Shown one piece after another: positions 1 through 64,000 of a DNA stretch of 64,000 nucleotides. The first letter of the stretch is position 1, and the number at the start of each line of letters is the position of its first letter. The position numbers and the translations under genes are program-made. Under the pieces are notes generated by a model, which ran no database searches, was not told the origin of the DNA, and saw nothing but the letters and a program-made list of their open reading frames with translations. This DNA is from Dokdonella immobilis (GTDB lineage: Bacteria > Pseudomonadota > Gammaproteobacteria > Xanthomonadales > Rhodanobacteraceae), in assembly GCF_900115085.1 (NCBI RefSeq), contig NZ_FOVF01000010.1, forward strand, positions 1 to 64,000. Direction: 5' to 3'.

Positions 1-240
1 GGCTTCAGCCGCGATGCACTTCTTGTTTCCAGATCCCCGCATGTTGCCGAAAAAACATCGAGCCTGAAGGCTCTTCCTGCAGAAGGGCCGAATCGGCGGC
101 GCGGGTTTCTATGGCTTTCGATGCGTCGCGGCTTCGTTGTAGGAAGCGGCTTCAGCCGCGATGCTCTTGGTCACGGCAGAAAAATAGCGCCCCGCGTATG
201 AGGCCGCCTCCTGCAGAAACAGGTCAGCCGAACCAGTCCA
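1..240. repeat. Intergenic repeat field downstream of trxB
   Basis: No gene is supported here. The stretch carries palindromes of a dispersed family: a partial copy ending GCCGCGATGC at 1-17, a full copy (AGCGGCTTCAGCCGC core) at about 136-164, and the sister palindrome GAGCCTGAAGGCTC at about 59-73. The same blocks recur at 9.5-10.0 kb, which shows a REP-like family. In RNA these would form short hairpins with TC or GA loops and could act as transcript ends for trxB, which is transcribed leftward into them. Confidence 0.7.
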
Positions 241-1410
<1,170 letters not shown>

Positions 1411-1475
1411 CTAGTTTCGCCTGACCCGCGTCGACACTTCGTCCGGCGCGCCACCTGATCAATCTGGAGATTCTG

Positions 1476-2543
1476 ATGCGCATCGGTATTCCGTCCGAGA
1501 CCAAGACCCTAGAAGGGCGCGTTGCCCTGGTGCCAGCGGCCTGCGCCGACCTGGTCCGTCGCGGCCACGAGGTTTTCATCCAGTCCGGCGCCGGCACCAA
1601 GAGCGGATTCAGCGACGACGACTTCGTGCGCAACGGGGTCAAGGTCGTCGCCGATGCCGACAAGCTCTATGAGAGCGGCGAGCTGATCGTCAAGGTCAAG
1701 GAACCGATCGCCGGCGACCTCGCGCGCCTGCGCAAGAACCACCTGCTGTTCTGCTACCTGCACCTGGCCGCCGAACCGGCCCTGACCCGGAGCCTCTGTG
1801 ATATCGGCCTGACCGGCGTCGCCTTCGAATCGGTCGAGGAGATGGATGGCTCGCTGCCACTGCTGGCGCCGATGTCGATCATCGCCGGGCGCATTGCGGT
1901 GCAGGTCGGCACCCATCTTCTGCACCAGCCTGCCGGCGGCAAGGGCAAGCTGCTGGGCGGCCTCCCCTCGACCGATCGCGGCAAGGTGGTCGTGCTCGGC
2001 GCCGGTGCCGCAGGCGGCAATTCGGCGGCACTCGCCGCGGCCGGCGGCGCCAACGTGATCGTCTTCGACAAGCGCCCTGATCGCCTGGCCCAGATGATGG
2101 CGCTCGGCGCCAACGTCACCGCGCTGTATCCGTACGAGGAATACGTCGCCCGCGAACTGCGCGATGCCGACCTCGTCGTCGGCGCCGTGCTTGTGCCGAG
2201 CGCGCGTGCACCGCGCGTGGTCACCGCGGCCATGGTCAAGGACATGGAGCCGGGCAGCGTGCTCGCCGACATCTCGATCGACCAGGGCGGTTGCTTCGAA
2301 ACCTCGCGGCCGACCACCTGGAAGGAACCGACCTACGTGGTCGACGGCGTGACCCATTTCGCCGTGACCAACATGCCCGGTGCCGTGCCGCAGACTTCGT
2401 CGCAGGCGATTTCGGCGGCGATCCTGCCCTACGTGCAGCGCCTCGCCAGTGGCCCGGCCTGGCGCGACTATGCTCCGCTCAAGGGCGGCATCAATGTCGA
2501 TGCTGGCAAGGTCGTGCATCCCGCGTTGGAAGGCGTCGTTTGA
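1476..2543 (+). CDS. ald: Alanine dehydrogenase
   Basis: Catalyses reversible NAD-dependent oxidative deamination of L-alanine to pyruvate and ammonia. The 355-residue protein keeps the family's catalytic set: Arg15 in GRVALVP, Lys75 in IVKVKEP and His96 in CYLHLA, which are the textbook Ald positions, and a nucleotide motif GAGAAG at 175-180. The start has a GGAG-type ribosome site seven bases upstream. It stands 45 bases before ftsK, in the place lrp occupies in E. coli. Since Lrp-family regulators often control ald, a regulator may lie elsewhere; none is visible here. It is slightly shorter than the usual 370 residues but shows no internal gap. Confidence 0.95.
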   Translation: MRIGIPSETKTLEGRVALVPAACADLVRRGHEVFIQSGAGTKSGFSDDDFVRNGVKVVADADKLYESGELIVKVKEPIAGDLARLRKNHLLFCYLHLAAEPALTRSLCDIGLTGVAFESVEEMDGSLPLLAPMSIIAGRIAVQVGTHLLHQPAGGKGKLLGGLPSTDRGKVVVLGAGAAGGNSAALAAAGGANVIVFDKRPDRLAQMMALGANVTALYPYEEYVARELRDADLVVGAVLVPSARAPRVVTAAMVKDMEPGSVLADISIDQGGCFETSRPTTWKEPTYVVDGVTHFAVTNMPGAVPQTSSQAISAAILPYVQRLASGPAWRDYAPLKGGINVDAGKVVHPALEGVV

Positions 2544-2588
2544 TAATAAACAATCGCTTGCGCCACTAAATTAAGGTAACTTCTGCTG

Positions 2589-4913
<2,325 letters not shown>

Positions 4914-5004
4914 GTTGCCCCAGCCAGCGACGCTTCAGGCCCGGCGTGTGATCCTGCGCTGCTTTGAAACCCCCGTTTGCCACGACTTTCCAGGAAACCC
5001 GTCG

Positions 5005-5655
5005 ATGCTGCGTGCCCTCCTGCTGCTGTTCGCCCTCGTTGCCTCGAACGCGTTCGCCGCGGAGGCCGCCCGGGCCAGGCTCGATGCGTTCTCCAACGGC
5101 ATCCGCACGATCAGCGCCCGCTTCGAGCAGTCGATCACGGGTGCCAAGGGACAGCGCGGCGAGACCTCGTCCGGCACGCTGGCGCTGAAGGCGCCGCGCC
5201 AGTTCCGCTGGCATGTCACCGCGCCCTACGAACAATTGATCGTCGCCGACGGCAGCCGGGTCTGGATCTACGATCCGGATCTCGAACAGGTCAGCGTGCG
5301 CGGGCAGGGCGCCGAAGAAGCGCACAGCCCGCTGGCCGTGCTCACCGATCTGTCCCAGCTCGACCGCGAGTTCACTGCCATCGAAGCGGGCCAGCGCGAC
5401 GGTTTGCGCTGGCTGAAGCTCGTCTCGAAAGCGAAGGAACCGGAGTTCGCCTTCGCCGAACTCGGTTTCGACGAGAACGGGCTGGCGCGCATGCGCTTCG
5501 AGGACTCGCTCGGCAACACCACCGAAATCCGTTTTTCGGACTGGCAGCGCGACCCCAAGCTGGCGGCCGACACCTTTGCCTTCACGCCACCCGACGGCGT
5601 CGATGTGGTCGGCGATCCGGGCGAGGACGCCGAAGTCTTCCCGATCAAGGACTAG
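5005..5655 (+). CDS. lolA: Outer-membrane lipoprotein carrier LolA
   Basis: Periplasmic chaperone that accepts lipoproteins from LolCDE and hands them to LolB. The 216-residue precursor starts MLRALLLLFAL, a clean signal peptide with likely cleavage after AFA at residue 18, and continues with the LolA beta-sheet pattern (RFEQSITG, WHVTAPYEQL, WIYDPDLEQV). The ATG at 5005 is preferred over an upstream in-frame start at 4915 because it places the signal peptide at the N-terminus and is preceded by CAGGAAACC. It lies 91 bases after ftsK and is probably cotranscribed; rarA normally follows but is displaced here by about 6.5 kb. Confidence 0.95.
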   Translation: MLRALLLLFALVASNAFAAEAARARLDAFSNGIRTISARFEQSITGAKGQRGETSSGTLALKAPRQFRWHVTAPYEQLIVADGSRVWIYDPDLEQVSVRGQGAEEAHSPLAVLTDLSQLDREFTAIEAGQRDGLRWLKLVSKAKEPEFAFAELGFDENGLARMRFEDSLGNTTEIRFSDWQRDPKLAADTFAFTPPDGVDVVGDPGEDAEVFPIKD

Positions 5656-5882
5656 CTGCGTCCCCGCAGTCCCCAAGCTGCCAGGGCGTCGGGTCGGGCA
5701 TTCGAAACTTCATGCCCACAGGGCCCTGCAACTTCATGCCCACCACGCCATCATCCCGGCGAAGGCCGGGACCCAGGGACTTTGGCCCCGCTCAAAGCCG
5801 AAGCTCGATCGTTCGGCTCCGCTGCAGCGACTGCGGCTCTGCCGCAAATCTGACTGGTGGCTGAACGCCTCGACCCAAGGCC
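5656..5882. repeat. Gap with palindrome and short direct repeat
   Basis: No gene is supported. It holds a 13-base direct repeat (ACTTCATGCCCAC) at about 5708 and 5731 and a palindrome CCCGGCGAAGGCCGGG at about 5755-5770, a motif that recurs in many xanthomonad genomes as a dispersed repeat. The palindrome could end lolA transcripts, but no T-run follows it. Confidence 0.55.
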
Positions 5883-5914
5883 TTGACTCTGGACCATGGT
5901 CCAGGGTGCAAGCT
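5883..5914 (+). promoter_or_regulatory. MerR-family operator-promoter with 20-base spacer
   Basis: A -35 box TTGACT at 5883-5888 and a weak -10 CAAGCT at 5909-5914 are separated by 20 bases. The spacer is filled by a dyad centred between 5896 and 5897: TGGACCATGGTCCA is perfect, and the symmetry extends to 5886-5907 with one mismatched pair. An over-long spacer covering a dyad is the hallmark of promoters that MerR-family activators untwist. It lies 69 bases upstream of the merR-type gene and faces the operon, so it predicts an autoregulated, metal-induced operon. Confidence 0.75.
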
Positions 5915-5982
5915 GCGCCTCGTGGAAACCGGCGTGGCGTGCAAGCCCCCCGGAATCCGTTCTCACCAGATCGGAGGCAGTC

Positions 5983-6390
5983 ATGACCCAATTTGCCATC
6001 GGCCAGCTCGCCAGCGCCGCCGGCGTCGGCATCGACACGGTCCGCTACTACGAGCGCAGCGGCCTGCTCAAGCCGGCCAAGCGCTCGGCGTCGGGCTACC
6101 GGAAGTACGGCGAAGGCGAACTCGACCGCCTGAATTTCATCCGTCGAGCGCAGCACCTCGGTTTCAGCCTCGGCGAGATCAGCGAGCTGCTCGCGATCAG
6201 CAGCCGAGGCGACGTCAAGGCCATGTACCAGGCGGCCAAGGTCCGCCTCGACGACATCGACAAACGCATCACCGAACTGCATCGCATGCGCGACGCGCTG
6301 GCCAACCTGATGTCGGGTTGCCCGCGCGAAGGCATGGATGTGGATTGCCCCATCCTGCGTGCTTTGCTCCACAAGGAGGCTAGCCAATGA
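5983..6390 (+). CDS. MerR-family heavy-metal regulator
   Basis: DNA-twisting activator predicted to sense a thiophilic metal and switch on the following ATPase. The 135-residue protein has an N-terminal winged helix (FAIGQLASAAGV, DTVRYYERSGLL), a dimerisation helix, and a C-terminal metal loop with Cys113 and Cys122 (GCPREGMDVDCPIL). The C-X8-C spacing resembles ZntR more than CueR (C-X7-C). However, no cysteine lies near residues 75-77, where divalent-metal sensors usually have one, so monovalent Cu/Ag sensing is the better guess. The start is preceded by GGAGG. Its stop overlaps the next start (ATGA). Confidence 0.88.
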   Translation: MTQFAIGQLASAAGVGIDTVRYYERSGLLKPAKRSASGYRKYGEGELDRLNFIRRAQHLGFSLGEISELLAISSRGDVKAMYQAAKVRLDDIDKRITELHRMRDALANLMSGCPREGMDVDCPILRALLHKEASQ

Positions 6391-7055
6391 AATCCGTGAA
6401 TGCTCTGGAAAGAACCGAAAACGTGTCGCGTGAAGCCAGCCGGTTGTGCTGCCTGACCCGCGTCAATTCCCTGCTCAAGGCATTGCGCACCCAGCACGCT
6501 CACGCCGACACCGCGCAGCAACTGCGGGCGATCCACGATGCGCGTAGGGACGACGATGGCGTGTCTGTCCCGACTCCGCACGACGATTTTGTCAGCGAAC
6601 TCGAAGCCGCGGTTGCGATCGGCAGCTTCGCCCGCCTGCAACGGGACACGCTCGTGGCCTTCGACAGTGCGCGCGAGCTCGCCCGCGTAAAGCTCGTCTT
6701 CACGGCGACCCTGGCTGTTCCGCTGGTGCTGGTTGCGGTCGTCCTGGGTCTGTTCGGTGCGCAGCTCGACCGCGCCGTGACCTCGCTGCTGCAGGTCTCA
6801 GCTTTGGCCCTGGCCACGCCGCTGATCCTCAGCCTGGCAAGAACCGCAGTGCGCAGCGGCTGGCAGGGCATCCGCCAGCACCCGTGGCTGGCCCTGCTCG
6901 GCGCGGCCGCGGCCGGGGGTTATGCCAGCAGCGCCGTGGCGATGACGGGGCCGGCCAGCGCGACCACGTCGGCGATGACGCTGTCGGTGGCGGGCCTGCT
7001 GGTGATGACGGTCCAGCTCGGACATTGGTGGCTGGTGCGCCGGCCCGTGGCCTGA
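6387..7055 (+). CDS. Membrane protein of the copper operon, resembling P-type ATPase helices
   Basis: Not a protein I can name. The 222 residues comprise a polar, His-containing N-terminal part (1-105) with a Cys pair (RLCCLTR), then about four hydrophobic segments (about 107-130, 133-150, 165-185, 195-215). The order ALATPLILSLARTA, QHPWLALLGAAAAGGYA, TLSVAGLLVMTVQLGHWW follows the pre-actuator helices of P1B ATPases, where similar text precedes the GRWLE motif. No actuator, phosphorylation or ATP-binding domain is present. It overlaps merR by four bases and ends six bases before the ATPase gene, so it is in the operon. It may be a helper subunit or a remnant of a second pump; this is inference. 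Confidence 0.7.
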   Translation: MKSVNALERTENVSREASRLCCLTRVNSLLKALRTQHAHADTAQQLRAIHDARRDDDGVSVPTPHDDFVSELEAAVAIGSFARLQRDTLVAFDSARELARVKLVFTATLAVPLVLVAVVLGLFGAQLDRAVTSLLQVSALALATPLILSLARTAVRSGWQGIRQHPWLALLGAAAAGGYASSAVAMTGPASATTSAMTLSVAGLLVMTVQLGHWWLVRRPVA

Positions 7056-7061
7056 CGCGCG

Positions 7062-9452
7062 ATGCACACGTCTTCCGAACATGACAAGGGCGGGTGCCGG
7101 CATTGCCATGCGCCGACCGACCCGGGTGTCACGACAGAAAGGGCTCGCGGCACCGGCACCCACGTGTCGTCGACCGACCCCGTTTGCGGAATGTCGGTCG
7201 ACCCGGCCACTGCGAAACACGTCGCCGAGCACGCGGGTCAGACATTTCACTTCTGCTCGGCGGGCTGCCGGCAGAAGTTCATCGCCGAGCCCGGCAAGTA
7301 TCTGGATCCGGTAGCCGCCCGGTCGGCGCCCGCTGCTGACAGGGACGCCATCTACACCTGCCCGATGCATCCGGAGATCCGCCAGCACGGACCGGGCAGT
7401 TGCCCGAAGTGCGGCATGGCCCTGGAACCGCTGGTGCCGACCGGCGCGGTCGACGACGGCGAGCTGCGCCGGGTGCGGCGCAAGTTCCTGATCGCCTCGG
7501 TGCTGGCGATACCGTTGCTGCTGGTCGCGATGGGGCCGCACCTGTTCGGCCTGCATTTCGCTGCCGGCACGGCTACGGTGCTGCGCTGGGCCGAATTCCT
7601 GCTGGCGACGCCGCTGGTCACGTGGCTGGGTGGCAGTTACTACCTGCGCGGCTGGAAGGGCGTGCTGGCTGCATCACCGAACATGTACAGCCTGATCGGC
7701 CTCGGCGTGCTGGTCGCCTACGGGTTCAGTCTCGCCGCGCTGTTCGCGCCGGGTCTGTTCCCGGCCTCGATGCGCGATACCCATGGCGATGTGCCGTTCT
7801 ACTTCGAGGCATCCGGGGTGATCATTGCCCTCGTGCTGCTCGGCGAGTGGCTCGAGCTGCGCGCGCGCGGCAGGACCTCGGCCGCGATTCGCGGCTTGCT
7901 CGATCTCGCGCCGAAGACCACGCATCGCGTTGGCGACGACGACAGCGAGAACGAGATTGCGCTCGATCGGGTCGAAGTCGGCGATCGTCTGCGGGTGCGG
8001 CCAGGCGAGAAGATCCCGGTCGACGGTACGGTCGAGGACGGCCATAGCAGCGTCGACGAATCGATGCTCAGCGGCGAGCCGATCGCGGTAGCCAAGAGCG
8101 CCGGCGACACCGTCACCGGCGGCACCATCAACGGCACCGGCAGTCTCCTCATGCGCGCCGAGAAAGTCGGCAGCGACACCGTGCTCGCGCAGATCGTCGA
8201 CCTGGTGGCCAGGGCGCAGCGGTCGAAGGCGCCCCTGCAGCGCCTGGCCGACCAGGTTTCGGTCTGGTTCGTACCGGCCGTGGTGGCGATTTCGGCGCTG
8301 GCATTCGGGCTCTGGTTCGCGTTCGGCCCCGAGCCGCGCCTGGCCCATGCCGTCGTCAATGCGGTCGCGGTACTGATCATTGCCTGTCCGTGCGCGCTCG
8401 GACTGGCCACGCCGATCTCGATCATGGTCGCCAGCGGTCGCGGCGCCGGGATGGGCGTGCTGTTCCGCGAAGCGGCGGCGATCGAGGGCCTGAGCCGGAC
8501 CGATACGCTGGTCCTCGACAAGACCGGCACGATCACCGAGGGCAAGCCGAAGCTGACCGATGTCGTCGCCGCCGAGGGTTTCGACGAAGCCGATGTGCTG
8601 GCGGTCGCGGCAAGCCTCGAGTCGGCCAGTGAACATCCGCTGGCACGAGCGGTCCTGGACGGAGCACGCGAGCGCTATGTCTCCACCGGCAAGACCCGGG
8701 GATTCGATTCGGTGACCGGGCAGGGCGTGCGCGGCGAAGTCGATGGCCGCAAGGTCTCGCTGGGCAACGCACGCCTGATGGCCAGCTACTCGATGCCGGC
8801 CGCACTCACCGACCAGGCCGACGTGCTGCGCAGGGACGCCAAGACCGTGATGTTCGTGGCCGTCGATGGCCGGCTGGCCGGACTGATCGCCGTGCAGGAT
8901 CCGATCAAGCCCGATGCCGTCGAAACCCTGCAGGCACTCAAGGCCGAAGGCTTGCGCCTGGTCATGCTGACCGGCGACAACGAGGCGACCGCGAAGGCGG
9001 TGGCGTCACGGCTGCCGCTCGATGAAGTGCGGGCCGGACTGTCGCCGAAGGACAAGGCCGCTGCGATTGCAGAACTGCAGAATGCCGGTGCGCGCGTGGC
9101 CATGGCTGGGGACGGCATCAACGATGCACCGGCGCTCGCGGCGGCAGATATCGGGATCGCCATGGGCAATGGCACCGACATCGCGATGGAGAGCGCGCAG
9201 ATCACCCTGGTCAAGGGCGAGCTCGGCGGCATCCTGCGCGCCCGACGCCTGTCCGCCGCGGCCGTGCGCAACATCCATCAGAACCTCGCCTTCGCCTTCG
9301 GCTACAACGCGCTCGGCGTGCCGATCGCGGCCGGTGCGCTGTATCCGTTCTTCGGACTCCTGCTGAGTCCGGTCATAGCCGCGGCGGCGATGAGCTTCTC
9401 GTCGGTATCGGTGATCGGAAACGCACTTCGCCTGCGCCACGCCAGGCTCTGA
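7062..9452 (+). CDS. Copper/silver-type P1B ATPase with YHS and HMBD domains
   Basis: ATP-driven efflux pump for Cu+ or Ag+ in the inner membrane. The 796-residue protein begins with a Cys/His-rich tail, a YHS domain (about 39-80, CGMSVDP and FCSAGC), then a heavy-metal-binding domain (about 98-123, YTCPMHPEI and [10 protein letters not shown]). The transporter core follows: actuator with SGEP, the membrane CPC at 442-444 ([10 protein letters not shown]), the phosphorylated Asp486 in DKTGTIT, nucleotide-binding SEHPLARAV and the hinge [10 protein letters not shown]. The usual N-terminal HMA domain (GMTCxxC) is missing, replaced by YHS plus HMBD as in the CopA/SilP subgroup. Last gene of the MerR-controlled operon. 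Confidence 0.93.
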
Positions 9453-10118
9453 TGCATGGGTGCCGCGAACGCGGAGAGGCTCCATACAAGTTTTGGCGAG
9501 TGCCAACCCCAGTTTCGATGGCGTGTGACGCGTCGCCGCTTCGTTGTAGGAGCGGCTTCAGCCGCGATGCTTTTCGCAAATTGGCGAAGGGCATCGCGCG
9601 TGAACGCGTTCCTACGAAAGCATGCGGTAAATGGCGCGGGCTTCGATGGCCCTGCAGGCGTTTCTGCTTCGTTGTAGGAGCGGCTTCAGCCGCGATGCTT
9701 CTTGGTGATCGTGCGCGAGGCTCGCGCCTGAAGACGCTTCTGCGAAGAGCGAGCCGAAAGCCGGCGCGGGTTTCGATGATGGGCCTCGCGTTGCGGCTTC
9801 GTTGTTGCTTCAGCCGCGACGCTTTTCCATCAACGTGAGGATGAACATCGAGCCTGAAGGCTCTTCCTACGAAGAGCGAGCCGAATGCCGGCGCGGGTTT
9901 CGATGATGGGCCTCGCGTTGCGGCTTCGTTGTTGCTTCAGCCGCGATGCTTGTCCATCAACGTGAGGAAGGGAATCGAGCCTGGAGGCTCCTCCTGCGAA
10001 CGGTACGCGATGCGAGGTGAAGTGACTTTCGGCACCTCGATTTGGTGCCGCCTGGCACCTGCACGTTGGCTGAGGGAATTCCGATACTGATCCTGGCACC
10101 CAACCAGGAGAACACCTC
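9453..10118. repeat. 666-base REP field
   Basis: No credible gene. The gap is filled with dispersed palindromes: GTAGGAGCGGCTTCAGCCGC at about 9546-9565 and again at 9674-9693, two variants lacking the AGGAGCG block (about 9795-9821 and 9921-9951), and the sister palindrome GAGCCTGAAGGCTC at about 9850-9863 with a variant at about 9977. The two types alternate, giving a chain of possible hairpins. It separates the copper operon from the DUF2141 gene and marks one edge of the segment inserted between lolA and rarA. Confidence 0.8.
9743..9995. repeat. Tandem duplication, period 127 bases
   Basis: Two near-identical copies start with CGAAGAGCGAGCCGAA at 9743 and 9870, giving a period of 127 bases. 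Each contains GGCGCGGGTTTCGATGATGG, the CTTCAGCCGCGA palindrome half and CCATCAACGTGAGGA. Differences are few (AAAGCC/AATGCC, GACGC/GATGC, TTTTCC/TTGTCC), so the duplication looks recent. The same ordered blocks appear in a more diverged form at 40-165. Confidence 0.75.
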
Positions 10119-10538
10119 ATGAAATCGATCCTCGCCTGCACCCTCACGGCCGGCATGCTCGCAAGCGGCTTCGCCCTCGCCACCGATCTCACCGTCAAGG
10201 TCAACGACGTGCGCACCCCGAAGGGCAAGCTGCTGATGGCCGTGTTCGACTCGGCCGCAGCCTGGGACGGCAAGGCCGAGGCCGTGGCCAAACAGGCGCT
10301 CGATGCCAGCGCAGGCGCGGTCGATTTCCGCTTCACTGGCCTCGCCCCCGGCCGCTATGCCGTATCGGTCATGCATGACGAGAACGGCAACGGAAAACTC
10401 GACAGCAATTTCATCGGCATGCCAACCGAAGGGTATGGCTTCAGCAACGATCCGCAGGTGATGCGCAAGGCGACATTCGACGAAGCCGCTTTCGCCGTCG
10501 GCGCCGACAGCGCCACCATCGAATTGCACCTGCGCTGA
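10119..10538 (+). CDS. DUF2141 exported protein
   Basis: Function unknown. The 139-residue protein has a signal peptide (about 1-21, ending FALA) and the DUF2141 hallmark near the middle: VMHDENGNGKLDSNFIGMP followed by EGYGFSN. The family is a secreted beta-sandwich domain with an Asp/Asn loop that looks able to bind calcium; that role is inferred. The start is preceded by CCAGGAGAACACC. The next gene begins 34 bases downstream and encodes a carotenoid oxygenase; DUF2141 genes are often seen near carotenoid or lipid genes, so the two may be one unit. Confidence 0.85.
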   Translation: MKSILACTLTAGMLASGFALATDLTVKVNDVRTPKGKLLMAVFDSAAAWDGKAEAVAKQALDASAGAVDFRFTGLAPGRYAVSVMHDENGNGKLDSNFIGMPTEGYGFSNDPQVMRKATFDEAAFAVGADSATIELHLR

Positions 10539-10572
10539 AACCGTATTGCATCGCGCCCTCTGGAGGCCGCCC

Positions 10573-12084
10573 ATGAACCGACGTCGATTCCTGCGCCATG
10601 CCCTTGCCGGCGCATCGGCCCTCGCGCTGGCTCCCGCGTGGCTGCGCGCTCAGGCCGGTCGCAACGGACCCGCCGAATTCACCGAAGGGCTGCGCGCGCA
10701 TCCGTGGCTGGCCGGCTGGAAAAGCGTCGGCGGCGAGTCGTTCGGGCCGAGCACGGCCCAGATCGAAGGCCGCCTGCCGAAGGCGCTGGCCGGAACCTAC
10801 TATCGCAATGGGCCGGCCTGGTACGAACGTGCCGGGCTGCGCTACGAGCACTGGTTCGACGGCGACGGCATGCTGCACGCCTGGCAGCTGGGCGAGGCCG
10901 GCATCAGCCATCGGGCGAGAATGGTGGCGACCTCCAAGTTCCGGCGTGAACAACGCGCCGGCCGATTCGTGGTGCCGGCCGTCGGAAGCCGGATCGAGGG
11001 GGCCGAGTCGATCCGCAACAACGACGACATGAATACGGCGAACACCAGCGTGCTCTGTCTCGCCAACCGCGTTTTCGCGCTCTGGGAAGGCGGCTCGGCG
11101 ATCGAGCTTTCGGCCGATGACCTGGCCACGATCGGACCGGTGGCCTGGCGCGACGACCTCGCCGCCGCGCCGTTCTCCGCGCATCCGCTGCGCGACGACG
11201 ACGGTTCGATCTGGAATTTCGGTTCACTCGACATGCTCGGCGGCACGGGGCTGCTGATCTGGCACCTCGATCGCCAAGGGCGATTGCTGACGACAGCGAC
11301 GCTGAAGGACGAGCAGCACGGCTACCTGCACAGTTTCGCCATGACCGCACGGCATCTCGTCTTCGTGCTGACCCCGTACCGCATGATCGAAGGCAAGGCC
11401 TTCTTCGAGCGCCTGCGCTTTGCCGCAGACCTGCCTTGCCGAATCGCCGTGGTGGCCAAGGACGCGCTCGACGCGCCGCGCTGGTTCGATGCCGACTTCG
11501 GCAAGGTCTACCACTTCGCCGATGCCTTCGAACATGGCCGGGAGATCGTCGTCCGCGCTGCCCGTCATGGCAATCCGTCGGCGGCGCGCTCACCGTTTTC
11601 GGCAGCCATGCGGGGTGAAGTCGCCGATTCGGACGATCCGGTCGACCTGGTCGAACTGCGCATCGATCTGGCCAGTGGCACAGCGCGCTGGGTCGAAACG
11701 GGCATCCGTGGTACCGAATTCCCGACCTTCGATGCGCGCGCGGACAAGCCGGGCCGTTCGCGCATCTACGCGCCGATCCGGCACGGGCTGGCCCTTGCGC
11801 CCTATCCGAATGCGATCGCCGCGATCGACGTGCGCCGCGGCCGCATGGCGGTGCACCGTTATGGCGACGAGATCATGGCCGAGGAACATGTCTTCGTTCC
11901 GAAACCCGGGTCGCGTCGGGCCGGGCAGGGCTGGCTGCTCGGTACCCTGCTCGATCCGGTCAGGGGCCGCAGCGGGCTGGCCGTGCTCGATGCCGAACGC
12001 GTCGATGCCGGTCCGCTGGCCATGGCGTGGCTACCCTATGCCTTTCCACTGGGTTTCCACGGCGCGTTCAGCCAGCAAGCCTGA
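10573..12084 (+). CDS. Carotenoid oxygenase (RPE65 family), Tat-exported
   Basis: Predicted non-haem iron dioxygenase cleaving carotenoids, apocarotenoids or stilbene-like phenolics. The 503 residues begin MNRRRFLRHA, a twin-arginine signal followed by an Ala/Leu-rich segment, so the folded, metallated enzyme should go to the periplasm. Family signatures seen are YYRNGPAWY, HWFDGDGMLH, an early His in SAHPLRDDDG, LHSFAMT, and the terminal FHGAF whose His is the last iron ligand. The start has TGGAGG upstream. The substrate cannot be read from the sequence. It sits with a DUF2141 gene inside the lolA-rarA gap, so it is part of an insertion into conserved synteny. Confidence 0.9.
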   Translation: MNRRRFLRHALAGASALALAPAWLRAQAGRNGPAEFTEGLRAHPWLAGWKSVGGESFGPSTAQIEGRLPKALAGTYYRNGPAWYERAGLRYEHWFDGDGMLHAWQLGEAGISHRARMVATSKFRREQRAGRFVVPAVGSRIEGAESIRNNDDMNTANTSVLCLANRVFALWEGGSAIELSADDLATIGPVAWRDDLAAAPFSAHPLRDDDGSIWNFGSLDMLGGTGLLIWHLDRQGRLLTTATLKDEQHGYLHSFAMTARHLVFVLTPYRMIEGKAFFERLRFAADLPCRIAVVAKDALDAPRWFDADFGKVYHFADAFEHGREIVVRAARHGNPSAARSPFSAAMRGEVADSDDPVDLVELRIDLASGTARWVETGIRGTEFPTFDARADKPGRSRIYAPIRHGLALAPYPNAIAAIDVRRGRMAVHRYGDEIMAEEHVFVPKPGSRRAGQGWLLGTLLDPVRGRSGLAVLDAERVDAGPLAMAWLPYAFPLGFHGAFSQQA

Positions 12085-12138
12085 ACGGTACGCGGCCGCT
12101 GCTCCGGAAACCGCGAGGGTTTTCCGTATCATGGCGAC

Positions 12139-13488
12139 ATGGCGCGCAAGAAAACCGCTGAATCTCCATCGCTGTTCACCGAACCCGAGGGTCTCAAACC
12201 GCTGGCCGAGCGCATGCGCCCGCGCACGCTCGACGAGATCGTCGGGCAGTCGCGCCTGCTCGAAGCCGGCAAGCCGCTGCGCCGCGCGATCGAGAGCGGC
12301 AAGCTGCATTCGATGATCCTGTGGGGGCCGCCCGGCTGCGGCAAGACCACGCTGGCCCTGCTGCTTGCCCGCTATGCCGACGCCGATTTCAAGGCGATTT
12401 CGGCGGTGCTGTCCGGATTGCCCGACGTGCGCGCTGCGCTGGCCGAGGCCGAGGTCAACTTCGGCCAGGGCAGGCGCACCGTGCTGTTCGTCGACGAGGT
12501 GCACCGCTTCAACAAGACCCAGCAGGACGCCTTCCTGCCGCATATCGAGCGTGGCGTCATCATCCTGGTCGGCGCGACCACCGAGAATCCCTCGTTCGAG
12601 CTGAACTCGGCGCTGTTGTCGCGCTGCCGCGTGCATGTACTCGAAGCGCTGACGATCGAGCAGATCGTGGCCGCCCTGCAGCGCGCGCTGTCCGACAAGG
12701 AACGCGGGCTCGGTGATCTCGGCCTCGCCGTCGAAGCCGAATCGCTGCGCCTGATCGCCCAGGCCGCGGACGGCGACGTGCGTCGCGCCCTGACCCTGCT
12801 CGAGATCGCCGCCGAACTCGCCGACGACGGCCAGATCGACGAAACCACGCTGACCCAGGTGCTGGCCGATCGCACGCGCCGTTTCGACAAGGGCGGCGAA
12901 CAGTTCTATGACCAGATCTCGGCCTTGCACAAGTCGGTGCGCTCATCCGATCCCGACGCCGCGCTGTACTGGCTCACGCGCATGCTCGATGGCGGTGTCG
13001 ACCCGGCCTATCTTGCGCGTCGGCTTACGCGCATGGCGATCGAGGACATCGGCCTGGCCGATCCGCGTGCGCTGACGCTAGCGCTTGAGGCCTGGAACAC
13101 CTGGGACCGGCTCGGCTCGCCGGAAGGAGAGCTGGCCTTCGCCGAACTGGCGATCTATCTCGCGATCGCGGCCAAGAGCAATGCCGCCTATGCCGCGCTC
13201 AATGCGGCCCGCGCCGAGGTGCGCGCGAACGGGACTCTCGAGGTCCCGATGCACCTGCGCAATGCGCCGACGAAACTCATGAAGGGACTCGGTTACGGCA
13301 AGGGCTACCAATACGACCCGGACATCGAAGGTGGCGTCGCCCTCGACCAGCAATGCCTGCCCGATGCGCTGGTCGATCGCACGTTCTACCAACCGGTCGA
13401 GCGTGGCCTCGAACTGAAGATTGGCGAGAAGCTCGCCGCCCTGAGGGCCGCGCGCAGTGCCGCGCGAACGAACAAGGGCGAGGCCTGA
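12139..13488 (+). CDS. rarA: Replication-associated recombination protein A
   Basis: AAA+ ATPase that acts at stalled replication forks, related to clamp loaders and eukaryotic WRNIP1. The 449 residues show the family N-terminus (PLAERMRPRTLDEIVGQ), Walker A GPPGCGKTT, Walker B LFVDEVHRFN, sensor-1 ATTENPSFELN, and the C-terminal tetramerisation domain (LPDALVDRTFYQP). Length is normal. Its stop codon overlaps the dacB start (TGATG), so the two are translationally coupled. In E. coli it directly follows lolA. Confidence 0.96.
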   Translation: MARKKTAESPSLFTEPEGLKPLAERMRPRTLDEIVGQSRLLEAGKPLRRAIESGKLHSMILWGPPGCGKTTLALLLARYADADFKAISAVLSGLPDVRAALAEAEVNFGQGRRTVLFVDEVHRFNKTQQDAFLPHIERGVIILVGATTENPSFELNSALLSRCRVHVLEALTIEQIVAALQRALSDKERGLGDLGLAVEAESLRLIAQAADGDVRRALTLLEIAAELADDGQIDETTLTQVLADRTRRFDKGGEQFYDQISALHKSVRSSDPDAALYWLTRMLDGGVDPAYLARRLTRMAIEDIGLADPRALTLALEAWNTWDRLGSPEGELAFAELAIYLAIAAKSNAAYAALNAARAEVRANGTLEVPMHLRNAPTKLMKGLGYGKGYQYDPDIEGGVALDQQCLPDALVDRTFYQPVERGLELKIGEKLAALRAARSAARTNKGEA

Positions 13489-15107
13489 TGGTGGGTCTGC
13501 AGATCGCCGGGCGATGCTTGCATGATCGACTCGTGGCGGCTTCGTGGCCCGGCCGGACGGCGGGCGTTGCCGCACTTGTTGTTGCCGTGCTGCTGCTCGG
13601 CATGGCCCGGTCGCAGGCTGCCGAAGGCGCGACCCTGGACTCATCGAAGAATGCGAAGTCGCTGGCGACCCTGGCCGCGCGCATCGACGCGCACATCGGC
13701 GATCCGCAGTTCGCCGACGCTTCCTGGGGCATCGACGTGGTCTCGCTCGACAGTGGGAAGACGCTCTATGCACATGATGCCGACAAGCTGTTCGTGCCGG
13801 CCTCGACCGGCAAGCTGTACACGGCGGCGCTGGCGCTGGACACCTTCGGACCCGACTACCGGATTCCGACCAGCCTGTTCGCCACCGAGAAGGCCGGTCG
13901 TGACGGCGAACTGCGCGGCGACCTGATCCTGGTCGGCTACGGCGATCCGACCCTCGGCTTCGACAAGCGTGCGTCCTGGGCCGACGTGCTGGCGACCGCG
14001 GTGCGCAAGTCCGGCATCAAGAGCGTGCGCGGCGCCCTGATCGGCGATGCGACCTGGTTCGCCGCGCCGCTCTACGGCAGTGGCTGGGAAGCGGCCGACC
14101 TGCAGAGCTGGTTCGGCGCACCGGTCTCGGCGCTCAGCGTCGACGAAAACGTGGTGCGCGTCGAAGTGCGTCCGGCGCCGCAGTTCGGAGCCAAGGCACG
14201 CATTCTTTTCGATCCCCCCGGATCGGCGCCGACGCTCGACAACCAATTGCGCACATTGCGTGCCCCGGCGCCGACCGATATCAGCCTCTACCGCGCCCCC
14301 GGCGAACACGTGCTGCACGCATTCGGTACGATCGCCAGTAATGCCGGCCCGCAGTTCTACCGGCTCGCCGTGCATGACCCGGCGCTGATCGCGGTCGAGC
14401 AGCTGCGCGCCGCGCTGGCACGGCAGGGCGTCAGCGTGCAGGGCAAGTCGCGCAGCATCTACTGGCCCGAGAGCAACGATCGCCTGGCCAGCGGATCACT
14501 CGAGCGCGTGGCCGACGTCTGGTCGCCGCCGCTTTCCGAGATCGTCAGTCGCGGCCTCAAGGTTTCGCAAAACCTGTATCTGCAGAACCTGCTGCTCATG
14601 GTCGGCGCCAAGACGGCTGCCGAGGAGCGCCTGGCCGGCAAGGAATCGCCGGCGTTCCGCTCGACCGAAGCACGCGGCATCCAGGCCCTTCGCAACTATC
14701 TTCGACGCATCGACGTGCCGCTCGACGGCGTGCTCATGGAAGATGGGCCCGGCCTGTCGCGACGTGACCTGACCTCGGCCGCCGCGCTGACCGCATTGCT
14801 CGCCCATCTCGGCGACAACCCGGCAGCGCGGGCCTTCCGGCTCGGCCTGCCCGAGGCCGGGGTCGACGGCTCGTTGACCGGACGCATGCGCAACAGCGCG
14901 GCGCAGGGCCGGATCCATGCCAAGACTGGCAGCATGGCCTTCACCTACGCGCTGGCCGGCTATGCCCTGACCGCAGCCAACGAGCGGCTCGCCTTCGCGA
15001 TCATGCTCAACAACTACCGGCGCCCGCGCGACGCCGGCCGACCCACCGCCGAACTCGATGCGATCGCCATCATGCTGGCCGAATTGAGCGAGCGCAGCGC
15101 GCCCTGA
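13488..15107 (+). CDS. dacB: D-alanyl-D-alanine carboxypeptidase/endopeptidase (PBP4 type)
   Basis: Periplasmic peptidoglycan hydrolase of the S13 family, trimming pentapeptides and cutting cross-links. The 539-residue protein has a hydrophobic N-terminal segment (about 25-45) ending SQAAEG, the catalytic STGK with Ser106, the second motif SQN in VSQNLYLQN, and KTG at 479-481. The family's large inserted domain lies between the first two motifs. The ATG at 13488 overlaps the rarA stop; the frame is open further upstream inside rarA, but only this start gives an N-terminal export signal. Confidence 0.93.
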   Translation: MVGLQIAGRCLHDRLVAASWPGRTAGVAALVVAVLLLGMARSQAAEGATLDSSKNAKSLATLAARIDAHIGDPQFADASWGIDVVSLDSGKTLYAHDADKLFVPASTGKLYTAALALDTFGPDYRIPTSLFATEKAGRDGELRGDLILVGYGDPTLGFDKRASWADVLATAVRKSGIKSVRGALIGDATWFAAPLYGSGWEAADLQSWFGAPVSALSVDENVVRVEVRPAPQFGAKARILFDPPGSAPTLDNQLRTLRAPAPTDISLYRAPGEHVLHAFGTIASNAGPQFYRLAVHDPALIAVEQLRAALARQGVSVQGKSRSIYWPESNDRLASGSLERVADVWSPPLSEIVSRGLKVSQNLYLQNLLLMVGAKTAAEERLAGKESPAFRSTEARGIQALRNYLRRIDVPLDGVLMEDGPGLSRRDLTSAAALTALLAHLGDNPAARAFRLGLPEAGVDGSLTGRMRNSAAQGRIHAKTGSMAFTYALAGYALTAANERLAFAIMLNNYRRPRDAGRPTAELDAIAIMLAELSERSAP

Positions 15108-15206
15108 CCGGGGTCGCCGGCCCGCGCCCGCCGCACGCTGCATCGCAGCTTGCCGCGCCCGTGGCCAACAGGTAGCGTCCGCGCACCATCTCTGGGAGGG
15201 GAAACC

Positions 15207-15764
15207 ATGCGCATCCTGATTGCCGCCGTGCTCGGTACCGTCGTCATGTTCGCCTGGGGCTTCGTCGCCCACATGCTCCTGCCGATCGGCGAAATGGGCA
15301 TGCACCTGCCGCAGAGCGAAGATGCCGTCCTCGAAGGGGTCAAGACCGGCATGCCGACGCCGGGCATCTACATGTTGCCGAGCCTCGATCCGCAGAAGTG
15401 GGGTGACGAGGCGGCCATGGCGCCCTGGGTGGAAAAGGCCAAGGCCAATCCCTTCGTCTACCTCGTCGTCGCGCCGCCATCGACCGACCCGGCCAGCATG
15501 GGACCGCAGCTGGCCAAGCAGGTGGGCAGCGACTTCCTCGGTTGCCTGATCGCGGCCTGGCTGCTGGCCGCCACGGCCTGGGGCTTCGGAGCACGCGTGC
15601 TCGGGGCGGCGGGAATGGGTGTTTTCGCCTGGACTGCCTCGATCGTGCCGATGTGGAACTGGTACCGCTTCCCGACCGATTACATGGTCGGCGGCTTCAT
15701 CGAGCAGGGTGCGGGCTGGCTGCTGGCCGGCATCGCCATTGCCTGGTGGCTCGGTCGCAAGTGA
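15207..15764 (+). CDS. Conserved hypothetical membrane protein
   Basis: I do not recognise the function. The 185-residue product has an N-terminal hydrophobic helix (about 3-25, VLGTVVMFAWGFVAHMLLP), a soluble loop of about 85 residues predicted outside the membrane (PTPGIYMLPSLDP, WVEKAKANPFVYLVVAPP), and three further hydrophobic segments (about 110-130, 132-150, 160-182). A strong GGGAGGGG ribosome site precedes the ATG. It stands alone between dacB and serS, 99 bases after dacB, and may share its transcript. Confidence 0.75.
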   Translation: MRILIAAVLGTVVMFAWGFVAHMLLPIGEMGMHLPQSEDAVLEGVKTGMPTPGIYMLPSLDPQKWGDEAAMAPWVEKAKANPFVYLVVAPPSTDPASMGPQLAKQVGSDFLGCLIAAWLLAATAWGFGARVLGAAGMGVFAWTASIVPMWNWYRFPTDYMVGGFIEQGAGWLLAGIAIAWWLGRK

Positions 15765-17475
<1,711 letters not shown>

Positions 17476-17502
17476 AATCCGCTCGAGACCGCAGACGGGC
17501 TT

Positions 17503-17619
17503 TCCTTCTCCCCTCGGGAGAAGGTGCCGAAGGCGGATGAGGGTCCGGCCTTGGCTGGAGTCCGGGCTCCGAACGAACCCTCATCCGGCCTGCGGCCACC
17601 TTCTCCCGGAGGGAGAAGG
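17503..17619. repeat. Imperfect inverted repeat between serS and tRNA-Ser
   Basis: Left arm 17503-17543 and right arm 17577-17619 are imperfectly complementary over about 40 bases; each arm also contains its own small hairpin (CTTCTCCC...GGGAGAAG). The arm sequence is related to the three palindromes at 15.8 kb. The structure looks like a small non-autonomous repeat or paired REPs. It may also end the serS transcript. Confidence 0.65.
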
Positions 17620-17696
17620 AAGAGGTTTGGGCGGATCCGGCGACTGCGTTAGACTTCGACGTCCTCGCAGGGCGCAATGATGCCTGGAAAGGTTCC

Positions 17697-17786
17697 GGAG
17701 AGATGGCCGAGTGGTTTAAGGCAGCAGTCTTGAAAACTGCCGTGGGTTTACGCCCACCGTGGGTTCGAATCCCACTCTCTCCGCCA
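17697..17786 (+). tRNA. tRNA-Ser (anticodon UGA)
   Basis: A 90-base cloverleaf: acceptor GGAGAGA pairs with TCTCTCC, followed by discriminator G and encoded CCA (17784-17786). The anticodon stem is GCAGT/ACTGC with loop CTTGAAA, placing TGA at 17731-17733, which reads UCA. A long variable arm (CGTGGGTTTACGCCCACC region) is typical of class II tRNA-Ser. The T arm has GGTTCGAATCC. Serine tRNA genes are common integration sites, and low-GC genes start just downstream, but no second copy of the tRNA 3' end was found within the window. Confidence 0.97.
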
Positions 17787-17856
17787 TCCATTGGTTCCGA
17801 GAGTGTAAGGTCGAAATTGTTCGCGTGAAACTTCATTCCGGCCCATCTATCTCCGG

Positions 17857-19014
17857 TTGGAAGGTTCTCCCAAAGGACGGCATCGGACTCAAGTGAAGCG
17901 AAGGTTAGTACAGAAGCGATTGGTATTCTTGGCTCGTCAAAAGTGGTTGTCTACTCGAGCTGCAGCTGAATCCGAAAGAAGAAGAGAGCGGAGTGCTTCC
18001 GCAGAAGCGTTCAGGCACAAGGGCCGGCACGTAATCACCTCAAGTAAGAGGAAACCTGTTCGCTATTTTCCAGCGCCGGAAGCCATAGACCTGAGTGACA
18101 ACTATGAGGCAACTGTAAAATTCCTGATGCAGTTTCGGAGGTGGACATCCTCAACCCGTCGAGCGAGTTCCTTCTACGTAGACCTCAGGCCAGTAAAGCG
18201 ACTTACTCCTGCGGGCGCATTGCTGCTCGCCGCCGAGTTTCACCGATGGAAAATTGCTCATGGTCGGAGACTTCGAGCTCTTGATGCAGGCGAGTGGGAT
18301 CTGGAAGTGCGGAATTTGCTGGGAACCATGGGGTTCTTTGAGCTGTTGGAGGTGGATCGAGGGTTGCTATCAATTGATGCTCCCCCATCACGCAACGGGG
18401 TCATTTACTTGCCGTTCGAGTGTGGTAGAGATACTGACACTAGGCCGTTTGTAAAACTTCGTGATCTAATCGAAAGTTCGGTAGGTAGACTCCCGCAGCG
18501 ATTAGTTCTATATCAAGCAGTTAGCGAGGCAATTACAAATGTGAGGCATCACGCCTACGAGCGGAAGAATAATCTGTCGAGGTGGTGGATGTCTGCTTCC
18601 ATAGACACAGTCGCCATGAAGCTAAAAGTGCTTGTATTGGATCATGGGCTTGGAATTCCATCGACCCTGCCGAGAAAGGGAGTGCTCGAAAAAATTCTTA
18701 GCTACCTAAAAATTTCTACGCTCCGAGGATTCTCGGATGACGGGCGAATGATTGACGCAGCAGTAACGCTAGGAAGATCTGCTGTGAAGATGCCGCACCG
18801 TGGTCACGGACTGAAGCGCGACATTCAATTTGCGATTCGGTCGTTTGATGGTATGGCTCGGCTTCGGATTCACAGCAATAGAGGCAGATATGTGTTTGCG
18901 CGCGACTTCGCAGGAACGGAGTCAAAATCCACAGCTTCGCTCAATAATTCTCTCGATGGTACCTTCGTGGAATGGACGTTTGAGCTGCAGCAGCTTGAAT
19001 TGAATCTGACATGA
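17857..19014 (+). CDS. STAS-like plus GHKL ATPase protein of a three-gene island
   Basis: Not a named protein. Of 385 residues, about 1-65 are strongly basic, about 85-165 read like a STAS fold (FYVDLRPVKRLTPAGALLLA), and about 215-345 contain GHKL ATPase boxes: N-box EAITNVRHHA, G1 box VLDHGLGIP and G2 box RGHGLKRD. There is no His-phosphorylation domain, so it resembles anti-sigma kinases (SpoIIAB/RsbW type) fused to a STAS-like part rather than a sensor kinase. The TTG start at 17857 is uncertain. It overlaps the next gene by ATGA. Base composition and codon use are clearly lower in GC than the neighbours, pointing to transfer. Confidence 0.75.
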   Translation: MEGSPKGRHRTQVKRRLVQKRLVFLARQKWLSTRAAAESERRRERSASAEAFRHKGRHVITSSKRKPVRYFPAPEAIDLSDNYEATVKFLMQFRRWTSSTRRASSFYVDLRPVKRLTPAGALLLAAEFHRWKIAHGRRLRALDAGEWDLEVRNLLGTMGFFELLEVDRGLLSIDAPPSRNGVIYLPFECGRDTDTRPFVKLRDLIESSVGRLPQRLVLYQAVSEAITNVRHHAYERKNNLSRWWMSASIDTVAMKLKVLVLDHGLGIPSTLPRKGVLEKILSYLKISTLRGFSDDGRMIDAAVTLGRSAVKMPHRGHGLKRDIQFAIRSFDGMARLRIHSNRGRYVFARDFAGTESKSTASLNNSLDGTFVEWTFELQQLELNLT

Positions 19015-19337
19015 AAATTGACTTAGCAAGAGAGTTTTCAACCGTCCCTTCAGGACGCTACTACAGCGACGGTCCGGATTCCGGCGAGCGATTTCGCGAG
19101 GAGTATCTGCGGCCTGCAATTTCTGAACCCGGGCCGATTGAAATTCGGATCGATGGGACAGCCGGGTTTGGTTCTTCATTTCTTGAAGAGGCTTTTGGAG
19201 GTGCGGTGCGATTGGGCTACATAGACGCGGCAACATTTCTAAGCAGGCTAAAGTTGGTTTATGATGATGAAGAATTTGCCATGTATGAAGATCTCATAAA
19301 GCTGTTCATAAATGACGCAAGATCAGAAAATCTCTAA
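19011..19337 (+). CDS. DUF4325 STAS-like protein
   Basis: A 108-residue protein matching the pattern of the STAS-like DUF4325 family: GERFREEYLRPAI, then a beta strand IEIRIDGTAGFGSSFLEE, then AFGGAVRLGY. In STAS proteins of the SpoIIAA type the serine at the strand-helix turn is the phosphorylation site; here the GSS of FGSSF occupies that place, which is inference from the fold. Translation is coupled to the upstream GHKL ATPase by a four-base overlap, and it overlaps the next gene by 26 bases. The likely reading is a kinase and switch-protein pair. Confidence 0.78.
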   Translation: MKIDLAREFSTVPSGRYYSDGPDSGERFREEYLRPAISEPGPIEIRIDGTAGFGSSFLEEAFGGAVRLGYIDAATFLSRLKLVYDDEEFAMYEDLIKLFINDARSENL

Positions 19338-19767
19338 CCAGAGACTGGATAACGAGGCTTCGTTTCTGGAGATCGTATTGAAGTCTATCCCTGGCGGAGC
19401 AATCGCTGGAGGATTTGTGTCGTGGGTCATGGCGAGAAAGAAGATTAGAGAGGATTCGGTTGCCAAAATTGTGGATCTACAAATTGACCTAATTTCAGAG
19501 ATTCATCTCTACTGGTCGCTGGATTCGCGAGATAGAGTCATCGAATCAACCATTGTCAGGCTTTTTCAAAGGTTCTCGAATCGGGTACGAGTGCACCTAA
19601 CGAAGTATGGGAACAGGAAGAGTCTGAAACTGGCTATGGATTGCGTAACGCGTGCGCATGTAGCGATCACAGGGTCGCCATTTTCAACGAGTTCATGGAG
19701 GCGTGCGGTTTGGCGAAGCACGGCTGCCAAATCAGAGCTTGAAAATGTTGCTAAGTTTGTGAAGTGA
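19312..19767 (+). CDS. Small predicted membrane protein of the three-gene island
   Basis: Unrecognised 151-residue protein. Its visible features are a polar N-terminus (1-20), one short hydrophobic stretch (about 22-41, IVLKSIPGGAIAGGFVSWVM) followed by positive residues (ARKKIRED), and a soluble helical C-terminal part of about 105 residues. This predicts a single-pass inner-membrane protein with a cytoplasmic tail. A 60-base sample at 19321-19380 counts 26 G or C, about 43 percent, against 37 of 60 in serS at 17161-17220. It overlaps the DUF4325 gene by 26 bases, so it belongs to the same transcript. As the only membrane component it could be the effector or anchor of the module; unproven. 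Confidence 0.65.
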   Translation: MTQDQKISNQRLDNEASFLEIVLKSIPGGAIAGGFVSWVMARKKIREDSVAKIVDLQIDLISEIHLYWSLDSRDRVIESTIVRLFQRFSNRVRVHLTKYGNRKSLKLAMDCVTRAHVAITGSPFSTSSWRRAVWRSTAAKSELENVAKFVK

Positions 19768-20085
19768 ATTTCGTCGAGTTGGAATTCGCCGAAATACGAG
19801 AATTCCTCGAAAATCACTGAACCTGGGCGAACTCATTTTGTCTGGCGCACTTCGTCAATGGAGAGTTGCGTAGGCCAATACGACTGTAAGGGGTGTTTGT
19901 AGTCCGGAGTTAACGTTTTAGTTGGGTGCAGAGTGTCACTGAAGCGAACTCCCGTCGTAGCGAGATTTGTTGATGCCGGTTGCAGTTCGGCGGCGCCCAT
20001 ATACCTATCAAACCCATCCCACACTCTCCCCGGCCAAAATGTACAATCAGCCAGGCGCAATCGGGCAGCGCAGGGAGAGTCATTG
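19768..20085. other. Low-GC gap at the right edge of the island
   Basis: No gene supported. GC rises toward 20000, which marks the right boundary of the foreign segment. No copy of the tRNA-Ser 3' end, integrase remnant or IS end was recognised. An extended -10 box TGTACAAT at 20040-20047 lies 38 bases before the next gene and may be its promoter, though no good -35 accompanies it. Confidence 0.5.
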
Positions 20086-20814
20086 ATGAGACGCGGGATC
20101 CTGGCAGTCCTCGTGGTTGTCCTGTTTTCCGGTTGCGCCAACTACCAGACCATGGCACTGAAGAAGGGGCAGCGCACGATCAGCACGACGGCCGAATCGG
20201 TGGTGCTGCTGACGGTCGAGGTGTCGCGGCCGGATGGCAGCCGCTATCAGCCGAATCCGGCGATCGTGCTTGTCTCTGCGATGCACACCGGCGACCGGGA
20301 GCAGGCGACGTTGTTCCGCTTCAGCCGCAAGGATGACCGGGTCGAGATGGACGGTCATGCCGTCTATCTCTCCAGCATGGCCCTGGCGCCGGGCCATTAC
20401 CGGATCGATGGCATCTCGGGCATCGCCAACGCTTTTCCGTTCATTGGCCAGTTCTTCATTCCCGTGCTGGCCGAATTCGACGTCGAGGCGCAGTCGGTGA
20501 GCTATCTCGGTCACATCGCGGCGACGATGCGCGAACGCAGGGAAGGCGAGTTCCGCGCGGGTTCCACGATTCCGCTGATCGACCAGTCGGCGACCGGCAT
20601 GATCAGTCATACGTGGGATGTCGCGATCGAGAACCGCTACGACACCGACATGGCCACGTTTCGCCAGCGGTTTCCGGCCCTCGCCGATCTGCGCGTGCAG
20701 AGCGAAGCGCTGCCTGCATGGGATCGCGCTGCTGCCCAGCGCCTTTGGGACGGTGTCAGCAAGCCGGCGGCCGAGACAACCGCGGACGAAGCCGTTTCTT
20801 CGCGGGCCAACTAG
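20086..20814 (+). CDS. Predicted lipoprotein, function unknown
   Basis: A 242-residue precursor with a lipoprotein signal: MRRGILAVLVVVLF followed by the lipobox SGC, so Cys17 would be lipidated. The mature part is soluble and beta-rich (VVLLTVEVSRPDG, PNPAIVLVSAM, HYRIDGISGIANAFPFIGQFF), consistent with a surface or periplasmic domain. No enzymatic motif was recognised. GC content returns to the chromosomal level, so it belongs to the core side of the boundary. The ATG follows an AGGGAGAG ribosome site and is chosen because it begins the signal peptide; the frame is open to 19933. It is convergent with chrA, 69 bases away. Confidence 0.75.
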   Translation: MRRGILAVLVVVLFSGCANYQTMALKKGQRTISTTAESVVLLTVEVSRPDGSRYQPNPAIVLVSAMHTGDREQATLFRFSRKDDRVEMDGHAVYLSSMALAPGHYRIDGISGIANAFPFIGQFFIPVLAEFDVEAQSVSYLGHIAATMRERREGEFRAGSTIPLIDQSATGMISHTWDVAIENRYDTDMATFRQRFPALADLRVQSEALPAWDRAAAQRLWDGVSKPAAETTADEAVSSRAN

Positions 20815-20883
20815 AACCGGACTGCGGGCGGTGGGCCGGACACCGCAGCAACCCTGAAGGACGGTCGGCCCATCTCGCGCCAA

Positions 20884-22263
20884 TCAGCCGTGAAGGAAGA
20901 TCCCGAGCAGGGCACAGCCGAGCAATAGCCACCCCAGCCCCAGCCGGAAGCGCAGGATCGCCACCAGCGCCGCGGCGGTCAGCAGCAATCTGGTCGGCTG
21001 CCATGACGCCCACACGGGCACATCGATCTGCACCGGTCCCGCACTCCACGCACGCAGTTCGCCGAACACCGTGTGCAAGGCAAACCACGCGGAGAGGTTC
21101 AGAATGACGCCGACGACGGCGGCCGTGACCGCCGACAGCGCCGCGTGCAGGCTGCGGTTCCTGCGCAGGGCTTCGACATAGGGTGCGCCGACGAAGATGA
21201 AGAGGAAGCAGGGCACGAAAGTAACCCAGGTGGTGAGCGCGGCGCCGAGCAGGGCGGCGGTCCATGGATCGAGCGTGCCGGGATAGCGATGGGCGGCCAC
21301 GAAGCCGACGAACTGCAGGACCATGACCAGCGGGCCCGGTGTCGTTTCGGCGAGGGCGAGTCCGTCGATCATCTGGCCCGGCTGCATCCAGGCAAAATCC
21401 TCGACCGCACGCTGGGCGACATAGGCGAGCACCGCATAGGCGCCACCGAAGGTGACCACGGCGGTCTGGCTGAAGAAGCGGCCTTCGCGTGCGATGACAT
21501 GGTCGGCGCCGAGCCACCATGCCGCCAGCACGACGGGCGTGAACCAGAGCACCACGCAGATTGACATCGTGGCAACGGCCCGGCGCAGCGACGGCACCGT
21601 GTGCGGGGCCTCGCCGTGAGCAAGCATGCGGTCGACCAGATAGTGCTGATCGGTTCCGGCAGAGTCCGCCGTGGCCGCCGGTAGCCATGCGGGCGCCATG
21701 CGACGGACCAGCAAGCCGATCATCGCCGCGCCGAACACGATCCACGGAAACGGCACCTTCAGCGCGAAGATTGCGATGAAGGCGCCACCGGCCAGGGCAA
21801 TCAGGAATTTCGACTGCAACGCGCGCCGGCCGATGCGCAACACGGCATCGACGACGATCGCCAGCACGGCGGCCTTGAGGCCAAAGAAAAGAGCCGACAC
21901 CAGCGGCACCTGACCGAAGCGCACATAAAGCGCACTGAGCGCGCCGAGCACGAGGGCGCCCGGCAGGACAAACAGCAGGCCGGCGATCAGTCCACCCCAG
22001 GTCCGGTGCATCAGCCAGCCGATATAGGTCGCGAGCTGCTGCGCCTCGGGCCCCGGCAGCAACATGCAGTAGTTCAGTGCATGCAGGAATCGCGGTTCGC
22101 TGATCCAGCGTCTGTTCTCGACGAGTTCGCGATGCATCAGCGCGATCTGACCGGCGGGGCCGCCGAAGCCGAGCCAGCCGATGCGCGACCAGACTCGCGC
22201 AACCGCGCCGAGACCCGGAGTCTGCACGGGCGCCTGGTATCCATCGCTGGGACACGTATTCAT
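20884..22263 (-). CDS. chrA: Chromate transporter ChrA, long form
   Basis: CHR-family membrane protein predicted to export chromate. The 459 residues contain two homologous halves, each of about five to six helices. The first half has the signature WLGFGGPAGQIALMHRE followed by LLPGPEAQQLATYIG. The second half has VVTFGGAYAVLAYVAQ with a PGPLVMVLQFVGF motif. Two-domain ChrA is the usual proteobacterial form. It lies 46 bases downstream of a MocR-type regulator in the same direction and may be cotranscribed with it. Export of chromate is known for the family; other oxyanions remain possible. Confidence 0.9.
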   Translation of the reverse strand: MNTCPSDGYQAPVQTPGLGAVARVWSRIGWLGFGGPAGQIALMHRELVENRRWISEPRFLHALNYCMLLPGPEAQQLATYIGWLMHRTWGGLIAGLLFVLPGALVLGALSALYVRFGQVPLVSALFFGLKAAVLAIVVDAVLRIGRRALQSKFLIALAGGAFIAIFALKVPFPWIVFGAAMIGLLVRRMAPAWLPAATADSAGTDQHYLVDRMLAHGEAPHTVPSLRRAVATMSICVVLWFTPVVLAAWWLGADHVIAREGRFFSQTAVVTFGGAYAVLAYVAQRAVEDFAWMQPGQMIDGLALAETTPGPLVMVLQFVGFVAAHRYPGTLDPWTAALLGAALTTWVTFVPCFLFIFVGAPYVEALRRNRSLHAALSAVTAAVVGVILNLSAWFALHTVFGELRAWSAGPVQIDVPVWASWQPTRLLLTAAALVAILRFRLGLGWLLLGCALLGIFLHG

Positions 22264-22309
22264 TCGGTCATGTTAGCCGGAGGAGGGCTAGAGGCACCTG
22301 GGTTTCGGA

Positions 22310-23815
22310 TCAAGCAGGCGTCTTGTCATTTTCGCTGAGCTGTCGAACTACAGCTGGACCCTCTCTGCTCACCTGATCGAGGCAAACCTCCAGTATGGCC
22401 AGCCCCTCGCTGATTTCCGTATTCGAAAGCGCACCGTAGCCCATCAGAAGTCCGGCACGTCGCGGTGGCGACTGATAGCAGACGTCAATCGGGAACAGGC
22501 CGAGTCCGCGCTCGTGTGCGAGCTCGATCAGGCGTCGCCCGGTGGCGCTATCGCCGACATTGAGCCAGACCACGACGTGCATCCCGGAACTGGATTGCAC
22601 GATGTCGAGTCGGCCCCGACTGAGGCGTTGCAAGCCATCGAGGAGGCGCACGCGGCGCTGCCTCAGCAACTTGCCGTTGCGCCGAAGGTGTCGTTCGAAG
22701 CCGCCGTTTGCCATGAAATTGGCCAGAGCGAGTTGCTCCAGAGCCGGCGAGCCCATGTCGTCGAGAAACTTCGCGGCGATGAAGTCCTCGCGCAGCGGCG
22801 CCGGAGCGATCAGATATCCCAGACGAAGTGCTGGAAACAGGGTCTTCGAGAACGTTCCTGCGTAGACCACGCGATCTCCATGATCGAGAGATCGCAGTGC
22901 GGCGACTGAACGGTTGCGCACGCGAAATTCGCTGTCGTAGTCATCCTCGAAGATCCAGCCATCGTGTCGCTCCGCGTACTGCAGGATCTGGTGTCGTCGC
23001 GGCTGCGACAGGACGGCGCCTGTCGGAAACTGGTGGGCCGGCGTCAGGCAGATCAGGCGAGCGCCGCGTTCGGGCAGGCGGTCGCACTGGAGCCCATCGC
23101 TGTCGACCGGCAGCGCGTCGACGCGCGCGCCGTGCGTTTCGAGCACGGTGCGCGTGGCGTAGTAGTGCGGATCCTCGATGATGGCGCGATCGCCGACGTC
23201 GAGGAGCACCCTGGCAGTCAGGGCGAGCGCCTGCTGCGTTCCGCCGACGATGACGACGTCGTCAGGTTGCGCGTGGATTCCGCGGTAGCGATCCAGATAG
23301 GTGCAGACCTGCGTGCGCAGTTCGTGAAGCCCTGGCGCTGACGGATATCCGGTCCGGCAGTACGCGCTGGCTCGGACCAGTTCGCGATGCCACGCGCTGG
23401 CGAGCAGCGGGTGGGCCATGGGCTCGCCGTAGAGGAAGGCGACGCGAACATCCGGGGGGCGCCGCCCCGGCACGGCACGATAGTCGCAGCAACTGCGCAA
23501 TCTAGCAGCGTACGTGCTTGGCGGCGCGCAAAAGCGGCGACTGCCCGGTGTGCCTTGCCGCATATTCTGCGCGCCAGAAGCCTTGTGCTCGGCGACGCGT
23601 GTGCCGGCCCCGACATGCGCCGTGAGCAGTCCCTCGGCCTGCATTTGCTCGTAGGCAGCGACGATCGTGCTTCGCGAAAAACCGTACTCGGCCGCGAGTT
23701 GCCGGGTAGGCGGCAGCGCGCTGCCGGGAGGCAGGCTGCCGCTGGCGATCGTTGCCCGCAATGCGCGGACCAATTGCGAGACGATGGAGCCGGTTCCGTC
23801 CAGTTGCAGGTGCAT
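22310..23815 (-). CDS. MocR/PdxR-type regulator (GntR-aminotransferase fusion)
   Basis: Transcription factor with an N-terminal GntR winged helix (about residues 8-75: PPTRQLAAEYGFSRSTIVAAY) joined to a PLP-binding class I aminotransferase-like domain. The probable PLP lysine is in AGTFSKTLFPALRLGY. Such proteins sense PLP or amino compounds (PdxR, GabR, TauR) and rarely act as aminotransferases. Length is 501 residues. The ATG at 23815 is preferred over an upstream open stretch because a GAGGA site precedes it and the GntR domain starts there. Target genes are unknown; chrA downstream and the divergent secreted protein gene are the nearest candidates. Confidence 0.9.
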   Translation of the reverse strand: MHLQLDGTGSIVSQLVRALRATIASGSLPPGSALPPTRQLAAEYGFSRSTIVAAYEQMQAEGLLTAHVGAGTRVAEHKASGAQNMRQGTPGSRRFCAPPSTYAARLRSCCDYRAVPGRRPPDVRVAFLYGEPMAHPLLASAWHRELVRASAYCRTGYPSAPGLHELRTQVCTYLDRYRGIHAQPDDVVIVGGTQQALALTARVLLDVGDRAIIEDPHYYATRTVLETHGARVDALPVDSDGLQCDRLPERGARLICLTPAHQFPTGAVLSQPRRHQILQYAERHDGWIFEDDYDSEFRVRNRSVAALRSLDHGDRVVYAGTFSKTLFPALRLGYLIAPAPLREDFIAAKFLDDMGSPALEQLALANFMANGGFERHLRRNGKLLRQRRVRLLDGLQRLSRGRLDIVQSSSGMHVVVWLNVGDSATGRRLIELAHERGLGLFPIDVCYQSPPRRAGLLMGYGALSNTEISEGLAILEVCLDQVSREGPAVVRQLSENDKTPA

Positions 23816-23851
23816 CGTTCGTTCCTCGATGGTCCTATTCAACACGCGGTC

Positions 23852-23873
23852 ATTGGTCTGGGAAAGGACCAAT
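23852..23873. promoter_or_regulatory. Candidate operator dyad for the MocR-type regulator
   Basis: A 7-base perfect inverted repeat, ATTGGTC at 23852-23858 and GACCAAT at 23867-23873, separated by eight bases. A further half-site TGGTCC lies at 23830-23835, one to two helical turns away. This lies 37 to 58 bases upstream of the regulator's start codon, as expected for autoregulation by a MocR dimer. Confidence 0.45.
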
Positions 23874-24056
23874 TCGCCGCCGCTCGACGCCGGCCAAGCG
23901 GCGCCCGATATCGCACGCCGGCATGCAAATCATCAGGTTGCATGACGTGACAGGAAGCGGATTGGTTGCCGCAATCGCGCATGAATTGTGTCTTTGGAGG
24001 GTGCCACGGGATTGGCAAGCTGAACTCCCCCCACGCGTCAAATCCGAGGTGGAGTC

Positions 24057-24575
24057 ATGAAGATGCGAATTGCCCAGCTGTTGCCATCCCCGTTGGTCCT
24101 GGCAGGATGGTTGATCCTATCGGCCGCTTGTGCCGCGCCCACGACTGCCATGGCGTCGTCCACCGATGTCGCCAAGCCCATGCCATGGGATTACTTCTGT
24201 CGCCTGCAGTTCGATCTCGCGCAACGTACCGACATGGAGTCGTTCCGCGACTACGATGCCGACACGTTTCGTGCCGGACATACCGATGATGCCGTCACCG
24301 TGTTTTCGAGTGGCGCAGTGCGCTACGGCATAGACGCGATAATGCAGGCCCTGGCCAGTCATTTCTCCGGGCGCGAAGCGATCTGGGAATGGACCGAACT
24401 TAGCCGCAGCGTGAACGGCTGCAAGACCGCCTACATTCTCTACGAAACCCATTACCGCATTCCGCGCATCAATCTGGATATTCACGCCCTGACCGGAGTG
24501 ACCTACACCTATCGACACGGCTTGTGGCTGGCGGTGGCCGACCAGGGCACCCAGCTGCCCGATCCTGCTCCCTGA
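24057..24575 (+). CDS. Exported NTF2/SnoaL-like protein
   Basis: A 172-residue precursor with an N-terminal signal region (about 1-33, hydrophobic LVLAGWLILSAACAAP). The mature part has the cone-shaped NTF2-like pattern: an opening helix segment, DDAVTVFSSG, YGIDAIMQALASHFSGREA, WEWTELSRSV and a final strand GLWLAVADQG. This resembles DUF4440/SnoaL domains, which bind small molecules or act as isomerases; no catalytic residue can be assigned. It has a GGTGGAG ribosome site. The gene is transcribed divergently from the MocR-type regulator, 241 bases away, which makes it a possible target. Confidence 0.7.
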   Translation: MKMRIAQLLPSPLVLAGWLILSAACAAPTTAMASSTDVAKPMPWDYFCRLQFDLAQRTDMESFRDYDADTFRAGHTDDAVTVFSSGAVRYGIDAIMQALASHFSGREAIWEWTELSRSVNGCKTAYILYETHYRIPRINLDIHALTGVTYTYRHGLWLAVADQGTQLPDPAP

Positions 24576-24600
24576 TTTCCGGGTCTTCCCGATCCCCAGG
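24576..24600. other. Short spacer before repeat copy
   Basis: Twenty-five bases between the stop codon and the repeat element; nothing recognisable. Confidence 0.4.
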
Positions 24601-24954
24601 GAGGGTCTGATCAAGTAGCAAAGTCGTCATGGCGTTCGGAAGGTTCTCCACATGTGCTGCGTGGCGAAGTGAAGGCTGGTTGCCTTGACGAGGCGCGCGA
24701 TGCGTGTGGGGAGCCTTCTGGGTACCACCTTGTCAACATCCAATCAATCGGTCAGGCGACGCCTGCCTGCGCGCAGCTCTTTGTTGCGCCGACTTGAAAC
24801 GACTGCAGAGATGCAGGAGGTGAGGTCGCTCCAGCGCATCCTGCGCGCGCGACATTCGCACATCCCTGTGCAGCACAACGCAGGAGCAGTTGACGAGACG
24901 GCCAGTCTGTCTGTGCGATTCGCGATGTTGCGGCACGCAGGATTGCGACTAAGA
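24601..24954. repeat. Copy A of a dispersed element related to the 33.8 kb MITE-like repeat
   Basis: The stretch shares long near-identical blocks with the element at 33817-34097: TGAAGGCTGGTTGCCTTGAC, GGCGACGCCTGCCTGCGCGC and AGCTCTTTGTTGCGCCGACT. Relative to that element it carries an insertion of about 100 bases in the middle and its right terminal repeat is not recognisable, so it is a decayed or variant copy. Its left end (GTAGCAAAGTCGTCA) is shared with a fragment at 34267-34295. No open frame inside looks like a transposase. The rest of the gap to crcB (24955-25115) is non-coding and contains a hairpin described separately. Confidence 0.8.
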
Positions 24955-25064
24955 TGGTCGGGCAGGATGCGTGATTCATCTGCGCCAGTCGGGGCGGATC
25001 ACGTTTCGCCATGCCGGGATCGGCGATTCCGGACCGGTTTCGCAGCCTGCGTTGGTGGACAAGG

Positions 25065-25092
25065 GCGGCGCCTGCTCTCGCGCAGGCGCCGC
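25065..25092 (+). promoter_or_regulatory. Strong hairpin in the crcB leader
   Basis: A perfect 11-base stem (GCGGCGCCTGC at 25065-25075, GCAGGCGCCGC at 25082-25092) with a six-base loop ends 23 bases before the crcB start. There is no T-run, so it is not a plain terminator. Fluoride riboswitches commonly control crcB, and this hairpin is placed like an expression platform, but I could not fit the conserved fluoride aptamer to the bases upstream. Confidence 0.4.
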
Positions 25093-25115
25093 GGCAGAAC
25101 TGGGAGACATCCAGC

Positions 25116-25517
25116 GTGGATCTGTTTTCGGCGTCAGGCATATTCGTGGGAGCCGGGCTCGGTGCGCTGCTACGTTGGGGGCTCGGCATCGCCCTCAATC
25201 CGGTGTTTCCGACCGTGCCACTCGGGACGCTGGCGGCAAACGTGCTCGGCGGCCTGCTGATGGGCCTGGCCCTGGGCCTGTTCACCCAATTCGAAGGCCT
25301 GTCCCCGGCCATGCGGCTCACGATCACGACCGGCTTTCTTGGCGGACTGACCACATTCTCGACGTTCTCCGCGGAGACCGTCACCCTGCTCATGCGCGGC
25401 GAGTATGGTTGGGCCGGCGCGACTGTGGCTTCGCACGTCTGCGCCTCGCTGGTGGCGACGTTCGCCGGCATCGGCCTGGTCCACTGGCTGCTCGGCCACC
25501 CGGGAGGAGCGACATGA
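25116..25517 (+). CDS. crcB: Fluoride ion channel CrcB (Fluc)
   Basis: Small dual-topology membrane protein that dimerises to form a fluoride channel and so protects against fluoride. The 133 residues hold four hydrophobic helices and the family signatures [18 protein letters not shown] and [13 protein letters not shown], the last with the Phe/Thr pore residues. The GTG at 25116 is preferred, with GGGAG about nine bases upstream; an ATG 35 codons earlier would add a non-family arginine-rich tail. Its stop overlaps the start of the DUF190 gene, so the two are coupled. Confidence 0.92.
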
Positions 25518-25834
25518 ACGGCGTGCACCTGCGTTTCTACACCTACGAAGACCGCAAGCATCATGGCCTGCTCGTCTACGAGTGGCTGCTGCAGAACGCG
25601 CGCAAGCTCGGCATCCATGGTGGCTCGGCGTTTCGGGCCATGGCCGGCTTCGGGCGGCACGGAAAGCTGCACGAACAGCACTTCTTCGAACTGGCCGGGG
25701 AAGTGCCGGTACTGGTCGAATTCATTCTCGATCCGGATGAGGCCGACAAGCTCGTCGCCCTGCTGCGCGAGGAAGGCCTCGATCTGTTCTATGCGAAGCT
25801 GCCGGCCGAGTACGGCATGATCATAAGCGCCTGA
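25514..25834 (+). CDS. DUF190 protein, CrcB partner
   Basis: A 106-residue cytoplasmic protein of the DUF190 family, which has a PII-like ferredoxin fold. Visible family text is [21 protein letters not shown] trimmed to its core RKHHGLL, then [15 protein letters not shown] and [13 protein letters not shown]. It overlaps crcB by four bases (ATGA). DUF190 genes are frequently fused or adjacent to crcB, suggesting that the protein gates or senses for the channel; the exact role is not established. A GGGAGGAG ribosome site lies inside the end of crcB. Confidence 0.88.
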
Positions 25835-25867
25835 GCGGCGGCATCGAAACAGGCGTCGGGAAACTCC

Positions 25868-26782
25868 TCAATCGGCATCGGCGGGCTGCGCGGGTTCCGC
25901 TGGCGGGGAATCAGCGCTCCGTGAGGTCTCGCGCGCACCGGACCAGGCCGCGCACAGCAATACGGCGGCCGCATACAGCACGACGAGCACGACACCCCAA
26001 CGCAGGGCGTCCAGCGGCAGGTTCTTGACGACGTAGGCGGCTAGCAGCACCGCCGGAATGCCACCGATGGCCAGGCCCAGCACGATGCGCAGGTCGATGC
26101 GCGGGGTACCGACGAAGCGCGTCGCGCTGATCGGCATGAGAAAGGCGCAGGCACCCATCATGACCGGAAAGGCCGCGGTCGGGTTCAGGCCAAGCAGACT
26201 CAGCAGGATCAGGGAGGGCGCGTACAGGCCGATGCCGAAGGCCATCAGCGCGCCGAGCAGGAAGTGCGCGGCGACGGCCACGCCGAACAGCCAGCCGCCA
26301 AGGCCGAGCGCGTTGCCGCCGGCCGGCACCAGGCCGACATTGGTCATCGCATAGAGCAACGCGGCGACGAGCAGGGCGACACCGACCACGGCCTGCACGC
26401 TGCGCACGCTGAGGCGCTGGACAAGTGGCACGCCGAGCGTCGCACCGGCCACGGCGGCGGCAATGCAACCGAGCATGAGCAATGGATCGACCTCGACGAG
26501 CTTGATGAAGATCAGTGCCTGGCAGACCGTCGGCAAGGCATGACCCGTGTTCAGCGTGGCCGGTATGAAGCTGTCGGGAACGAGGCCACGCAACTTGATC
26601 CAGGCGGTCGTGGGCGCGAAAGAGCCGATGCCGAGGGTGTCGAAGAAGTTGGTGATGGCACCCAGCACCATGGCTTCCGGGCGCGGCCGCAGCTGACCAC
26701 GTTCGCGGGCGGCGAGAACCAGGCGGGCGAGGAAAATCGTGGCAATGATTGTCAATGACAGGAGCAGGAAAGTGACAATCAA
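25868..26782 (-). CDS. TSUP (TauE/SafE) family permease
   Basis: Predicted inner-membrane transporter of sulfite, sulfoacetate or another organosulfur or organic anion. The 304-residue product has about eight hydrophobic helices in two repeats; the repeats show GAITNFFDTLGIGSFAPTTA and, in the second half, NPTAAFPVMMGACAFLMP. The TTG at 26782 is chosen because it opens the first helix (IVTFLLLSLTII) and has GAGAGG upstream; the frame is open to 26974 without family resemblance. A charged C-terminal tail (PPAEPAQPADAD) is predicted cytoplasmic. It is convergent with the DUF190 gene. The substrate is not deducible. Confidence 0.82.
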   Translation of the reverse strand: MIVTFLLLSLTIIATIFLARLVLAARERGQLRPRPEAMVLGAITNFFDTLGIGSFAPTTAWIKLRGLVPDSFIPATLNTGHALPTVCQALIFIKLVEVDPLLMLGCIAAAVAGATLGVPLVQRLSVRSVQAVVGVALLVAALLYAMTNVGLVPAGGNALGLGGWLFGVAVAAHFLLGALMAFGIGLYAPSLILLSLLGLNPTAAFPVMMGACAFLMPISATRFVGTPRIDLRIVLGLAIGGIPAVLLAAYVVKNLPLDALRWGVVLVVLYAAAVLLCAAWSGARETSRSADSPPAEPAQPADAD

Positions 26783-26956
26783 TGCAATGTCCTCTCGAGC
26801 GTTCGGGCTGGCAATCGGGTCATTGAGGCGCAATTCGCCGACTTTACTCCCTGGCGGACGCCTCTGGCGCGCCTTTGCCGCGATCTGACCAATACCGCCA
26901 ACGATGCGCGATATCGGGCGCTCAAGCGAACTTCGTGCTGAGTAGGCAGGACCCCG
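26783..26956. other. Gap between terminator and TSUP gene
   Basis: No gene, promoter or repeat was recognised here. It should contain the promoter of the leftward TSUP gene. A further gene-free stretch, 26987-27107, lies on the other side of the terminator and also shows nothing. Confidence 0.4.
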
Positions 26957-26986
26957 AAAAACAGGTCGGGCCATTGCGGCCCGACC
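26957..26986 (-). terminator. Rho-independent terminator of the 27.1 kb gene
   Basis: On the minus strand, the stem GGTCGGGCC/GGCCCGACC (26964-26972 with 26978-26986, loop of five) is followed by a five-T run (26957-26961). It lies 120 bases beyond the stop of the leftward gene. The stem core matches the terminator at 27.85 kb. Confidence 0.8.
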
Positions 26987-27107
26987 TCGACGCTACGCAC
27001 GGCCTGGGAGTCCGCGCGTTTTTTCAGCCTGTCTGGTGGGGACAGAACAGGCGCTCTTGGGACCGGTGTTGAATCATTGGAGGGACCCTGCGTGGCAATC
27101 GCCGGGC

Positions 27108-27638
27108 TCAGATGCTCGAGAGCATCTGTTCGATGCGTCGGGCCATGGCCTCGGGATAGGCGGGGTCCGATTTGCTGCTCTTGGCCAGCAGCCGCTTGTA
27201 TTCGGGAACGAGGTCCGACAGCTCCGCCTTGCTGTTTGCGCGTTCGAGTTTGAGGGTGAACATGAAGGCGCGCAGACCGAGCGCAGCCACGGTCGTCTCG
27301 TTCATGAACTGCCTGACCAGACCGATCGGCGGAATTACATGCATCGAGTTCGAAGCGGTCGGCTCTGCCTGCGGGGCAGCGGGCGGGGCGGCGCTGTCGA
27401 CTGGCGAGAGGGTGTTCGCCGGCCTTCCATTGAAATGGATGAGCCCGGCTGCGCGCAGTTCCTCGATCAGCGGCGACACGTCTCCGAGCACGCTGAACTG
27501 TTCACGCACCTGCTGCACGCTGTGGGCGCCGTCAATCGAGATCAGCAGCATTCTCTGGCGCGCGCCCAGATGGAGCTTGCGGTCCTGGATCTCGGCATAG
27601 CCGGCCGTCGTCTTGTTCGGAACGTCGGAACTGAGCAT
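27108..27638 (-). CDS. Hypothetical protein with possible winged-helix N-terminus
   Basis: I do not recognise this 176-residue cytoplasmic protein. The N-terminal half reads like a degenerate winged helix (DRKLHLGARQRMLLISIDG, VQQVREQFSVLGD, LIEELRAAGLIHFNG), of the type found in one-component regulators and GAF/PATAN-associated proteins. A Pro/Ala-rich linker (about 78-100) leads to a helical C-terminal part (LGLRAFMFTLKLERA, LVPEYKRLLAKS). The ATG at 27638 lies nine bases after GGGGGG; an ATG three codons earlier abuts that site. Its own terminators lie on both sides, so it is a single-gene transcript. Confidence 0.65.
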   Translation of the reverse strand: MLSSDVPNKTTAGYAEIQDRKLHLGARQRMLLISIDGAHSVQQVREQFSVLGDVSPLIEELRAAGLIHFNGRPANTLSPVDSAAPPAAPQAEPTASNSMHVIPPIGLVRQFMNETTVAALGLRAFMFTLKLERANSKAELSDLVPEYKRLLAKSSKSDPAYPEAMARRIEQMLSSI

Positions 27639-27844
27639 TTCTTGCATCCCCCCAGAGATTTCCGATTCATCCTCGATCCGGAATTGCCTGCGTCGATTGA
27701 TTCACCGGGCACCCGTGTTGCCGGCGCGACCATTGCGCCTGCGTTGCCACCGCCTTTCCTGTCATGGACGTCGGCGGACTGCTGAGAGCAAGCAATCTGC
27801 GTGCCATGTTCTTTCGAAAATTGATGCGAGTCTCCCTTGCAAGC
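27639..27844. other. Gap upstream of the 27.1 kb gene
   Basis: No gene is seen. The stretch should hold the promoter of the leftward 27.1 kb gene, but no clear -35/-10 pair was found. The transporter terminator follows at 27845. Confidence 0.4.
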
Positions 27845-27878
27845 AAAAAAAAGAGGTCGGACCTGGCGGTCCGACCTC
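27845..27878 (-). terminator. Rho-independent terminator of the MHS transporter gene
   Basis: Minus-strand stem GAGGTCGGACC/GGTCCGACCTC (27853-27863 with 27868-27878, TGGC-type loop of four) followed by eight Ts (27845-27852). It lies 81 bases after the transporter stop codon. It is a textbook intrinsic terminator. Confidence 0.9.
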
Positions 27879-27959
27879 ATCCGCGTCGCACGGGGGAGAG
27901 ATCCGTGCTCCGGGTGGCCTGCCCTTCATGTGGGGGGGCAGGCCCTTTGGGACCGTTTG

Positions 27960-29615
27960 CTACTTCGAAATGTCGACATCTTTCGTTTCGGGCAGGAACA
28001 GCGTGCCAATGACCAGGGTCATGACGGCGATGATGACCGGGTACCAGAGACCCTGATAAATGTTGCCGGTCGCCGCCACGAGCGCGAACGAGATCGTCGG
28101 CAGGAAGCCGCCGAACCAGCCATTGCCGATGTGGTAGGGCAAGCTCATCGAGGTGTAGCGGATGCGGGTCGGGAACAGTTCGACCAGCCAGGCCGCGATC
28201 GGTCCGTAGACCATGGTCACGTAGATGACCAGGATCGTGAGCAGGACGATCAGCATCGCATTGTTGATGCGGGTGGCGTCAGCCTTTTCCGGGTAACCGG
28301 CAGCGGACAGGGCGGCCTTTACCTCACTGCTGAACCGATCCGCTTCGGCTTTTGCTGCGTCGCCCTGCAGCCCGGAGGCCTCGTAGGAGGCGATGGTCGT
28401 CGAGCCGACCCGGACGCTGGCCACCGAGCCGGAAGCCACTGCCTCATTCGCGTACGGCGTGCCGCTGCGGGCAAGGGCACTCTTGGCGATATCGCACGAG
28501 GTGGTGAACTTGCTCGTGCCGACCGGATTGAACTGGAAGCTGCATTCGGCGGGATCGGCAACCACGACTACCGGGCTCGACTGTGCCGCGGCTTCGATGG
28601 CTGGATTGCCGTAGTGGGTCAATGCCTTGAAGATCGGGAAATAGGTCAGCGCGGCCAGCAGGCAACCGGCCATGATGATCGGCTTGCGGCCGATCTTGTC
28701 GGACAACCAGCCGAATACTATGAAGAACGGCGTGCCGAGGGCGAGTGCGCCGGCGATCATCAGGTTGGCGCTGGTGGCTTCGATCTTGAGCGTCTGGGTG
28801 ATGAAGAACAGCGCGTAGAACTGGCCCGCGTACCAGACCACGGCCTGGCCGGCGGTGGCGCCGAGCAGGGCCAGGATCACGACGCGGCTGTTGCGGGTCA
28901 TGAAGCTTTCGGTCAACGGCGCCTTGGATGTCTTGCCTTCGTTCTTCATCTGCTGGAACAGCGGCGATTCGGCGAGTTGCAGGCGGATCCAGACCGAGAC
29001 CATCAGCAGGACGAAGGAGAGCAGGAAGGGAATGCGCCAGGCCCAGGCCTCGAACGCATCCTTGCCGAAGTAGTAGCGGCAGCCGAGGATGATCAGCAGG
29101 GAGAGGAACAGGCCGAGCGTGGCCGTGGTCTGGATGAAGCTCGTGTACAGACCGCGCTTGCCTTGCGGCGCATGTTCGGCGACATACGTCGCGGCACCGC
29201 CGTACTCGCCACCGAGGGCCAGGCCCTGCAGGAGCCGAAGGGTGATCAGGATGATCGGCGCGGCCACGCCGATCGTTGCGTAGGTGGGCAGCACGCCGAC
29301 CAGGAAGGTCGACAGGCCCATGATCACGATGGTCACGAGGAAGGTGTACTTGCGTCCGATCATGTCGCCAAGGCGACCGAACAGCAAGGCGCCGAACGGG
29401 CGCACGGCGAAGCCGGCAGCGAAGGCGAGCAGGGCGAAGATGAAACCGCTGGTCGGGTTCAACGCCGTGAAGAACTGCTTGGCGATGATCGCGGCCAGTG
29501 AGCCGTACAGGTAGAAGTCGTACCACTCGAACACGGTGCCGAGGCTGGAGGCGAAGATCACCTTCTTGTGGCCCTGGGTCAGGGTTCCCGGGGCTGGATG
29601 GGTCGTTGTTGCCAT
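27960..29615 (-). CDS. MHS-family MFS transporter (metabolite:H+ symporter)
   Basis: Predicted proton symporter for a small organic acid or osmolyte. The 551 residues show the MHS opening ASSLGTVFEWYDFYLYG, the loop 2-3 motif GRLGDMIGRKY and GLALGGEYGGAATYVAEHAP. Twelve helices are expected. Between helices about 8 and 9 there is an extra hydrophilic stretch (about residues 345-455) with two cysteines (AECSFQF and TTSCDIAKS) and many Ala/Ser/Gly, probably a periplasmic domain; ordinary ProP-type proteins lack it and have about 430-500 residues. It lies 14 bases after a DcaP-like porin gene and opposite acs, so acetate or a related acid is the likely cargo; that is inference. Confidence 0.85.
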   Translation of the reverse strand: MATTTHPAPGTLTQGHKKVIFASSLGTVFEWYDFYLYGSLAAIIAKQFFTALNPTSGFIFALLAFAAGFAVRPFGALLFGRLGDMIGRKYTFLVTIVIMGLSTFLVGVLPTYATIGVAAPIILITLRLLQGLALGGEYGGAATYVAEHAPQGKRGLYTSFIQTTATLGLFLSLLIILGCRYYFGKDAFEAWAWRIPFLLSFVLLMVSVWIRLQLAESPLFQQMKNEGKTSKAPLTESFMTRNSRVVILALLGATAGQAVVWYAGQFYALFFITQTLKIEATSANLMIAGALALGTPFFIVFGWLSDKIGRKPIIMAGCLLAALTYFPIFKALTHYGNPAIEAAAQSSPVVVVADPAECSFQFNPVGTSKFTTSCDIAKSALARSGTPYANEAVASGSVASVRVGSTTIASYEASGLQGDAAKAEADRFSSEVKAALSAAGYPEKADATRINNAMLIVLLTILVIYVTMVYGPIAAWLVELFPTRIRYTSMSLPYHIGNGWFGGFLPTISFALVAATGNIYQGLWYPVIIAVMTLVIGTLFLPETKDVDISK

Positions 29616-29628
29616 GGTCGTGTCCCCC

Positions 29629-30978
29629 TCAGAATGAGTACTTGGTCGTGAACTGCAGGCGGGTCAGCGAGCCGTCGACACCGCTTTCGAGTTCACGCTT
29701 CGCGCGCATCAGTTCGATACCGACATCGAGCTTGGGCATCGGCGAATAGAAGATGTTGGCCCGGAAGCTCTGCACGGATTCGTTGACGGCGGTGCCGGTC
29801 AGGTCGATCGGATTGTCGTACTGGCTGCGCGCATAGATCAGGTTCATGCGCAGTTGTGACGAGAAGACATGACGCCAGGCCAGGTAGCCGGCGAATCCGC
29901 CGATCGCGTCGAGGTTGCCGTCGGCGCTCAATGCGGCGTCGCCGGTGACGCCGAGACCGATGTAGCGGCTCATGCCATCGCCCGCGGTGACCTGGTAGCG
30001 CAGGTCGTCATTGCTGCCGAGGTTCCACTTGCCGCCGACCGTGAAGGCGTACCCGCCCTCGCTGTCGCTGATGGCCGCAGCCGAGGAGGTGGCTGCACGA
30101 TCGATGTCGAGGCTGCGGAACAGGGCGCCGATGCCGAACGATCCCCAATTGCCCTTCCAGCCGTAGCGCAGGGTCAGGTCTGGCACCGCGCCGCGGTCCG
30201 ATGCTGCCGCTCCGCCGCCGCCGTTCGGGATGACTGTCGTTTCGGGATTTTCCAGAGACGCCGAGAACCCGCCCGTGGTGTAGCGGATCTGGGCCTGACG
30301 CACGAAGATGACGCCATCGGTCGGGCCGATGAAATCGACCGAATCGGGCAGCGCCGCGGTGTCCATGAAGTTCGACCAGGTCTGGCCGGCCAGCCAGTTG
30401 TTCCAGTAGGCGTAGGCGTGGCGCACGGTGACGCCGTAGGTGTTGGTCGAGGTCTGGTTGCCGAGCGCATTGCCGAAGAAGTCCATTTCGAGGAAGGCAC
30501 CGGCCTTGTCGCCCGATTCGGACACGTTGTCGATGCCGATGTTGAAGCGCGAGAACTTGGCGTGGGCGTCGTAGTCGACGTCGGAACTGTCGCCGCCGAC
30601 CGGCGTCTGGCCCGGAACATAGAGAATGCGGCCAACCGCAGCGTCCGCCAACTGGCCGTCGTGCGCCTTGGTCGCCATGAAGTCGGCCTTGATGAATCCG
30701 CCGATCTTGACCGTGGTGCCGGCCGGCGAACCCGGCGTCAGCGTGGTCAACTGGATCGGCAGTTTTCCGGCCGGCAGGGCAGGTGCCGCAGGCGGCGCCG
30801 CCTCGCGTTGTGCGCGAATTTCCGCAGCGAGGTTCTGCAACTGCTTCTCGAGGTCGTTGATGCGTTGCTCGAGGGCCTGTTCACGGGCTTCATCGGCCAT
30901 GGCGATGCCCGGCAAGGCAACGAGGCATGCGAGCGTGAGTGTCGAAACACGTAATCCAAACAGTTTATGGCGAATCAT
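29629..30978 (-). CDS. DcaP-like outer-membrane porin
   Basis: Predicted trimeric beta-barrel porin for negatively charged organic compounds. The 449-residue precursor has a signal peptide (cleavage after IAMA, about residue 28), a coiled-coil stretch (EQALEQRINDLEKQLQNLAAEI trimmed core RINDLEKQL) that makes the periplasmic stalk, an Ala/Pro linker, and then a barrel with alternating strands from KIGGFIKADFMAT to the C-terminal FTTKYSF with its terminal Phe. The ATG at 30978 follows a GGGAGGGG site; an in-frame ATG 13 codons upstream is less likely. It heads a two-gene unit with the MHS transporter and is divergent from acs. Confidence 0.85.
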   Translation of the reverse strand: MIRHKLFGLRVSTLTLACLVALPGIAMADEAREQALEQRINDLEKQLQNLAAEIRAQREAAPPAAPALPAGKLPIQLTTLTPGSPAGTTVKIGGFIKADFMATKAHDGQLADAAVGRILYVPGQTPVGGDSSDVDYDAHAKFSRFNIGIDNVSESGDKAGAFLEMDFFGNALGNQTSTNTYGVTVRHAYAYWNNWLAGQTWSNFMDTAALPDSVDFIGPTDGVIFVRQAQIRYTTGGFSASLENPETTVIPNGGGGAAASDRGAVPDLTLRYGWKGNWGSFGIGALFRSLDIDRAATSSAAAISDSEGGYAFTVGGKWNLGSNDDLRYQVTAGDGMSRYIGLGVTGDAALSADGNLDAIGGFAGYLAWRHVFSSQLRMNLIYARSQYDNPIDLTGTAVNESVQSFRANIFYSPMPKLDVGIELMRAKRELESGVDGSLTRLQFTTKYSF

Positions 30979-31042
30979 GGGGTCCCCTCCCATTGGTGGC
31001 GGACCGAGAATGCGCAAGGCGGCCCGGGCAAACCATTAGCCA

Positions 31043-31061
31043 TTGGTCTATGTGCGACCAA
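31043..31061. promoter_or_regulatory. Dyad in the porin-acs divergent promoter
   Basis: TTGGTC at 31043-31048 and GACCAA at 31056-31061 form a perfect six-base inverted repeat with seven bases between. It lies 65 bases before the porin start and about 80 before acs, inside the only regulatory gap between the two divergent transcripts. It could bind the neighbouring LuxR-type regulator, but binding is unproven. Confidence 0.4.
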
Positions 31062-31140
31062 AGTCGAATCAGGGGCCCGCATGCCGGGCTCGCGTGGCAT
31101 TATCGAAAGCAGACGCTTACAGTGATTGCAGGAGGATCCG

Positions 31141-33084
31141 ATGGCGAATCTTCATCCGGTACCGGCGGAATTTGCAGCCAGGGCCCGCATCGACAAGGCG
31201 GGGTACGAAAAGCTCTACGCCGAGTCGGTTTCCGACCCGGAGGGGTTCTGGGGCCGGATCGGCAAGCGCCTCGACTGGATCAAGCCCTACACCCGGGTCA
31301 AGGACGTTTCCTTCGACATCAGCGATCTGCATATCCGCTGGTACGAGGATGGTGTGCTCAATGTGTCGGCGAATTGCCTGGACCGCCATCTGGCAACGCG
31401 CGGCGAAAAGACCGCGATCATCTGGGAGGGCGACGATCCCGATGATTCGCGGCATATCAGTTATCGCGAGCTGCATGCCGAGGTCTGCAGGGCAGCCAAC
31501 CTGCTGACCCACCTCGGCATCGGCAAGGGCGATCGCGTCGCGATCTACCTGCCGATGATTCCGGAAGCGGCCGTGGCCATGCTGGCCTGCACGCGGATCG
31601 GTGCGGTGCATACGATCGTTTTCGGCGGATTCTCGCCCGATTCGCTGGCCAGCCGTATCGCCGACAGCCAGTGCAAGCTGGTCATCACCGCCGACGAGGG
31701 TGTCCGTGGCGGCAAGCGGGTGGCCCTCAAGGCCAACGTCGATGCGGCGCTCGAGCGGCCGAACACGAACAGCGTCGAGACCGTGCTGGTGGTCCGGCGC
31801 ACGGGCGGCGCGGTCGACATGCAGGTGCCGCGTGACCGCTGGTGGCATGCGCTGATGGAGGGCCAGTCCGAGCAGCATGACCCGGTGCCCTGCGAGGCCG
31901 AGCACCCGCTTTTCATTCTCTATACGTCGGGCTCCACCGGCGCCCCGAAGGGCGTGCTGCATACGACTGGCGGCTATCTCGTGCATGCCAGCTATACGCA
32001 CGAATGCGTATTCGATCTGCGTGAGGACGACGTCTACTGGTGCACCGCGGACGTTGGCTGGGTCACCGGGCACAGTTACCTCGTGTATGGGCCGCTCGCC
32101 AACGGCGCCACCACGGTGATGTTCGAAGGCGTGCCCAATTACCCGGATAGCTCGCGCTTCTGGCAGGTCGTGGACAAGCACAAGGTGACCATCTTCTACA
32201 CCGCGCCGACGGCGATCCGGGCGCTGATGCGCGAGGGCGAGGATCCGGTCACGCGGACATCGCGGGCAAGCATCCGCCTGCTCGGCTCGGTCGGCGAGCC
32301 GATCAACCCCGAAGCCTGGGAATGGTATTACCGCGTGGTCGGCGAAAGTCGCTGTCCGATCGTCGATACCTGGTGGCAAACCGAAACCGGCGGGATCCTG
32401 ATCACGCCGCTGCCCGGCGCCACCGACCTCAAGCCGGGCTCGGCGTCCTTGCCGTTCTTCGGCATCAAACCGGCGATCGTCGATGCCAACGGCAACCTGC
32501 TTGATGGCGCGACCGAGGGCAACCTGATCCTGACCGATTCGTGGCCCGGGCAGATGCGTACGGTCTACGGCGACCATCAGCGTTTCATCGATACCTATTT
32601 CCGCACCTATCCGGGCAACTATTTCACCGGCGACGGCGTCCGCCGCGACGAGGACGGCTACTACTGGATCACCGGCCGTGTCGACGACGTGATCAATGTT
32701 TCCGGTCACCGTCTCGGCACGGCGGAAGTGGAGAGCGCGCTGGTCGCCCATGTCAGCGTTGCCGAAGCCGCGGTCGTCGGCTGCGCCCATGACATCAAGG
32801 GGCAGGGCATCTATGCCTATGTCACGCTCAAGGTCGGGGTCGAGCAGAGCGAGGCGCTGCGCAAGGAATTGATTGCCTGGGTACGGAAGGAGATCGGACC
32901 GATCGCAACGCCGGACTATCTGCAATGGGCTCCGGGCCTGCCGAAAACGCGATCCGGCAAGATCATGCGACGCATCCTGCGCAAGATCGCCGAGAATGCG
33001 CCCGATCAGCTCGGCGACACCTCGACCCTGGCCGACCCGAGCGTGGTCAGGAATCTCGTCGACGAGCGCATGATTCGGGGCTAG
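31141..33084 (+). CDS. acs: Acetyl-coenzyme A synthetase
   Basis: AMP-forming enzyme that scavenges acetate into acetyl-CoA. The 647 residues carry the adenylate-forming signatures [21 protein letters not shown], the hinge region [17 protein letters not shown] and the C-terminal lysine motif TRSGKIMRR, whose Lys is acetylated by Pat-type enzymes to switch the protein off. Length is the usual 650. The ATG at 31141 has GGAGGATC upstream. It is adjacent to crbR- and crbS-like genes, which in Vibrio and Pseudomonas (CrbSR, MxtR/ErdR) activate acs, so regulator and target are together here. Confidence 0.97.
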
Positions 33085-33155
33085 GCCATGGGAGCCGAGG
33101 GGGTGCGTGAAGTCCGCTTTGCCCAGGCGGGAGCGCGCTCAAGCTGGAGTAGGGC

Positions 33156-33815
33156 ATGCCGGAAATCCTGATCGCTGATGATCATCCGCTGTTCCGCGAC
33201 GCGCTTTGTCGCGCCGCCGCGCAGGCGGTGCCTTCGGCGACGCTGCTGCAGGCCGATAGCGTGCAGGCGCTACTGGCCGTGGTCGAAGCGCATGCCGACG
33301 CCGACCTCCTGCTGCTCGACCTGCACATGCCCGGAGCGCGCGGATTTTCGGCGCTGGCCCATCTGCGCGGCCAGTATCCACAACTTCCGATCATCATCGT
33401 CTCGGCGCACGAGGAAGCCGAGGTGGCGAGGCGCGCCCTGGCCCATGGTGCGGCTGGATACATTCCCAAGTCGCTGGCCAGCGAGAGCATCGTCGCCGCG
33501 ATCCGGGCGGTCCTCGATGGCGAAATCTGGCTGCCGGCACGCATGCCTGGCGCTGCCGCTGAACTGCGCGATGCGGAGGCCCAGGTAGCGGCACGTATCG
33601 CCGAACTCACGCCTCAGCAGTTCCGCGTGCTGAACATGCTGGCCGACGGCCTGCTCAACAAGCAGATCGCCTATGAGCTCGGGATCTCCGAAGCCACCAT
33701 CAAGGCGCACATGACCGCGATCATGCGCAAGCTCGGATGCAACAACCGGACCCAGGTGGCCCTGGTCGCGAGCCAGCTCGCACTGGATTCCGATACGCTT
33801 CCAGCCAGCCACTAG
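33156..33815 (+). CDS. LuxR-type response regulator, CrbR/ErdR-like
   Basis: Two-domain response regulator of the NarL/FixJ type. The 219 residues have a receiver with acidic pocket ADDH and phosphorylatable Asp55 (LLLLDLHMPG), switch Ser (SAHEEAE) and Lys104 region (YIPKSL), and a C-terminal LuxR helix-turn-helix (LLNKQIAYELG, EATIKAHM). It lies 71 bases after acs in the same direction and beside a symporter-kinase hybrid. In known systems this regulator pair activates acs in response to acetate; the assignment to CrbR/ErdR rests on context plus domain type. Confidence 0.87.
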   Translation: MPEILIADDHPLFRDALCRAAAQAVPSATLLQADSVQALLAVVEAHADADLLLLDLHMPGARGFSALAHLRGQYPQLPIIIVSAHEEAEVARRALAHGAAGYIPKSLASESIVAAIRAVLDGEIWLPARMPGAAAELRDAEAQVAARIAELTPQQFRVLNMLADGLLNKQIAYELGISEATIKAHMTAIMRKLGCNNRTQVALVASQLALDSDTLPASH

Positions 33816-33816
33816 C

Positions 33817-34097
33817 GAGCCTCTGAACAAGTGGCGCAATCGACATGGCGCTCAGGAGGTTTGCCAGATGTGCTGCGTGGCGAAGTGAAGGCTGGTTGCC
33901 TTGACGAGCCGCGTGGTGCATTTGGCGAGGCTTCTGAACGCCACCTCTTCTGTGTTAATCAATCGGTTTGGCGACGCCTGCCTGCGCGCAGCTCTTTGTT
34001 GCGCCGACTCGAAAGACAGCCAGTCTGTCTTCGCCGGCGCGCCGCGATCTGCACGCAGGCTGGCGTCGTGACGGTTGTACCACTTGTTCAGAGGCTC
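33817..34097. mobile_element. MITE-like element, copy B, 281 bases
   Basis: Bounded by perfect 18-base inverted terminal repeats: GAGCCTCTGAACAAGTGG at 33817-33834 and its complement at 34080-34097. It has no transposase. Internal blocks (TGAAGGCTGGTTGCCTTGAC, AGCTCTTTGTTGCGCCGACT) are shared with copy A at 24.6 kb. Structure and size fit a non-autonomous element mobilised by an unseen IS. No clear target-site duplication was identified. Confidence 0.8.
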
Positions 34098-34098
34098 C

Positions 34099-34264
34099 CT
34101 GGTGTGGTGTCCCACAACTACCATCAGATAACTCCGGCGTCTTTCACGGCGATACTGCGTTGCTCGTCGTCGCCATAGTGCCCGCCGTGACTCCTCCTCG
34201 CGCCTTGTCCCGCCCTGAAATCCATCCGGAATTTCTTCGCGTTATTTGCGGGACACCACACTAG
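34099..34264. mobile_element. Second inverted-repeat element, 166 bases
   Basis: Starts one base after the previous element. Terminal repeats CTGGTGTGGTGTCCC (34099-34113) and GGGACACCACACTAG (34250-34264) differ at one position in complementarity. It has no coding content. The ends differ from those of the first element, so it is a different family, suggesting a nested or hot insertion site. Confidence 0.7.
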
Positions 34265-34266
34265 TG

Positions 34267-34295
34267 GAGGCTCTAAACCAGTAGCAAAGTCGTCA
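34267..34295. repeat. Fragment of the copy A left end
   Basis: GTAGCAAAGTCGTCA within this 29-base stretch is identical to the left end of the element at 24601-24629, and the preceding GAGGCTCT resembles its terminal repeat. It looks like a solo end left by deletion. The rest of the gap to 34349 has no recognisable feature. Confidence 0.65.
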
Positions 34296-34349
34296 CGATA
34301 CCTGCCTGCGTCATGGCAGTCGCTGCGAGCACAGCGAGGCTCGTGACGG

Positions 34350-37300
34350 TCAATCGACGCCGGTTGCTTCGCTCGTGGCCGGATCGGCGACACCCATGCC
34401 TTCCGTGGCGGATGTCTGGGCGCCCGAGCGGCGCGCGAAGGATGAAAGCAGAGCGCGCAATGCAGCGGGTCGCACAGGCTTGAGCAGCACCGGAAGGCCG
34501 AGCGCCTTGGCCCGCTGTTTCAGCTCCGGGCTCGCATCGGCCGTGATCAGGGCGGCCGGTGGCGAGGGATTGCAGTGCTTGAGCAACTCGCCAAGTACTT
34601 CGATCCCATCCGGCCCACTGCCGAGGTGGAAGTCGATCAGGATCAGATCCGGACGCCGTCGTAGCAGGGCATCCAGTGCCTCGGTCCGATTGGCGGCAAG
34701 GTCGCAGCTCATGCCCCAGCGAGTCAGAAGGGAGGCCATGCCTTCGAGGATCGATGGCTCGTTGTCGAGGCAAAGCACATGCTGCGGACGCAATTCCCCC
34801 GCCAGCATCGACCGCCGTGGCTCGCTGACTTCGTCGCGCGCACGTATGCGTACGCGCGGCACCTGGATGGCGAAGCAGCTTCCGTGTCCGGGCCAGGAGC
34901 GAACCCGCAACTGGTGATTGAGGATACGGGCGATGCGTTCGCAGATCGACAGGCCGAGCCCCAGCCCCTGCTCACCCCAGGGGGATGCGCCATCGACCCG
35001 GTGGAACTCGTCGAAGATGCGCTGGAGCTGCTCATCGGCGATGCCCGGCCCGGTATCCCAAAGCTCGATGCGCACATCGTCGCCGACGTGACGCACTCCC
35101 AGGACGATACGGCCCTTGCGGGTGTAGCGCAGTGCATTGGTGCAGAAATTCTGCAGGATCCGGCGCAGCAGGTGCGGATCGCTGCGAATCACGGCCCGGC
35201 TCGGGACGACGCGGAATTCCATGCCGCGCCGCTGCGCAAGCAGGGAAAATTGCTGGACCAGGGGTTCGATCAGTTCGGCCACGCCGATGTCGGCGGGTTC
35301 GGGGTGGTATTTTCCGGCATCGAGGCGCGAAGTTTCGAGCAGGGATTCGAGCAGGTCTTCGGCGACGCGAAACGCGGTGTCGATGCGCTCCGCCAACTGC
35401 GCGGATTCGGCGTCGAGCGATGGCTGGTGGCGCAAGGCCGAAGTGAAAAGACGGGCCGCGTTGAGGGGCTGCAGCAGGTCGTGGCTGGCTGCGGCCAGAA
35501 AGCGCGACTTGGACTGGTTGGCGGACTGCGCTTCGTAACGCGCGAACTCCTGGGCTTCGAGCGCGGCGGATAGCTCCGCGGTGCGCTGGGCGACCCGCTG
35601 CTCCAGGGTCTCGTTGGCTTCGAGCAGGGCAAGTTCGACCTTCTTGTAGTCCGAGACATCGGTGAACGTCGTGACGAATCCTCCGCCGGGCAGTTGCTGG
35701 CCGCGCATTTCGAGCACGCTGCCGTCGGCTCGCTCGCGCCGGAACACATGGGCGGTTCCGGCGCGCATGTGGCGCAGGCGCTTGGACACGTGCTCTTCGA
35801 CTTCGCCCGGGCCGCAATCGCCGCGTTCGGCGTTATAGCGGATCAGGTCGGCGATCGGTCGGCCGACGTAGACGAGACCGTTCGGGTAGTCGAACATCTC
35901 CAGATAGCGACGGTTCCACGAGACCATGCGCATCTCGGCATCGACCACGCTGATTCCCTGGGAGATGTTTTCCAACGTCGTCGAAAGCAGTTCACGATTG
36001 AATCGCAACTCCTGGGAGGCTTCGTCGAGCAGCGCAACCGCCTCGCCAAAATCGAGGCCGGTACCGCGCAACGCGGTCGTCAGCATGCGCCGCGCTGACG
36101 CCGAGCCGACGGCTGCAGCCAGCAGTCGTTCCACGTGCTGAAGGAGCGCACGATCGGCCGAGGCGTCGTCGTGCAGTGTATTGCCGGATGCGGTCGCATA
36201 TTCGGCGAACGCATTCGCCGCGTTGCGTTCACCCAGGATGCGGCCGGTGATCGTGCGCAGGTCGGCGATGCTGACCCGGCCATGCCACTCGCTGGCGCCG
36301 GTGGGATTGCGATCGGGGCCGGCGTCGAGGAAGCTCGCCGCACGCAAGCGTTCCTCGACGCTCGGTCGGAAACGCAGTGAGACAAAGACGCATCCTGCGA
36401 TGTTTGCCAGCAGCGACCAGAACGTGCCATGGGTGATCGGGTCCCAGCTGCTCAGGTTGAAAAGGGCGTGCGGTCGCAACCAGGTCTGTCCGAACAGGCC
36501 TTCACGTGTCCAGGCATCGTCGAACCACTCGGCGCTCGCCATGCTCGGCAGGAGCAACGTGTAGATCCAGACCGCGAAGCCGACGAGCAAGCCGATCAGG
36601 ACGCCGCGTCGGGTGGCGCCGCGCCAGTACAGGCCCGCGACGATCGCCGGTGCGAATTGAGCGACCGCGGCGAATGCGAGCAGTCCGATCGCGGCCAGCC
36701 CCTGGGCTTGGGAGACCGCCCGATAGTAGGCGAGCGCGAGCACGGCCAGGCCGATGATGGCGGTCCGGCGGATGCCGAGGACGATGGCGGAGACGTCGTT
36801 GCGTTCGTCTAGCCGGAGGAATTGCAGGCGCAGCAAGGCGGGCATGACGAGGTCGTTCGAGATCATCGTGGCCAGAGCCACGGAGGCGACGATGACCATC
36901 CCGGTGGCCGCCGAGAATCCTCCGATGTAGGCAAGAATCGCCAGGCCGTTCTCACCGTGCGCCAGCGGGAGCCAGAGCAGCAGTGCGTCCGGACTGACGC
37001 TCGTGCCGGACATGGCCGACATTCCGGCTTCCGCGATCGGCAGCACGAAGATGCAGATGATGGCCAGATAGAGAGGAAACAGGATGCGGCTCTTTGGCAC
37101 GTCGTCGGGGTTCTCGCATTCGACGACGCCTACCTGGAACTGGCGCGGCAGGCAGAACATCGCGGTGAACGCGAGCAGGGTCTGGGCCAGGAACCCCGAT
37201 GGAAGCCCGTCGCGAACCACCTCTGCCCAGACATCGTGGCTGCGCGCGGCGATATCGAATGGCATGTTCAAGGCATAGATGCCGATGGCAACGAAGGCGA

Positions 37301-37910
37301 TCAGTTTCATCATCGACTCGGCCGCGATCGCGAGCATCATGCCGTGGTGATGTTCGGTGGCGTCGATGCGTCGCGTGCCGAACAGGATCGCGAACAGGGA
37401 AAGCATGGCCGCCACGTAGAGCGCGGGATCGTTCAACAGCGGGGCCTGCGCCGCTTCCGGAGCGCTACCGCTGAGGACGCCGACGCTCATCGCGACCGCC
37501 TTGAACTGGAGCGCGATATAAGGCACGGCCGATGTCACCGCGATAATGGTCACCACGGCTCCCAGCGCATGCGACTTGCCGAATCGGGAACCGATGAAAT
37601 CGGCGATCGAGGTGATGTTGTTGGCCTTGGCCACCCGGGTCAGGCGCTGCAGCAGCCCGCTGAAAAACACGAACAGGACGATCGGTCCGAGGTAGATCGG
37701 GAGAAAGGACAGACTGGAGCGCGATGCGCTGCCGACTGCGCCGTAAAAAGTCCAGGAAGAACAGTAGACGGCGAGGGCGAGGCTGTAGACGATCGGGCGC
37801 AGGGCTGGCCGCGTCGGGTAGAGCGGACGTGAGTCGCCGAAATAGGCGATGCTGAACAGGGTGGCCACATAGGCCAGCGAAACCAGCATCAGGATCCAGC
37901 CAGCGATCAA
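34350..37910 (-). CDS. Sodium/solute symporter-histidine kinase hybrid, CrbS/MxtR-like
   Basis: Very large sensor of 1186 residues. About 1-520 form an SSSF (PutP-like) symporter domain with roughly 13 helices (IADFIGSRFGKS, EHHHGMMLAIAAESMMKL). A linker leads to a PAS domain (about 650-760: LENISQGISVVDAEMRMVSWN), a HisKA domain with ASHDLLQPL, a HATPase with NALRYTRKG, DTGPGI and GLGLGLSICERIA, and a C-terminal receiver (LILIDFHLGS, Asp phosphorylation site). The TTG at 37910 is inferred from GGCGGGAG upstream and homology. The pairing with the LuxR-type regulator next to acs matches CrbS/CrbR and MxtR/ErdR, which sense acetate. Confidence 0.9.
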   Translation of the reverse strand: MIAGWILMLVSLAYVATLFSIAYFGDSRPLYPTRPALRPIVYSLALAVYCSSWTFYGAVGSASRSSLSFLPIYLGPIVLFVFFSGLLQRLTRVAKANNITSIADFIGSRFGKSHALGAVVTIIAVTSAVPYIALQFKAVAMSVGVLSGSAPEAAQAPLLNDPALYVAAMLSLFAILFGTRRIDATEHHHGMMLAIAAESMMKLIAFVAIGIYALNMPFDIAARSHDVWAEVVRDGLPSGFLAQTLLAFTAMFCLPRQFQVGVVECENPDDVPKSRILFPLYLAIICIFVLPIAEAGMSAMSGTSVSPDALLLWLPLAHGENGLAILAYIGGFSAATGMVIVASVALATMISNDLVMPALLRLQFLRLDERNDVSAIVLGIRRTAIIGLAVLALAYYRAVSQAQGLAAIGLLAFAAVAQFAPAIVAGLYWRGATRRGVLIGLLVGFAVWIYTLLLPSMASAEWFDDAWTREGLFGQTWLRPHALFNLSSWDPITHGTFWSLLANIAGCVFVSLRFRPSVEERLRAASFLDAGPDRNPTGASEWHGRVSIADLRTITGRILGERNAANAFAEYATASGNTLHDDASADRALLQHVERLLAAAVGSASARRMLTTALRGTGLDFGEAVALLDEASQELRFNRELLSTTLENISQGISVVDAEMRMVSWNRRYLEMFDYPNGLVYVGRPIADLIRYNAERGDCGPGEVEEHVSKRLRHMRAGTAHVFRRERADGSVLEMRGQQLPGGGFVTTFTDVSDYKKVELALLEANETLEQRVAQRTAELSAALEAQEFARYEAQSANQSKSRFLAAASHDLLQPLNAARLFTSALRHQPSLDAESAQLAERIDTAFRVAEDLLESLLETSRLDAGKYHPEPADIGVAELIEPLVQQFSLLAQRRGMEFRVVPSRAVIRSDPHLLRRILQNFCTNALRYTRKGRIVLGVRHVGDDVRIELWDTGPGIADEQLQRIFDEFHRVDGASPWGEQGLGLGLSICERIARILNHQLRVRSWPGHGSCFAIQVPRVRIRARDEVSEPRRSMLAGELRPQHVLCLDNEPSILEGMASLLTRWGMSCDLAANRTEALDALLRRRPDLILIDFHLGSGPDGIEVLGELLKHCNPSPPAALITADASPELKQRAKALGLPVLLKPVRPAALRALLSSFARRSGAQTSATEGMGVADPATSEATGVD

Positions 37911-37999
37911 CGGTGTGCTCCCGCCTGTGCGCGCATGCGCCCCGGTGCACAGACTCGACCGGGATGCCTCACAGGTCAAGCATCACGGCCGCGTTCGCT

Positions 38000-38021
38000 G
38001 CCCGGGTCGGCGGACCCGGGC
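38000..38021 (-). terminator. Possible hairpin end after phoU
   Basis: GCCCGGGTC at 38000-38008 pairs perfectly with GACCCGGGC at 38013-38021. It lies 91 bases beyond the leftward phoU stop. It has no T-run, so it would be a weak intrinsic terminator or a 3' stabiliser. Confidence 0.4.
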
Positions 38022-38111
38022 CTCAGTTCGCGCCGAGGGGCGTTATCAGCGGTTCGGACGACGGTAAGCCGGGCATGGCTCGTGCCACTGGCGGCTGGCG
38101 CCAAGCCCGGG

Positions 38112-38846
38112 TCAGGCGGACTTGCCGGTACCGACCTTGGCCACGACCGACGCGGTGTTGTCGCCCTTGCGGCGGGTCTGCGCGATCTGGGTCCCGTGCA
38201 CGATGAAGTAGACGTTCTCGGCGATGTTGGTGGCGTGGTCGCCGATGCGCTCGATGTTCTTGGCCATGAACAGCAGGTGGGTGCAGGCCGTGATGTTGCG
38301 CGGGTCTTCCATCATGTAGGTCAGCAGTTCGCGGAACATGCCGGTGTAGAGGCCATCGAGTTCCTCGTCGCGGGCCCAGGCGAGCAGGGCGCGGTCGGCG
38401 TCGCGGTCGCGGTAGGAAAGCAGCACTTCGCTGATGATCTCGGCGGCCAGCTTGCCGAGTCTGGGCAGGCTGAAGACCGGGCGAACGAGTTCGACGCGAT
38501 TGAGCGCGATCGCACGCTTGGCGACGTTGGCGGCGTAGTCGCCGATGCGTTCGATATCCGAGGAGATGCGCAGGGCGGCCATGACTTCGCGCAGGTCTCG
38601 CGCCATCGGCTGACGCAGGGCCAGCAGGCGGATAACATCCTGGCCGACCTCGTTCTCGAGCGCATCCACTTCCTTGTCGCTTTCGACGATGCGCTCGGCC
38701 GAATCGCTGTCGCGTTCGACGACGGCGGCGATCGCCGCCTCGAGTTCCTTCAGCGCGAGGTCACCCATGCGCTGGATCTCGCCGGTCAGGCGGGCGAGTT
38801 CTTCGTCGTAGCTCTTCACGATATGTTCGCTGGGTAGGGGAGGCAT
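38112..38846 (-). CDS. phoU: Phosphate-specific transport regulator PhoU
   Basis: Cytoplasmic protein that couples PstSCAB flux to the PhoR kinase and keeps the Pho regulon off when phosphate is plentiful. The 244 residues contain two three-helix repeats, each with the metal-binding pattern: DIERIGDYAANVAKRA in the first and NIERIGDHATNIAENV in the second. Length is normal. It ends the leftward pstSCAB-phoU cluster, nine bases after pstB. Pho-regulated expression is predicted from the Pho box upstream of pstS. Confidence 0.96.
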   Translation of the reverse strand: MPPLPSEHIVKSYDEELARLTGEIQRMGDLALKELEAAIAAVVERDSDSAERIVESDKEVDALENEVGQDVIRLLALRQPMARDLREVMAALRISSDIERIGDYAANVAKRAIALNRVELVRPVFSLPRLGKLAAEIISEVLLSYRDRDADRALLAWARDEELDGLYTGMFRELLTYMMEDPRNITACTHLLFMAKNIERIGDHATNIAENVYFIVHGTQIAQTRRKGDNTASVVAKVGTGKSA

Positions 38847-38855
38847 TCGTATTCC

Positions 38856-39680
38856 TTAGCCGAAGCGGCCGGTGATGTAGTCTTCGGTCTGCTGCTTGGC
38901 CGGTTGGGTGAACAGCTTTTCGGTTTCCCCGAATTCGACCAGTTCGCCAAGATACATGAAGGCCGTGAAGTCCGAACAGCGTGCGGCCTGCTGCATGTTG
39001 TGGGTGACGATGGCGATCGTGAACCGCTCGGCCAGCTCGGCGATCAGTTGTTCGATCTTGCCGGTGGCGATCGGGTCGAGCGCCGACGTCGGCTCGTCGA
39101 GCAGCAGCACCTCGGGCTTCAGGGCGACGGCGCGGGCAATGCACAGGCGCTGCTGCTGGCCGCCGGACAGACCCAACGCGCTCTGCTTGAGCTTGTCCTT
39201 GACCTCGTCCCAGAGCGCGCCCTGGCGCAGGGCTTCCTCGACCCGCGTATCCATCTCGGGCTTCTTGAGCTTCTCGTAGTGGCGGATCGCGTAGGCGATG
39301 TTTTCATAGATCGACATCGGGAACGGCACGGGTTTCTGGAAGACCATGCCGACCTTGCCGCGCAAGCGGTTCAGGGGGAATTTCGGGTCGAGCACGTTCT
39401 CCCCATCGAGCAGGACTTCGCCTTCGGCTTCCTGCTTCGGGTAGATTGCATAGATGCGATTGAAGATGCGCAGCAGGGTCGACTTGCCGCATCCCGAAGG
39501 GCCGATCAGGGCGGTCACGCGCTTCTCGGCGATATCGAGATTGACGTCCTTGAGGGCGCGGAAGCGGTCATAGTAGAAGTTGAGCTTGCGCGCGCTCATC
39601 TTCGGCTTCGCGCCGGCATCGACCGCACGCCCGGACGTGCCGACGACAGGCGCCGACATGGCGAAATTGAGGTCAGTCAT
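38856..39680 (-). CDS. pstB: Phosphate ABC transporter ATPase PstB
   Basis: Peripheral ATPase of the high-affinity phosphate importer. The 274 residues contain Walker [10 protein letters not shown], the signature LSGGQQQR, Walker [15 protein letters not shown] and the switch His in IVTHNMQQ. A 20-residue N-terminal extension ([15 protein letters not shown]) precedes the ABC core. It overlaps pstA by eight bases, indicating coupled translation. The typical order pstS-C-A-B-phoU is intact. Confidence 0.97.
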
Positions 39681-40563
39681 TGCTGGTCTTGTTCCTGAGG
39701 AGTATGGCTCGCGCGATCATGCTGAGGACAAGCACGAAAAACGTCAGTACGAGGGCGCCGGCCCAGGCCAGGGTCTGCCAGGACTCGTAGGGGCTGGCGG
39801 TGAACTGGTTCATGACCACCGGCACGCTGGACATTGGCCGGGTCAGGTCGGTGCTCCAGTACTGGTTGCCGAACGAAGTGAACAGCAGGGGCGCAGTTTC
39901 GCCGCTGATGCGAGCGAGGGCCAGGATGATACCGGTGACGATGCCCGCGGACGCGCCGCGATAGAGCACCTGGACGATGACCTTCCACTGCGGCACGCCG
40001 AGCGAAAGTGCCGCTTCGCGCATCTGGGCGGGCACGAGGCGGAGCATCTCGTCGGTGGTTCGTACGATCACGGGCAGGACGATGAAGGCCAGCGCAATGG
40101 CGCCTGCGAGGGCCGAGAAGCCGCCGCCCATCTGGGCCACGACCACGGTGTAGACGAACAGGCCGAGCACGATCGACGGTGCCGAGAGCAGGATGTCGTT
40201 GACGAAGCGGATCACGGTGCCGATCTTCCGCGCGCCGGCGTACTCGGCGAGCCAGGTGCCGGCTGCAATGCCGAGCGGGGTTCCGATCAGGATCGCAAGT
40301 GCGCACATGACGGCGCTGCCGAAAAAGGCATTGGCCAGGCCGCCGGATTGCATCGGTGGCGGCGTGTTTTCGGTGAACAGGGCGAGCGAGATCCCGCCGA
40401 TGCCCTTGCTGATCGTGGTCCACAGGATCCAGGCGAGGAAGAACAGGCCGAATATGGCCGCCGCGCAGGAAAGGATGATGGCGATCCGATTGACGATCCT
40501 GCGCTTGCGATAGAGCCGCTCGGCGACGCGGTTCGATGTCGCGACAGTTTGCGTCGCGCTCAT
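39673..40563 (-). CDS. pstA: Phosphate ABC transporter permease PstA
   Basis: Inner-membrane permease forming the phosphate channel with PstC. The 296 residues have six hydrophobic helices and the ABC-permease loop [20 protein letters not shown], which touches PstB. An [13 protein letters not shown] motif, which in E. coli holds Arg residues needed for transport, is present. Overlaps of four bases with pstC and eight with pstB show an operon. Confidence 0.96.
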
Positions 40564-41531
40564 TTCAATCCCTCCCGGCGCGAGAGCCGCATCAGCATCA
40601 GGCGCGCGATGGAGAGGACGAAAAAGGTGACGATGAAGAGGACGAAGCCGAGCAGCAGCAGGGCTGAACGGTAGGTGTCGGTTGCTTCGGCGAAATCATT
40701 GGCGATCAGGGCGGCGATCGTGGTCCCGGGTTCGAGCAGGGAGACCGAAAACCGTACGGTGTTGCCGACCACGTAGGCGACGGCCATGGTCTCGCCGAGG
40801 GCGCGACCGAGTCCGAGGAAGATGCCGCCGACCACGGCCGACTTGGTGTACGGAAGGACGATGTCCCAGACCACCTCCCACTTGGTCGCGCCGAGCGCAT
40901 AGGCCGATTCCTTCAGGCGTGTCGGCACGGTCAGGAAAACATCGCGCATGACCGATGAGACGAACGGGATCACCATGATGGCGAGCACGAAGCCTGCGGT
41001 CAGCATGCCGATGCCGATTGGCGGCCCCTGGAACATCGGTCCGATCACGGGCAGCGTGCCCAGGTGGTCGTTGAGCCAGGGCGTGCCGTACTCGGTCATG
41101 ACCGGGACCAGCACGAAAAGGCCCCACATGCCATAGATGATCGAGGGGATGCCGGCGAGCAGCTCGATCGCCGAGCCGACCGGGGTACGCAGCCAGGATG
41201 GCGCGACTTCGGTCAGGTAAAGGGCAATGCCGAAACTGACCGGCACCGCGATGATCATGGCGATCACGGCCGTGACCAGGGTCCCGAAGATCGGCACCAG
41301 GGCTCCGTAGCGGTTTTCGACCGGATTCCATTCCGCCGAGAAGAAAAACCTCCAGCCTTCCTGGGCCAGGACCTCGCGACCACCCCAGAGCATCGACAGG
41401 GCGGCGCCAGCGAGCGCAATCAGGACGAAGAATGCGGTGAAGGCAAGTACATAGCTGAAGCCCTTGTCCTGCAGCTCGTCGCGGCGGGATTCGGGTTGGG
41501 GCACGGAGCCGCGAGCTGCGATCGTCGTCAT
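40560..41531 (-). CDS. pstC: Phosphate ABC transporter permease PstC
   Basis: Second permease of the phosphate importer. The 323 residues include six to seven helices, the loop LKESAYALGATKWEVVWDIVLPY typical of PstC (core ESAYALGATKWEV) and GRALGETMAVAYVVGN. The start has no strong ribosome site, and 174 bases separate it from pstS; this gap carries a hairpin (41651-41686), so pstC may be expressed below pstS from the same transcript. Confidence 0.95.
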   Translation of the reverse strand: MTTIAARGSVPQPESRRDELQDKGFSYVLAFTAFFVLIALAGAALSMLWGGREVLAQEGWRFFFSAEWNPVENRYGALVPIFGTLVTAVIAMIIAVPVSFGIALYLTEVAPSWLRTPVGSAIELLAGIPSIIYGMWGLFVLVPVMTEYGTPWLNDHLGTLPVIGPMFQGPPIGIGMLTAGFVLAIMVIPFVSSVMRDVFLTVPTRLKESAYALGATKWEVVWDIVLPYTKSAVVGGIFLGLGRALGETMAVAYVVGNTVRFSVSLLEPGTTIAALIANDFAEATDTYRSALLLLGFVLFIVTFFVLSIARLMLMRLSRREGLK

Positions 41532-41650
41532 GTAGGAGCGGTCTTCGGGAAATTTCCGGCCGGGGCCGGATCGAGCAGCAATGGCGTCCCATGGCGAGGG
41601 ACGTCTGCAATTATGTCAGGCCGACCAGGCATTCTGAAGCATTACGGGTC

Positions 41651-41686
41651 GATGCCCGCGGCACGCAAGCGCGTGACGCGGGCATC
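41651..41686 (-). promoter_or_regulatory. Hairpin between pstS and pstC
   Basis: A perfect ten-base stem, GATGCCCGCG (41651-41660) with CGCGGGCATC (41677-41686), loop 16, lies just after the pstS stop. There is no T-run on the minus strand. Such a hairpin can protect the pstS segment of the message from 3' decay or attenuate transcription, giving more PstS than permease; that effect is inferred. Confidence 0.5.
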
Positions 41687-41705
41687 GGATGGTCCAACAC
41701 GGCTG

Positions 41706-42725
41706 TTACTTGATGCGGTCTGCCCAGTAGGCCTTGATCTGCTCGACCAGGTTGTCCGGAAGCGGGACGTAATCCAGTGCGGCGGCCTGCGCCTTGCCGT
41801 TTTCATAACCCCAGCTGAAGAAATCGCGCGCGGCCTTCGCGCGCTCGGCATCTTTCGGCTGTGCATGCATCAGCACGAATACGGTGGCGCTGATCGGCCA
41901 GGACGCATCACCGGGCGCATTGGTGATGACCAGGCTGAAGTCGGTGGCGTTCTTCCAGTCGGCGCTGGCCGCAGCGGCGGCGAACGATTCGGCGCTCGGC
42001 TGGACGTACTTGCCGGCGGCATTCTCCATCTGCGCGTAGGACATCTTGTTCTGCAGCGCGTAGGACAGTTCGACGTAGCCGATCGCATTCTTGACCTGCT
42101 TGACGTAGGCGGCGACGCCTTCGTTGCCCTTGCCGCCGAGGCCGGCCGGCCACTGCACCGAGGTGCCTTCACCAACCTTTTCCTTCCACTCCGGGCTGAC
42201 CTTGGACAGGTAGTTGACGAAGTTGAAGGTCGTGCCCGAGCCGTCGGAGCGATGCACGATCGTGATCTTGCCGTCCGGCAGGCTCAGACCTTCGTTGATC
42301 GTGGCGATCGCCGGGTCGTTCCACTTGGTGACCTTGCCGAGGAAGATGTCGGCGAGCAGGGGGCCGGTGAGCTTGAGCTTGCCCGGCTCGATGCCGGCGA
42401 CATTGACGACCGGCACGACGCCGCCGATCACGATCGGGAACTGGGCGAGACCGGCTTCGGCCACTTCAGCCGGGGGTAGCGGCTTGTCGGACGCGCCGAA
42501 ATCGACCGTTCCGGCCTTGATCTGGGCGATGCCGCCGCTGGAGCCGATCGACTGGTAGTTGATCTGGTTCTTGGTCGCGACATTGTAATCGGCCGACCAC
42601 TTCGACATGAGTGGGAAAACGAAGGACGAACCGGCGCCGGTCACTTCCGAGGCTTGCGCCCCGCTGGCGGCGAATACCGTGGCGATTGCAAATACCGCCG
42701 CACTCAGTTTCGTTGGGATGGACAC
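41706..42725 (-). CDS. pstS: Phosphate-binding protein PstS
   Basis: Periplasmic binding protein that delivers phosphate to PstCA. The 339-residue precursor has a signal peptide (about 1-24, AVFAIATVFAASGAQA) and the phosphate-loop motifs TGAGSSFVFPL, SIGSSGGIAQI and HRSDGSGTTFNFV. Length is typical. The GTG at 42725 is chosen because AAGGAG lies eight bases upstream and it starts the signal peptide; an upstream in-frame ATG would add a long non-family stretch. Transcription is predicted to be PhoB-driven. Confidence 0.95.
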   Translation of the reverse strand: MSIPTKLSAAVFAIATVFAASGAQASEVTGAGSSFVFPLMSKWSADYNVATKNQINYQSIGSSGGIAQIKAGTVDFGASDKPLPPAEVAEAGLAQFPIVIGGVVPVVNVAGIEPGKLKLTGPLLADIFLGKVTKWNDPAIATINEGLSLPDGKITIVHRSDGSGTTFNFVNYLSKVSPEWKEKVGEGTSVQWPAGLGGKGNEGVAAYVKQVKNAIGYVELSYALQNKMSYAQMENAAGKYVQPSAESFAAAAASADWKNATDFSLVITNAPGDASWPISATVFVLMHAQPKDAERAKAARDFFSWGYENGKAQAAALDYVPLPDNLVEQIKAYWADRIK

Positions 42726-42784
42726 GCGGGCAACTCCTTGGGGTAGGTGACAAGGTTTGGACCGCGCCTTTGTAGCCCGCCAAC

Positions 42785-42802
42785 GTTGCAGTTGTGTTAC
42801 AT
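42785..42802 (-). promoter_or_regulatory. Weak Pho-box match upstream of pstS
   Basis: Read on the minus strand, ATGTAAC-ACAA-CTGCAAC resembles the consensus CTGTCAT-N4-CTGTCAT at 9 of 14 positions. It lies 60 bases before the pstS start codon. The match is partial, but function and location agree with a PhoB site. Confidence 0.45.
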
Positions 42803-42963
42803 GGGGCCGGGATTGGGGATTGGGATTCGGCAACGCAAGTCCGCGGCGTTCGTCGCAGTCTCTCGGTCACCGGCGCCATGCGTTCATTCACCATCGGCCG
42901 GGCGGCCGAGCTCTCGCCCTTTCGAATCCGAATCCCGAATCTCGAATCCCCAATCCCGGCCCC
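42803..42963. repeat. Inverted repeat of the GGGATTGGGGATT family
   Basis: Left arm 42803-42830 (GGGGCCGGGATTGGGGATTG start) and right arm 42928-42963 (ending CCAATCCCGGCCCC) are complementary with small gaps. The stretch between has no gene. It ends three bases before the fmdB-like stop codon, so it also forms the 3' end of that transcript. The motif is common between genes in xanthomonads. Confidence 0.7.
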
Positions 42964-42965
42964 AA

Positions 42966-43247
42966 TCAGTCTCCGCTGATGAAATCCGGGCCCTTGCCCA
43001 CGGTTTTTTCGTAGACGCCCTTGCCGGCCCGGCGGTACTGGGTGAAACCGTGCTTGCCGATGTGGCTTTCGTTGCTGCGGTGGGCCTGTCCGGAGATGAC
43101 CTGGGGGGCACTGACGACGCGGTGGACCGGCGTCGTGCAGTCGGGGCAGCGGGTCAATGCGGGATCGGACAGGCGCTGCAGGACCTCGATGCCATTGCGG
43201 CAGGTCGCGCAACCAGGGCCATCGGCGGCATATTGGTAGATCGGCAT
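42966..43247 (-). CDS. FmdB-type zinc ribbon protein
   Basis: A 93-residue protein of the FmdB/CxxC_CXXC_SSSS family: start MPIYQYAADGPGC, then zinc knuckles CATC and CPDC about 18 residues apart (GIEVLQRLSDPALTR between). The C-terminal half is basic and Gly-rich (KGVYEKTVGKGPDF). The family is named for a putative regulator of formamidase, but most members have no proven role. It is followed 3' by the inverted repeat. The nuclease gene upstream ends 31 bases before its start, same strand. Confidence 0.88.
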   Translation of the reverse strand: MPIYQYAADGPGCATCRNGIEVLQRLSDPALTRCPDCTTPVHRVVSAPQVISGQAHRSNESHIGKHGFTQYRRAGKGVYEKTVGKGPDFISGD

Positions 43248-43278
43248 GCCGGCATCATGGGGGCATGCGGGCGCGCGT

Positions 43279-43953
43279 TCAATGCGGTTCGCTTTCAAGT
43301 TCCCCGCGAGTCGGATCGGCGTGCGCATCGGCCAGGTTCGACAGGTGCTTCCAGCGGTTGATGATCTTGCAGAACAGTTCGGCCGTGCGCTCGGTGTCAT
43401 AGACGGCCGAGTGCGCCTGGCCGGGATCCCAGTTGACGCCGGATGCAGCGACGGCGCGGGCCAGCACGGTCTGCCCATAAGCCAGCCCGGCCAGGGTCAC
43501 CGTATCGAAGTTGCTGAACGGGTGGAACGGATTGCGTTTGTGTCCGGTCCGGCGCACCGCGGCGTTCAGGAAGCCGAGGTCGAAGGCGGCGTTGTGACCG
43601 ACCAGGATCGCCCGCTGGCAGTCCTCGGCGCGCATGGCGGCGCGGACCGGTGCGAACACGTGGTCCAGGGCGGCGCGCTCCTCGAGCGCATTGCGAAACG
43701 GGTGGTTCGGGTCGATACCGGTGATCTCGAGGGCCTTGGGTTCGATGTTCGCCCCCGGAAAGGCCTCGACATGCGTCGATACGGCCGGACGCGGGTACAG
43801 GAAGCCGCTTGCGTCCATGCCGATCACGACCACGGCGATCTCGAGCAGGGCATCGCGCTCGCAATCGAAACCGCCGGTTTCGACATCGACGACGACGGGC
43901 AGGAATCCGCGAAATCGCTCGGCGATGCGGGTGACATGGGCGGCTGACGACAT
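43279..43953 (-). CDS. rnt: Ribonuclease T-like exonuclease
   Basis: DEDDh-family 3'-5' exonuclease that trims tRNA and other stable RNA 3' ends. The 224-residue protein has motif I VDVETGG (Asp, Glu), motif II GHNAAFD, and motif [13 protein letters not shown] (His, Asp). The RNase T-type insertion [21 protein letters not shown] is present (core FDTVTLAGL). The start at 43953 gives the family N-terminus; the open frame reaches 44160 with an arginine-rich, non-homologous stretch. Assignment to RNase T rather than another DEDDh enzyme rests on overall pattern and length. Confidence 0.85.
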
Positions 43954-44153
43954 CCCGCAAGGATAGCCGATTAGGCAAGGGGGCGCCTTCGATACGACTC
44001 CGAAGAGAGACCGGCCGAACCTGCCCTGCGATCGCGCCCGCCTCGCAAAATCCAATCGAATTCGTCGCCTGGCATCGACGTCGCCATGCCCGGGATGTGG
44101 CCTCGTCGACGATTGTTTCGATTCCTTGGCATTGCCGTTTCGCCGACTTGCGA
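43954..44153. other. Divergent gap, left part
   Basis: No gene is supported. This is the left part of the intergenic region between rnt and the porin gene; it should contain the rnt promoter, but no clear -35/-10 pair was found. Confidence 0.5.
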
Positions 44154-44171
44154 CTGTCACAATTCAGTTAT
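44154..44171 (+). promoter_or_regulatory. Pho box upstream of the OprP/OprO-type porin
   Basis: CTGTCAC at 44154-44160, four bases AATT, then CAGTTAT at 44165-44171: the first half matches CTGTCAT at six of seven positions and the second half at four of seven. It lies 107 bases before the porin start. Together with the pst genes nearby it supports PhoB control. Confidence 0.65.
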
Positions 44172-44277
44172 CGAGCTGAAATGTGGCAGTAACAAATCGC
44201 CAATAACCTTGCGGCCCGATGGATACGTACACGCCAGCGTGTCCTTGCCGTTCCCTCCTCCCAAAGAGATTTCACTC

Positions 44278-45441
44278 ATGAAACGTACTGCTCCCCGATT
44301 GCTCGCTGCCGCAATCATCGCAACGCTTGCCAATCAGGCGCATGCCGATGTGGCACTCGACGTGATCGGCGACTACGAAGTCAGCTTCGAAGGCCTGGTC
44401 CAGGCCGATGGCAACTGGTACAACAACGATGTTGTCGATCTCAATGGATCTTCCGGCAACGACGGCAAGGACTCCGAATTCGAGATGCGTCGCTCCGAGC
44501 TCGTGCTGAAGGGCAAGGGCACCATGTTCGACTGGGTAATCGGTTACGACGCCAAGGCGAACAAGTGGCTCGACGTGAACCTGAAGTGGAAACTCGGCTC
44601 CAACTATGTGCAGGTCGGCCAGTTCAAGCAGGTCAACAGCCTCGAGGAACTGAGCAGCACCAAGAACAACGATTTCATTTCCAAGGCCATGGTGACCAAC
44701 ACGTTCGGCATCAGCCGGCGACTGGGCGTCACCTACGGCGACGGCGGCAAGAACTGGGGCTATACGGCCAACGTGTTCGGTCGCGAATTGACCCGCAACC
44801 TCGGCCAGGGCCCGGGATTCGGTGGCCGCTTCTACTATGCGCCGATCGTCGGCGACGGCAGCCTGCTGCATTTCGGCATCTCGGCGGTCGACTACGACAC
44901 CAACAGCGACACCCAGCGCTGGCGCATCCGTCCGGACGCCGACCTGGCCACCGCGCGCCTTATCGACACCGGCAACATCCTCAACACCGATCGCAACCGC
45001 ACCTTCGGCCTCGAGGCGGCCTGGGTTGGCGGCCCGTTCAAGGTGCAGGGCGAATACATGCGCACGACCACGACGCGCACCAACAACACCTCGGCATCGG
45101 ACTGGTCCGGCGACAGCTGGTACGTCTCGGGGCTCTGGAACCTCACCGGCGAGACCTGGGGCTACAAGGGCGGCACGCCGACCACGCCGTTGCCGAACGA
45201 TCCGGCCGCCGGCATGTGGCAGCTCGGCATCCGCTATGACGACGCCAACCTCAACGATGGCGCGATCAAGGGCGGCGACGAGCACAACATCACGGTCGGC
45301 GTGAACTACTACTGGCACTCGAACTTCAAGATCATGGCCAACTACGTGGCGGTCAGCAGCTCGAAGTTCAGTTCCGCAGCCGGCGCCAACGTCAGCGACG
45401 ATCCGAACATTTTCGAAACGCGTCTCCAGTTCTTCTGGTGA
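44278..45441 (+). CDS. OprP/OprO-type phosphate-selective porin
   Basis: Predicted outer-membrane barrel that lets phosphate or polyphosphate in during starvation. The 387-residue precursor has a signal peptide (cleavage after QAHA, residue 23), then 16-18 amphipathic strands, ending ETRLQFFW with a terminal aromatic residue as barrel proteins require. Family text includes SEFEMRRSELVLKG, FDWVIGYDAKANKWLDV and VQVGQFKQVNSLEELSS. It stands beyond fmdB and rnt from pstS, transcribed the other way, with its own Pho box and terminator. Selectivity for phosphate over pyrophosphate cannot be judged. Confidence 0.88.
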   Translation: MKRTAPRLLAAAIIATLANQAHADVALDVIGDYEVSFEGLVQADGNWYNNDVVDLNGSSGNDGKDSEFEMRRSELVLKGKGTMFDWVIGYDAKANKWLDVNLKWKLGSNYVQVGQFKQVNSLEELSSTKNNDFISKAMVTNTFGISRRLGVTYGDGGKNWGYTANVFGRELTRNLGQGPGFGGRFYYAPIVGDGSLLHFGISAVDYDTNSDTQRWRIRPDADLATARLIDTGNILNTDRNRTFGLEAAWVGGPFKVQGEYMRTTTTRTNNTSASDWSGDSWYVSGLWNLTGETWGYKGGTPTTPLPNDPAAGMWQLGIRYDDANLNDGAIKGGDEHNITVGVNYYWHSNFKIMANYVAVSSSKFSSAAGANVSDDPNIFETRLQFFW

Positions 45442-45507
45442 CGCTTCATTCCCGGTAACGGGAAACCAGCTCTCCCGCGACATCCTGGCTTTGAGCCAGT
45501 CGTGATT

Positions 45508-45542
45508 GGGACGGTGTGCTCGGCGCACCGTCCCTGTTTTTT
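45508..45542 (+). terminator. Rho-independent terminator of the porin gene
   Basis: A 12-base stem (GGGACGGTGTGC with GCGCACCGTCCC, one G-U pair, loop TCG) at 45508-45534 followed by TGTTTTTT. It lies 66 bases after the stop codon. Confidence 0.92.
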
Positions 45543-45684
45543 ATTGCCGCCCGTGAGTGCAGCGGAACGAATTCAGATCCGGCGTGGATGCCGGCAGATT
45601 GCGTATCGCGGCGTTGGGATTCGCAGGCTCACCCCAATCTACTGGGCCGCATCGAGGACTTGGGGTTTGCAGGTTCACGCCGAC

Positions 45685-46323
45685 CTAGGGGGCGTGAACC
45701 TTGTTCCGCCAGGCGCAGAGATCGCGGATCAGGCATTGCGGGCATTCCGGCTTGCGCGCCTTGCAGACGTAGCGGCCGTGCAGGATCAACCAGTGATGGG
45801 CGTCCTGGCGGAACTCGGGCGGCACCACCTTCATCAGCTTGTCCTCCACCTTGCGCACGTCGACGCCGGGAGCAAGTCCGGTGCGATTGGCGACCCGGAA
45901 GATATGCGTGTCGACGGCGATGGTCGGTTCGCCGAAGGCCGTGTTGAGGACCACGTTGGCGGTCTTGCGACCGACTCCGGGCAAGGCCTCGAGCTTTGCG
46001 CGGTCGCGAGGTACTTCGCCGCCATGCTGCTCGACCAGGATACGGCAGGTGGCAATCACGTTCTTCGCCTTCGCATTGAACAGGCCGATCGTGGCGATGT
46101 GCTTCTTCAGCGCTTCTTCGCCGAGGTCGAGCATCGCCTGTGGCGTGTTGGCGACCGGAAACAGGCGTCGCGTAGCCTTGTTCACGCCGACGTCGGTCGC
46201 CTGTGCCGAGAGGATCACCGCGACCAGCAGCTCGAACGGCGAGCTGTAGTCGAGCTCGGTGGTCGGCTTCGGATTGAAGTCGCGCAGCCGCGCGAACATT
46301 TCGACCACGTGTTCGCGCTTCAT
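45685..46323 (-). CDS. nth: Endonuclease III
   Basis: DNA glycosylase/AP lyase that removes oxidised pyrimidines. The 212-residue protein keeps the catalytic Lys120 after the helix-hairpin-helix (LPGVGRK) and Asp138 in VDTHIFR, at exactly the E. coli positions, and the iron-sulfur loop Cys187, Cys194, Cys197, Cys203. Its ATG overlaps the rnfB stop (ATGA), so it is translated with it. The frame extends upstream to 47298 in antisense or alternate reading and is not a fusion. A hairpin with arms AGGTTCACGCC and GGCGTGAACCT (45671-45701) spans its stop codon. Confidence 0.97.
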
Positions 46324-46967
46324 GACCCGGATGTATCGTCGGTGCCCGCCTTGCGCCGGGCCTTGCCGCGGGCGATGGCCTCGAGCACCGCGGACCTGGT
46401 GATGGGTGGCGTGCTCGCCCTGGCTGCGGCGGTTTGCGCGGAAGCCCGCTTCGCATCGCGCACGGAACGATCCCTGTCGAGTCGCCGGTTGCGCGCATCG
46501 AAGCGGCGGCGGGCGTGGTCGGCGCGGTTGAGAATGTCGAACCTGGGCAAAGGCTCGACAGCGAATGCGGTCATCGAGATGCAGTCGACCGGACACGGTG
46601 CAATGCACAGTTCGCAGCCGGTGCATTCGGCGCTGAGTATGGAATGCATGCGCTTGGCCGCGCCGACGATCGCATCGACCGGGCAGGCCTGGATGCATTT
46701 GGTGCAACCGATGCAGAGCCCTTCTTCGATCACCGCGATGGTCGGCGGCACCTCGACCCCATAGCCGGCGTTCAGCGGCTTCGAATCGCGACCGAGGAGC
46801 GCTGCCAGCGCATCGACGCCGGCCTGGCCACCGGGCGGGCACTGGTCGATATCGGCTTCGCCCCGGGCAATCGCCTGCGCATAAGGCAGGCAGGCCGGGT
46901 AGCCGCAGCGCGTGCATTGCGTCTGCGGAAGCATTCGATCGATGCGTGTCACGAGATCGAAGTTCAC
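46320..46967 (-). CDS. rsxB: Electron transport protein RnfB/RsxB, orphan
   Basis: Ferredoxin-like subunit of the Rnf/Rsx complex, carrying a 4Fe-4S Fes domain ([23 protein letters not shown]) and two more clusters ([15 protein letters not shown] and [15 protein letters not shown]). The 215-residue version lacks the N-terminal membrane helix of the usual RnfB. The GTG start at 46967 overlaps the upstream gene by GTGA. No rnfA, C, D, G or E gene is in the window, so it may deliver electrons to another partner, for instance the Nth iron-sulfur protein next to it. The arginine-rich tail (about 160-215) is unusual. Confidence 0.85.
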
Positions 46968-47503
46968 GAGTCCTGCTCGGCTCGGCGCTGCTGATCCGAG
47001 AATGGTTCGTCGCGTCGCGTGACCCACGCATTTCCGCATCGATTGCAGCGATAGCGGCCGACCAAGAGTCGATCGCCGAACAGGATGATGACGACGAATG
47101 CCATCCATATCGCGAACAAACCGAGCAGGACCTCGGCGGCACCCCAGAATGCAATGAGCGCGAGCTCGAAGACGGAAAGCAGGATGTAGGCGGACCAGAG
47201 ATTTCGTCGCGCCCCTGCGTCAGCATCACCGGACCCGCCATCGCAGCGCGGGCATGGCGGACGCTCGACGAGATCCTCGGCCAGCGCAAGCTCACCACGT
47301 CGATAAGCGGCGACCAGTTCGCGCGCCTCGCCGAGTTGCGAGTCCGGGGCCATGACTCGGAACCCGCCGTAGAAGATGATCTCGAACCAGTTCTGGCGCA
47401 CTAGATTTTCGTCGAACAGCTGTGCCTGGAGATCGCGCGAGCGCAATAGGGCGACGACCGTCAGGCCGTCGAGCTGGTCCAGGGTGCGTTCAACGCAGCG
47501 CAT
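46964..47503 (-). CDS. DUF2007-like protein with two zinc knuckles and two helices
   Basis: Not named. The 179 residues begin with a DUF2007-type domain (about 10-80: [44 protein letters not shown]), a fold suggested to bind proteins or signals. Then come a CPRCDG knuckle, two membrane helices (about 105-150) and a CNRCGNAW knuckle. The two CxxC pairs could form one zinc site across the membrane segment or two half-sites. It overlaps rsxB by four bases and starts 20 bases after metG ends, so it heads the rsxB-nth unit. The ATG has AGGAGG eleven bases upstream. Confidence 0.72.
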
Positions 47504-47522
47504 GCAAGCGCGACCCTCCTTT

Positions 47523-49685
47523 TCAGCGCACGGTCGCGCCAGGGTTTGCGCCGGCATCGACGTCGAGCAGCTTGAGATCCTCGCCACCGCTGCCGGCCGA
47601 GAGGATCATGCCTTCGGACAGCCCGAAGCGCATCTTGCGCGGGGCCAGGTTGGCGATGAAGACGACGTTGCGGCCAACCAGCTTTTCGGGTTCGGAATAG
47701 GCGGCGCGGATGCCCGAGAAGATCTGGCGTTCGCCCAGTCCGCCGGCGTCGAGGCGGAAGCGCAGCAGCTTGTCCGAGCCTTCGACGAAGGCGCATTCGA
47801 GGACCTTGCCGATGCGCAGGTCGAGCCTGGCGAAATCGTCGATCGAGACATGCGCCGACTTCGTTTCTTCGGCTGCACCCGCGGCTGCGGCCGCCGCATC
47901 GAGGGTCTTCATCTTGCGCGTTTCGACGTCGGCCTGGGATGGCTTGGGCGGTGCGGACAGGGATTCTTTCGATGCGTCGATCATGGCGGCAACCTGTTTC
48001 GGGTCGATTCGTGTGGCGAGCGGCTGGTAGCTCTGCAGGGCGTGCGAACCCAGGTGATTCGCGATGTCGTTGAATCCATCGAAGCGGCCACCGGGCAGGG
48101 CAAGGAATGCCTCGGCTTGAGTGATGGTGGCCGGCAGGACCGGTTTCAGGGCGCAGGCGATCGCGCGGAAAAGATTGATCCCGGTCGATAGGACCACGTG
48201 CAGCTCGTCGCGGCGCGCGGGATCCTTGGCCAGGGCCCAGGGCGCGGCCTCGGCAATGTATTCGTTGGCGCGGTCGGCGACCTGCATGATCGCGCTGATG
48301 CTGCGGTTGAAATCGTCGCGGGCGTAATGGGCCACGGCGTCCTGCAGCAGGCCGGTCGCCTGGCTTAGCATGAGTGCGCCCTTGCGTGCGAATTCCGGCT
48401 CGTTCGTTGCGTCCGTCCCGTTCCAGAACGGCGCGGCCAGGCGGTTGTCGAAGTTCGCTTCCAGCAATCTGGCGCAGCGGCTCGCGATGTTGACGAACTT
48501 GCCGACGATGTCGGCATTCACGCGCTGGGCGAAATCGTCGAGATTGAGGTCGAGGTCGACGACGCCGCCCGAGGACTTGGCCGCGAAGTAATAGCGCAGG
48601 TATTCCGGGTTGAGGCCGGCATCGAGGTAGGTGCGCGCCATGATGAAGGTGCCGCGCGACTTCGACATCTTCTCGCCATTGACGGTCAGGTAACCGTTGA
48701 CGTGCAATGCGGTCGGCACGCGTAGCCCGGCGCCATGCAGCATGGCCGGCCAGAACAGGCCGTGGAAATTCACGATGTCCTTGCCGATGAAGTGGTGCAG
48801 CTCGGTGCGGCTGCCGGCCTCGAGGTATTCGTCGAACGAAAGCCCGGTGCGATTGCACAGGGCCTTGAAGCTGGCCAGGTAGCCGACCGGCGCGTCGAGC
48901 CACACATAGAAGAACTTGCCCGGTGCGTCCGGAATCGGGAAGCCGAAATACGGCGCGTCGCGCGAGATGTCCCAGTCGCGCAGCCCACCTTCTGCGTTGA
49001 GCCACTCGCCGAGCTTGGCGACGACGCCCGGATGGGCGACGGGCTGTCCGTCGGTCAGCTTGCCGGCCAGCCAGTCGCGCAGCAGCGAAGTGAAGTGGCC
49101 GACGCCGAAAAAGAAGTGTTCTGAGTCGCGCAGGACCGGTTCGGCGCCCGACATGACCGAGCGCGGATTGATCAGGTCGGTCGGTGCATAGGTCGCGCCG
49201 CAGTTCTCGCAGTTGTCGCCGTACTGGTCGGGCGTGCCGCAGTTCGGGCAGATGCCGCGGATGTAGCGGTCTGGCAGGAACATCTGCTTGACCGGATCGT
49301 ACAGCTGCTGGATCGAGCGGCGCGTGATGTGGCCCGCATCGCGCAGCCGCGTATAGATCGTTTCGGCGAGTTCGCGGTTTTCTGCCGAATGGGTGGAGTG
49401 GTACTGGTCGTAGTCGACCGAAAAATCCGTGAAGTCGCGTTCGTGCGAGGCCTGGATCGGCTTGATGAATTCCTCCGGGCTCAGCCCGGCTTTCTCCGCG
49501 GCCAGCATGATCGGCGTGCCGTGGGCATCGTCGGCGCAGACGAAATGCACGGTATGCCCGCACATGCGCTGGGCGCGCACCCAGATATCGGCCTGGATAT
49601 AGCCGACCAGGTGGCCGATGTGCAGGGGCCCGTTGGCATAGGGCAAGGCATTGGAGACAAGGATCTTCCTTGCGGGCGAGCTCAT
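47523..49685 (-). CDS. metG: Methionine-tRNA ligase
   Basis: Class I synthetase that charges both initiator and elongator tRNA-Met. The 720-residue protein has HIGH at 22-25, a zinc domain with CPNCGTPDQYGDNCENC (core CPNC and CENC), KMSKS near residue 335, an anticodon-binding helical bundle, and a C-terminal EMAP-II-like tRNA-binding domain (DDFARLDLRIGKVLECA, GRNVVFIANLAPRKM). The dimer-forming C-terminal domain is fully present. The start MSSPARKILVSNALPYANG is normal. Confidence 0.97.
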   Translation of the reverse strand: MSSPARKILVSNALPYANGPLHIGHLVGYIQADIWVRAQRMCGHTVHFVCADDAHGTPIMLAAEKAGLSPEEFIKPIQASHERDFTDFSVDYDQYHSTHSAENRELAETIYTRLRDAGHITRRSIQQLYDPVKQMFLPDRYIRGICPNCGTPDQYGDNCENCGATYAPTDLINPRSVMSGAEPVLRDSEHFFFGVGHFTSLLRDWLAGKLTDGQPVAHPGVVAKLGEWLNAEGGLRDWDISRDAPYFGFPIPDAPGKFFYVWLDAPVGYLASFKALCNRTGLSFDEYLEAGSRTELHHFIGKDIVNFHGLFWPAMLHGAGLRVPTALHVNGYLTVNGEKMSKSRGTFIMARTYLDAGLNPEYLRYYFAAKSSGGVVDLDLNLDDFAQRVNADIVGKFVNIASRCARLLEANFDNRLAAPFWNGTDATNEPEFARKGALMLSQATGLLQDAVAHYARDDFNRSISAIMQVADRANEYIAEAAPWALAKDPARRDELHVVLSTGINLFRAIACALKPVLPATITQAEAFLALPGGRFDGFNDIANHLGSHALQSYQPLATRIDPKQVAAMIDASKESLSAPPKPSQADVETRKMKTLDAAAAAAGAAEETKSAHVSIDDFARLDLRIGKVLECAFVEGSDKLLRFRLDAGGLGERQIFSGIRAAYSEPEKLVGRNVVFIANLAPRKMRFGLSEGMILSAGSGGEDLKLLDVDAGANPGATVR

Positions 49686-49776
49686 TCCGTACGGGTTCCG
49701 CGCATTCAGGGGCGCGGAATTATTGCATGCAGAGCCCTCTCATGGGCTGTTGCGGGGAGGCCATGAGGTCAGGGCG

Positions 49777-50235
49777 TCAAAGCGCACAGCCGAGAGCTTC
49801 GAGTTTCTTCGCCGCCAGCGCCCGCGACTTCTTGCACTGCTTGGCGACCCTGGCCGGATCCACGCCGCGTGCGATATTGCCGAGGATCGCGCGCACCGAA
49901 GCCTTAAGCTCGCTCGCCTTGGCCCGTCGCTCGTCACTGCCAAGTCGGGAATTCAGGCACTGGCGGTAGAGCTCGACGTAATCATCGCAGTCCGGGAAAC
50001 CGGTCTTGTCGAATTCGGGGATCGGATTGTCCAGCGGCGGTGGCGCGGAATCGAGCGGAGCGACCGCCGTGGCGACCGGGTTCGCTTCAGGCTTCGGTGC
50101 CGGCGCCGGTGCAGCGGGAGCAGGCGCTGCTGCCGGTGGTGTTTCCGGAATGCCGGACGGCTGGTTCTTGCTGCAGGCAGCCATCGCCAGGAGCAACGGA
50201 ATGAGGAAAATCAGGCGGGTCGGATTCATGCGCAT
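49777..50235 (-). CDS. Proline-rich predicted lipoprotein
   Basis: A 152-residue precursor with a lipoprotein signal (IFLIPLLLAM, lipobox MAAC). After the lipid Cys there is an Ala/Pro-rich linker (about 25-60, typical of a flexible tether) and a small globular part with three Cys (FPDCDDYV, YRQCLN, AKQCKKS) and EALGCAL at the end. The four cysteines may make two disulfides. Function unknown; the Ala/Pro spacer suggests a tether to the outer membrane. The start MRMNP at 50235 and MNP at 50229 are equally possible. It is divergent from the mrp gene, with 137 bases between. Confidence 0.72.
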   Translation of the reverse strand: MRMNPTRLIFLIPLLLAMAACSKNQPSGIPETPPAAAPAPAAPAPAPKPEANPVATAVAPLDSAPPPLDNPIPEFDKTGFPDCDDYVELYRQCLNSRLGSDERRAKASELKASVRAILGNIARGVDPARVAKQCKKSRALAAKKLEALGCAL

Positions 50236-50372
50236 GCTCGTGAACAGAAGGCGTCGGGATCTTTGACTCCGGCGCACCGCGACAGTTCAGTGCGGTCAAC
50301 GCCAGCGGCGCGCGCGCCAGCTGCGCAGGGTAACCGGTCCGGCGAAGCAGTACACTAGCGGGTCTCTGCAAA

Positions 50373-51476
50373 ATGATCGAATCCATGAGCGAAACCATAG
50401 AAGCACGCGCCCGCGAAATCCTTGCCGGAATCATCGATCCGCACTCTGGCCAGGACCTCGTTGCCGCCGGCGCCCTGCGCGGAGTCGGGGTATCCGGCGA
50501 CAAGGTCTCCGTCGACATCCAGCTCGGCTATCCGGCCCTGTCCTGGCAGGCGACCCTGTCGGCCCAGGTCAAGCAGGCCCTCGAGAGCGACCCGGGCATT
50601 GGTTCGGCGGCCGTCGGCGTTTCCTGCCGGGTCGGCGCCCATCGGGTACAGGAAGGCCTGACGCCGCTGCCGAACATCCGCAACATCATTGCGGTTGCCT
50701 CGGGCAAGGGCGGCGTAGGCAAATCGACCGTGGCCGCCAACCTGGCCCTGGCCCTGCGTGCCGAAGGCGCCAGTGTCGGCGTGCTCGATGCCGACATCTA
50801 CGGCCCCAGCCAGCCGCGCATGTTCGGCCTGTCCGGCAAGCCCGACACAAAGGATGGCAGCCGCATCGAACCGAAGATCAACCATGGCATCCAGGTCATG
50901 TCGATCGGCTTCCTGATCGAGGAGGACACGCCGATGATCTGGCGTGGACCGATGGTCACCCAGGCCCTGCAGCAACTGCTCGGCGACACCAACTGGGTCG
51001 ATCTTGACTATCTGGTCATCGACCTGCCGCCCGGAACCGGTGACATCCAGCTGACCCTGTGCCAGCGCGTACCGGTCTCCGGGGCGGTGATCGTGACTAC
51101 ACCGCAGGACATCGCCCTGCTCGATGCGCGCAAGGCGCTGAAGATGTTCGAGAAGGTCAACGTGCCGGTACTCGGCATCATCGAGAACATGTCCACCCAC
51201 ATCTGCTCGAATTGCGGGCATGAGGAGCACGTGTTCGGCGAGGGTGGTGGCGAACGCATGGCCGCGCAGTACGGCGTGCCGATGCTCGGTTCGCTGCCCC
51301 TGGACATCCGCATCCGCGAGCAGGCCGATGGCGGCACGCCAACCGTTGCCGCCCTGCCAGGTTCCGAACTCGCCGCCCGCTACCAGGGCATCGCGCGCAA
51401 CGCCGCGGCGCGGCTGTCGCTGCAGGCCCGCAACAAGTCGATCCAGTTTCCCAAGATCGTCATCCAGAACACCTGA
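50373..51476 (+). CDS. Iron-sulfur cluster carrier protein Mrp/ApbC
   Basis: P-loop ATPase that carries and delivers Fe-S clusters in the cytoplasm. The 367-residue protein has an N-terminal MIP18-type domain (EILAGIIDPHSGQDLV), the deviant Walker A SGKGGVGKST (about 110-118), Walker B DLPPGTGDIQLT, and the cluster-binding CSNCG. Some homologs start at the ATG 12 bases later (MSETIE). A DUF1287 gene follows three bases later. The name apbC or mrp is used interchangeably in annotated genomes. Confidence 0.94.
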   Translation: MIESMSETIEARAREILAGIIDPHSGQDLVAAGALRGVGVSGDKVSVDIQLGYPALSWQATLSAQVKQALESDPGIGSAAVGVSCRVGAHRVQEGLTPLPNIRNIIAVASGKGGVGKSTVAANLALALRAEGASVGVLDADIYGPSQPRMFGLSGKPDTKDGSRIEPKINHGIQVMSIGFLIEEDTPMIWRGPMVTQALQQLLGDTNWVDLDYLVIDLPPGTGDIQLTLCQRVPVSGAVIVTTPQDIALLDARKALKMFEKVNVPVLGIIENMSTHICSNCGHEEHVFGEGGGERMAAQYGVPMLGSLPLDIRIREQADGGTPTVAALPGSELAARYQGIARNAAARLSLQARNKSIQFPKIVIQNT

Positions 51477-51478
51477 TC

Positions 51479-52084
51479 GTGCGCTGGCCGGTGCTCCCGG
51501 GCGTGTTCGGCCTGCTGTTGCTGGGCAGCACGGCGCGGGCCGATGATGACCTCGTACGCATGCTGGCGGCTGCGCATGCGCAGATCGGCGTGACCGTCCG
51601 CTACGCGCCGGCCTACGTGCGCCTGGACTATCCCGGTGGCGACCTGCCGGCCGATCGCGGAGTCTGCTCGGATGTGCTGGTCCGGGCCTTGCGTGCGGTC
51701 GGCATCGACCTGCAGGTCGCCGTGCATCGCGACATGCAGGCGCACTTTTCGGCCTATCCCGACCATTGGGGCCTGGCCGGGGCCGATGCCAATATCGATC
51801 ACCGCCGCGTGCCCAATCTCGAACGCTATTTCGAACGCAGCGGCAAGAGCCTGCCGCTGAGCCGGGATCCCGTCGATTTCGAGGCCGGCGATTTCGTCTC
51901 CTGGCGGCTCGACGGCGGCCAGCCGCACATCGGCATGGTTTCGGACCGGCGCAGTGCGGATGGCCGAAGGCCGCTGATCATTCACAATATCGGCGCCGGG
52001 ACCCAGCTCGAGGACGTGCTCTTCGAGTGGAAGATGACCGGTCATTTCCGGTATTTTGCCGGCCCCTCCGGCGCCACACCCTGA
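51479..52084 (+). CDS. DUF1287 exported protein, NlpC/P60-like
   Basis: A 201-residue precursor: GTG start at 51479, signal peptide (about 1-20, ending TARA), then the DUF1287 domain. Family landmarks are YAPAYVRLDYPGGDLPADRGVCSDV trimmed to its core DRGVCSDV with a conserved Cys, and QPHIGMVSD with a conserved His. Cys and His in that order recall NlpC/P60-like cysteine peptidases, so a cell-wall hydrolase role is plausible but unproven. It follows mrp by two bases and precedes dcd, so the three may be one transcript. Confidence 0.83.
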   Translation: MRWPVLPGVFGLLLLGSTARADDDLVRMLAAAHAQIGVTVRYAPAYVRLDYPGGDLPADRGVCSDVLVRALRAVGIDLQVAVHRDMQAHFSAYPDHWGLAGADANIDHRRVPNLERYFERSGKSLPLSRDPVDFEAGDFVSWRLDGGQPHIGMVSDRRSADGRRPLIIHNIGAGTQLEDVLFEWKMTGHFRYFAGPSGATP

Positions 52085-52156
52085 CCCGGGCCCATCCTCC
52101 CGTCCCGCACGTCGCTGTTCGACGTCGGATCCGGGCAATACCAGCGAGAGTCGCCA

Positions 52157-52726
52157 ATGAGCATCAAATCGGACCTGTGGATCAGGCGCATGGCCCAGCA
52201 GCATCGGATGATCGAACCGTTCGAGCCCGGCCAGGTCAAGCTGAACGCCTCCGGCGGCCGCCTGATCTCCTATGGAACCTCGAGCTACGGCTATGACGTG
52301 CGCTGCGCCTCGGAGTTCAAGATCTTCACCAACATCAATTCGACGATCGTCGATCCGAAGCATTTCGAATCGGGCAATTTCGTCGACTTCAACGGCGATG
52401 TCTGCATCATCCCGCCGAATTCCTTCGCCCTGGCGCGGACCGTCGAGTATTTCCGCATTCCGCGCAAGGTGCTGACGATCTGCCTCGGGAAGTCGACCTA
52501 TGCGCGTTGCGGGATCATCGTCAATGTGACCCCGCTCGAACCCGAGTGGGAGGGCCATGTAACGCTGGAGTTCTCCAACACCACACCGCTGCCGGCCCGC
52601 ATCTATGCCAACGAGGGCGTCGCCCAGATGCTGTTCCTGGAGTCGGACGAGGAGTGCGAGACCAGCTACAAGGATCGTGGCGGCAAATACATGGGGCAGC
52701 AGGGCGTGACCCTGCCACGCACATGA
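52157..52726 (+). CDS. dcd: dCTP deaminase
   Basis: Trimeric enzyme that converts dCTP to dUTP for thymidylate synthesis. The 189-residue product has the family start [13 protein letters not shown], the nucleotide site [13 protein letters not shown] and catalytic Glu in [15 protein letters not shown]. Length is normal. The C-terminal tail [13 protein letters not shown] closes the active site. The ATG is preceded by GCGAGAG. It runs in the same direction as mrp and the DUF1287 gene, 72 bases after the latter, and before a run of small exported proteins with which it shares no evident function. Confidence 0.96.
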
Positions 52727-52774
52727 GCTTCGGTGGTAGTCTTGGTCTCTTGTCCCGACCCGGAGAGTGAGTCC

Positions 52775-53176
52775 ATGCGGTTGTTCGTGAGGAATCGTGG
52801 AATGCGTCTGTTGGCCTTGCTCATGGTGGTCGTGGCGCTCGGCGCCTGCGCGAGGGGTACGCGGTCCGATACCGCCAAGGCTCCGGTGAACGTGCCGGCC
52901 TCGTTCGACGTGACCCTGATCGCCACCAAGGACGGGCAGTTCGACTACCTCGATGCCCCGCTCACGCCGCAGGACCTGCGCGCCGCGCTCAACTACCGGA
53001 AGGAACAATCCTTGCCGATGTCGACGGTTCTTCTAAAGCGCGGCGAGAAGGACAAGGTAAAGGACGTCCACATCGTGGCACTGGCGCGAATTGCCGTTGC
53101 ACTGGGCTTCACCGCCTATGTGATGGAAGACGGCGAAATCAACGAGATTCGCACGACCACCACCAAAGAAGAGTAA
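52775..53176 (+). CDS. Small predicted lipoprotein, ExbD-like core
   Basis: A 133-residue precursor with a lipoprotein signal (LLALLMVVVALG, lipobox GAC). The mature part contains SFDVTLIATKDGQFDYLDAPLTPQDL and IVALARIAVALGFTAYVMEDGEI, whose strand-helix-strand order is like the periplasmic domain of ExbD/TolR. No membrane helix remains after processing. Start ATG at 52775 follows GGAGAGTGAG. It is one of three consecutive small exported proteins; possible shared function unknown. Confidence 0.72.
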   Translation: MRLFVRNRGMRLLALLMVVVALGACARGTRSDTAKAPVNVPASFDVTLIATKDGQFDYLDAPLTPQDLRAALNYRKEQSLPMSTVLLKRGEKDKVKDVHIVALARIAVALGFTAYVMEDGEINEIRTTTTKEE

Positions 53177-53188
53177 GCGGGGATCACC

Positions 53189-53545
53189 ATGAAAAAGTTC
53201 ATGCTCAAGGCGCGTGCGATGCTCGTTCTGGCCATGCTGGCCATGTTCCTGGCCACGGCCGCACACGCCGGCGACGTGCGTGATGGCCGCGCCATCGTCA
53301 CTCCGGCCAAGGAAGACCGCTACAAGATCGGCAGCTATACCTTCGGCAAGGCGGAACTTTTCGGCTATATCAGCGAACTGAAGGAAACCAAGAAGATCAC
53401 CGGGATCGTGCTCAAGAATGGTTACAGCGACAGCAACAAGGCCACCGACGAGCAGCGTCATTCGATCGCCAGCATCGGCAAGACCCTGCAGCTCGAGACC
53501 TTCACCCAGGACGGTCGCGACCTCCAGCCCCTGTCGAACGACTAG
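53189..53545 (+). CDS. Small exported protein, function unknown
   Basis: A 118-residue protein with a signal peptide (about 1-27, LVLAMLAMFLATAAHA) and a mature part of about 90 residues: GDVRDGRAIVTPAKEDRYKIGSY trimmed core EDRYKIGSYTFGK, then ELFGYISELKETKKITGIVL. The charged alternation suggests a small alpha/beta fold. It starts 12 bases after the preceding lipoprotein stop and shares its direction, so cotranscription is likely. No family was recognised. Confidence 0.65.
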   Translation: MKKFMLKARAMLVLAMLAMFLATAAHAGDVRDGRAIVTPAKEDRYKIGSYTFGKAELFGYISELKETKKITGIVLKNGYSDSNKATDEQRHSIASIGKTLQLETFTQDGRDLQPLSND

Positions 53546-53645
53546 AAGTAACCGAGGCCAGGCGCGCCTGTCGGGGCGCGCCGACGGCCGGCGGCTTTGC
53601 AGGCTGTGCGCCGCCGTCACCTGCGGGTTCGGCCTGGCGCTCTCG

Positions 53646-54266
53646 ATGTCTGCGCCAACCGCATCCGCAGCCAATCCGTTCGTGGCCTGGAAAGACCGTC
53701 TGTTCGGCGCCAGGCCCGTGCATTCGCCCGTGCGTGAGTCGAACCCTGAGGGTGTGGTCGTCCTCGGCGTCGATCGACCCGAGCACCTGCGCATCCTCGG
53801 CGACTCGGACCAGCGCGAGTTTCCGCAAGGCAAGAGCCGGTTCCGCGAACTCGAACTGCAACGCGAATTCGAGCATGTCGCGCTGCGCGTCCAGGTGATC
53901 GCCAGGTCGAACCCGCACGGTCGCGGCAACGCCGTGTTCAAGCCGGTCATTTACCTGCTCGACGATCGCGGCGAAGTGCGCGAGAGCAAGGCCGTGGAAC
54001 CGCTTTATCTGGACATCCGCCCGTTCCGGCCCACCCGCCTGCTCGCCTGCGTGCCGCTGGAAAAGGTCCGCCGGTTCGCCGTGGCCACGCCGGCCTCGGC
54101 GCTGGGCACGTCCTACGAGTCGAAGTCGCGGGACAAGGTCAGCGCAAAGAGCAAGGGCGGCTTCTACTACGCGACCGATCCGATCAAGGTCAATCTTCCG
54201 TATGTCGAGACCGGCGAACTGATCGTCGAAGTGGTCCGTGCCAACCGCAAGGGTGAGGGCTGCTGA
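53646..54266 (+). CDS. Predicted exported protein, start uncertain
   Basis: The 206-residue product from the ATG at 53646 contains soluble beta-rich text (EFEHVALRVQVIARSN, PVIYLLDDRGEVRESKAVEPL, VETGELIVEVVRANRKG). No family was identified. Just upstream in the same frame lies a signal-like hydrophobic stretch (LCRLCAAVTCGFGLALS), but it has no ATG, GTG or TTG before it within 100 bases except inside the preceding gene. Either a rare CTG start is used or the true start is lost. Its neighbours are also exported proteins. The downstream pcp gene is convergent, 60 bases away. Confidence 0.6.
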   Translation: MSAPTASAANPFVAWKDRLFGARPVHSPVRESNPEGVVVLGVDRPEHLRILGDSDQREFPQGKSRFRELELQREFEHVALRVQVIARSNPHGRGNAVFKPVIYLLDDRGEVRESKAVEPLYLDIRPFRPTRLLACVPLEKVRRFAVATPASALGTSYESKSRDKVSAKSKGGFYYATDPIKVNLPYVETGELIVEVVRANRKGEGC

Positions 54267-54326
54267 AGGCCGGGCGGCCGCCGGGTCCGGTCGATCGCCC
54301 CCGGCTGCGATCCGCATGCACGACGG

Positions 54327-54980
54327 TCAATGCGTGGTGCCGCCGGCGACCTCGAGATCCGTGGCCGTGGTCACGGCACAGGCGATCGCCGCGCGAATCC
54401 CGTGCAGCATGGTCGACAGCGGCAGGCACGGTTCCCCCGGATGCGCAACGAGTTGCTCGGGCAGCCACGGCACGTGGATGAAGCCGCCGCGCAGGCCCGG
54501 ATGCTCGGTCGCCAGCAGGTGGGCCAGCCAATAGAACACCTGGTTGCAGACGAAGCTGCCGGCGCTGAGCGAGAGCGAGGCGGGAACGTCCAGCTCGTGC
54601 AGCGCGGCCCGAATCGCCTTGACCGGCAGGCTTGAAAGGTAGGCCATGGGGCCGTCCTCGAGGACGGGCTTGTCGATCGGCTGCAGGCCGGCATTGTCGG
54701 GGATGCGGGCGTCGATCAGATTGACCGCAACCCGTTCCAGCGAGATTTCGCTGCGGCCTCCGGCCTGACCGAGCGCGATCACCAGTGCCGGCCGGCAGCG
54801 GTCGAGCCATTCGGCGAGGGCGGTCGGCGCCTCGGTGAAGGACACGGGCAGGACGGCGCCGACCACCCGGTGCCCCGCGATCGACTCGCCATCGAGGCAG
54901 CGCGCGATTTCGGCCGACGGATTGACCGGCTCGCCGGCGAACGGCTCGAAACCTGCGATCAGGACAACCGGCTCGCTCAT
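54327..54980 (-). CDS. pcp: Pyroglutamyl-peptidase I
   Basis: Cysteine peptidase that removes N-terminal pyroglutamate from peptides in the cytoplasm. The 217-residue enzyme has the catalytic triad Glu82 (SLERVAVN), Cys145 (AGSFVCNQVFY) and His169 (GGFIHVPW), and the family start VLIAGFEPFAGEPVNPS. It overlaps the DUF979 gene by four bases at its start, making it the last gene of the pyroglutamate operon. The product of the reaction, pyroglutamate, is the substrate of PxpABC encoded upstream. Confidence 0.95.
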   Translation of the reverse strand: MSEPVVLIAGFEPFAGEPVNPSAEIARCLDGESIAGHRVVGAVLPVSFTEAPTALAEWLDRCRPALVIALGQAGGRSEISLERVAVNLIDARIPDNAGLQPIDKPVLEDGPMAYLSSLPVKAIRAALHELDVPASLSLSAGSFVCNQVFYWLAHLLATEHPGLRGGFIHVPWLPEQLVAHPGEPCLPLSTMLHGIRAAIACAVTTATDLEVAGGTTH

Positions 54981-55948
54981 CGGAACACCAGCAGGGCCAT
55001 CAGGGCGACATTGACGACCATGAGGGCCAGGGCAGTCGGGATCTGCGAGCGGATCACGCCGTACTGGTCGGGCAGTTCGAGCAGCACGGCCGGCACGATG
55101 TTGAAGTTCGCCGCCATCGGCGTCAGCAACGTGCCGCAGTATCCGGTCAGCATACCGATCGCGCCGAGGATGGCCGGGTCGGCGCCGTGCCTGAGGACCA
55201 GCAGGGGCAGGCCGATGCCGGCCATCATCACCGGAAAGGCGGCGAAGGCGTTGCCCATGATGATCGTGAACAGGACCATGCCAAGGGCGAATGCGAGCAG
55301 GCAGGCCATGCGGCTGTCGATCGGGATGACGGCACTGGTCAGCGCGGCAATGGTCTCGCCGACCCCGGTGGCGGCGAATACGCCGCCCAGCGTGGCCAGG
55401 ATCATCGGCAGCAGGACTGCCCAGCCCAGCGAATCGAGGAGGCGGCGCCCCTCGACGATCGAATGCAGCGGGCGGGCGCGGGTCACGCGCACCGCGCCGA
55501 CGAGGGCAAGCAGGCTGGCCAGGCCCAGCGAAGTCAGGGTCAGCGCCTTCGGATCGAGCAGCGGCATGCCATTCAGCGAAAGATGACGGCCCGCGAAGAA
55601 CAGCGCGAGGGTCAGCACCGGTATCGCCAGCGCCGGGGCAAACAGGCGATTGCCGATGCGTGCGGCGGAACGCTCGCGTTGCTCATGCTCGGCGGGCGTA
55701 TCGGCCTTCGAGCGCAGGCCGCCGCGCGCGGCGAGCAGGCCCAGGGCGACGACACCGCCGCCCATGAACTGGGCCGGCAGCGCCTCGTTGCGCTGGACCG
55801 CAGCCAGCACGAGGTCGCCGAACACGAACGGACCGGAAAGGATCAGCCAGAATGCCGCCATCGAGAAGCGGCGCTCGCGCAGGTTGAACCAGGCGGCGGC
55901 GATCAGGAAGGCGCCGACCAGCCAGTACAGGTACTCAACGCGGAGCAT
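54977..55948 (-). CDS. DUF979 membrane protein, predicted pyroglutamate transporter half
   Basis: A 323-residue integral membrane protein with about nine to ten hydrophobic segments, in the DUF979 family (LGWAVLLPMILATLGGVF, GMLTGYCGTLLTPMAANFN). DUF969 and DUF979 genes always seem to travel together and look like two halves of one permease. The start overlaps DUF969 by 14 bases (55935-55948). Neighbours release and hydrolyse pyroglutamate, so the pair likely imports it or peptides bearing it; this function is inferred from context only. Confidence 0.82.
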   Translation of the reverse strand: MLRVEYLYWLVGAFLIAAAWFNLRERRFSMAAFWLILSGPFVFGDLVLAAVQRNEALPAQFMGGGVVALGLLAARGGLRSKADTPAEHEQRERSAARIGNRLFAPALAIPVLTLALFFAGRHLSLNGMPLLDPKALTLTSLGLASLLALVGAVRVTRARPLHSIVEGRRLLDSLGWAVLLPMILATLGGVFAATGVGETIAALTSAVIPIDSRMACLLAFALGMVLFTIIMGNAFAAFPVMMAGIGLPLLVLRHGADPAILGAIGMLTGYCGTLLTPMAANFNIVPAVLLELPDQYGVIRSQIPTALALMVVNVALMALLVFR

Positions 55949-56654
55949 TGGTTGCTCCATCCTTGCCGATCAGGCGCCTTTCGCGATCGATGCGTCGCTG
56001 CAGCAGGCGCACGCGGACGGAATGGATCAGAAACGCCGCGATCGCCGTAGGCAACGCCCACAGGGAAATCGACAGCGGTTCGAGGACGATGCCGTTGCGG
56101 GCATAGAATCCCTGGATCAGCAGGACCGCGCCAAAGGCCACGAACACGTCCTCGCCGAAGAATCGGCCGACATTTTCCACGGCGGCGGCGCTGGCGCGTA
56201 CGCGGTCGCGTTGCGAGTCGGTCAACGGACCGCGACCGCCTTCGGCTGCGCTTTCGCTCATCGGTGCGATCAACGGGCGAACCGTCTGTGCGTGGCCGGC
56301 GATATCGATCAGGCCGGCCATGCTGAGCAACTGGCGCAGGCCGAGGTAGGTGATCTGGAAGCGCGCCAGGGTCAAGCCGCGAAAGCTCGCTATCCAGGTG
56401 CGGGCGCGCTCGCGCAAACCGAAATGCTCGAGCAGTCCGATCACCGGCAGGGTCAGCAGGAACAGAAGCAGGACGCGGTTCTCTACGAAGGTGCGGCCGA
56501 GCAGGGCGAGCAGGTCGGGCAGGGGAATGCCGGCGCAGAGGCCGCTGACCAGTCCGGCAGTCACCACGACGAGGACGGGGTTGCGGCGCAGCGTGAAGCC
56601 GATGACGACGACGGCGACGCCGAGCAGCGGCCAGTAGTTGATGACGCCTGGCAT
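55935..56654 (-). CDS. DUF969 membrane protein, predicted pyroglutamate transporter half
   Basis: A 239-residue membrane protein of the DUF969 family with five to six hydrophobic segments (YWPLLGVAVVVIGFTL, VLLLFLLTLPVIGLLEHFGL). Between helices there is a cytoplasmic charged loop (AEGGRGPLTDSQRDRVRAS) and VENVGRFFGEDVFVAFGAVLL. It lies 79 bases after pxpA and overlaps DUF979 by 14 bases. The pairing with pcp and pxp genes predicts transport of pyroglutamate. Confidence 0.82.
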   Translation of the reverse strand: MPGVINYWPLLGVAVVVIGFTLRRNPVLVVVTAGLVSGLCAGIPLPDLLALLGRTFVENRVLLLFLLTLPVIGLLEHFGLRERARTWIASFRGLTLARFQITYLGLRQLLSMAGLIDIAGHAQTVRPLIAPMSESAAEGGRGPLTDSQRDRVRASAAAVENVGRFFGEDVFVAFGAVLLIQGFYARNGIVLEPLSISLWALPTAIAAFLIHSVRVRLLQRRIDRERRLIGKDGATNAPR

Positions 56655-56733
56655 GGGTGGAGACTCCCGGATGGTCCAACGCCCATGCTAACCCGATGCC
56701 GTTGCACGGCCTATTCCTTGGCCATGCCGCTAC

Positions 56734-57483
56734 TCACCGCGGCTCTCGGGCAATGGCGATGCCGGCGGCGATCAGGGCGTCGTGCAGGGCCCGTGCGAAT
56801 TCGCTCGCATGGGTGCCGTCGCCATGCAGGCAGAGCGTATCGGCGCGCAGCGTCAGCGCTTCGCCCTCGAGGGTCGTGACCATCCCGTGCTGCACGATTG
56901 AAATCGCCTGCTGCACGGCGGCTGCGAGGTCGGTGATGACCGCGCCTTCGGTGCCACGAGCGGCGAGCTGGCCGTTGCCCAGATAGCGACGGTCGGCGAA
57001 GGCTTCATGGGCGACCTGCAGGCCTGCGCGTTCGCCAGCCCGCGGCAGTTCGCTGCCGGCCAGACCGACCAGGATCAGTCGCGCATCGAACCGGGCGACG
57101 GCGCGTGCGATGGTCTCGGCGAGACCTCGATCGCGGGCCGCCTGATTGTAGAGCGCACCATGCGGCTTGACGTGGATTAGGGTGACCGCTTCCTCGACGG
57201 CGATCGCCGCCAGTCGCTGCAACTGCGCGTCGATCGTTTGCGCAACCTCGGCATGCGGCAGGTCCAGTTCGCGTCGACCGAAGTGCCCGGGATCGGCATG
57301 TCCGGGATGCGCGCCGGCCTTGACTCCGAAGCGCCGGCACAGGCGCAGGGTCTCGCGCATGCTCGCTTCGTCGCCGGCGTGGCCGCCGCAGGCGATGTTG
57401 GCCGAACTGATCCACGGCATGATCGCCAGGTCGTGGCCGCAGCCTTCGCCGAGATCGCAGTTGAGGTCGATGGACGGTGGCAT
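56734..57483 (-). CDS. pxpA: 5-oxoprolinase subunit PxpA (LamB/YcsF)
   Basis: Part of the ATP-dependent complex PxpABC that hydrolyses pyroglutamate to glutamate. The 249-residue protein has the family signature DLNCDLGEGCGHD with acidic residues, ANIACGGHAGDEASMRET, GAHPGHADPGHFGRRE and HVKPHGALYNQA, typical of a TIM-barrel-like hydrolase. Length is normal. It is separated from pxpC by 132 bases while the other pxp genes overlap, so a second promoter could lie in that gap. Confidence 0.95.
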   Translation of the reverse strand: MPPSIDLNCDLGEGCGHDLAIMPWISSANIACGGHAGDEASMRETLRLCRRFGVKAGAHPGHADPGHFGRRELDLPHAEVAQTIDAQLQRLAAIAVEEAVTLIHVKPHGALYNQAARDRGLAETIARAVARFDARLILVGLAGSELPRAGERAGLQVAHEAFADRRYLGNGQLAARGTEGAVITDLAAAVQQAISIVQHGMVTTLEGEALTLRADTLCLHGDGTHASEFARALHDALIAAGIAIAREPR

Positions 57484-57615
57484 GCCAGTGCTCCGGTGTT
57501 CATTTCGCAGGCGGACCGAATGCCGGTGCCTGCCGGAATTTCGTCGCCGCCGGCGCAGGCGCGATCTCCGAGACTAGGCAATGGCCGGGGCGCGCGCAAC
57601 GCATCGCGGGATTGC

Positions 57616-58587
57616 TCAACGTAGTTCGTTGAGCGCTGGCGCCTGGTCGATCGCAATGGCCATGCGGGCCAGGCGTTGGCGCTGGTCGTTGTGCAGGTGT
57701 TGGGCCATCGCCCGAGTGCACGGCAGCAGGCGCAGGCTCTCGCCAGGGCGCAGCTGGGCCAGGCGCGGCAGGTCGGTAGCGATCGCGTGCGCAATGCGCG
57801 GATAGCCACCATGGGTTTGTGCGTCGGCCAGCAGCAGGATCGGATTGCCGTCAGGTGGAAGCTGCAACGTTCCCGGCATGACCGGTTCGGACACGCGCTC
57901 GCCCGCGTCGGCCAGTGCCAGGCAGGGTCCCTGCAGCCGCAAGCCCTGCCGATTGCTTGCCGCGCCGACCTGCCATTCTCCGGCAAACAACTGCTGCGGC
58001 TCGCGCAGGGCATCGTGCCCGGCCAGCACGCGCACCACGGCGGGCTGGTTGAAGTCTAGGTCGGGTGCGGGATCGATCCAGCGTCGGTCGATTTCGAACC
58101 GATTCAGCGCGCGATGATGACCGGCCTTGATCGCCAGCACGTCGCCGGCCGCCAAGGCACGGCCGTCGAGCCCACCGAAGCCGGCGCGCAGGTCGGTGCT
58201 GCGGCTGCCCAGCACCGGCGCCAGGTCGAAGCCGCCGGCGACGGCCAGGTAGGCGCGTGCGCCGCGCCGGCAGGCGCCGAGCTTGAGTACGCTGCCTTCT
58301 TCCAGGTCGACGCGTCGCCAGCCGGGCACTTCCCGGCCATCCGCCGTTGCCTCGATCTGCGCGCCGCACAGGGCGATCCGCGCCGCCCGCGCGAGTTGCA
58401 GCGTCGGTCCGGTCAGGCAGATCTCGATGACAGCTTCGCCATCGGCGTTGCCGACCAGCCGGTTGGCGATCATGGAAGAGAACGGGTCGAGCGCGCCCGC
58501 GCTGCCGACGCCGAGATGCCGGTAGCCTGGCCGACCCCGGTCCTGGATGGTCGTCTGCAGGCCGGCCGCGAGGATGCCGATGCTCAA
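57616..58587 (-). CDS. pxpC: 5-oxoprolinase subunit PxpC (KipA)
   Basis: Biotin-independent carboxyltransferase-like subunit of the 5-oxoprolinase complex, called KipA in Bacillus. The 323 residues begin ILAAGLQTTIQDRGRPGYRHLGV (core TTIQDRGRPG) and continue with ALDPFSSMIANRLVGN and YLAVAGGFDLAPVLGSRSTD. These match the AHS2 domain. It overlaps pxpB by four bases. PxpB and PxpC form the ATP-using part that activates pyroglutamate for PxpA. Confidence 0.94.
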   Translation of the reverse strand: MSIGILAAGLQTTIQDRGRPGYRHLGVGSAGALDPFSSMIANRLVGNADGEAVIEICLTGPTLQLARAARIALCGAQIEATADGREVPGWRRVDLEEGSVLKLGACRRGARAYLAVAGGFDLAPVLGSRSTDLRAGFGGLDGRALAAGDVLAIKAGHHRALNRFEIDRRWIDPAPDLDFNQPAVVRVLAGHDALREPQQLFAGEWQVGAASNRQGLRLQGPCLALADAGERVSEPVMPGTLQLPPDGNPILLLADAQTHGGYPRIAHAIATDLPRLAQLRPGESLRLLPCTRAMAQHLHNDQRQRLARMAIAIDQAPALNELR

Positions 58588-59279
58588 CGCGGCGGCTCCG
58601 TCTTCGCGGTGTCCGAGATGAAGCTTACGGTGTCACCGGGACCGAGCAATGCCGGTGGATCGCGTGCCGCATCGAAAAGATCCACGCCGGTGCGTCCGAT
58701 GATCTGCCAGCCGCCGGGCCCGCGTCGCGGATAGATGCCGGTCTGTGCACCGCCGATGCCAACGCTGCCGGCGGTGACATCGGTTCGCGGTGTGGCCCGG
58801 CGTGGCATGGCCAGCTGGCGATCCATGCCGATCAGATACGGAAAGCCGGCGGCAAAGCCGAGCATGGCCACCCGGTAGGTCGCCTCGGTGTGGCGCCGGA
58901 TCACTTCGTCGGTGTCGATCCCGGCGTGCCGGGCGACGGCCTCGAGATCGGGTCCGTCGCTGCCGCCGTAGCGAACCGGAATGACGTGATGGCGGCCTGG
59001 TGCTTCCTTCGGGCTGCGGATTTCGCCTGCAGCACGAGCGGCAAGCCAGCGACGCACGGCCTCGAGCGGTTCGCTCTCGCCGGCCAGCGCCTCGAGGTCG
59101 ATGCACAGGGCCAGCGTCGCAAAGGCCGGCACGATGTCGAGCAGCCAGCCGGGGCGATCGTGTCCAAGTTCGCCAGCCAGGGCGTGCACGCGAGCGTTAA
59201 GGTCGGGATCGAGGGTATTGCCGAAGCGCAGCAGCAACGCATTCTCGCCGAGGTCCTCGATGGCGAAGCCGGTGCTCAC
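58584..59279 (-). CDS. pxpB: 5-oxoprolinase subunit PxpB (KipI)
   Basis: AHS1-family subunit of the 5-oxoprolinase complex, related to the Bacillus KinA inhibitor KipI. The 231 residues include HVIPVRYGGSDGPDLEAVA, TYRVAMLGFAAGFPYLIGMD (core FAAGFPYLIG) and GSVGIGGAQTGIYPRRGPGG. The last is the substrate-proximal loop shared by all PxpB. It overlaps the HIT gene by four bases and pxpC by four bases, so it sits in the middle of the operon. Confidence 0.94.
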   Translation of the reverse strand: MSTGFAIEDLGENALLLRFGNTLDPDLNARVHALAGELGHDRPGWLLDIVPAFATLALCIDLEALAGESEPLEAVRRWLAARAAGEIRSPKEAPGRHHVIPVRYGGSDGPDLEAVARHAGIDTDEVIRRHTEATYRVAMLGFAAGFPYLIGMDRQLAMPRRATPRTDVTAGSVGIGGAQTGIYPRRGPGGWQIIGRTGVDLFDAARDPPALLGPGDTVSFISDTAKTEPPR

Positions 59280-59701
59280 CCCTGCAGATGCTTTTCCAGC
59301 AGGGTGATCCGCTCGACCAGCGCTTCGGGTGCATAGGGTCGCGATTCGACCTTGCCCCAGACCGGCGCCGGCCAGGCAGGATCGTCCTCGAAACGCGCGA
59401 TCACATGCACGTGCAACTGCGCCACCACATTGCCGAGGGCGGCCACGTTGAGCTTGTGCGGGCGCACCGCATCGCGCAGCAGGCGCGATGCCCGGTCGAT
59501 TTCATCGCACAGCGCGTGTCGCTGCCCGACGTCGAGATCGATGAGATCGCGCGCCCCGGGCACGCGCGGAACCAGCACCAGCCAGGGATAGTGGCTGTCG
59601 TCCATCAGGCGCAGTTCGCAAAGCGCCAGGCGCGCCAATGGATGGGAATCCGCGGCGAGCCGCGGATCGAGCGTGAACGGGACAGGGGCAGCCTGCTTCA
59701 T
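59276..59701 (-). CDS. HIT-family protein
   Basis: Histidine-triad nucleotide-binding hydrolase or transferase of 141 residues. The active site appears as QLHVHVIARF, giving the HxHx histidines, preceded by NVVAQLH. A tryptophan-rich loop (PAWPAPVW) follows. Substrates in this family are dinucleotides or aminoacyl-AMP. It overlaps both neighbours by four bases. A link to pyroglutamate metabolism is not evident. Confidence 0.88.
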   Translation of the reverse strand: MKQAAPVPFTLDPRLAADSHPLARLALCELRLMDDSHYPWLVLVPRVPGARDLIDLDVGQRHALCDEIDRASRLLRDAVRPHKLNVAALGNVVAQLHVHVIARFEDDPAWPAPVWGKVESRPYAPEALVERITLLEKHLQG

Positions 59702-60366
59702 GGCGATATCAGTGTGCGTTCGAAGAAATCCAGCGTGCGTTCGAAGGCGAGCTGCGCACTGGGCGCATGATAGTCCTTGCGACGATCGCAGTTGAAACCG
59801 TGCCCAGCCGGATAGACGTGGATTTCGGCGTTGGGCAGCAGTTCCCGGTGCCTTTGCACGGCGGCCGCGGGAATCGAATGGTCGAACTCGCCGAAATGAA
59901 ACTGCACAGGCGCGGTGAGCGGTTCGTGGAGGTACTGGACGTTCCTCGCGCCGTAGTAGCTGACTGCCGGAAGTCCGAGTCGCATCGCCGCCAGCAGGGC
60001 GATGCTGCCGCCCCAGCAGTAGCCGACCACGCCGATGCGCCCGGCCGAACGAATCGCATCGGCGGCGCTGCCGACGTCAGACACGGCCCGTTCCGCGCCG
60101 AGTTCGTCGACCAGGGCTCGGCCCCTGGCGACGCCGTGCGCGTCATAGTCGAGTTCGACGCCACTTTCCAGATGATCGAAGAACGCCGGCGCGATGGCCA
60201 CGTAGCCATGCTCGGCAAAGCGATCGGCGACGCTTCGGATATGCGCGTTGACGCCGAAGATTTCCTGGACGACGACAATGCCGGCTTTCGGTGTTCCGGT
60301 CGGCGTTGCGCGATAGGCGCCGATGCACTGCATGCCGCTGCTATTGAGATGTAGGGTCTCGCCCAC
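59698..60366 (-). CDS. Dienelactone hydrolase family protein
   Basis: Alpha/beta hydrolase of 222 residues with the dienelactone-hydrolase triad Cys117 (GYCWGG), Asp162 (GEFDHSIP) and His189 (PAGHGFN), and the oxyanion-helping Glu in VQEIFGVN. It is cytoplasmic (no signal). The enzyme class hydrolyses cyclic esters and many small esters. It overlaps the cyclase gene by 26 bases upstream and the HIT gene by four downstream. No aromatic degradation genes are near, so it may be a general esterase here. Confidence 0.88.
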   Translation of the reverse strand: MGETLHLNSSGMQCIGAYRATPTGTPKAGIVVVQEIFGVNAHIRSVADRFAEHGYVAIAPAFFDHLESGVELDYDAHGVARGRALVDELGAERAVSDVGSAADAIRSAGRIGVVGYCWGGSIALLAAMRLGLPAVSYYGARNVQYLHEPLTAPVQFHFGEFDHSIPAAAVQRHRELLPNAEIHVYPAGHGFNCDRRKDYHAPSAQLAFERTLDFFERTLISP

Positions 60367-62470
60367 GGATCAGCTCCTCGATCGGATGCATGGCCCGGCT
60401 GAACAGGGCAACGCGGTTGCGGCCCGCCGCCTTGGCCCGGTACATGGCCTGGTCGCCGGCGTCGAACAGGGCATCGACACTGGCCTCTTCGAGGGCCGGC
60501 AAATCGGCGAGCCGGACCACGCCGATGCTGACCGTTACCGCAATGCCATGCGTGGGCAGTCGCGACAGCGACTCCTGCACCTGGCTGCGTATCGCTTCGG
60601 CCACACCAACCGCCGCCAGCGCGCGCTCGCCCTCGAGGACCACGATGAATTCCTCGCCACCGAAGCGACCGATGATGTCGCCATGCTCGAGGCATTGGCG
60701 GATCGCGGCAATGCCTTCGACCAGGACGCGATCGCCGAACAGGTGTCCGAGTTGGTCGTTGACCTGCTTGAACGAGTCGTAGTCGATGACCAGTACCGCC
60801 AGCGATCGACGGGCCGCGATGCTCGTGGCCAGCATGCGTCCGACCTGTTCGCGAAGATGGGATCGATTGTAGACGCCGGTGAGGGGGTCGGTGATCGCGG
60901 CCTGATAGAGCTGCGAGGCACGCTCCTCGAGTCGGGAGTTGGCCTCGGCGAGCGCCTTGCTCTGCTGGTCGATCTCCGAATTTTTCAGGCGCAGGGTTCG
61001 ATTGAGCCGGGAAATGCCGTTGAACCGCCAGGTGATCAGCAGCAAGGCCAGGCCCAGGCTGGTCAGGGCGACCAGGCCGAGGCGCTTTTCGATTTCCTGC
61101 TTTTCGAGCCGGGCATTCTGCAGTTCGTTGTCCTTCTGCAGCAGGGTCAGGTCCTTCTCGGCTTCGGCCCGGGCATGGCGGGCCTGCAGGTCGCTGAGCT
61201 GCCTCCCGGCGCGCGTGCCCAGCAGCAGTTCGCGCTGTTCCGCATAGCGCCGCAGAAAACGCAGCGCGCCTTCGGGATCGTGCTCGGCCAACGCGATCTT
61301 TTCGCGGACGGCATAGGCCTGGACAAGTTGCGGTCTCAGCAGGGCCTTCTCGAGGCCGGCGATCGCTTCGTCGATCATGCCGCGGGCGCGCAACGAATCG
61401 TGTCGGACCTGGCTGATCTCGGCCAGGTGCAGCAGCGCGCGAGAAACGATCTCGTGCTGGTCCAGTTCGCGACCGATCTCCAGAGCCCCTTCGAGCTGTT
61501 GCACGGACTCCTCGTTGCGCCCGAGTCCGAACAGGGCGCGGCCGGTCTCGAGTCGCTCGAGGCCCTGGTTCGCGCGATTGCCGAGGGCGAGATCGATCTG
61601 CAGCGCTTCGCTGGCGGCCGATAGCGCCGCGGCGTGCTCGCCGATATCGTTGAGCAGGCTGGCGTAGCTGCCGAGAACAGGCGCGTAGGTCTCCGGATTG
61701 GCCAGCCGGTCGACGCTGGCCAGCGCGCGTTCGAAGTAGCTGCGCGCCGTGGCCTCGTCTTCGATTTCACGATAGAGCAGGGCGACGTTGCGCAGGCTGG
61801 TTTCGAGCCGGTCGCCGATGCGCTCACGGATCGCCAGTGCATCGAGTTGCAGCTCGAGGGCGCGGGCAAAGTCGCCGCGATCTCGCAGGACGGTTCCGAA
61901 ATTGCTGAGGATCAAGGCCTTGCGAAAGTCGTTGCTGCTGTCGGCGAGCAGTCCGATCGCGGTCTCGTAGCTATTCAGTGCTGCGTCGAGGTCACCCTGG
62001 CGGCGCGCGAGGATTCCGAAGTAGCCGTGCGCCGATGCTTCGTACTCCTTGACCCCGGCGATTCGAGCCGTGTCGAGCAGGCGCGAGGCCAGTTCGCGCG
62101 AACGCGCGTAGTCGCTCAACAGCAATGCATCCTCGGTCTCGCGCTCGAGCGCATACATGGCTTCGGACAGATCGCCTTGCGCACGCGCCATGGTCTCGAC
62201 CTGATGCCAGGCTTCGCCAGCGGCGGCGACGGCATGCAGGGCGGACATGGCATGCGCTTCGATGCGGGCCAGGGCAAACTCGCCGCGGGAGCCGAGGATG
62301 GCTCCGCCGACGAGGATCAGGCCCTCGAACAGCGAGTCGAGGGTTTTCGCCACGCCGCGCGTGTCCACCGCTGCCGCAGCGACAGGAACGCCCGCGACGA
62401 CGGTTTCGGCAGCCGAAGCGGGCAGCATGCCGATACCGAGCAGGAAGGCGAGCAATGGCTTGTGGTTCAT
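60341..62470 (-). CDS. TPR-containing diguanylate cyclase
   Basis: A 709-residue signal protein. It starts with a signal-like sequence (LLAFLLGIGMLPASA), then a long TPR-like region (about 50-480: repeats such as SAHGYFGILARRQGDLDAAL, core YFGILARRQG), placed in the periplasm, a helix LVALTSLGLALLLITWRF, a coiled coil, and a C-terminal GGDEF domain with the active motif GGEEF and RFGGEEFIVV. The domain should make cyclic-di-GMP. Upstream ATG at 62470 was chosen because it opens the signal. It heads the nine-gene leftward run, a notable place for a cyclase. Confidence 0.87.
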   Translation of the reverse strand: MNHKPLLAFLLGIGMLPASAAETVVAGVPVAAAAVDTRGVAKTLDSLFEGLILVGGAILGSRGEFALARIEAHAMSALHAVAAAGEAWHQVETMARAQGDLSEAMYALERETEDALLLSDYARSRELASRLLDTARIAGVKEYEASAHGYFGILARRQGDLDAALNSYETAIGLLADSSNDFRKALILSNFGTVLRDRGDFARALELQLDALAIRERIGDRLETSLRNVALLYREIEDEATARSYFERALASVDRLANPETYAPVLGSYASLLNDIGEHAAALSAASEALQIDLALGNRANQGLERLETGRALFGLGRNEESVQQLEGALEIGRELDQHEIVSRALLHLAEISQVRHDSLRARGMIDEAIAGLEKALLRPQLVQAYAVREKIALAEHDPEGALRFLRRYAEQRELLLGTRAGRQLSDLQARHARAEAEKDLTLLQKDNELQNARLEKQEIEKRLGLVALTSLGLALLLITWRFNGISRLNRTLRLKNSEIDQQSKALAEANSRLEERASQLYQAAITDPLTGVYNRSHLREQVGRMLATSIAARRSLAVLVIDYDSFKQVNDQLGHLFGDRVLVEGIAAIRQCLEHGDIIGRFGGEEFIVVLEGERALAAVGVAEAIRSQVQESLSRLPTHGIAVTVSIGVVRLADLPALEEASVDALFDAGDQAMYRAKAAGRNRVALFSRAMHPIEELIRGRDPTSQ

Positions 62471-62710
62471 GGACCAACCCGAAGCATCGAGCGGATATCC
62501 CGGAGACTGCGCAATCAGGTGAATGCTATCGCGTTTGCATGCCGGGCGAATCCCGGCAGGGGGCTTTTCCCGCAATCCGAGGCACATCCGTTATCGGCAG
62601 CGCCGGGAGCGGCTAGACTTCGCGGTCGTGCAGGCGACTTGCAGGAGTTGCCGCGTCGCGCATTTCCCTGTCGATGCCTGAACCCGTCCCCAAGGCCGGC
62701 GATCCAGCCC
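62471..62710. other. Divergent gap between cyclase and DUF3025 genes
   Basis: A 240-base gap with no supported gene. It should contain the promoters of both the nine-gene leftward operon and the DUF3025 gene. No strong box pair was found on either strand. Confidence 0.5.
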
Positions 62711-63559
62711 ATGTCGGATGACCCATTGAAGATCCCCCAGTCCTTCGTGTTCGATCGACCCCCTCTGGCGGATTGGGCGAGCGAATTCGCGAGCCTGTCG
62801 CCGGGCCAGCGCTGGCCATCGATCGTCGAGCTCGAAGAACTTCGCGTTCAACGCGAACGCAGCGACGGCATCCCGCGACCGCATTTCGTTGCCCAGTCGC
62901 GCGCGCTCCTCGCCGACGGGCTGCACTACGAGGAACGCATCCGCGGTGGCCGCGTCGCAACCCGGGAAGACAACTGGCACGACCTGTTGAATGCCCTGGT
63001 CTGGCTGCGCTATCCACGCACGAAGTCAGCCCTCAACGAGGCGCAGTGCGTCGACATCGGAAGGGTCGGTGCTCGCCAGCGTACGCGCGCCCAATGCGCC
63101 ATGACCCATTTCGATGAAGCGGGTGCGATCGTGCTGTGCAGCGATCCGGAACTGGTCGCGCTGTGGGACCAGCACGACTGGCATGGTCTCTTCTGGCGCC
63201 GGCGCGATGCCTGGAACGTGCGCATCGCGGTGCTCGTCTTCGGTCATGCCATCCTCGAGCTCGCCTTGCAGGCGGAGCGATTCCTGGTCGCCAAGTGCAT
63301 CGCCCTGGCGGCGACGGCCGAGCAGGTTGCGCGGGTTGCGGCGAATACCGATGAAGGCCACGCCATGGTCGATGCGCGGGTCGCCGCCGCGATCGCCGCC
63401 GGGACCCATCTGCGCGATCCGCAGGAGCTGCGCCCGCTGCCGCTATCCGGTATCCCCGGCTGGAATCCCCGTTCCGAAGACGAATCCTTCTTTGCCGACG
63501 CGCCGTGCTTCCGGCCATTGCGCGCCGATCGCCGCTATCCGCAACCGGATCAGGCCTGA
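62711..63559 (+). CDS. DUF3025 protein
   Basis: A 282-residue protein of the DUF3025 family, found widely in beta- and gammaproteobacteria. Characteristic text: HYEERIRGGRVATREDNWHDLLNALVWLRYP (core NWHDLLNALVWLRYP), MTHFDEAGAIVLC, and ending GIPGWNP. No catalytic site can be named; the role is unknown. The start ATG at 62711 gives the family N-terminus (MSDDPLKIPQSFVFDR); the open frame runs further upstream to 61634 through the antisense of the cyclase gene, which is not coding. It is cytoplasmic with no membrane segment. Confidence 0.85.
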   Translation: MSDDPLKIPQSFVFDRPPLADWASEFASLSPGQRWPSIVELEELRVQRERSDGIPRPHFVAQSRALLADGLHYEERIRGGRVATREDNWHDLLNALVWLRYPRTKSALNEAQCVDIGRVGARQRTRAQCAMTHFDEAGAIVLCSDPELVALWDQHDWHGLFWRRRDAWNVRIAVLVFGHAILELALQAERFLVAKCIALAATAEQVARVAANTDEGHAMVDARVAAAIAAGTHLRDPQELRPLPLSGIPGWNPRSEDESFFADAPCFRPLRADRRYPQPDQA

Positions 63560-63761
63560 GCGCCTGTTGCATGGCGCCTGTCGGGAACTTTTCGCCCCTT
63601 CCTGCTGTACATTGCGCATCGCTCGCGATCCCTGGCGTGTTCCGCTCCGGTTGACTCTCCCCGGCGGATTCCAACGCCCGGGCCTGTGCCGCGATGGACC
63701 AGTCGAACGTTTCGCGGCAACAGCGAAGCGCACGGAAACTTGCAAACAAGGTGATTCGACG
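63560..63761. other. Gap before the ABC transporter gene
   Basis: A 202-base stretch with no gene, repeat or terminator that I can support. It should hold the promoter of the ABC transporter operon. Confidence 0.45.
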
Positions 63762-64000
63762 ATGATAGAAACCCAAGCTCTGGGAAAGCGGTACGGCGAC
63801 TTCGTCGCCGTGGATGGCATCACGTTCAAGGTCGAACCCGGGCAGGTGCTCGGATTCCTCGGCCCGAATGGCGCCGGCAAGTCGACCACGATGAAGATGA
63901 TCGCCGGCTTCCTCGCGCCGACTTCGGGCAGCGCGCGGGTCTGCGGTTTCGACGTCGAGGAACAGTCGCTCGAAGCACGCCGGGTCGTCGGCTATCTGCC
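63762..64000 (+). CDS. ABC transporter ATP-binding protein, cut by window end
   Basis: The first 79 codons of an ABC ATPase, cut by the window end. The start MIETQALGKRYGDFVAVDG leads to Walker A GPNGAGKSTTMKM at about 38-50 and then PTSGSARVCG. The text resembles ABC-2 type exporters such as the GldA/NatA group. The signature and Walker B lie beyond the end. The ATG at 63762 has no strong ribosome site but begins the family N-terminus. A permease gene should follow outside the window. Confidence 0.85.
   Translation, partial: MIETQALGKRYGDFVAVDGITFKVEPGQVLGFLGPNGAGKSTTMKMIAGFLAPTSGSARVCGFDVEEQSLEARRVVGYL

What the first reader, a model, noticed from the sequence alone, without database searches (positions are those of the whole stretch)
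17697..19767. tRNA-Ser-linked low-GC cassette: STAS-GHKL ATPase, DUF4325 switch protein and a small membrane protein
Three translationally overlapping genes (ATGA, then 26 bases) begin 70 bases after a tRNA-Ser(UGA). A 60-base sample in the third gene counts about 43 percent G+C, against about 62 percent in serS. The first protein joins a STAS-like part to a GHKL ATPase without His-kinase domains; the second is a free STAS-like protein; the third is a single-pass membrane protein. By family logic this is a SpoIIAB/SpoIIAA-like phosphorylation switch with a membrane partner, but with no sigma factor present. It may be a mobile stress- or phage-response module; that role is inference and I know no described system with exactly this set.
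Basis: partly seen in the sequence, partly recalled or inferred. Interest (0 to 1): 0.85.

Follow-up and report, generated by a model that had tools for sequence, protein, structure and literature searches.

The report
Mobile kinase switch with membrane partner
A three-gene mobile cassette, found in many phage and plasmid sequences, whose kinase is related to a recently described bacterial immune kinase but which has a small membrane protein where the best-known relative has an RNA-cutting toxin; it may be a new form of stress- or phage-triggered defence, not yet tested.

Summary
In detail: three overlapping genes (kinase K, DUF4325 protein S, small membrane protein M) at 47-50% G+C in a 65% G+C window, directly after tRNA-Ser. 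Nine genus mates lack K; the one collinear mate has 339 bp where the window has 2.23 kb, with an exact copy of the tRNA 3' end in that slot. The trio is a unit: in 121 distinct loci with adequate flanks, recruited only by S, K is adjacent in 119 (fused in one more) and an M-like gene follows in 109. In at least 14 of 56 viral loci it follows a CI-like repressor; plasmids carry it too. K is a relative of CapK (hhalign 95.7%, E 1e-8), an ssDNA-activated immune kinase published in June 2026; catalytic N218 is conserved, and in a weak alignment S56 falls on CapS's phosphorylated S54. It most likely works like VapKSC from that paper: K phosphorylates S, releasing an effector, here a membrane-anchored helical bundle instead of a nuclease. 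The kinase-substrate logic is well supported; M's action, the trigger and anti-phage activity are inferred. I found no description of this trio as a system in the papers searched.

The parts
17697..17786 (+). tRNA-Ser (anticodon tga), left border and probable attachment site
   Evidence: ARAGORN; 3' end repeated exactly in the matching slot of genus mate G006
17787..20016 (.). low-G+C island (0.494) absent from the one collinear genus mate, where 339 bp stand instead
   Evidence: blastn of the window against L195 = G006:C9:8400-14400; G+C
17893..19014 (+). K: STAS-GHKL serine kinase with long basic N-terminal helix, CapK relative (ORF open from TTG 17857)
   Evidence: weak HATPase, RsbW and SpoIIAB family hits below cut-offs; phrog_3364 6.5e-36; AF2 pLDDT 87, pTM 0.80; SpoIIAB 1til_E prob 1.00, TMt 0.60, E 2.7e-4; hhalign to CapK 95.7%, E 1e-8
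19011..19337 (+). S: free DUF4325 STAS-like protein, probable phosphorylation substrate (S56)
   Evidence: PF14213 4.8e-9; S56 invariant in the window and 13 of 13 aligned loci recruited through the kinase; aligned with CapS S54, weakly
19312..19767 (+). M: small membrane protein, N-terminal membrane segment plus probably cytoplasmic four-helix bundle; proposed effector
   Evidence: AF2 pLDDT 88.9, pTM 0.73, first 30 residues only 53-70; charge bias puts the C-terminal domain in the cytoplasm in 120 of 129 family members; no known family, no significant fold match
20016..20036 (.). degenerate copy of the tRNA-Ser 3' end at the right border of the island
   Evidence: local alignment score 26 against a null 95% of 24 and 99% of 31 in the window, so weak alone; an exact 18-nt copy stands in the same slot in G006 at L195:2533-2550

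Best explanation
A mobile three-gene partner-switch cassette that works like VapKSC with a membrane effector. In resting cells S (DUF4325) binds the cytoplasmic bundle of M and holds it inactive. On a stress signal, probably nucleic acid exposed by DNA damage or phage infection, the STAS-GHKL kinase K phosphorylates S56; phospho-S lets go of M, which acts at the inner membrane to arrest or kill the cell, or to block the phage. Temperate phages and plasmids carry it; in a good part of the prophage-like loci it sits directly behind the repressor gene, so that it would be expressed in the lysogen. Shown here: conserved trio, mobility, kinase homology to CapK, conserved catalytic and substrate residues, membrane-anchored M (predicted). 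Inferred: S binds M, M is the effector, the trigger, and anti-phage activity.
For: Trio: K adjacent in 119 (two of them, L074 and L092, only fragments) and M in 109 of 121 usable distinct loci; distances of K, S and M covary (r 0.53-0.72, 0 of 999 permutations each). Natural K-S fusion in L088. K vs CapK: hhalign 95.7%, E 1e-8; HMM 31.5 bits against at most 2.5 for 200 shuffles; CapK N218, E214, D249 and G251 match residues identical in 139 of 139 family members and H222 one identical in 137. S56 invariant in 14 of 14 aligned and aligned with the phosphorylated CapS S54. In the paper CapK phosphorylates CapS S54, and mutations in VapS S48, VapC D28 or VapK F54 each abolish protection against a phage. 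Prophage position: of 974 proteins within four genes of the trio, 20 are repressor-like, all upstream and none downstream; phrog_4 repressor in 20 of 94 upstream proteins. Plasmids. M: more K+R after than before the membrane segment in 120 of 129.
Against: No functional data. The ssDNA-stacking W68 of CapK (F54 of VapK) falls in a gap for 137 of 139 kinases, so the trigger may differ. CapS and DUF4325 are linked only weakly by profile (hhalign probability 0.4%, E 0.15, 26 columns). M matches no known toxin; its best structural neighbours (E 0.057, not significant) are histidine-kinase sensor domains. Outside the close S family the trio is not universal: a Vibrio vulnificus record has DUF4325 with no kinase gene upstream, no M was seen after S on the Nostoc and Alicyclobacillus plasmids or at L220, and on the Alicyclobacillus plasmid a gene annotated as sigma factor-like HTH precedes the kinase. 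PADLOC hits among neighbours are few and have no control. In the window only one neighbouring gene (P0004) was scanned, and it is neither phage nor defence.
Confidence: 0.5

Rival explanations
1. M is the sensor or anchor, not the effector: the membrane bundle reports envelope state, recruits S, and K-S relays the signal to an unidentified host or phage target.
For: M's predicted bundle resembles histidine-kinase sensor bundles, though not significantly; in stressosomes STAS and GHKL proteins relay signals (family knowledge, recalled; abstracts).
Against: No fourth gene is constant beside the trio in the families shown by the neighbour tallies, so no cognate output is seen; charge bias puts the bundle in the cytoplasm; the closest three-gene relative has its effector in this slot.
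Confidence: 0.22
2. A lysogeny or superinfection switch: K-S-M tunes prophage induction or blocks DNA entry by related phages through M, without killing the host.
For: Position behind CI-like repressors, same strand in 18 of 19; found in temperate phages; M is a membrane protein as superinfection-exclusion proteins often are (recalled).
Against: Also on plasmids, one of them conjugative and, as in the window, in a small island whose only long ORFs are the trio, where a lysogeny switch has no obvious use.
Confidence: 0.18
3. A host regulatory stress switch that is only incidentally mobile, comparable to RsbT/RsbS.
For: K and S belong to the anti-sigma/STAS superfamily; a sigma factor-like HTH gene precedes a distant relative on an Alicyclobacillus plasmid.
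Against: Sporadic distribution: 4 of 99 relatives and 7 of 274 class genomes by protein search, the window's own counted in both; no sigma factor or phosphatase among the cassette proteins or the families shown in the neighbour tallies; strong link to mobile DNA.
Confidence: 0.1

Closest known systems
VapKSC (Escherichia sp. E4736; Chambers et al., EMBO J 2026, PMC13373217)
   Same: Three-gene operon of STAS-GHKL kinase, small STAS protein with a conserved phospho-acceptor Ser/Thr, and a third protein; no DNA-binding domain on the STAS protein; some relatives near defence genes
   Different: Third gene is a membrane-anchored helical bundle, not a PIN nuclease; S is DUF4325 (a name absent from the paper's main text); kinase has a basic N-terminal helix.
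CapK/CapS (Enterobacter roggenkampii; same paper)
   Same: Kinase homologous over the C-terminal half of the STAS part and the GHKL domain; catalytic residues conserved; phospho-Ser S54 aligned with S56, weakly
   Different: CapK has an N-terminal HTH and CapS a C-terminal wHTH and represses a downstream immune operon; here neither domain is seen and no immune operon follows
SpoIIAB/SpoIIAA and RsbW/RsbV
   Same: GHKL serine-kinase fold (1til_E prob 1.00) and STAS-like substrate
   Different: No sigma factor in the cassette; K carries its own STAS-like domain; membrane protein instead
phrog_3364 and phrog_5816 (PHROGs, unknown function)
   Same: K and S match them (6.5e-36 and 3.1e-11); S matches only the C-terminal end of the 441-position phrog_5816
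   Different: Families without assigned function

Membership tests
CapK/CapS | STAS-GHKL kinase homologous to CapK with intact catalytic residues | tested here: met
   hhalign 95.7%, E 1e-8; HMM 31.5 bits, best of 200 shuffles 2.5; N218 = N228 in 139 of 139
CapK/CapS | N-terminal HTH on the kinase | tested here: not met
   P0001 has one long helix 7-55, net charge +11 in 50 N-terminal residues
CapK/CapS | substrate with C-terminal winged HTH | tested here: not met
   S is 108 aa; DUF4325 covers 24-85 and no HTH family matches
CapK/CapS | placed upstream of an immune operon | tested here: not met
   the gene after M is a lipoprotein-like ORF with no PADLOC match; genes further on were not scanned
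VapKSC | operon order kinase, STAS protein, third protein | tested here: met
   window and 107 of 121 usable loci with both neighbours
VapKSC | third protein is a PIN (VapC-like) nuclease | tested here: not met
   M model is all-helical; no PIN match for M; one of 51 relatives matches PIN_4 at E 0.03, as do many other families at that level
VapKSC | conserved Ser/Thr in the STAS protein at the phosphorylation position | tested here: met
   S56 in 14 of 14 aligned, aligned with CapS S54; VapS itself not available
VapKSC | ssDNA-stacking aromatic between STAS and GHKL (CapK W68, VapK F54) | tested here: inconclusive
   W68 falls in a gap for 137 of 139 kinases; nearest mostly aromatic column is F89 (78%); alignment there is poor
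VapKSC | toxicity of the third protein and neutralisation by S | not testable with these tools
   needs expression experiments
SpoIIAB/SpoIIAA sigma switch | cognate sigma factor in or beside the operon | tested here: not met
   none among the four window proteins scanned or the families shown in neighbour tallies; a sigma factor-like HTH gene does precede a distant relative on an Alicyclobacillus plasmid

The most novel reading that the evidence does not exclude
K-S-M is a large, so far unnamed family of lysogen- and plasmid-borne immune switches in which a CapK-type kinase controls a membrane-acting effector through a phosphorylated DUF4325 antitoxin: a partner switch that opens on the membrane rather than on a sigma factor, a repressor or a nuclease.
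Probability: 0.45. Interest if true: 0.8.

Novelty: new variant of a known kind. Interest (0 to 1): 0.62.

Why it matters
It would give a function to PF14213 (DUF4325) and phrog_3364, and would explain a recurring three-gene block of hypothetical proteins behind phage repressors. It also makes the modularity idea of the 2026 paper directly testable with three small genes.

Tried and rejected
Close-relative scan of genome contigs with K alone found no relative; the profile of S worked instead. A viral-contig scan with the L088 fusion found none. PADLOC and NCBIfam give no family for S or M. Tblastn of M against plasmids found nothing. Profile searches of solved structures with S and M gave nothing significant. 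Foldseek with M gave no match at E <= 0.001. An alignment of the L088 fusion with 54 other rows (A5) aligned badly and was not used. The PIN-like reading of the ORF beside the L227 fusion was not confirmed by Pfam or by PDB sequences, so it is not used as evidence. I considered that the trio might be a MADS component: rejected, since none of the three matches a PADLOC model. Invariance of S56 in the 160 S-recruited loci is not used as evidence, because the search peptide contained it. One kinase-recruited locus, L015, carries only fragments of K and S and was left out of the alignments and counts. One of 106 downstream neighbours (a 2,210-aa ORF, L153) was left out. The PADLOC neighbour scans, covered 296 of 360 collected neighbours. 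One paper search returned only eukaryotic Mad1/Mad2 papers.

Full report
What is there. The window holds tRNA-Ser(tga) at 17697-17786 followed by three overlapping genes on the same strand: K (ORF 17857-19014, likely start GTG 17893), S (19011-19337) and M (19312-19767). G+C is 0.504, 0.468 and 0.471 against 0.648 for the window. The next gene, an ORF at 19933-20814, looks like a lipoprotein (weak YgdI/YgdR match below the cut-off) and is back at 0.639 (20086-20814). The rest of the window was not annotated.

Mobility. None of nine genus mates encodes K by protein search (two of the nine are only 85-87% complete); K occurs in 4 of 99 relatives and in 7 of 274 genomes of the class, the window's own genome counted in both, one of the seven (L015) being fragments only. 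With a profile of 76 kinases, 36 of 369 class genomes match at E <= 0.01, but only eight, the window's own included, are strong (E below 1e-50); most of the rest are weak, short matches. The genus mate G006 is collinear on both sides; window 17787-20016 corresponds to 339 bp there. In that slot G006 has an exact 18-nt copy of the tRNA 3' end, and both genomes share a degenerate copy at the right border (window 20016-20036). In the window alone this border repeat is marginal (score 26; null 95% 24, 99% 31). The only long ORFs in the island are the trio, so there is no integrase and how it arrived is open. Only G006 shows both flanks on one contig (in G004 they fall on two contigs), so the empty site rests on one genome.

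The trio is a unit. I searched for S only: 349 of 382 genome stretches and 223 of 247 viral stretches encode relatives, and the best 80 of each were fetched, that is 160 of 572. These are 144 distinct loci (L044 and L065 repeat loci met earlier), 121 with more than 1.3 kb upstream and 0.65 kb downstream. A K match is adjacent in 119 of 121 (a fragment only in L074 and L092), fused to S in one more (L088), and not found in one (L082). M is adjacent in 109 of 121 by profile or by hydropathy. Of the other 12, L018 has an M-profile hit that overlaps S, eight have an adjacent ORF of 148-176 aa below my thresholds, two have no ORF and one has an unlike ORF. The M profile, built from 13 loci, hits 131 of 11,430 ORFs; 130 lie directly downstream of S and the other is L018. 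The K profile hits 159, of which 158 are adjacent and the other is the fusion. Pairwise distances correlate (K-S 0.61, K-M 0.72, S-M 0.53; 0 of 999 permutations each; 134 loci); shared descent alone would give this too, so it shows joint inheritance, not contact.

Limits of the unit. Further out the order loosens. A Vibrio vulnificus record has DUF4325 and a small protein but no kinase gene upstream. On a Nostoc plasmid one 414-aa protein matches both kinase and DUF4325 and no M was seen after it. On an Alicyclobacillus plasmid kinase and S are followed by insertion-sequence genes and preceded by a sigma factor-like HTH gene. An Acinetobacter plasmid has a short, IS-flanked kinase gene.

Where it lives. 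Loci include Proteobacteria, Leptospira, Tamlana, Luteolibacter and Phycisphaerae. Among 56 distinct viral loci with upstream genes, 14 have a repressor-like gene at one of the two places before K; none of 58 has one at the two places after M; in genomes 5 of 70 and 0 of 78. Of these 19 repressors 18 are on the same strand, and most of those next to K end within about 100 bases of it (a lower bound from one seed, itself counted). Independently, 20 of 94 upstream neighbours match the PHROGs repressor family phrog_4, and an integrase family is the commonest match among 105 downstream neighbours (7). The order repressor, K, S, M is annotated in a Pasteurella record. In the Francisella prophage KIRK, UV-inducible by its abstract, the table lists CI, a 293-aa protein with 23% identity to a phage AS1 protein, a DUF4325 protein and a 125-aa membrane protein in order (PMC7924643, one table passage seen). 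Plasmids carry the trio too, and K with S. Among genome neighbours (296 of 360 collected proteins scanned, top 25 families shown) PADLOC finds mad2 (5 proteins), mad3 (2), mad5 (2), type I restriction genes and PbeA (2); there is no control set, so this is only suggestive.

The kinase. The model of K is good (pLDDT 87, pTM 0.80): a long N-terminal helix, an alpha/beta domain and a GHKL domain, which Foldseek matches to many GHKL ATPases, SpoIIAB among them (1til_E, E 2.7e-4, prob 1.00, TMt 0.60). The residues of the GHKL motifs (motif knowledge recalled) E224, N228, D262, G264, G316 and G318 are identical in 139 of 139. The N-terminal 50 residues are strongly basic in the family (median net charge +12, P0001 +11), which would suit nucleic-acid sensing. 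A plasmid search returned the very CapK and CapS proteins of the 2026 paper (WP_001567866.1, WP_001567865.1). K and CapK are homologous, and N218, whose mutation strongly reduced CapS phosphorylation, is N228 here, in 139 of 139.

The substrate. S is a DUF4325 protein; its own structure was not modelled. In the window and the 13 aligned loci recruited through the kinase S56 is invariant. The profile comparison with CapS is weak (probability 0.4%, E 0.15) but aligns GFGSSFLEE with ATDSSFPRE, so that S56 falls on S54, the residue CapK phosphorylates (paper section). The fusion L088 joins kinase and DUF4325 in one chain. More distant loci L221 and L224 keep the order: a kinase-profile match, a DUF4325-like protein with the serine (7.7e-12 in L221; only 0.049 in L224) and a protein with membrane segments by eye; at L220 no third gene was seen in the short flank.

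The third protein. M diverges fastest (10-26% identity to P0003 in 12 relatives, against 39-47% for S). Most copies keep a tyrosine (Y67 in 100 of 150, often followed by W) and a TG..F motif (T120 in 128 of 150), and 136 of 150 have a membrane-like segment, mostly near the N-terminus. Charge bias places the C-terminal domain in the cytoplasm in 120 of 129 (7 ties; rule recalled). The model (pLDDT 88.9, pTM 0.73, weaker over the first 30 residues) is a membrane-anchored four-helix bundle with no significant structural relative.

How it most likely works. In VapKSC, VapS binds and neutralises VapC; VapK, thought to be activated by ssDNA, phosphorylates VapS and frees VapC; the operon protects E. 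coli by about 2 log against phage Bas42, and mutations in any of the three abolish it (PMC13373217; abstract and sections 7, 11, 13, 14, 18, 33 read, other passages seen). The cassette here has the same order and a related kinase, so the simplest reading is the same switch with a membrane effector. The kinase-substrate step I hold at about 0.85, M as effector at about 0.55, a defence role at about 0.6. Against it: CapK's ssDNA-stacking tryptophan has no clear counterpart, M has no known toxic fold, and I know of no experiment.

Novelty. In the library searched, DUF4325 occurs in two papers, in one table passage each as seen; 'STAS-like domain-containing' in one (listing only); 'STAS-like domain' with 'phage defense' in none. 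Searches for STAS, GHKL and prophage (1 paper), for STAS domain, anti-phage and partner switching (17 papers, listings seen) and for anti-sigma antagonist, abortive infection, transmembrane and GHKL (1 paper) leave the 2026 paper as the only relevant one. Its main text does not hold the word DUF4325. I therefore file the trio as a new variant of a known kind. Most subscription papers and preprints were not searched.

Noticed in passing
L195:1680-2076 (G006) and L196:2030-2783 (G001): In two genus mates the 5' half of tRNA-Ser (about 37 nt) is repeated in a tandem array beside the intact tRNA, on its 5' side, with periods of 187 and 162 bases. Origin unknown.
   Followed up: partly
L088:8365-9303 (Pseudomonas thivervalensis): Natural fusion of the GHKL kinase domain with DUF4325 in one 312-aa protein, followed by the usual membrane protein.
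   Followed up: partly
L227:499-996 and 1027-2196: A GHKL-DUF4325 fusion preceded by an ORF that looks PIN-like by eye; Pfam and PDB sequence searches did not confirm PIN.
   Followed up: partly
genome loci L016-L082, genes within three places of the trio: Several neighbours match MADS defence genes (mad2 5, mad3 2, mad5 2 proteins of 296 scanned) and type I restriction genes.
   Followed up: no
window 17502-17621: Inverted repeat with 25-nt arms (92% complementary) between serS and tRNA-Ser; similar sequence occurs at many places in this genome and its genus mates, as REP-like elements do (recalled).
   Followed up: no
L242:3770-8392 (IncHI2A plasmid, Enterobacter roggenkampii): CapK and CapS precede a multiubiquitin-type operon on IncHI2A plasmids; seen in the three records opened (the last apparently with truncated genes) of 35 records matched.
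   Followed up: no
L210:1914-3158 (Nostoc plasmid): A 414-aa protein annotated as DUF4325 that also matches the kinase, probably another kinase-substrate fusion.
   Followed up: no
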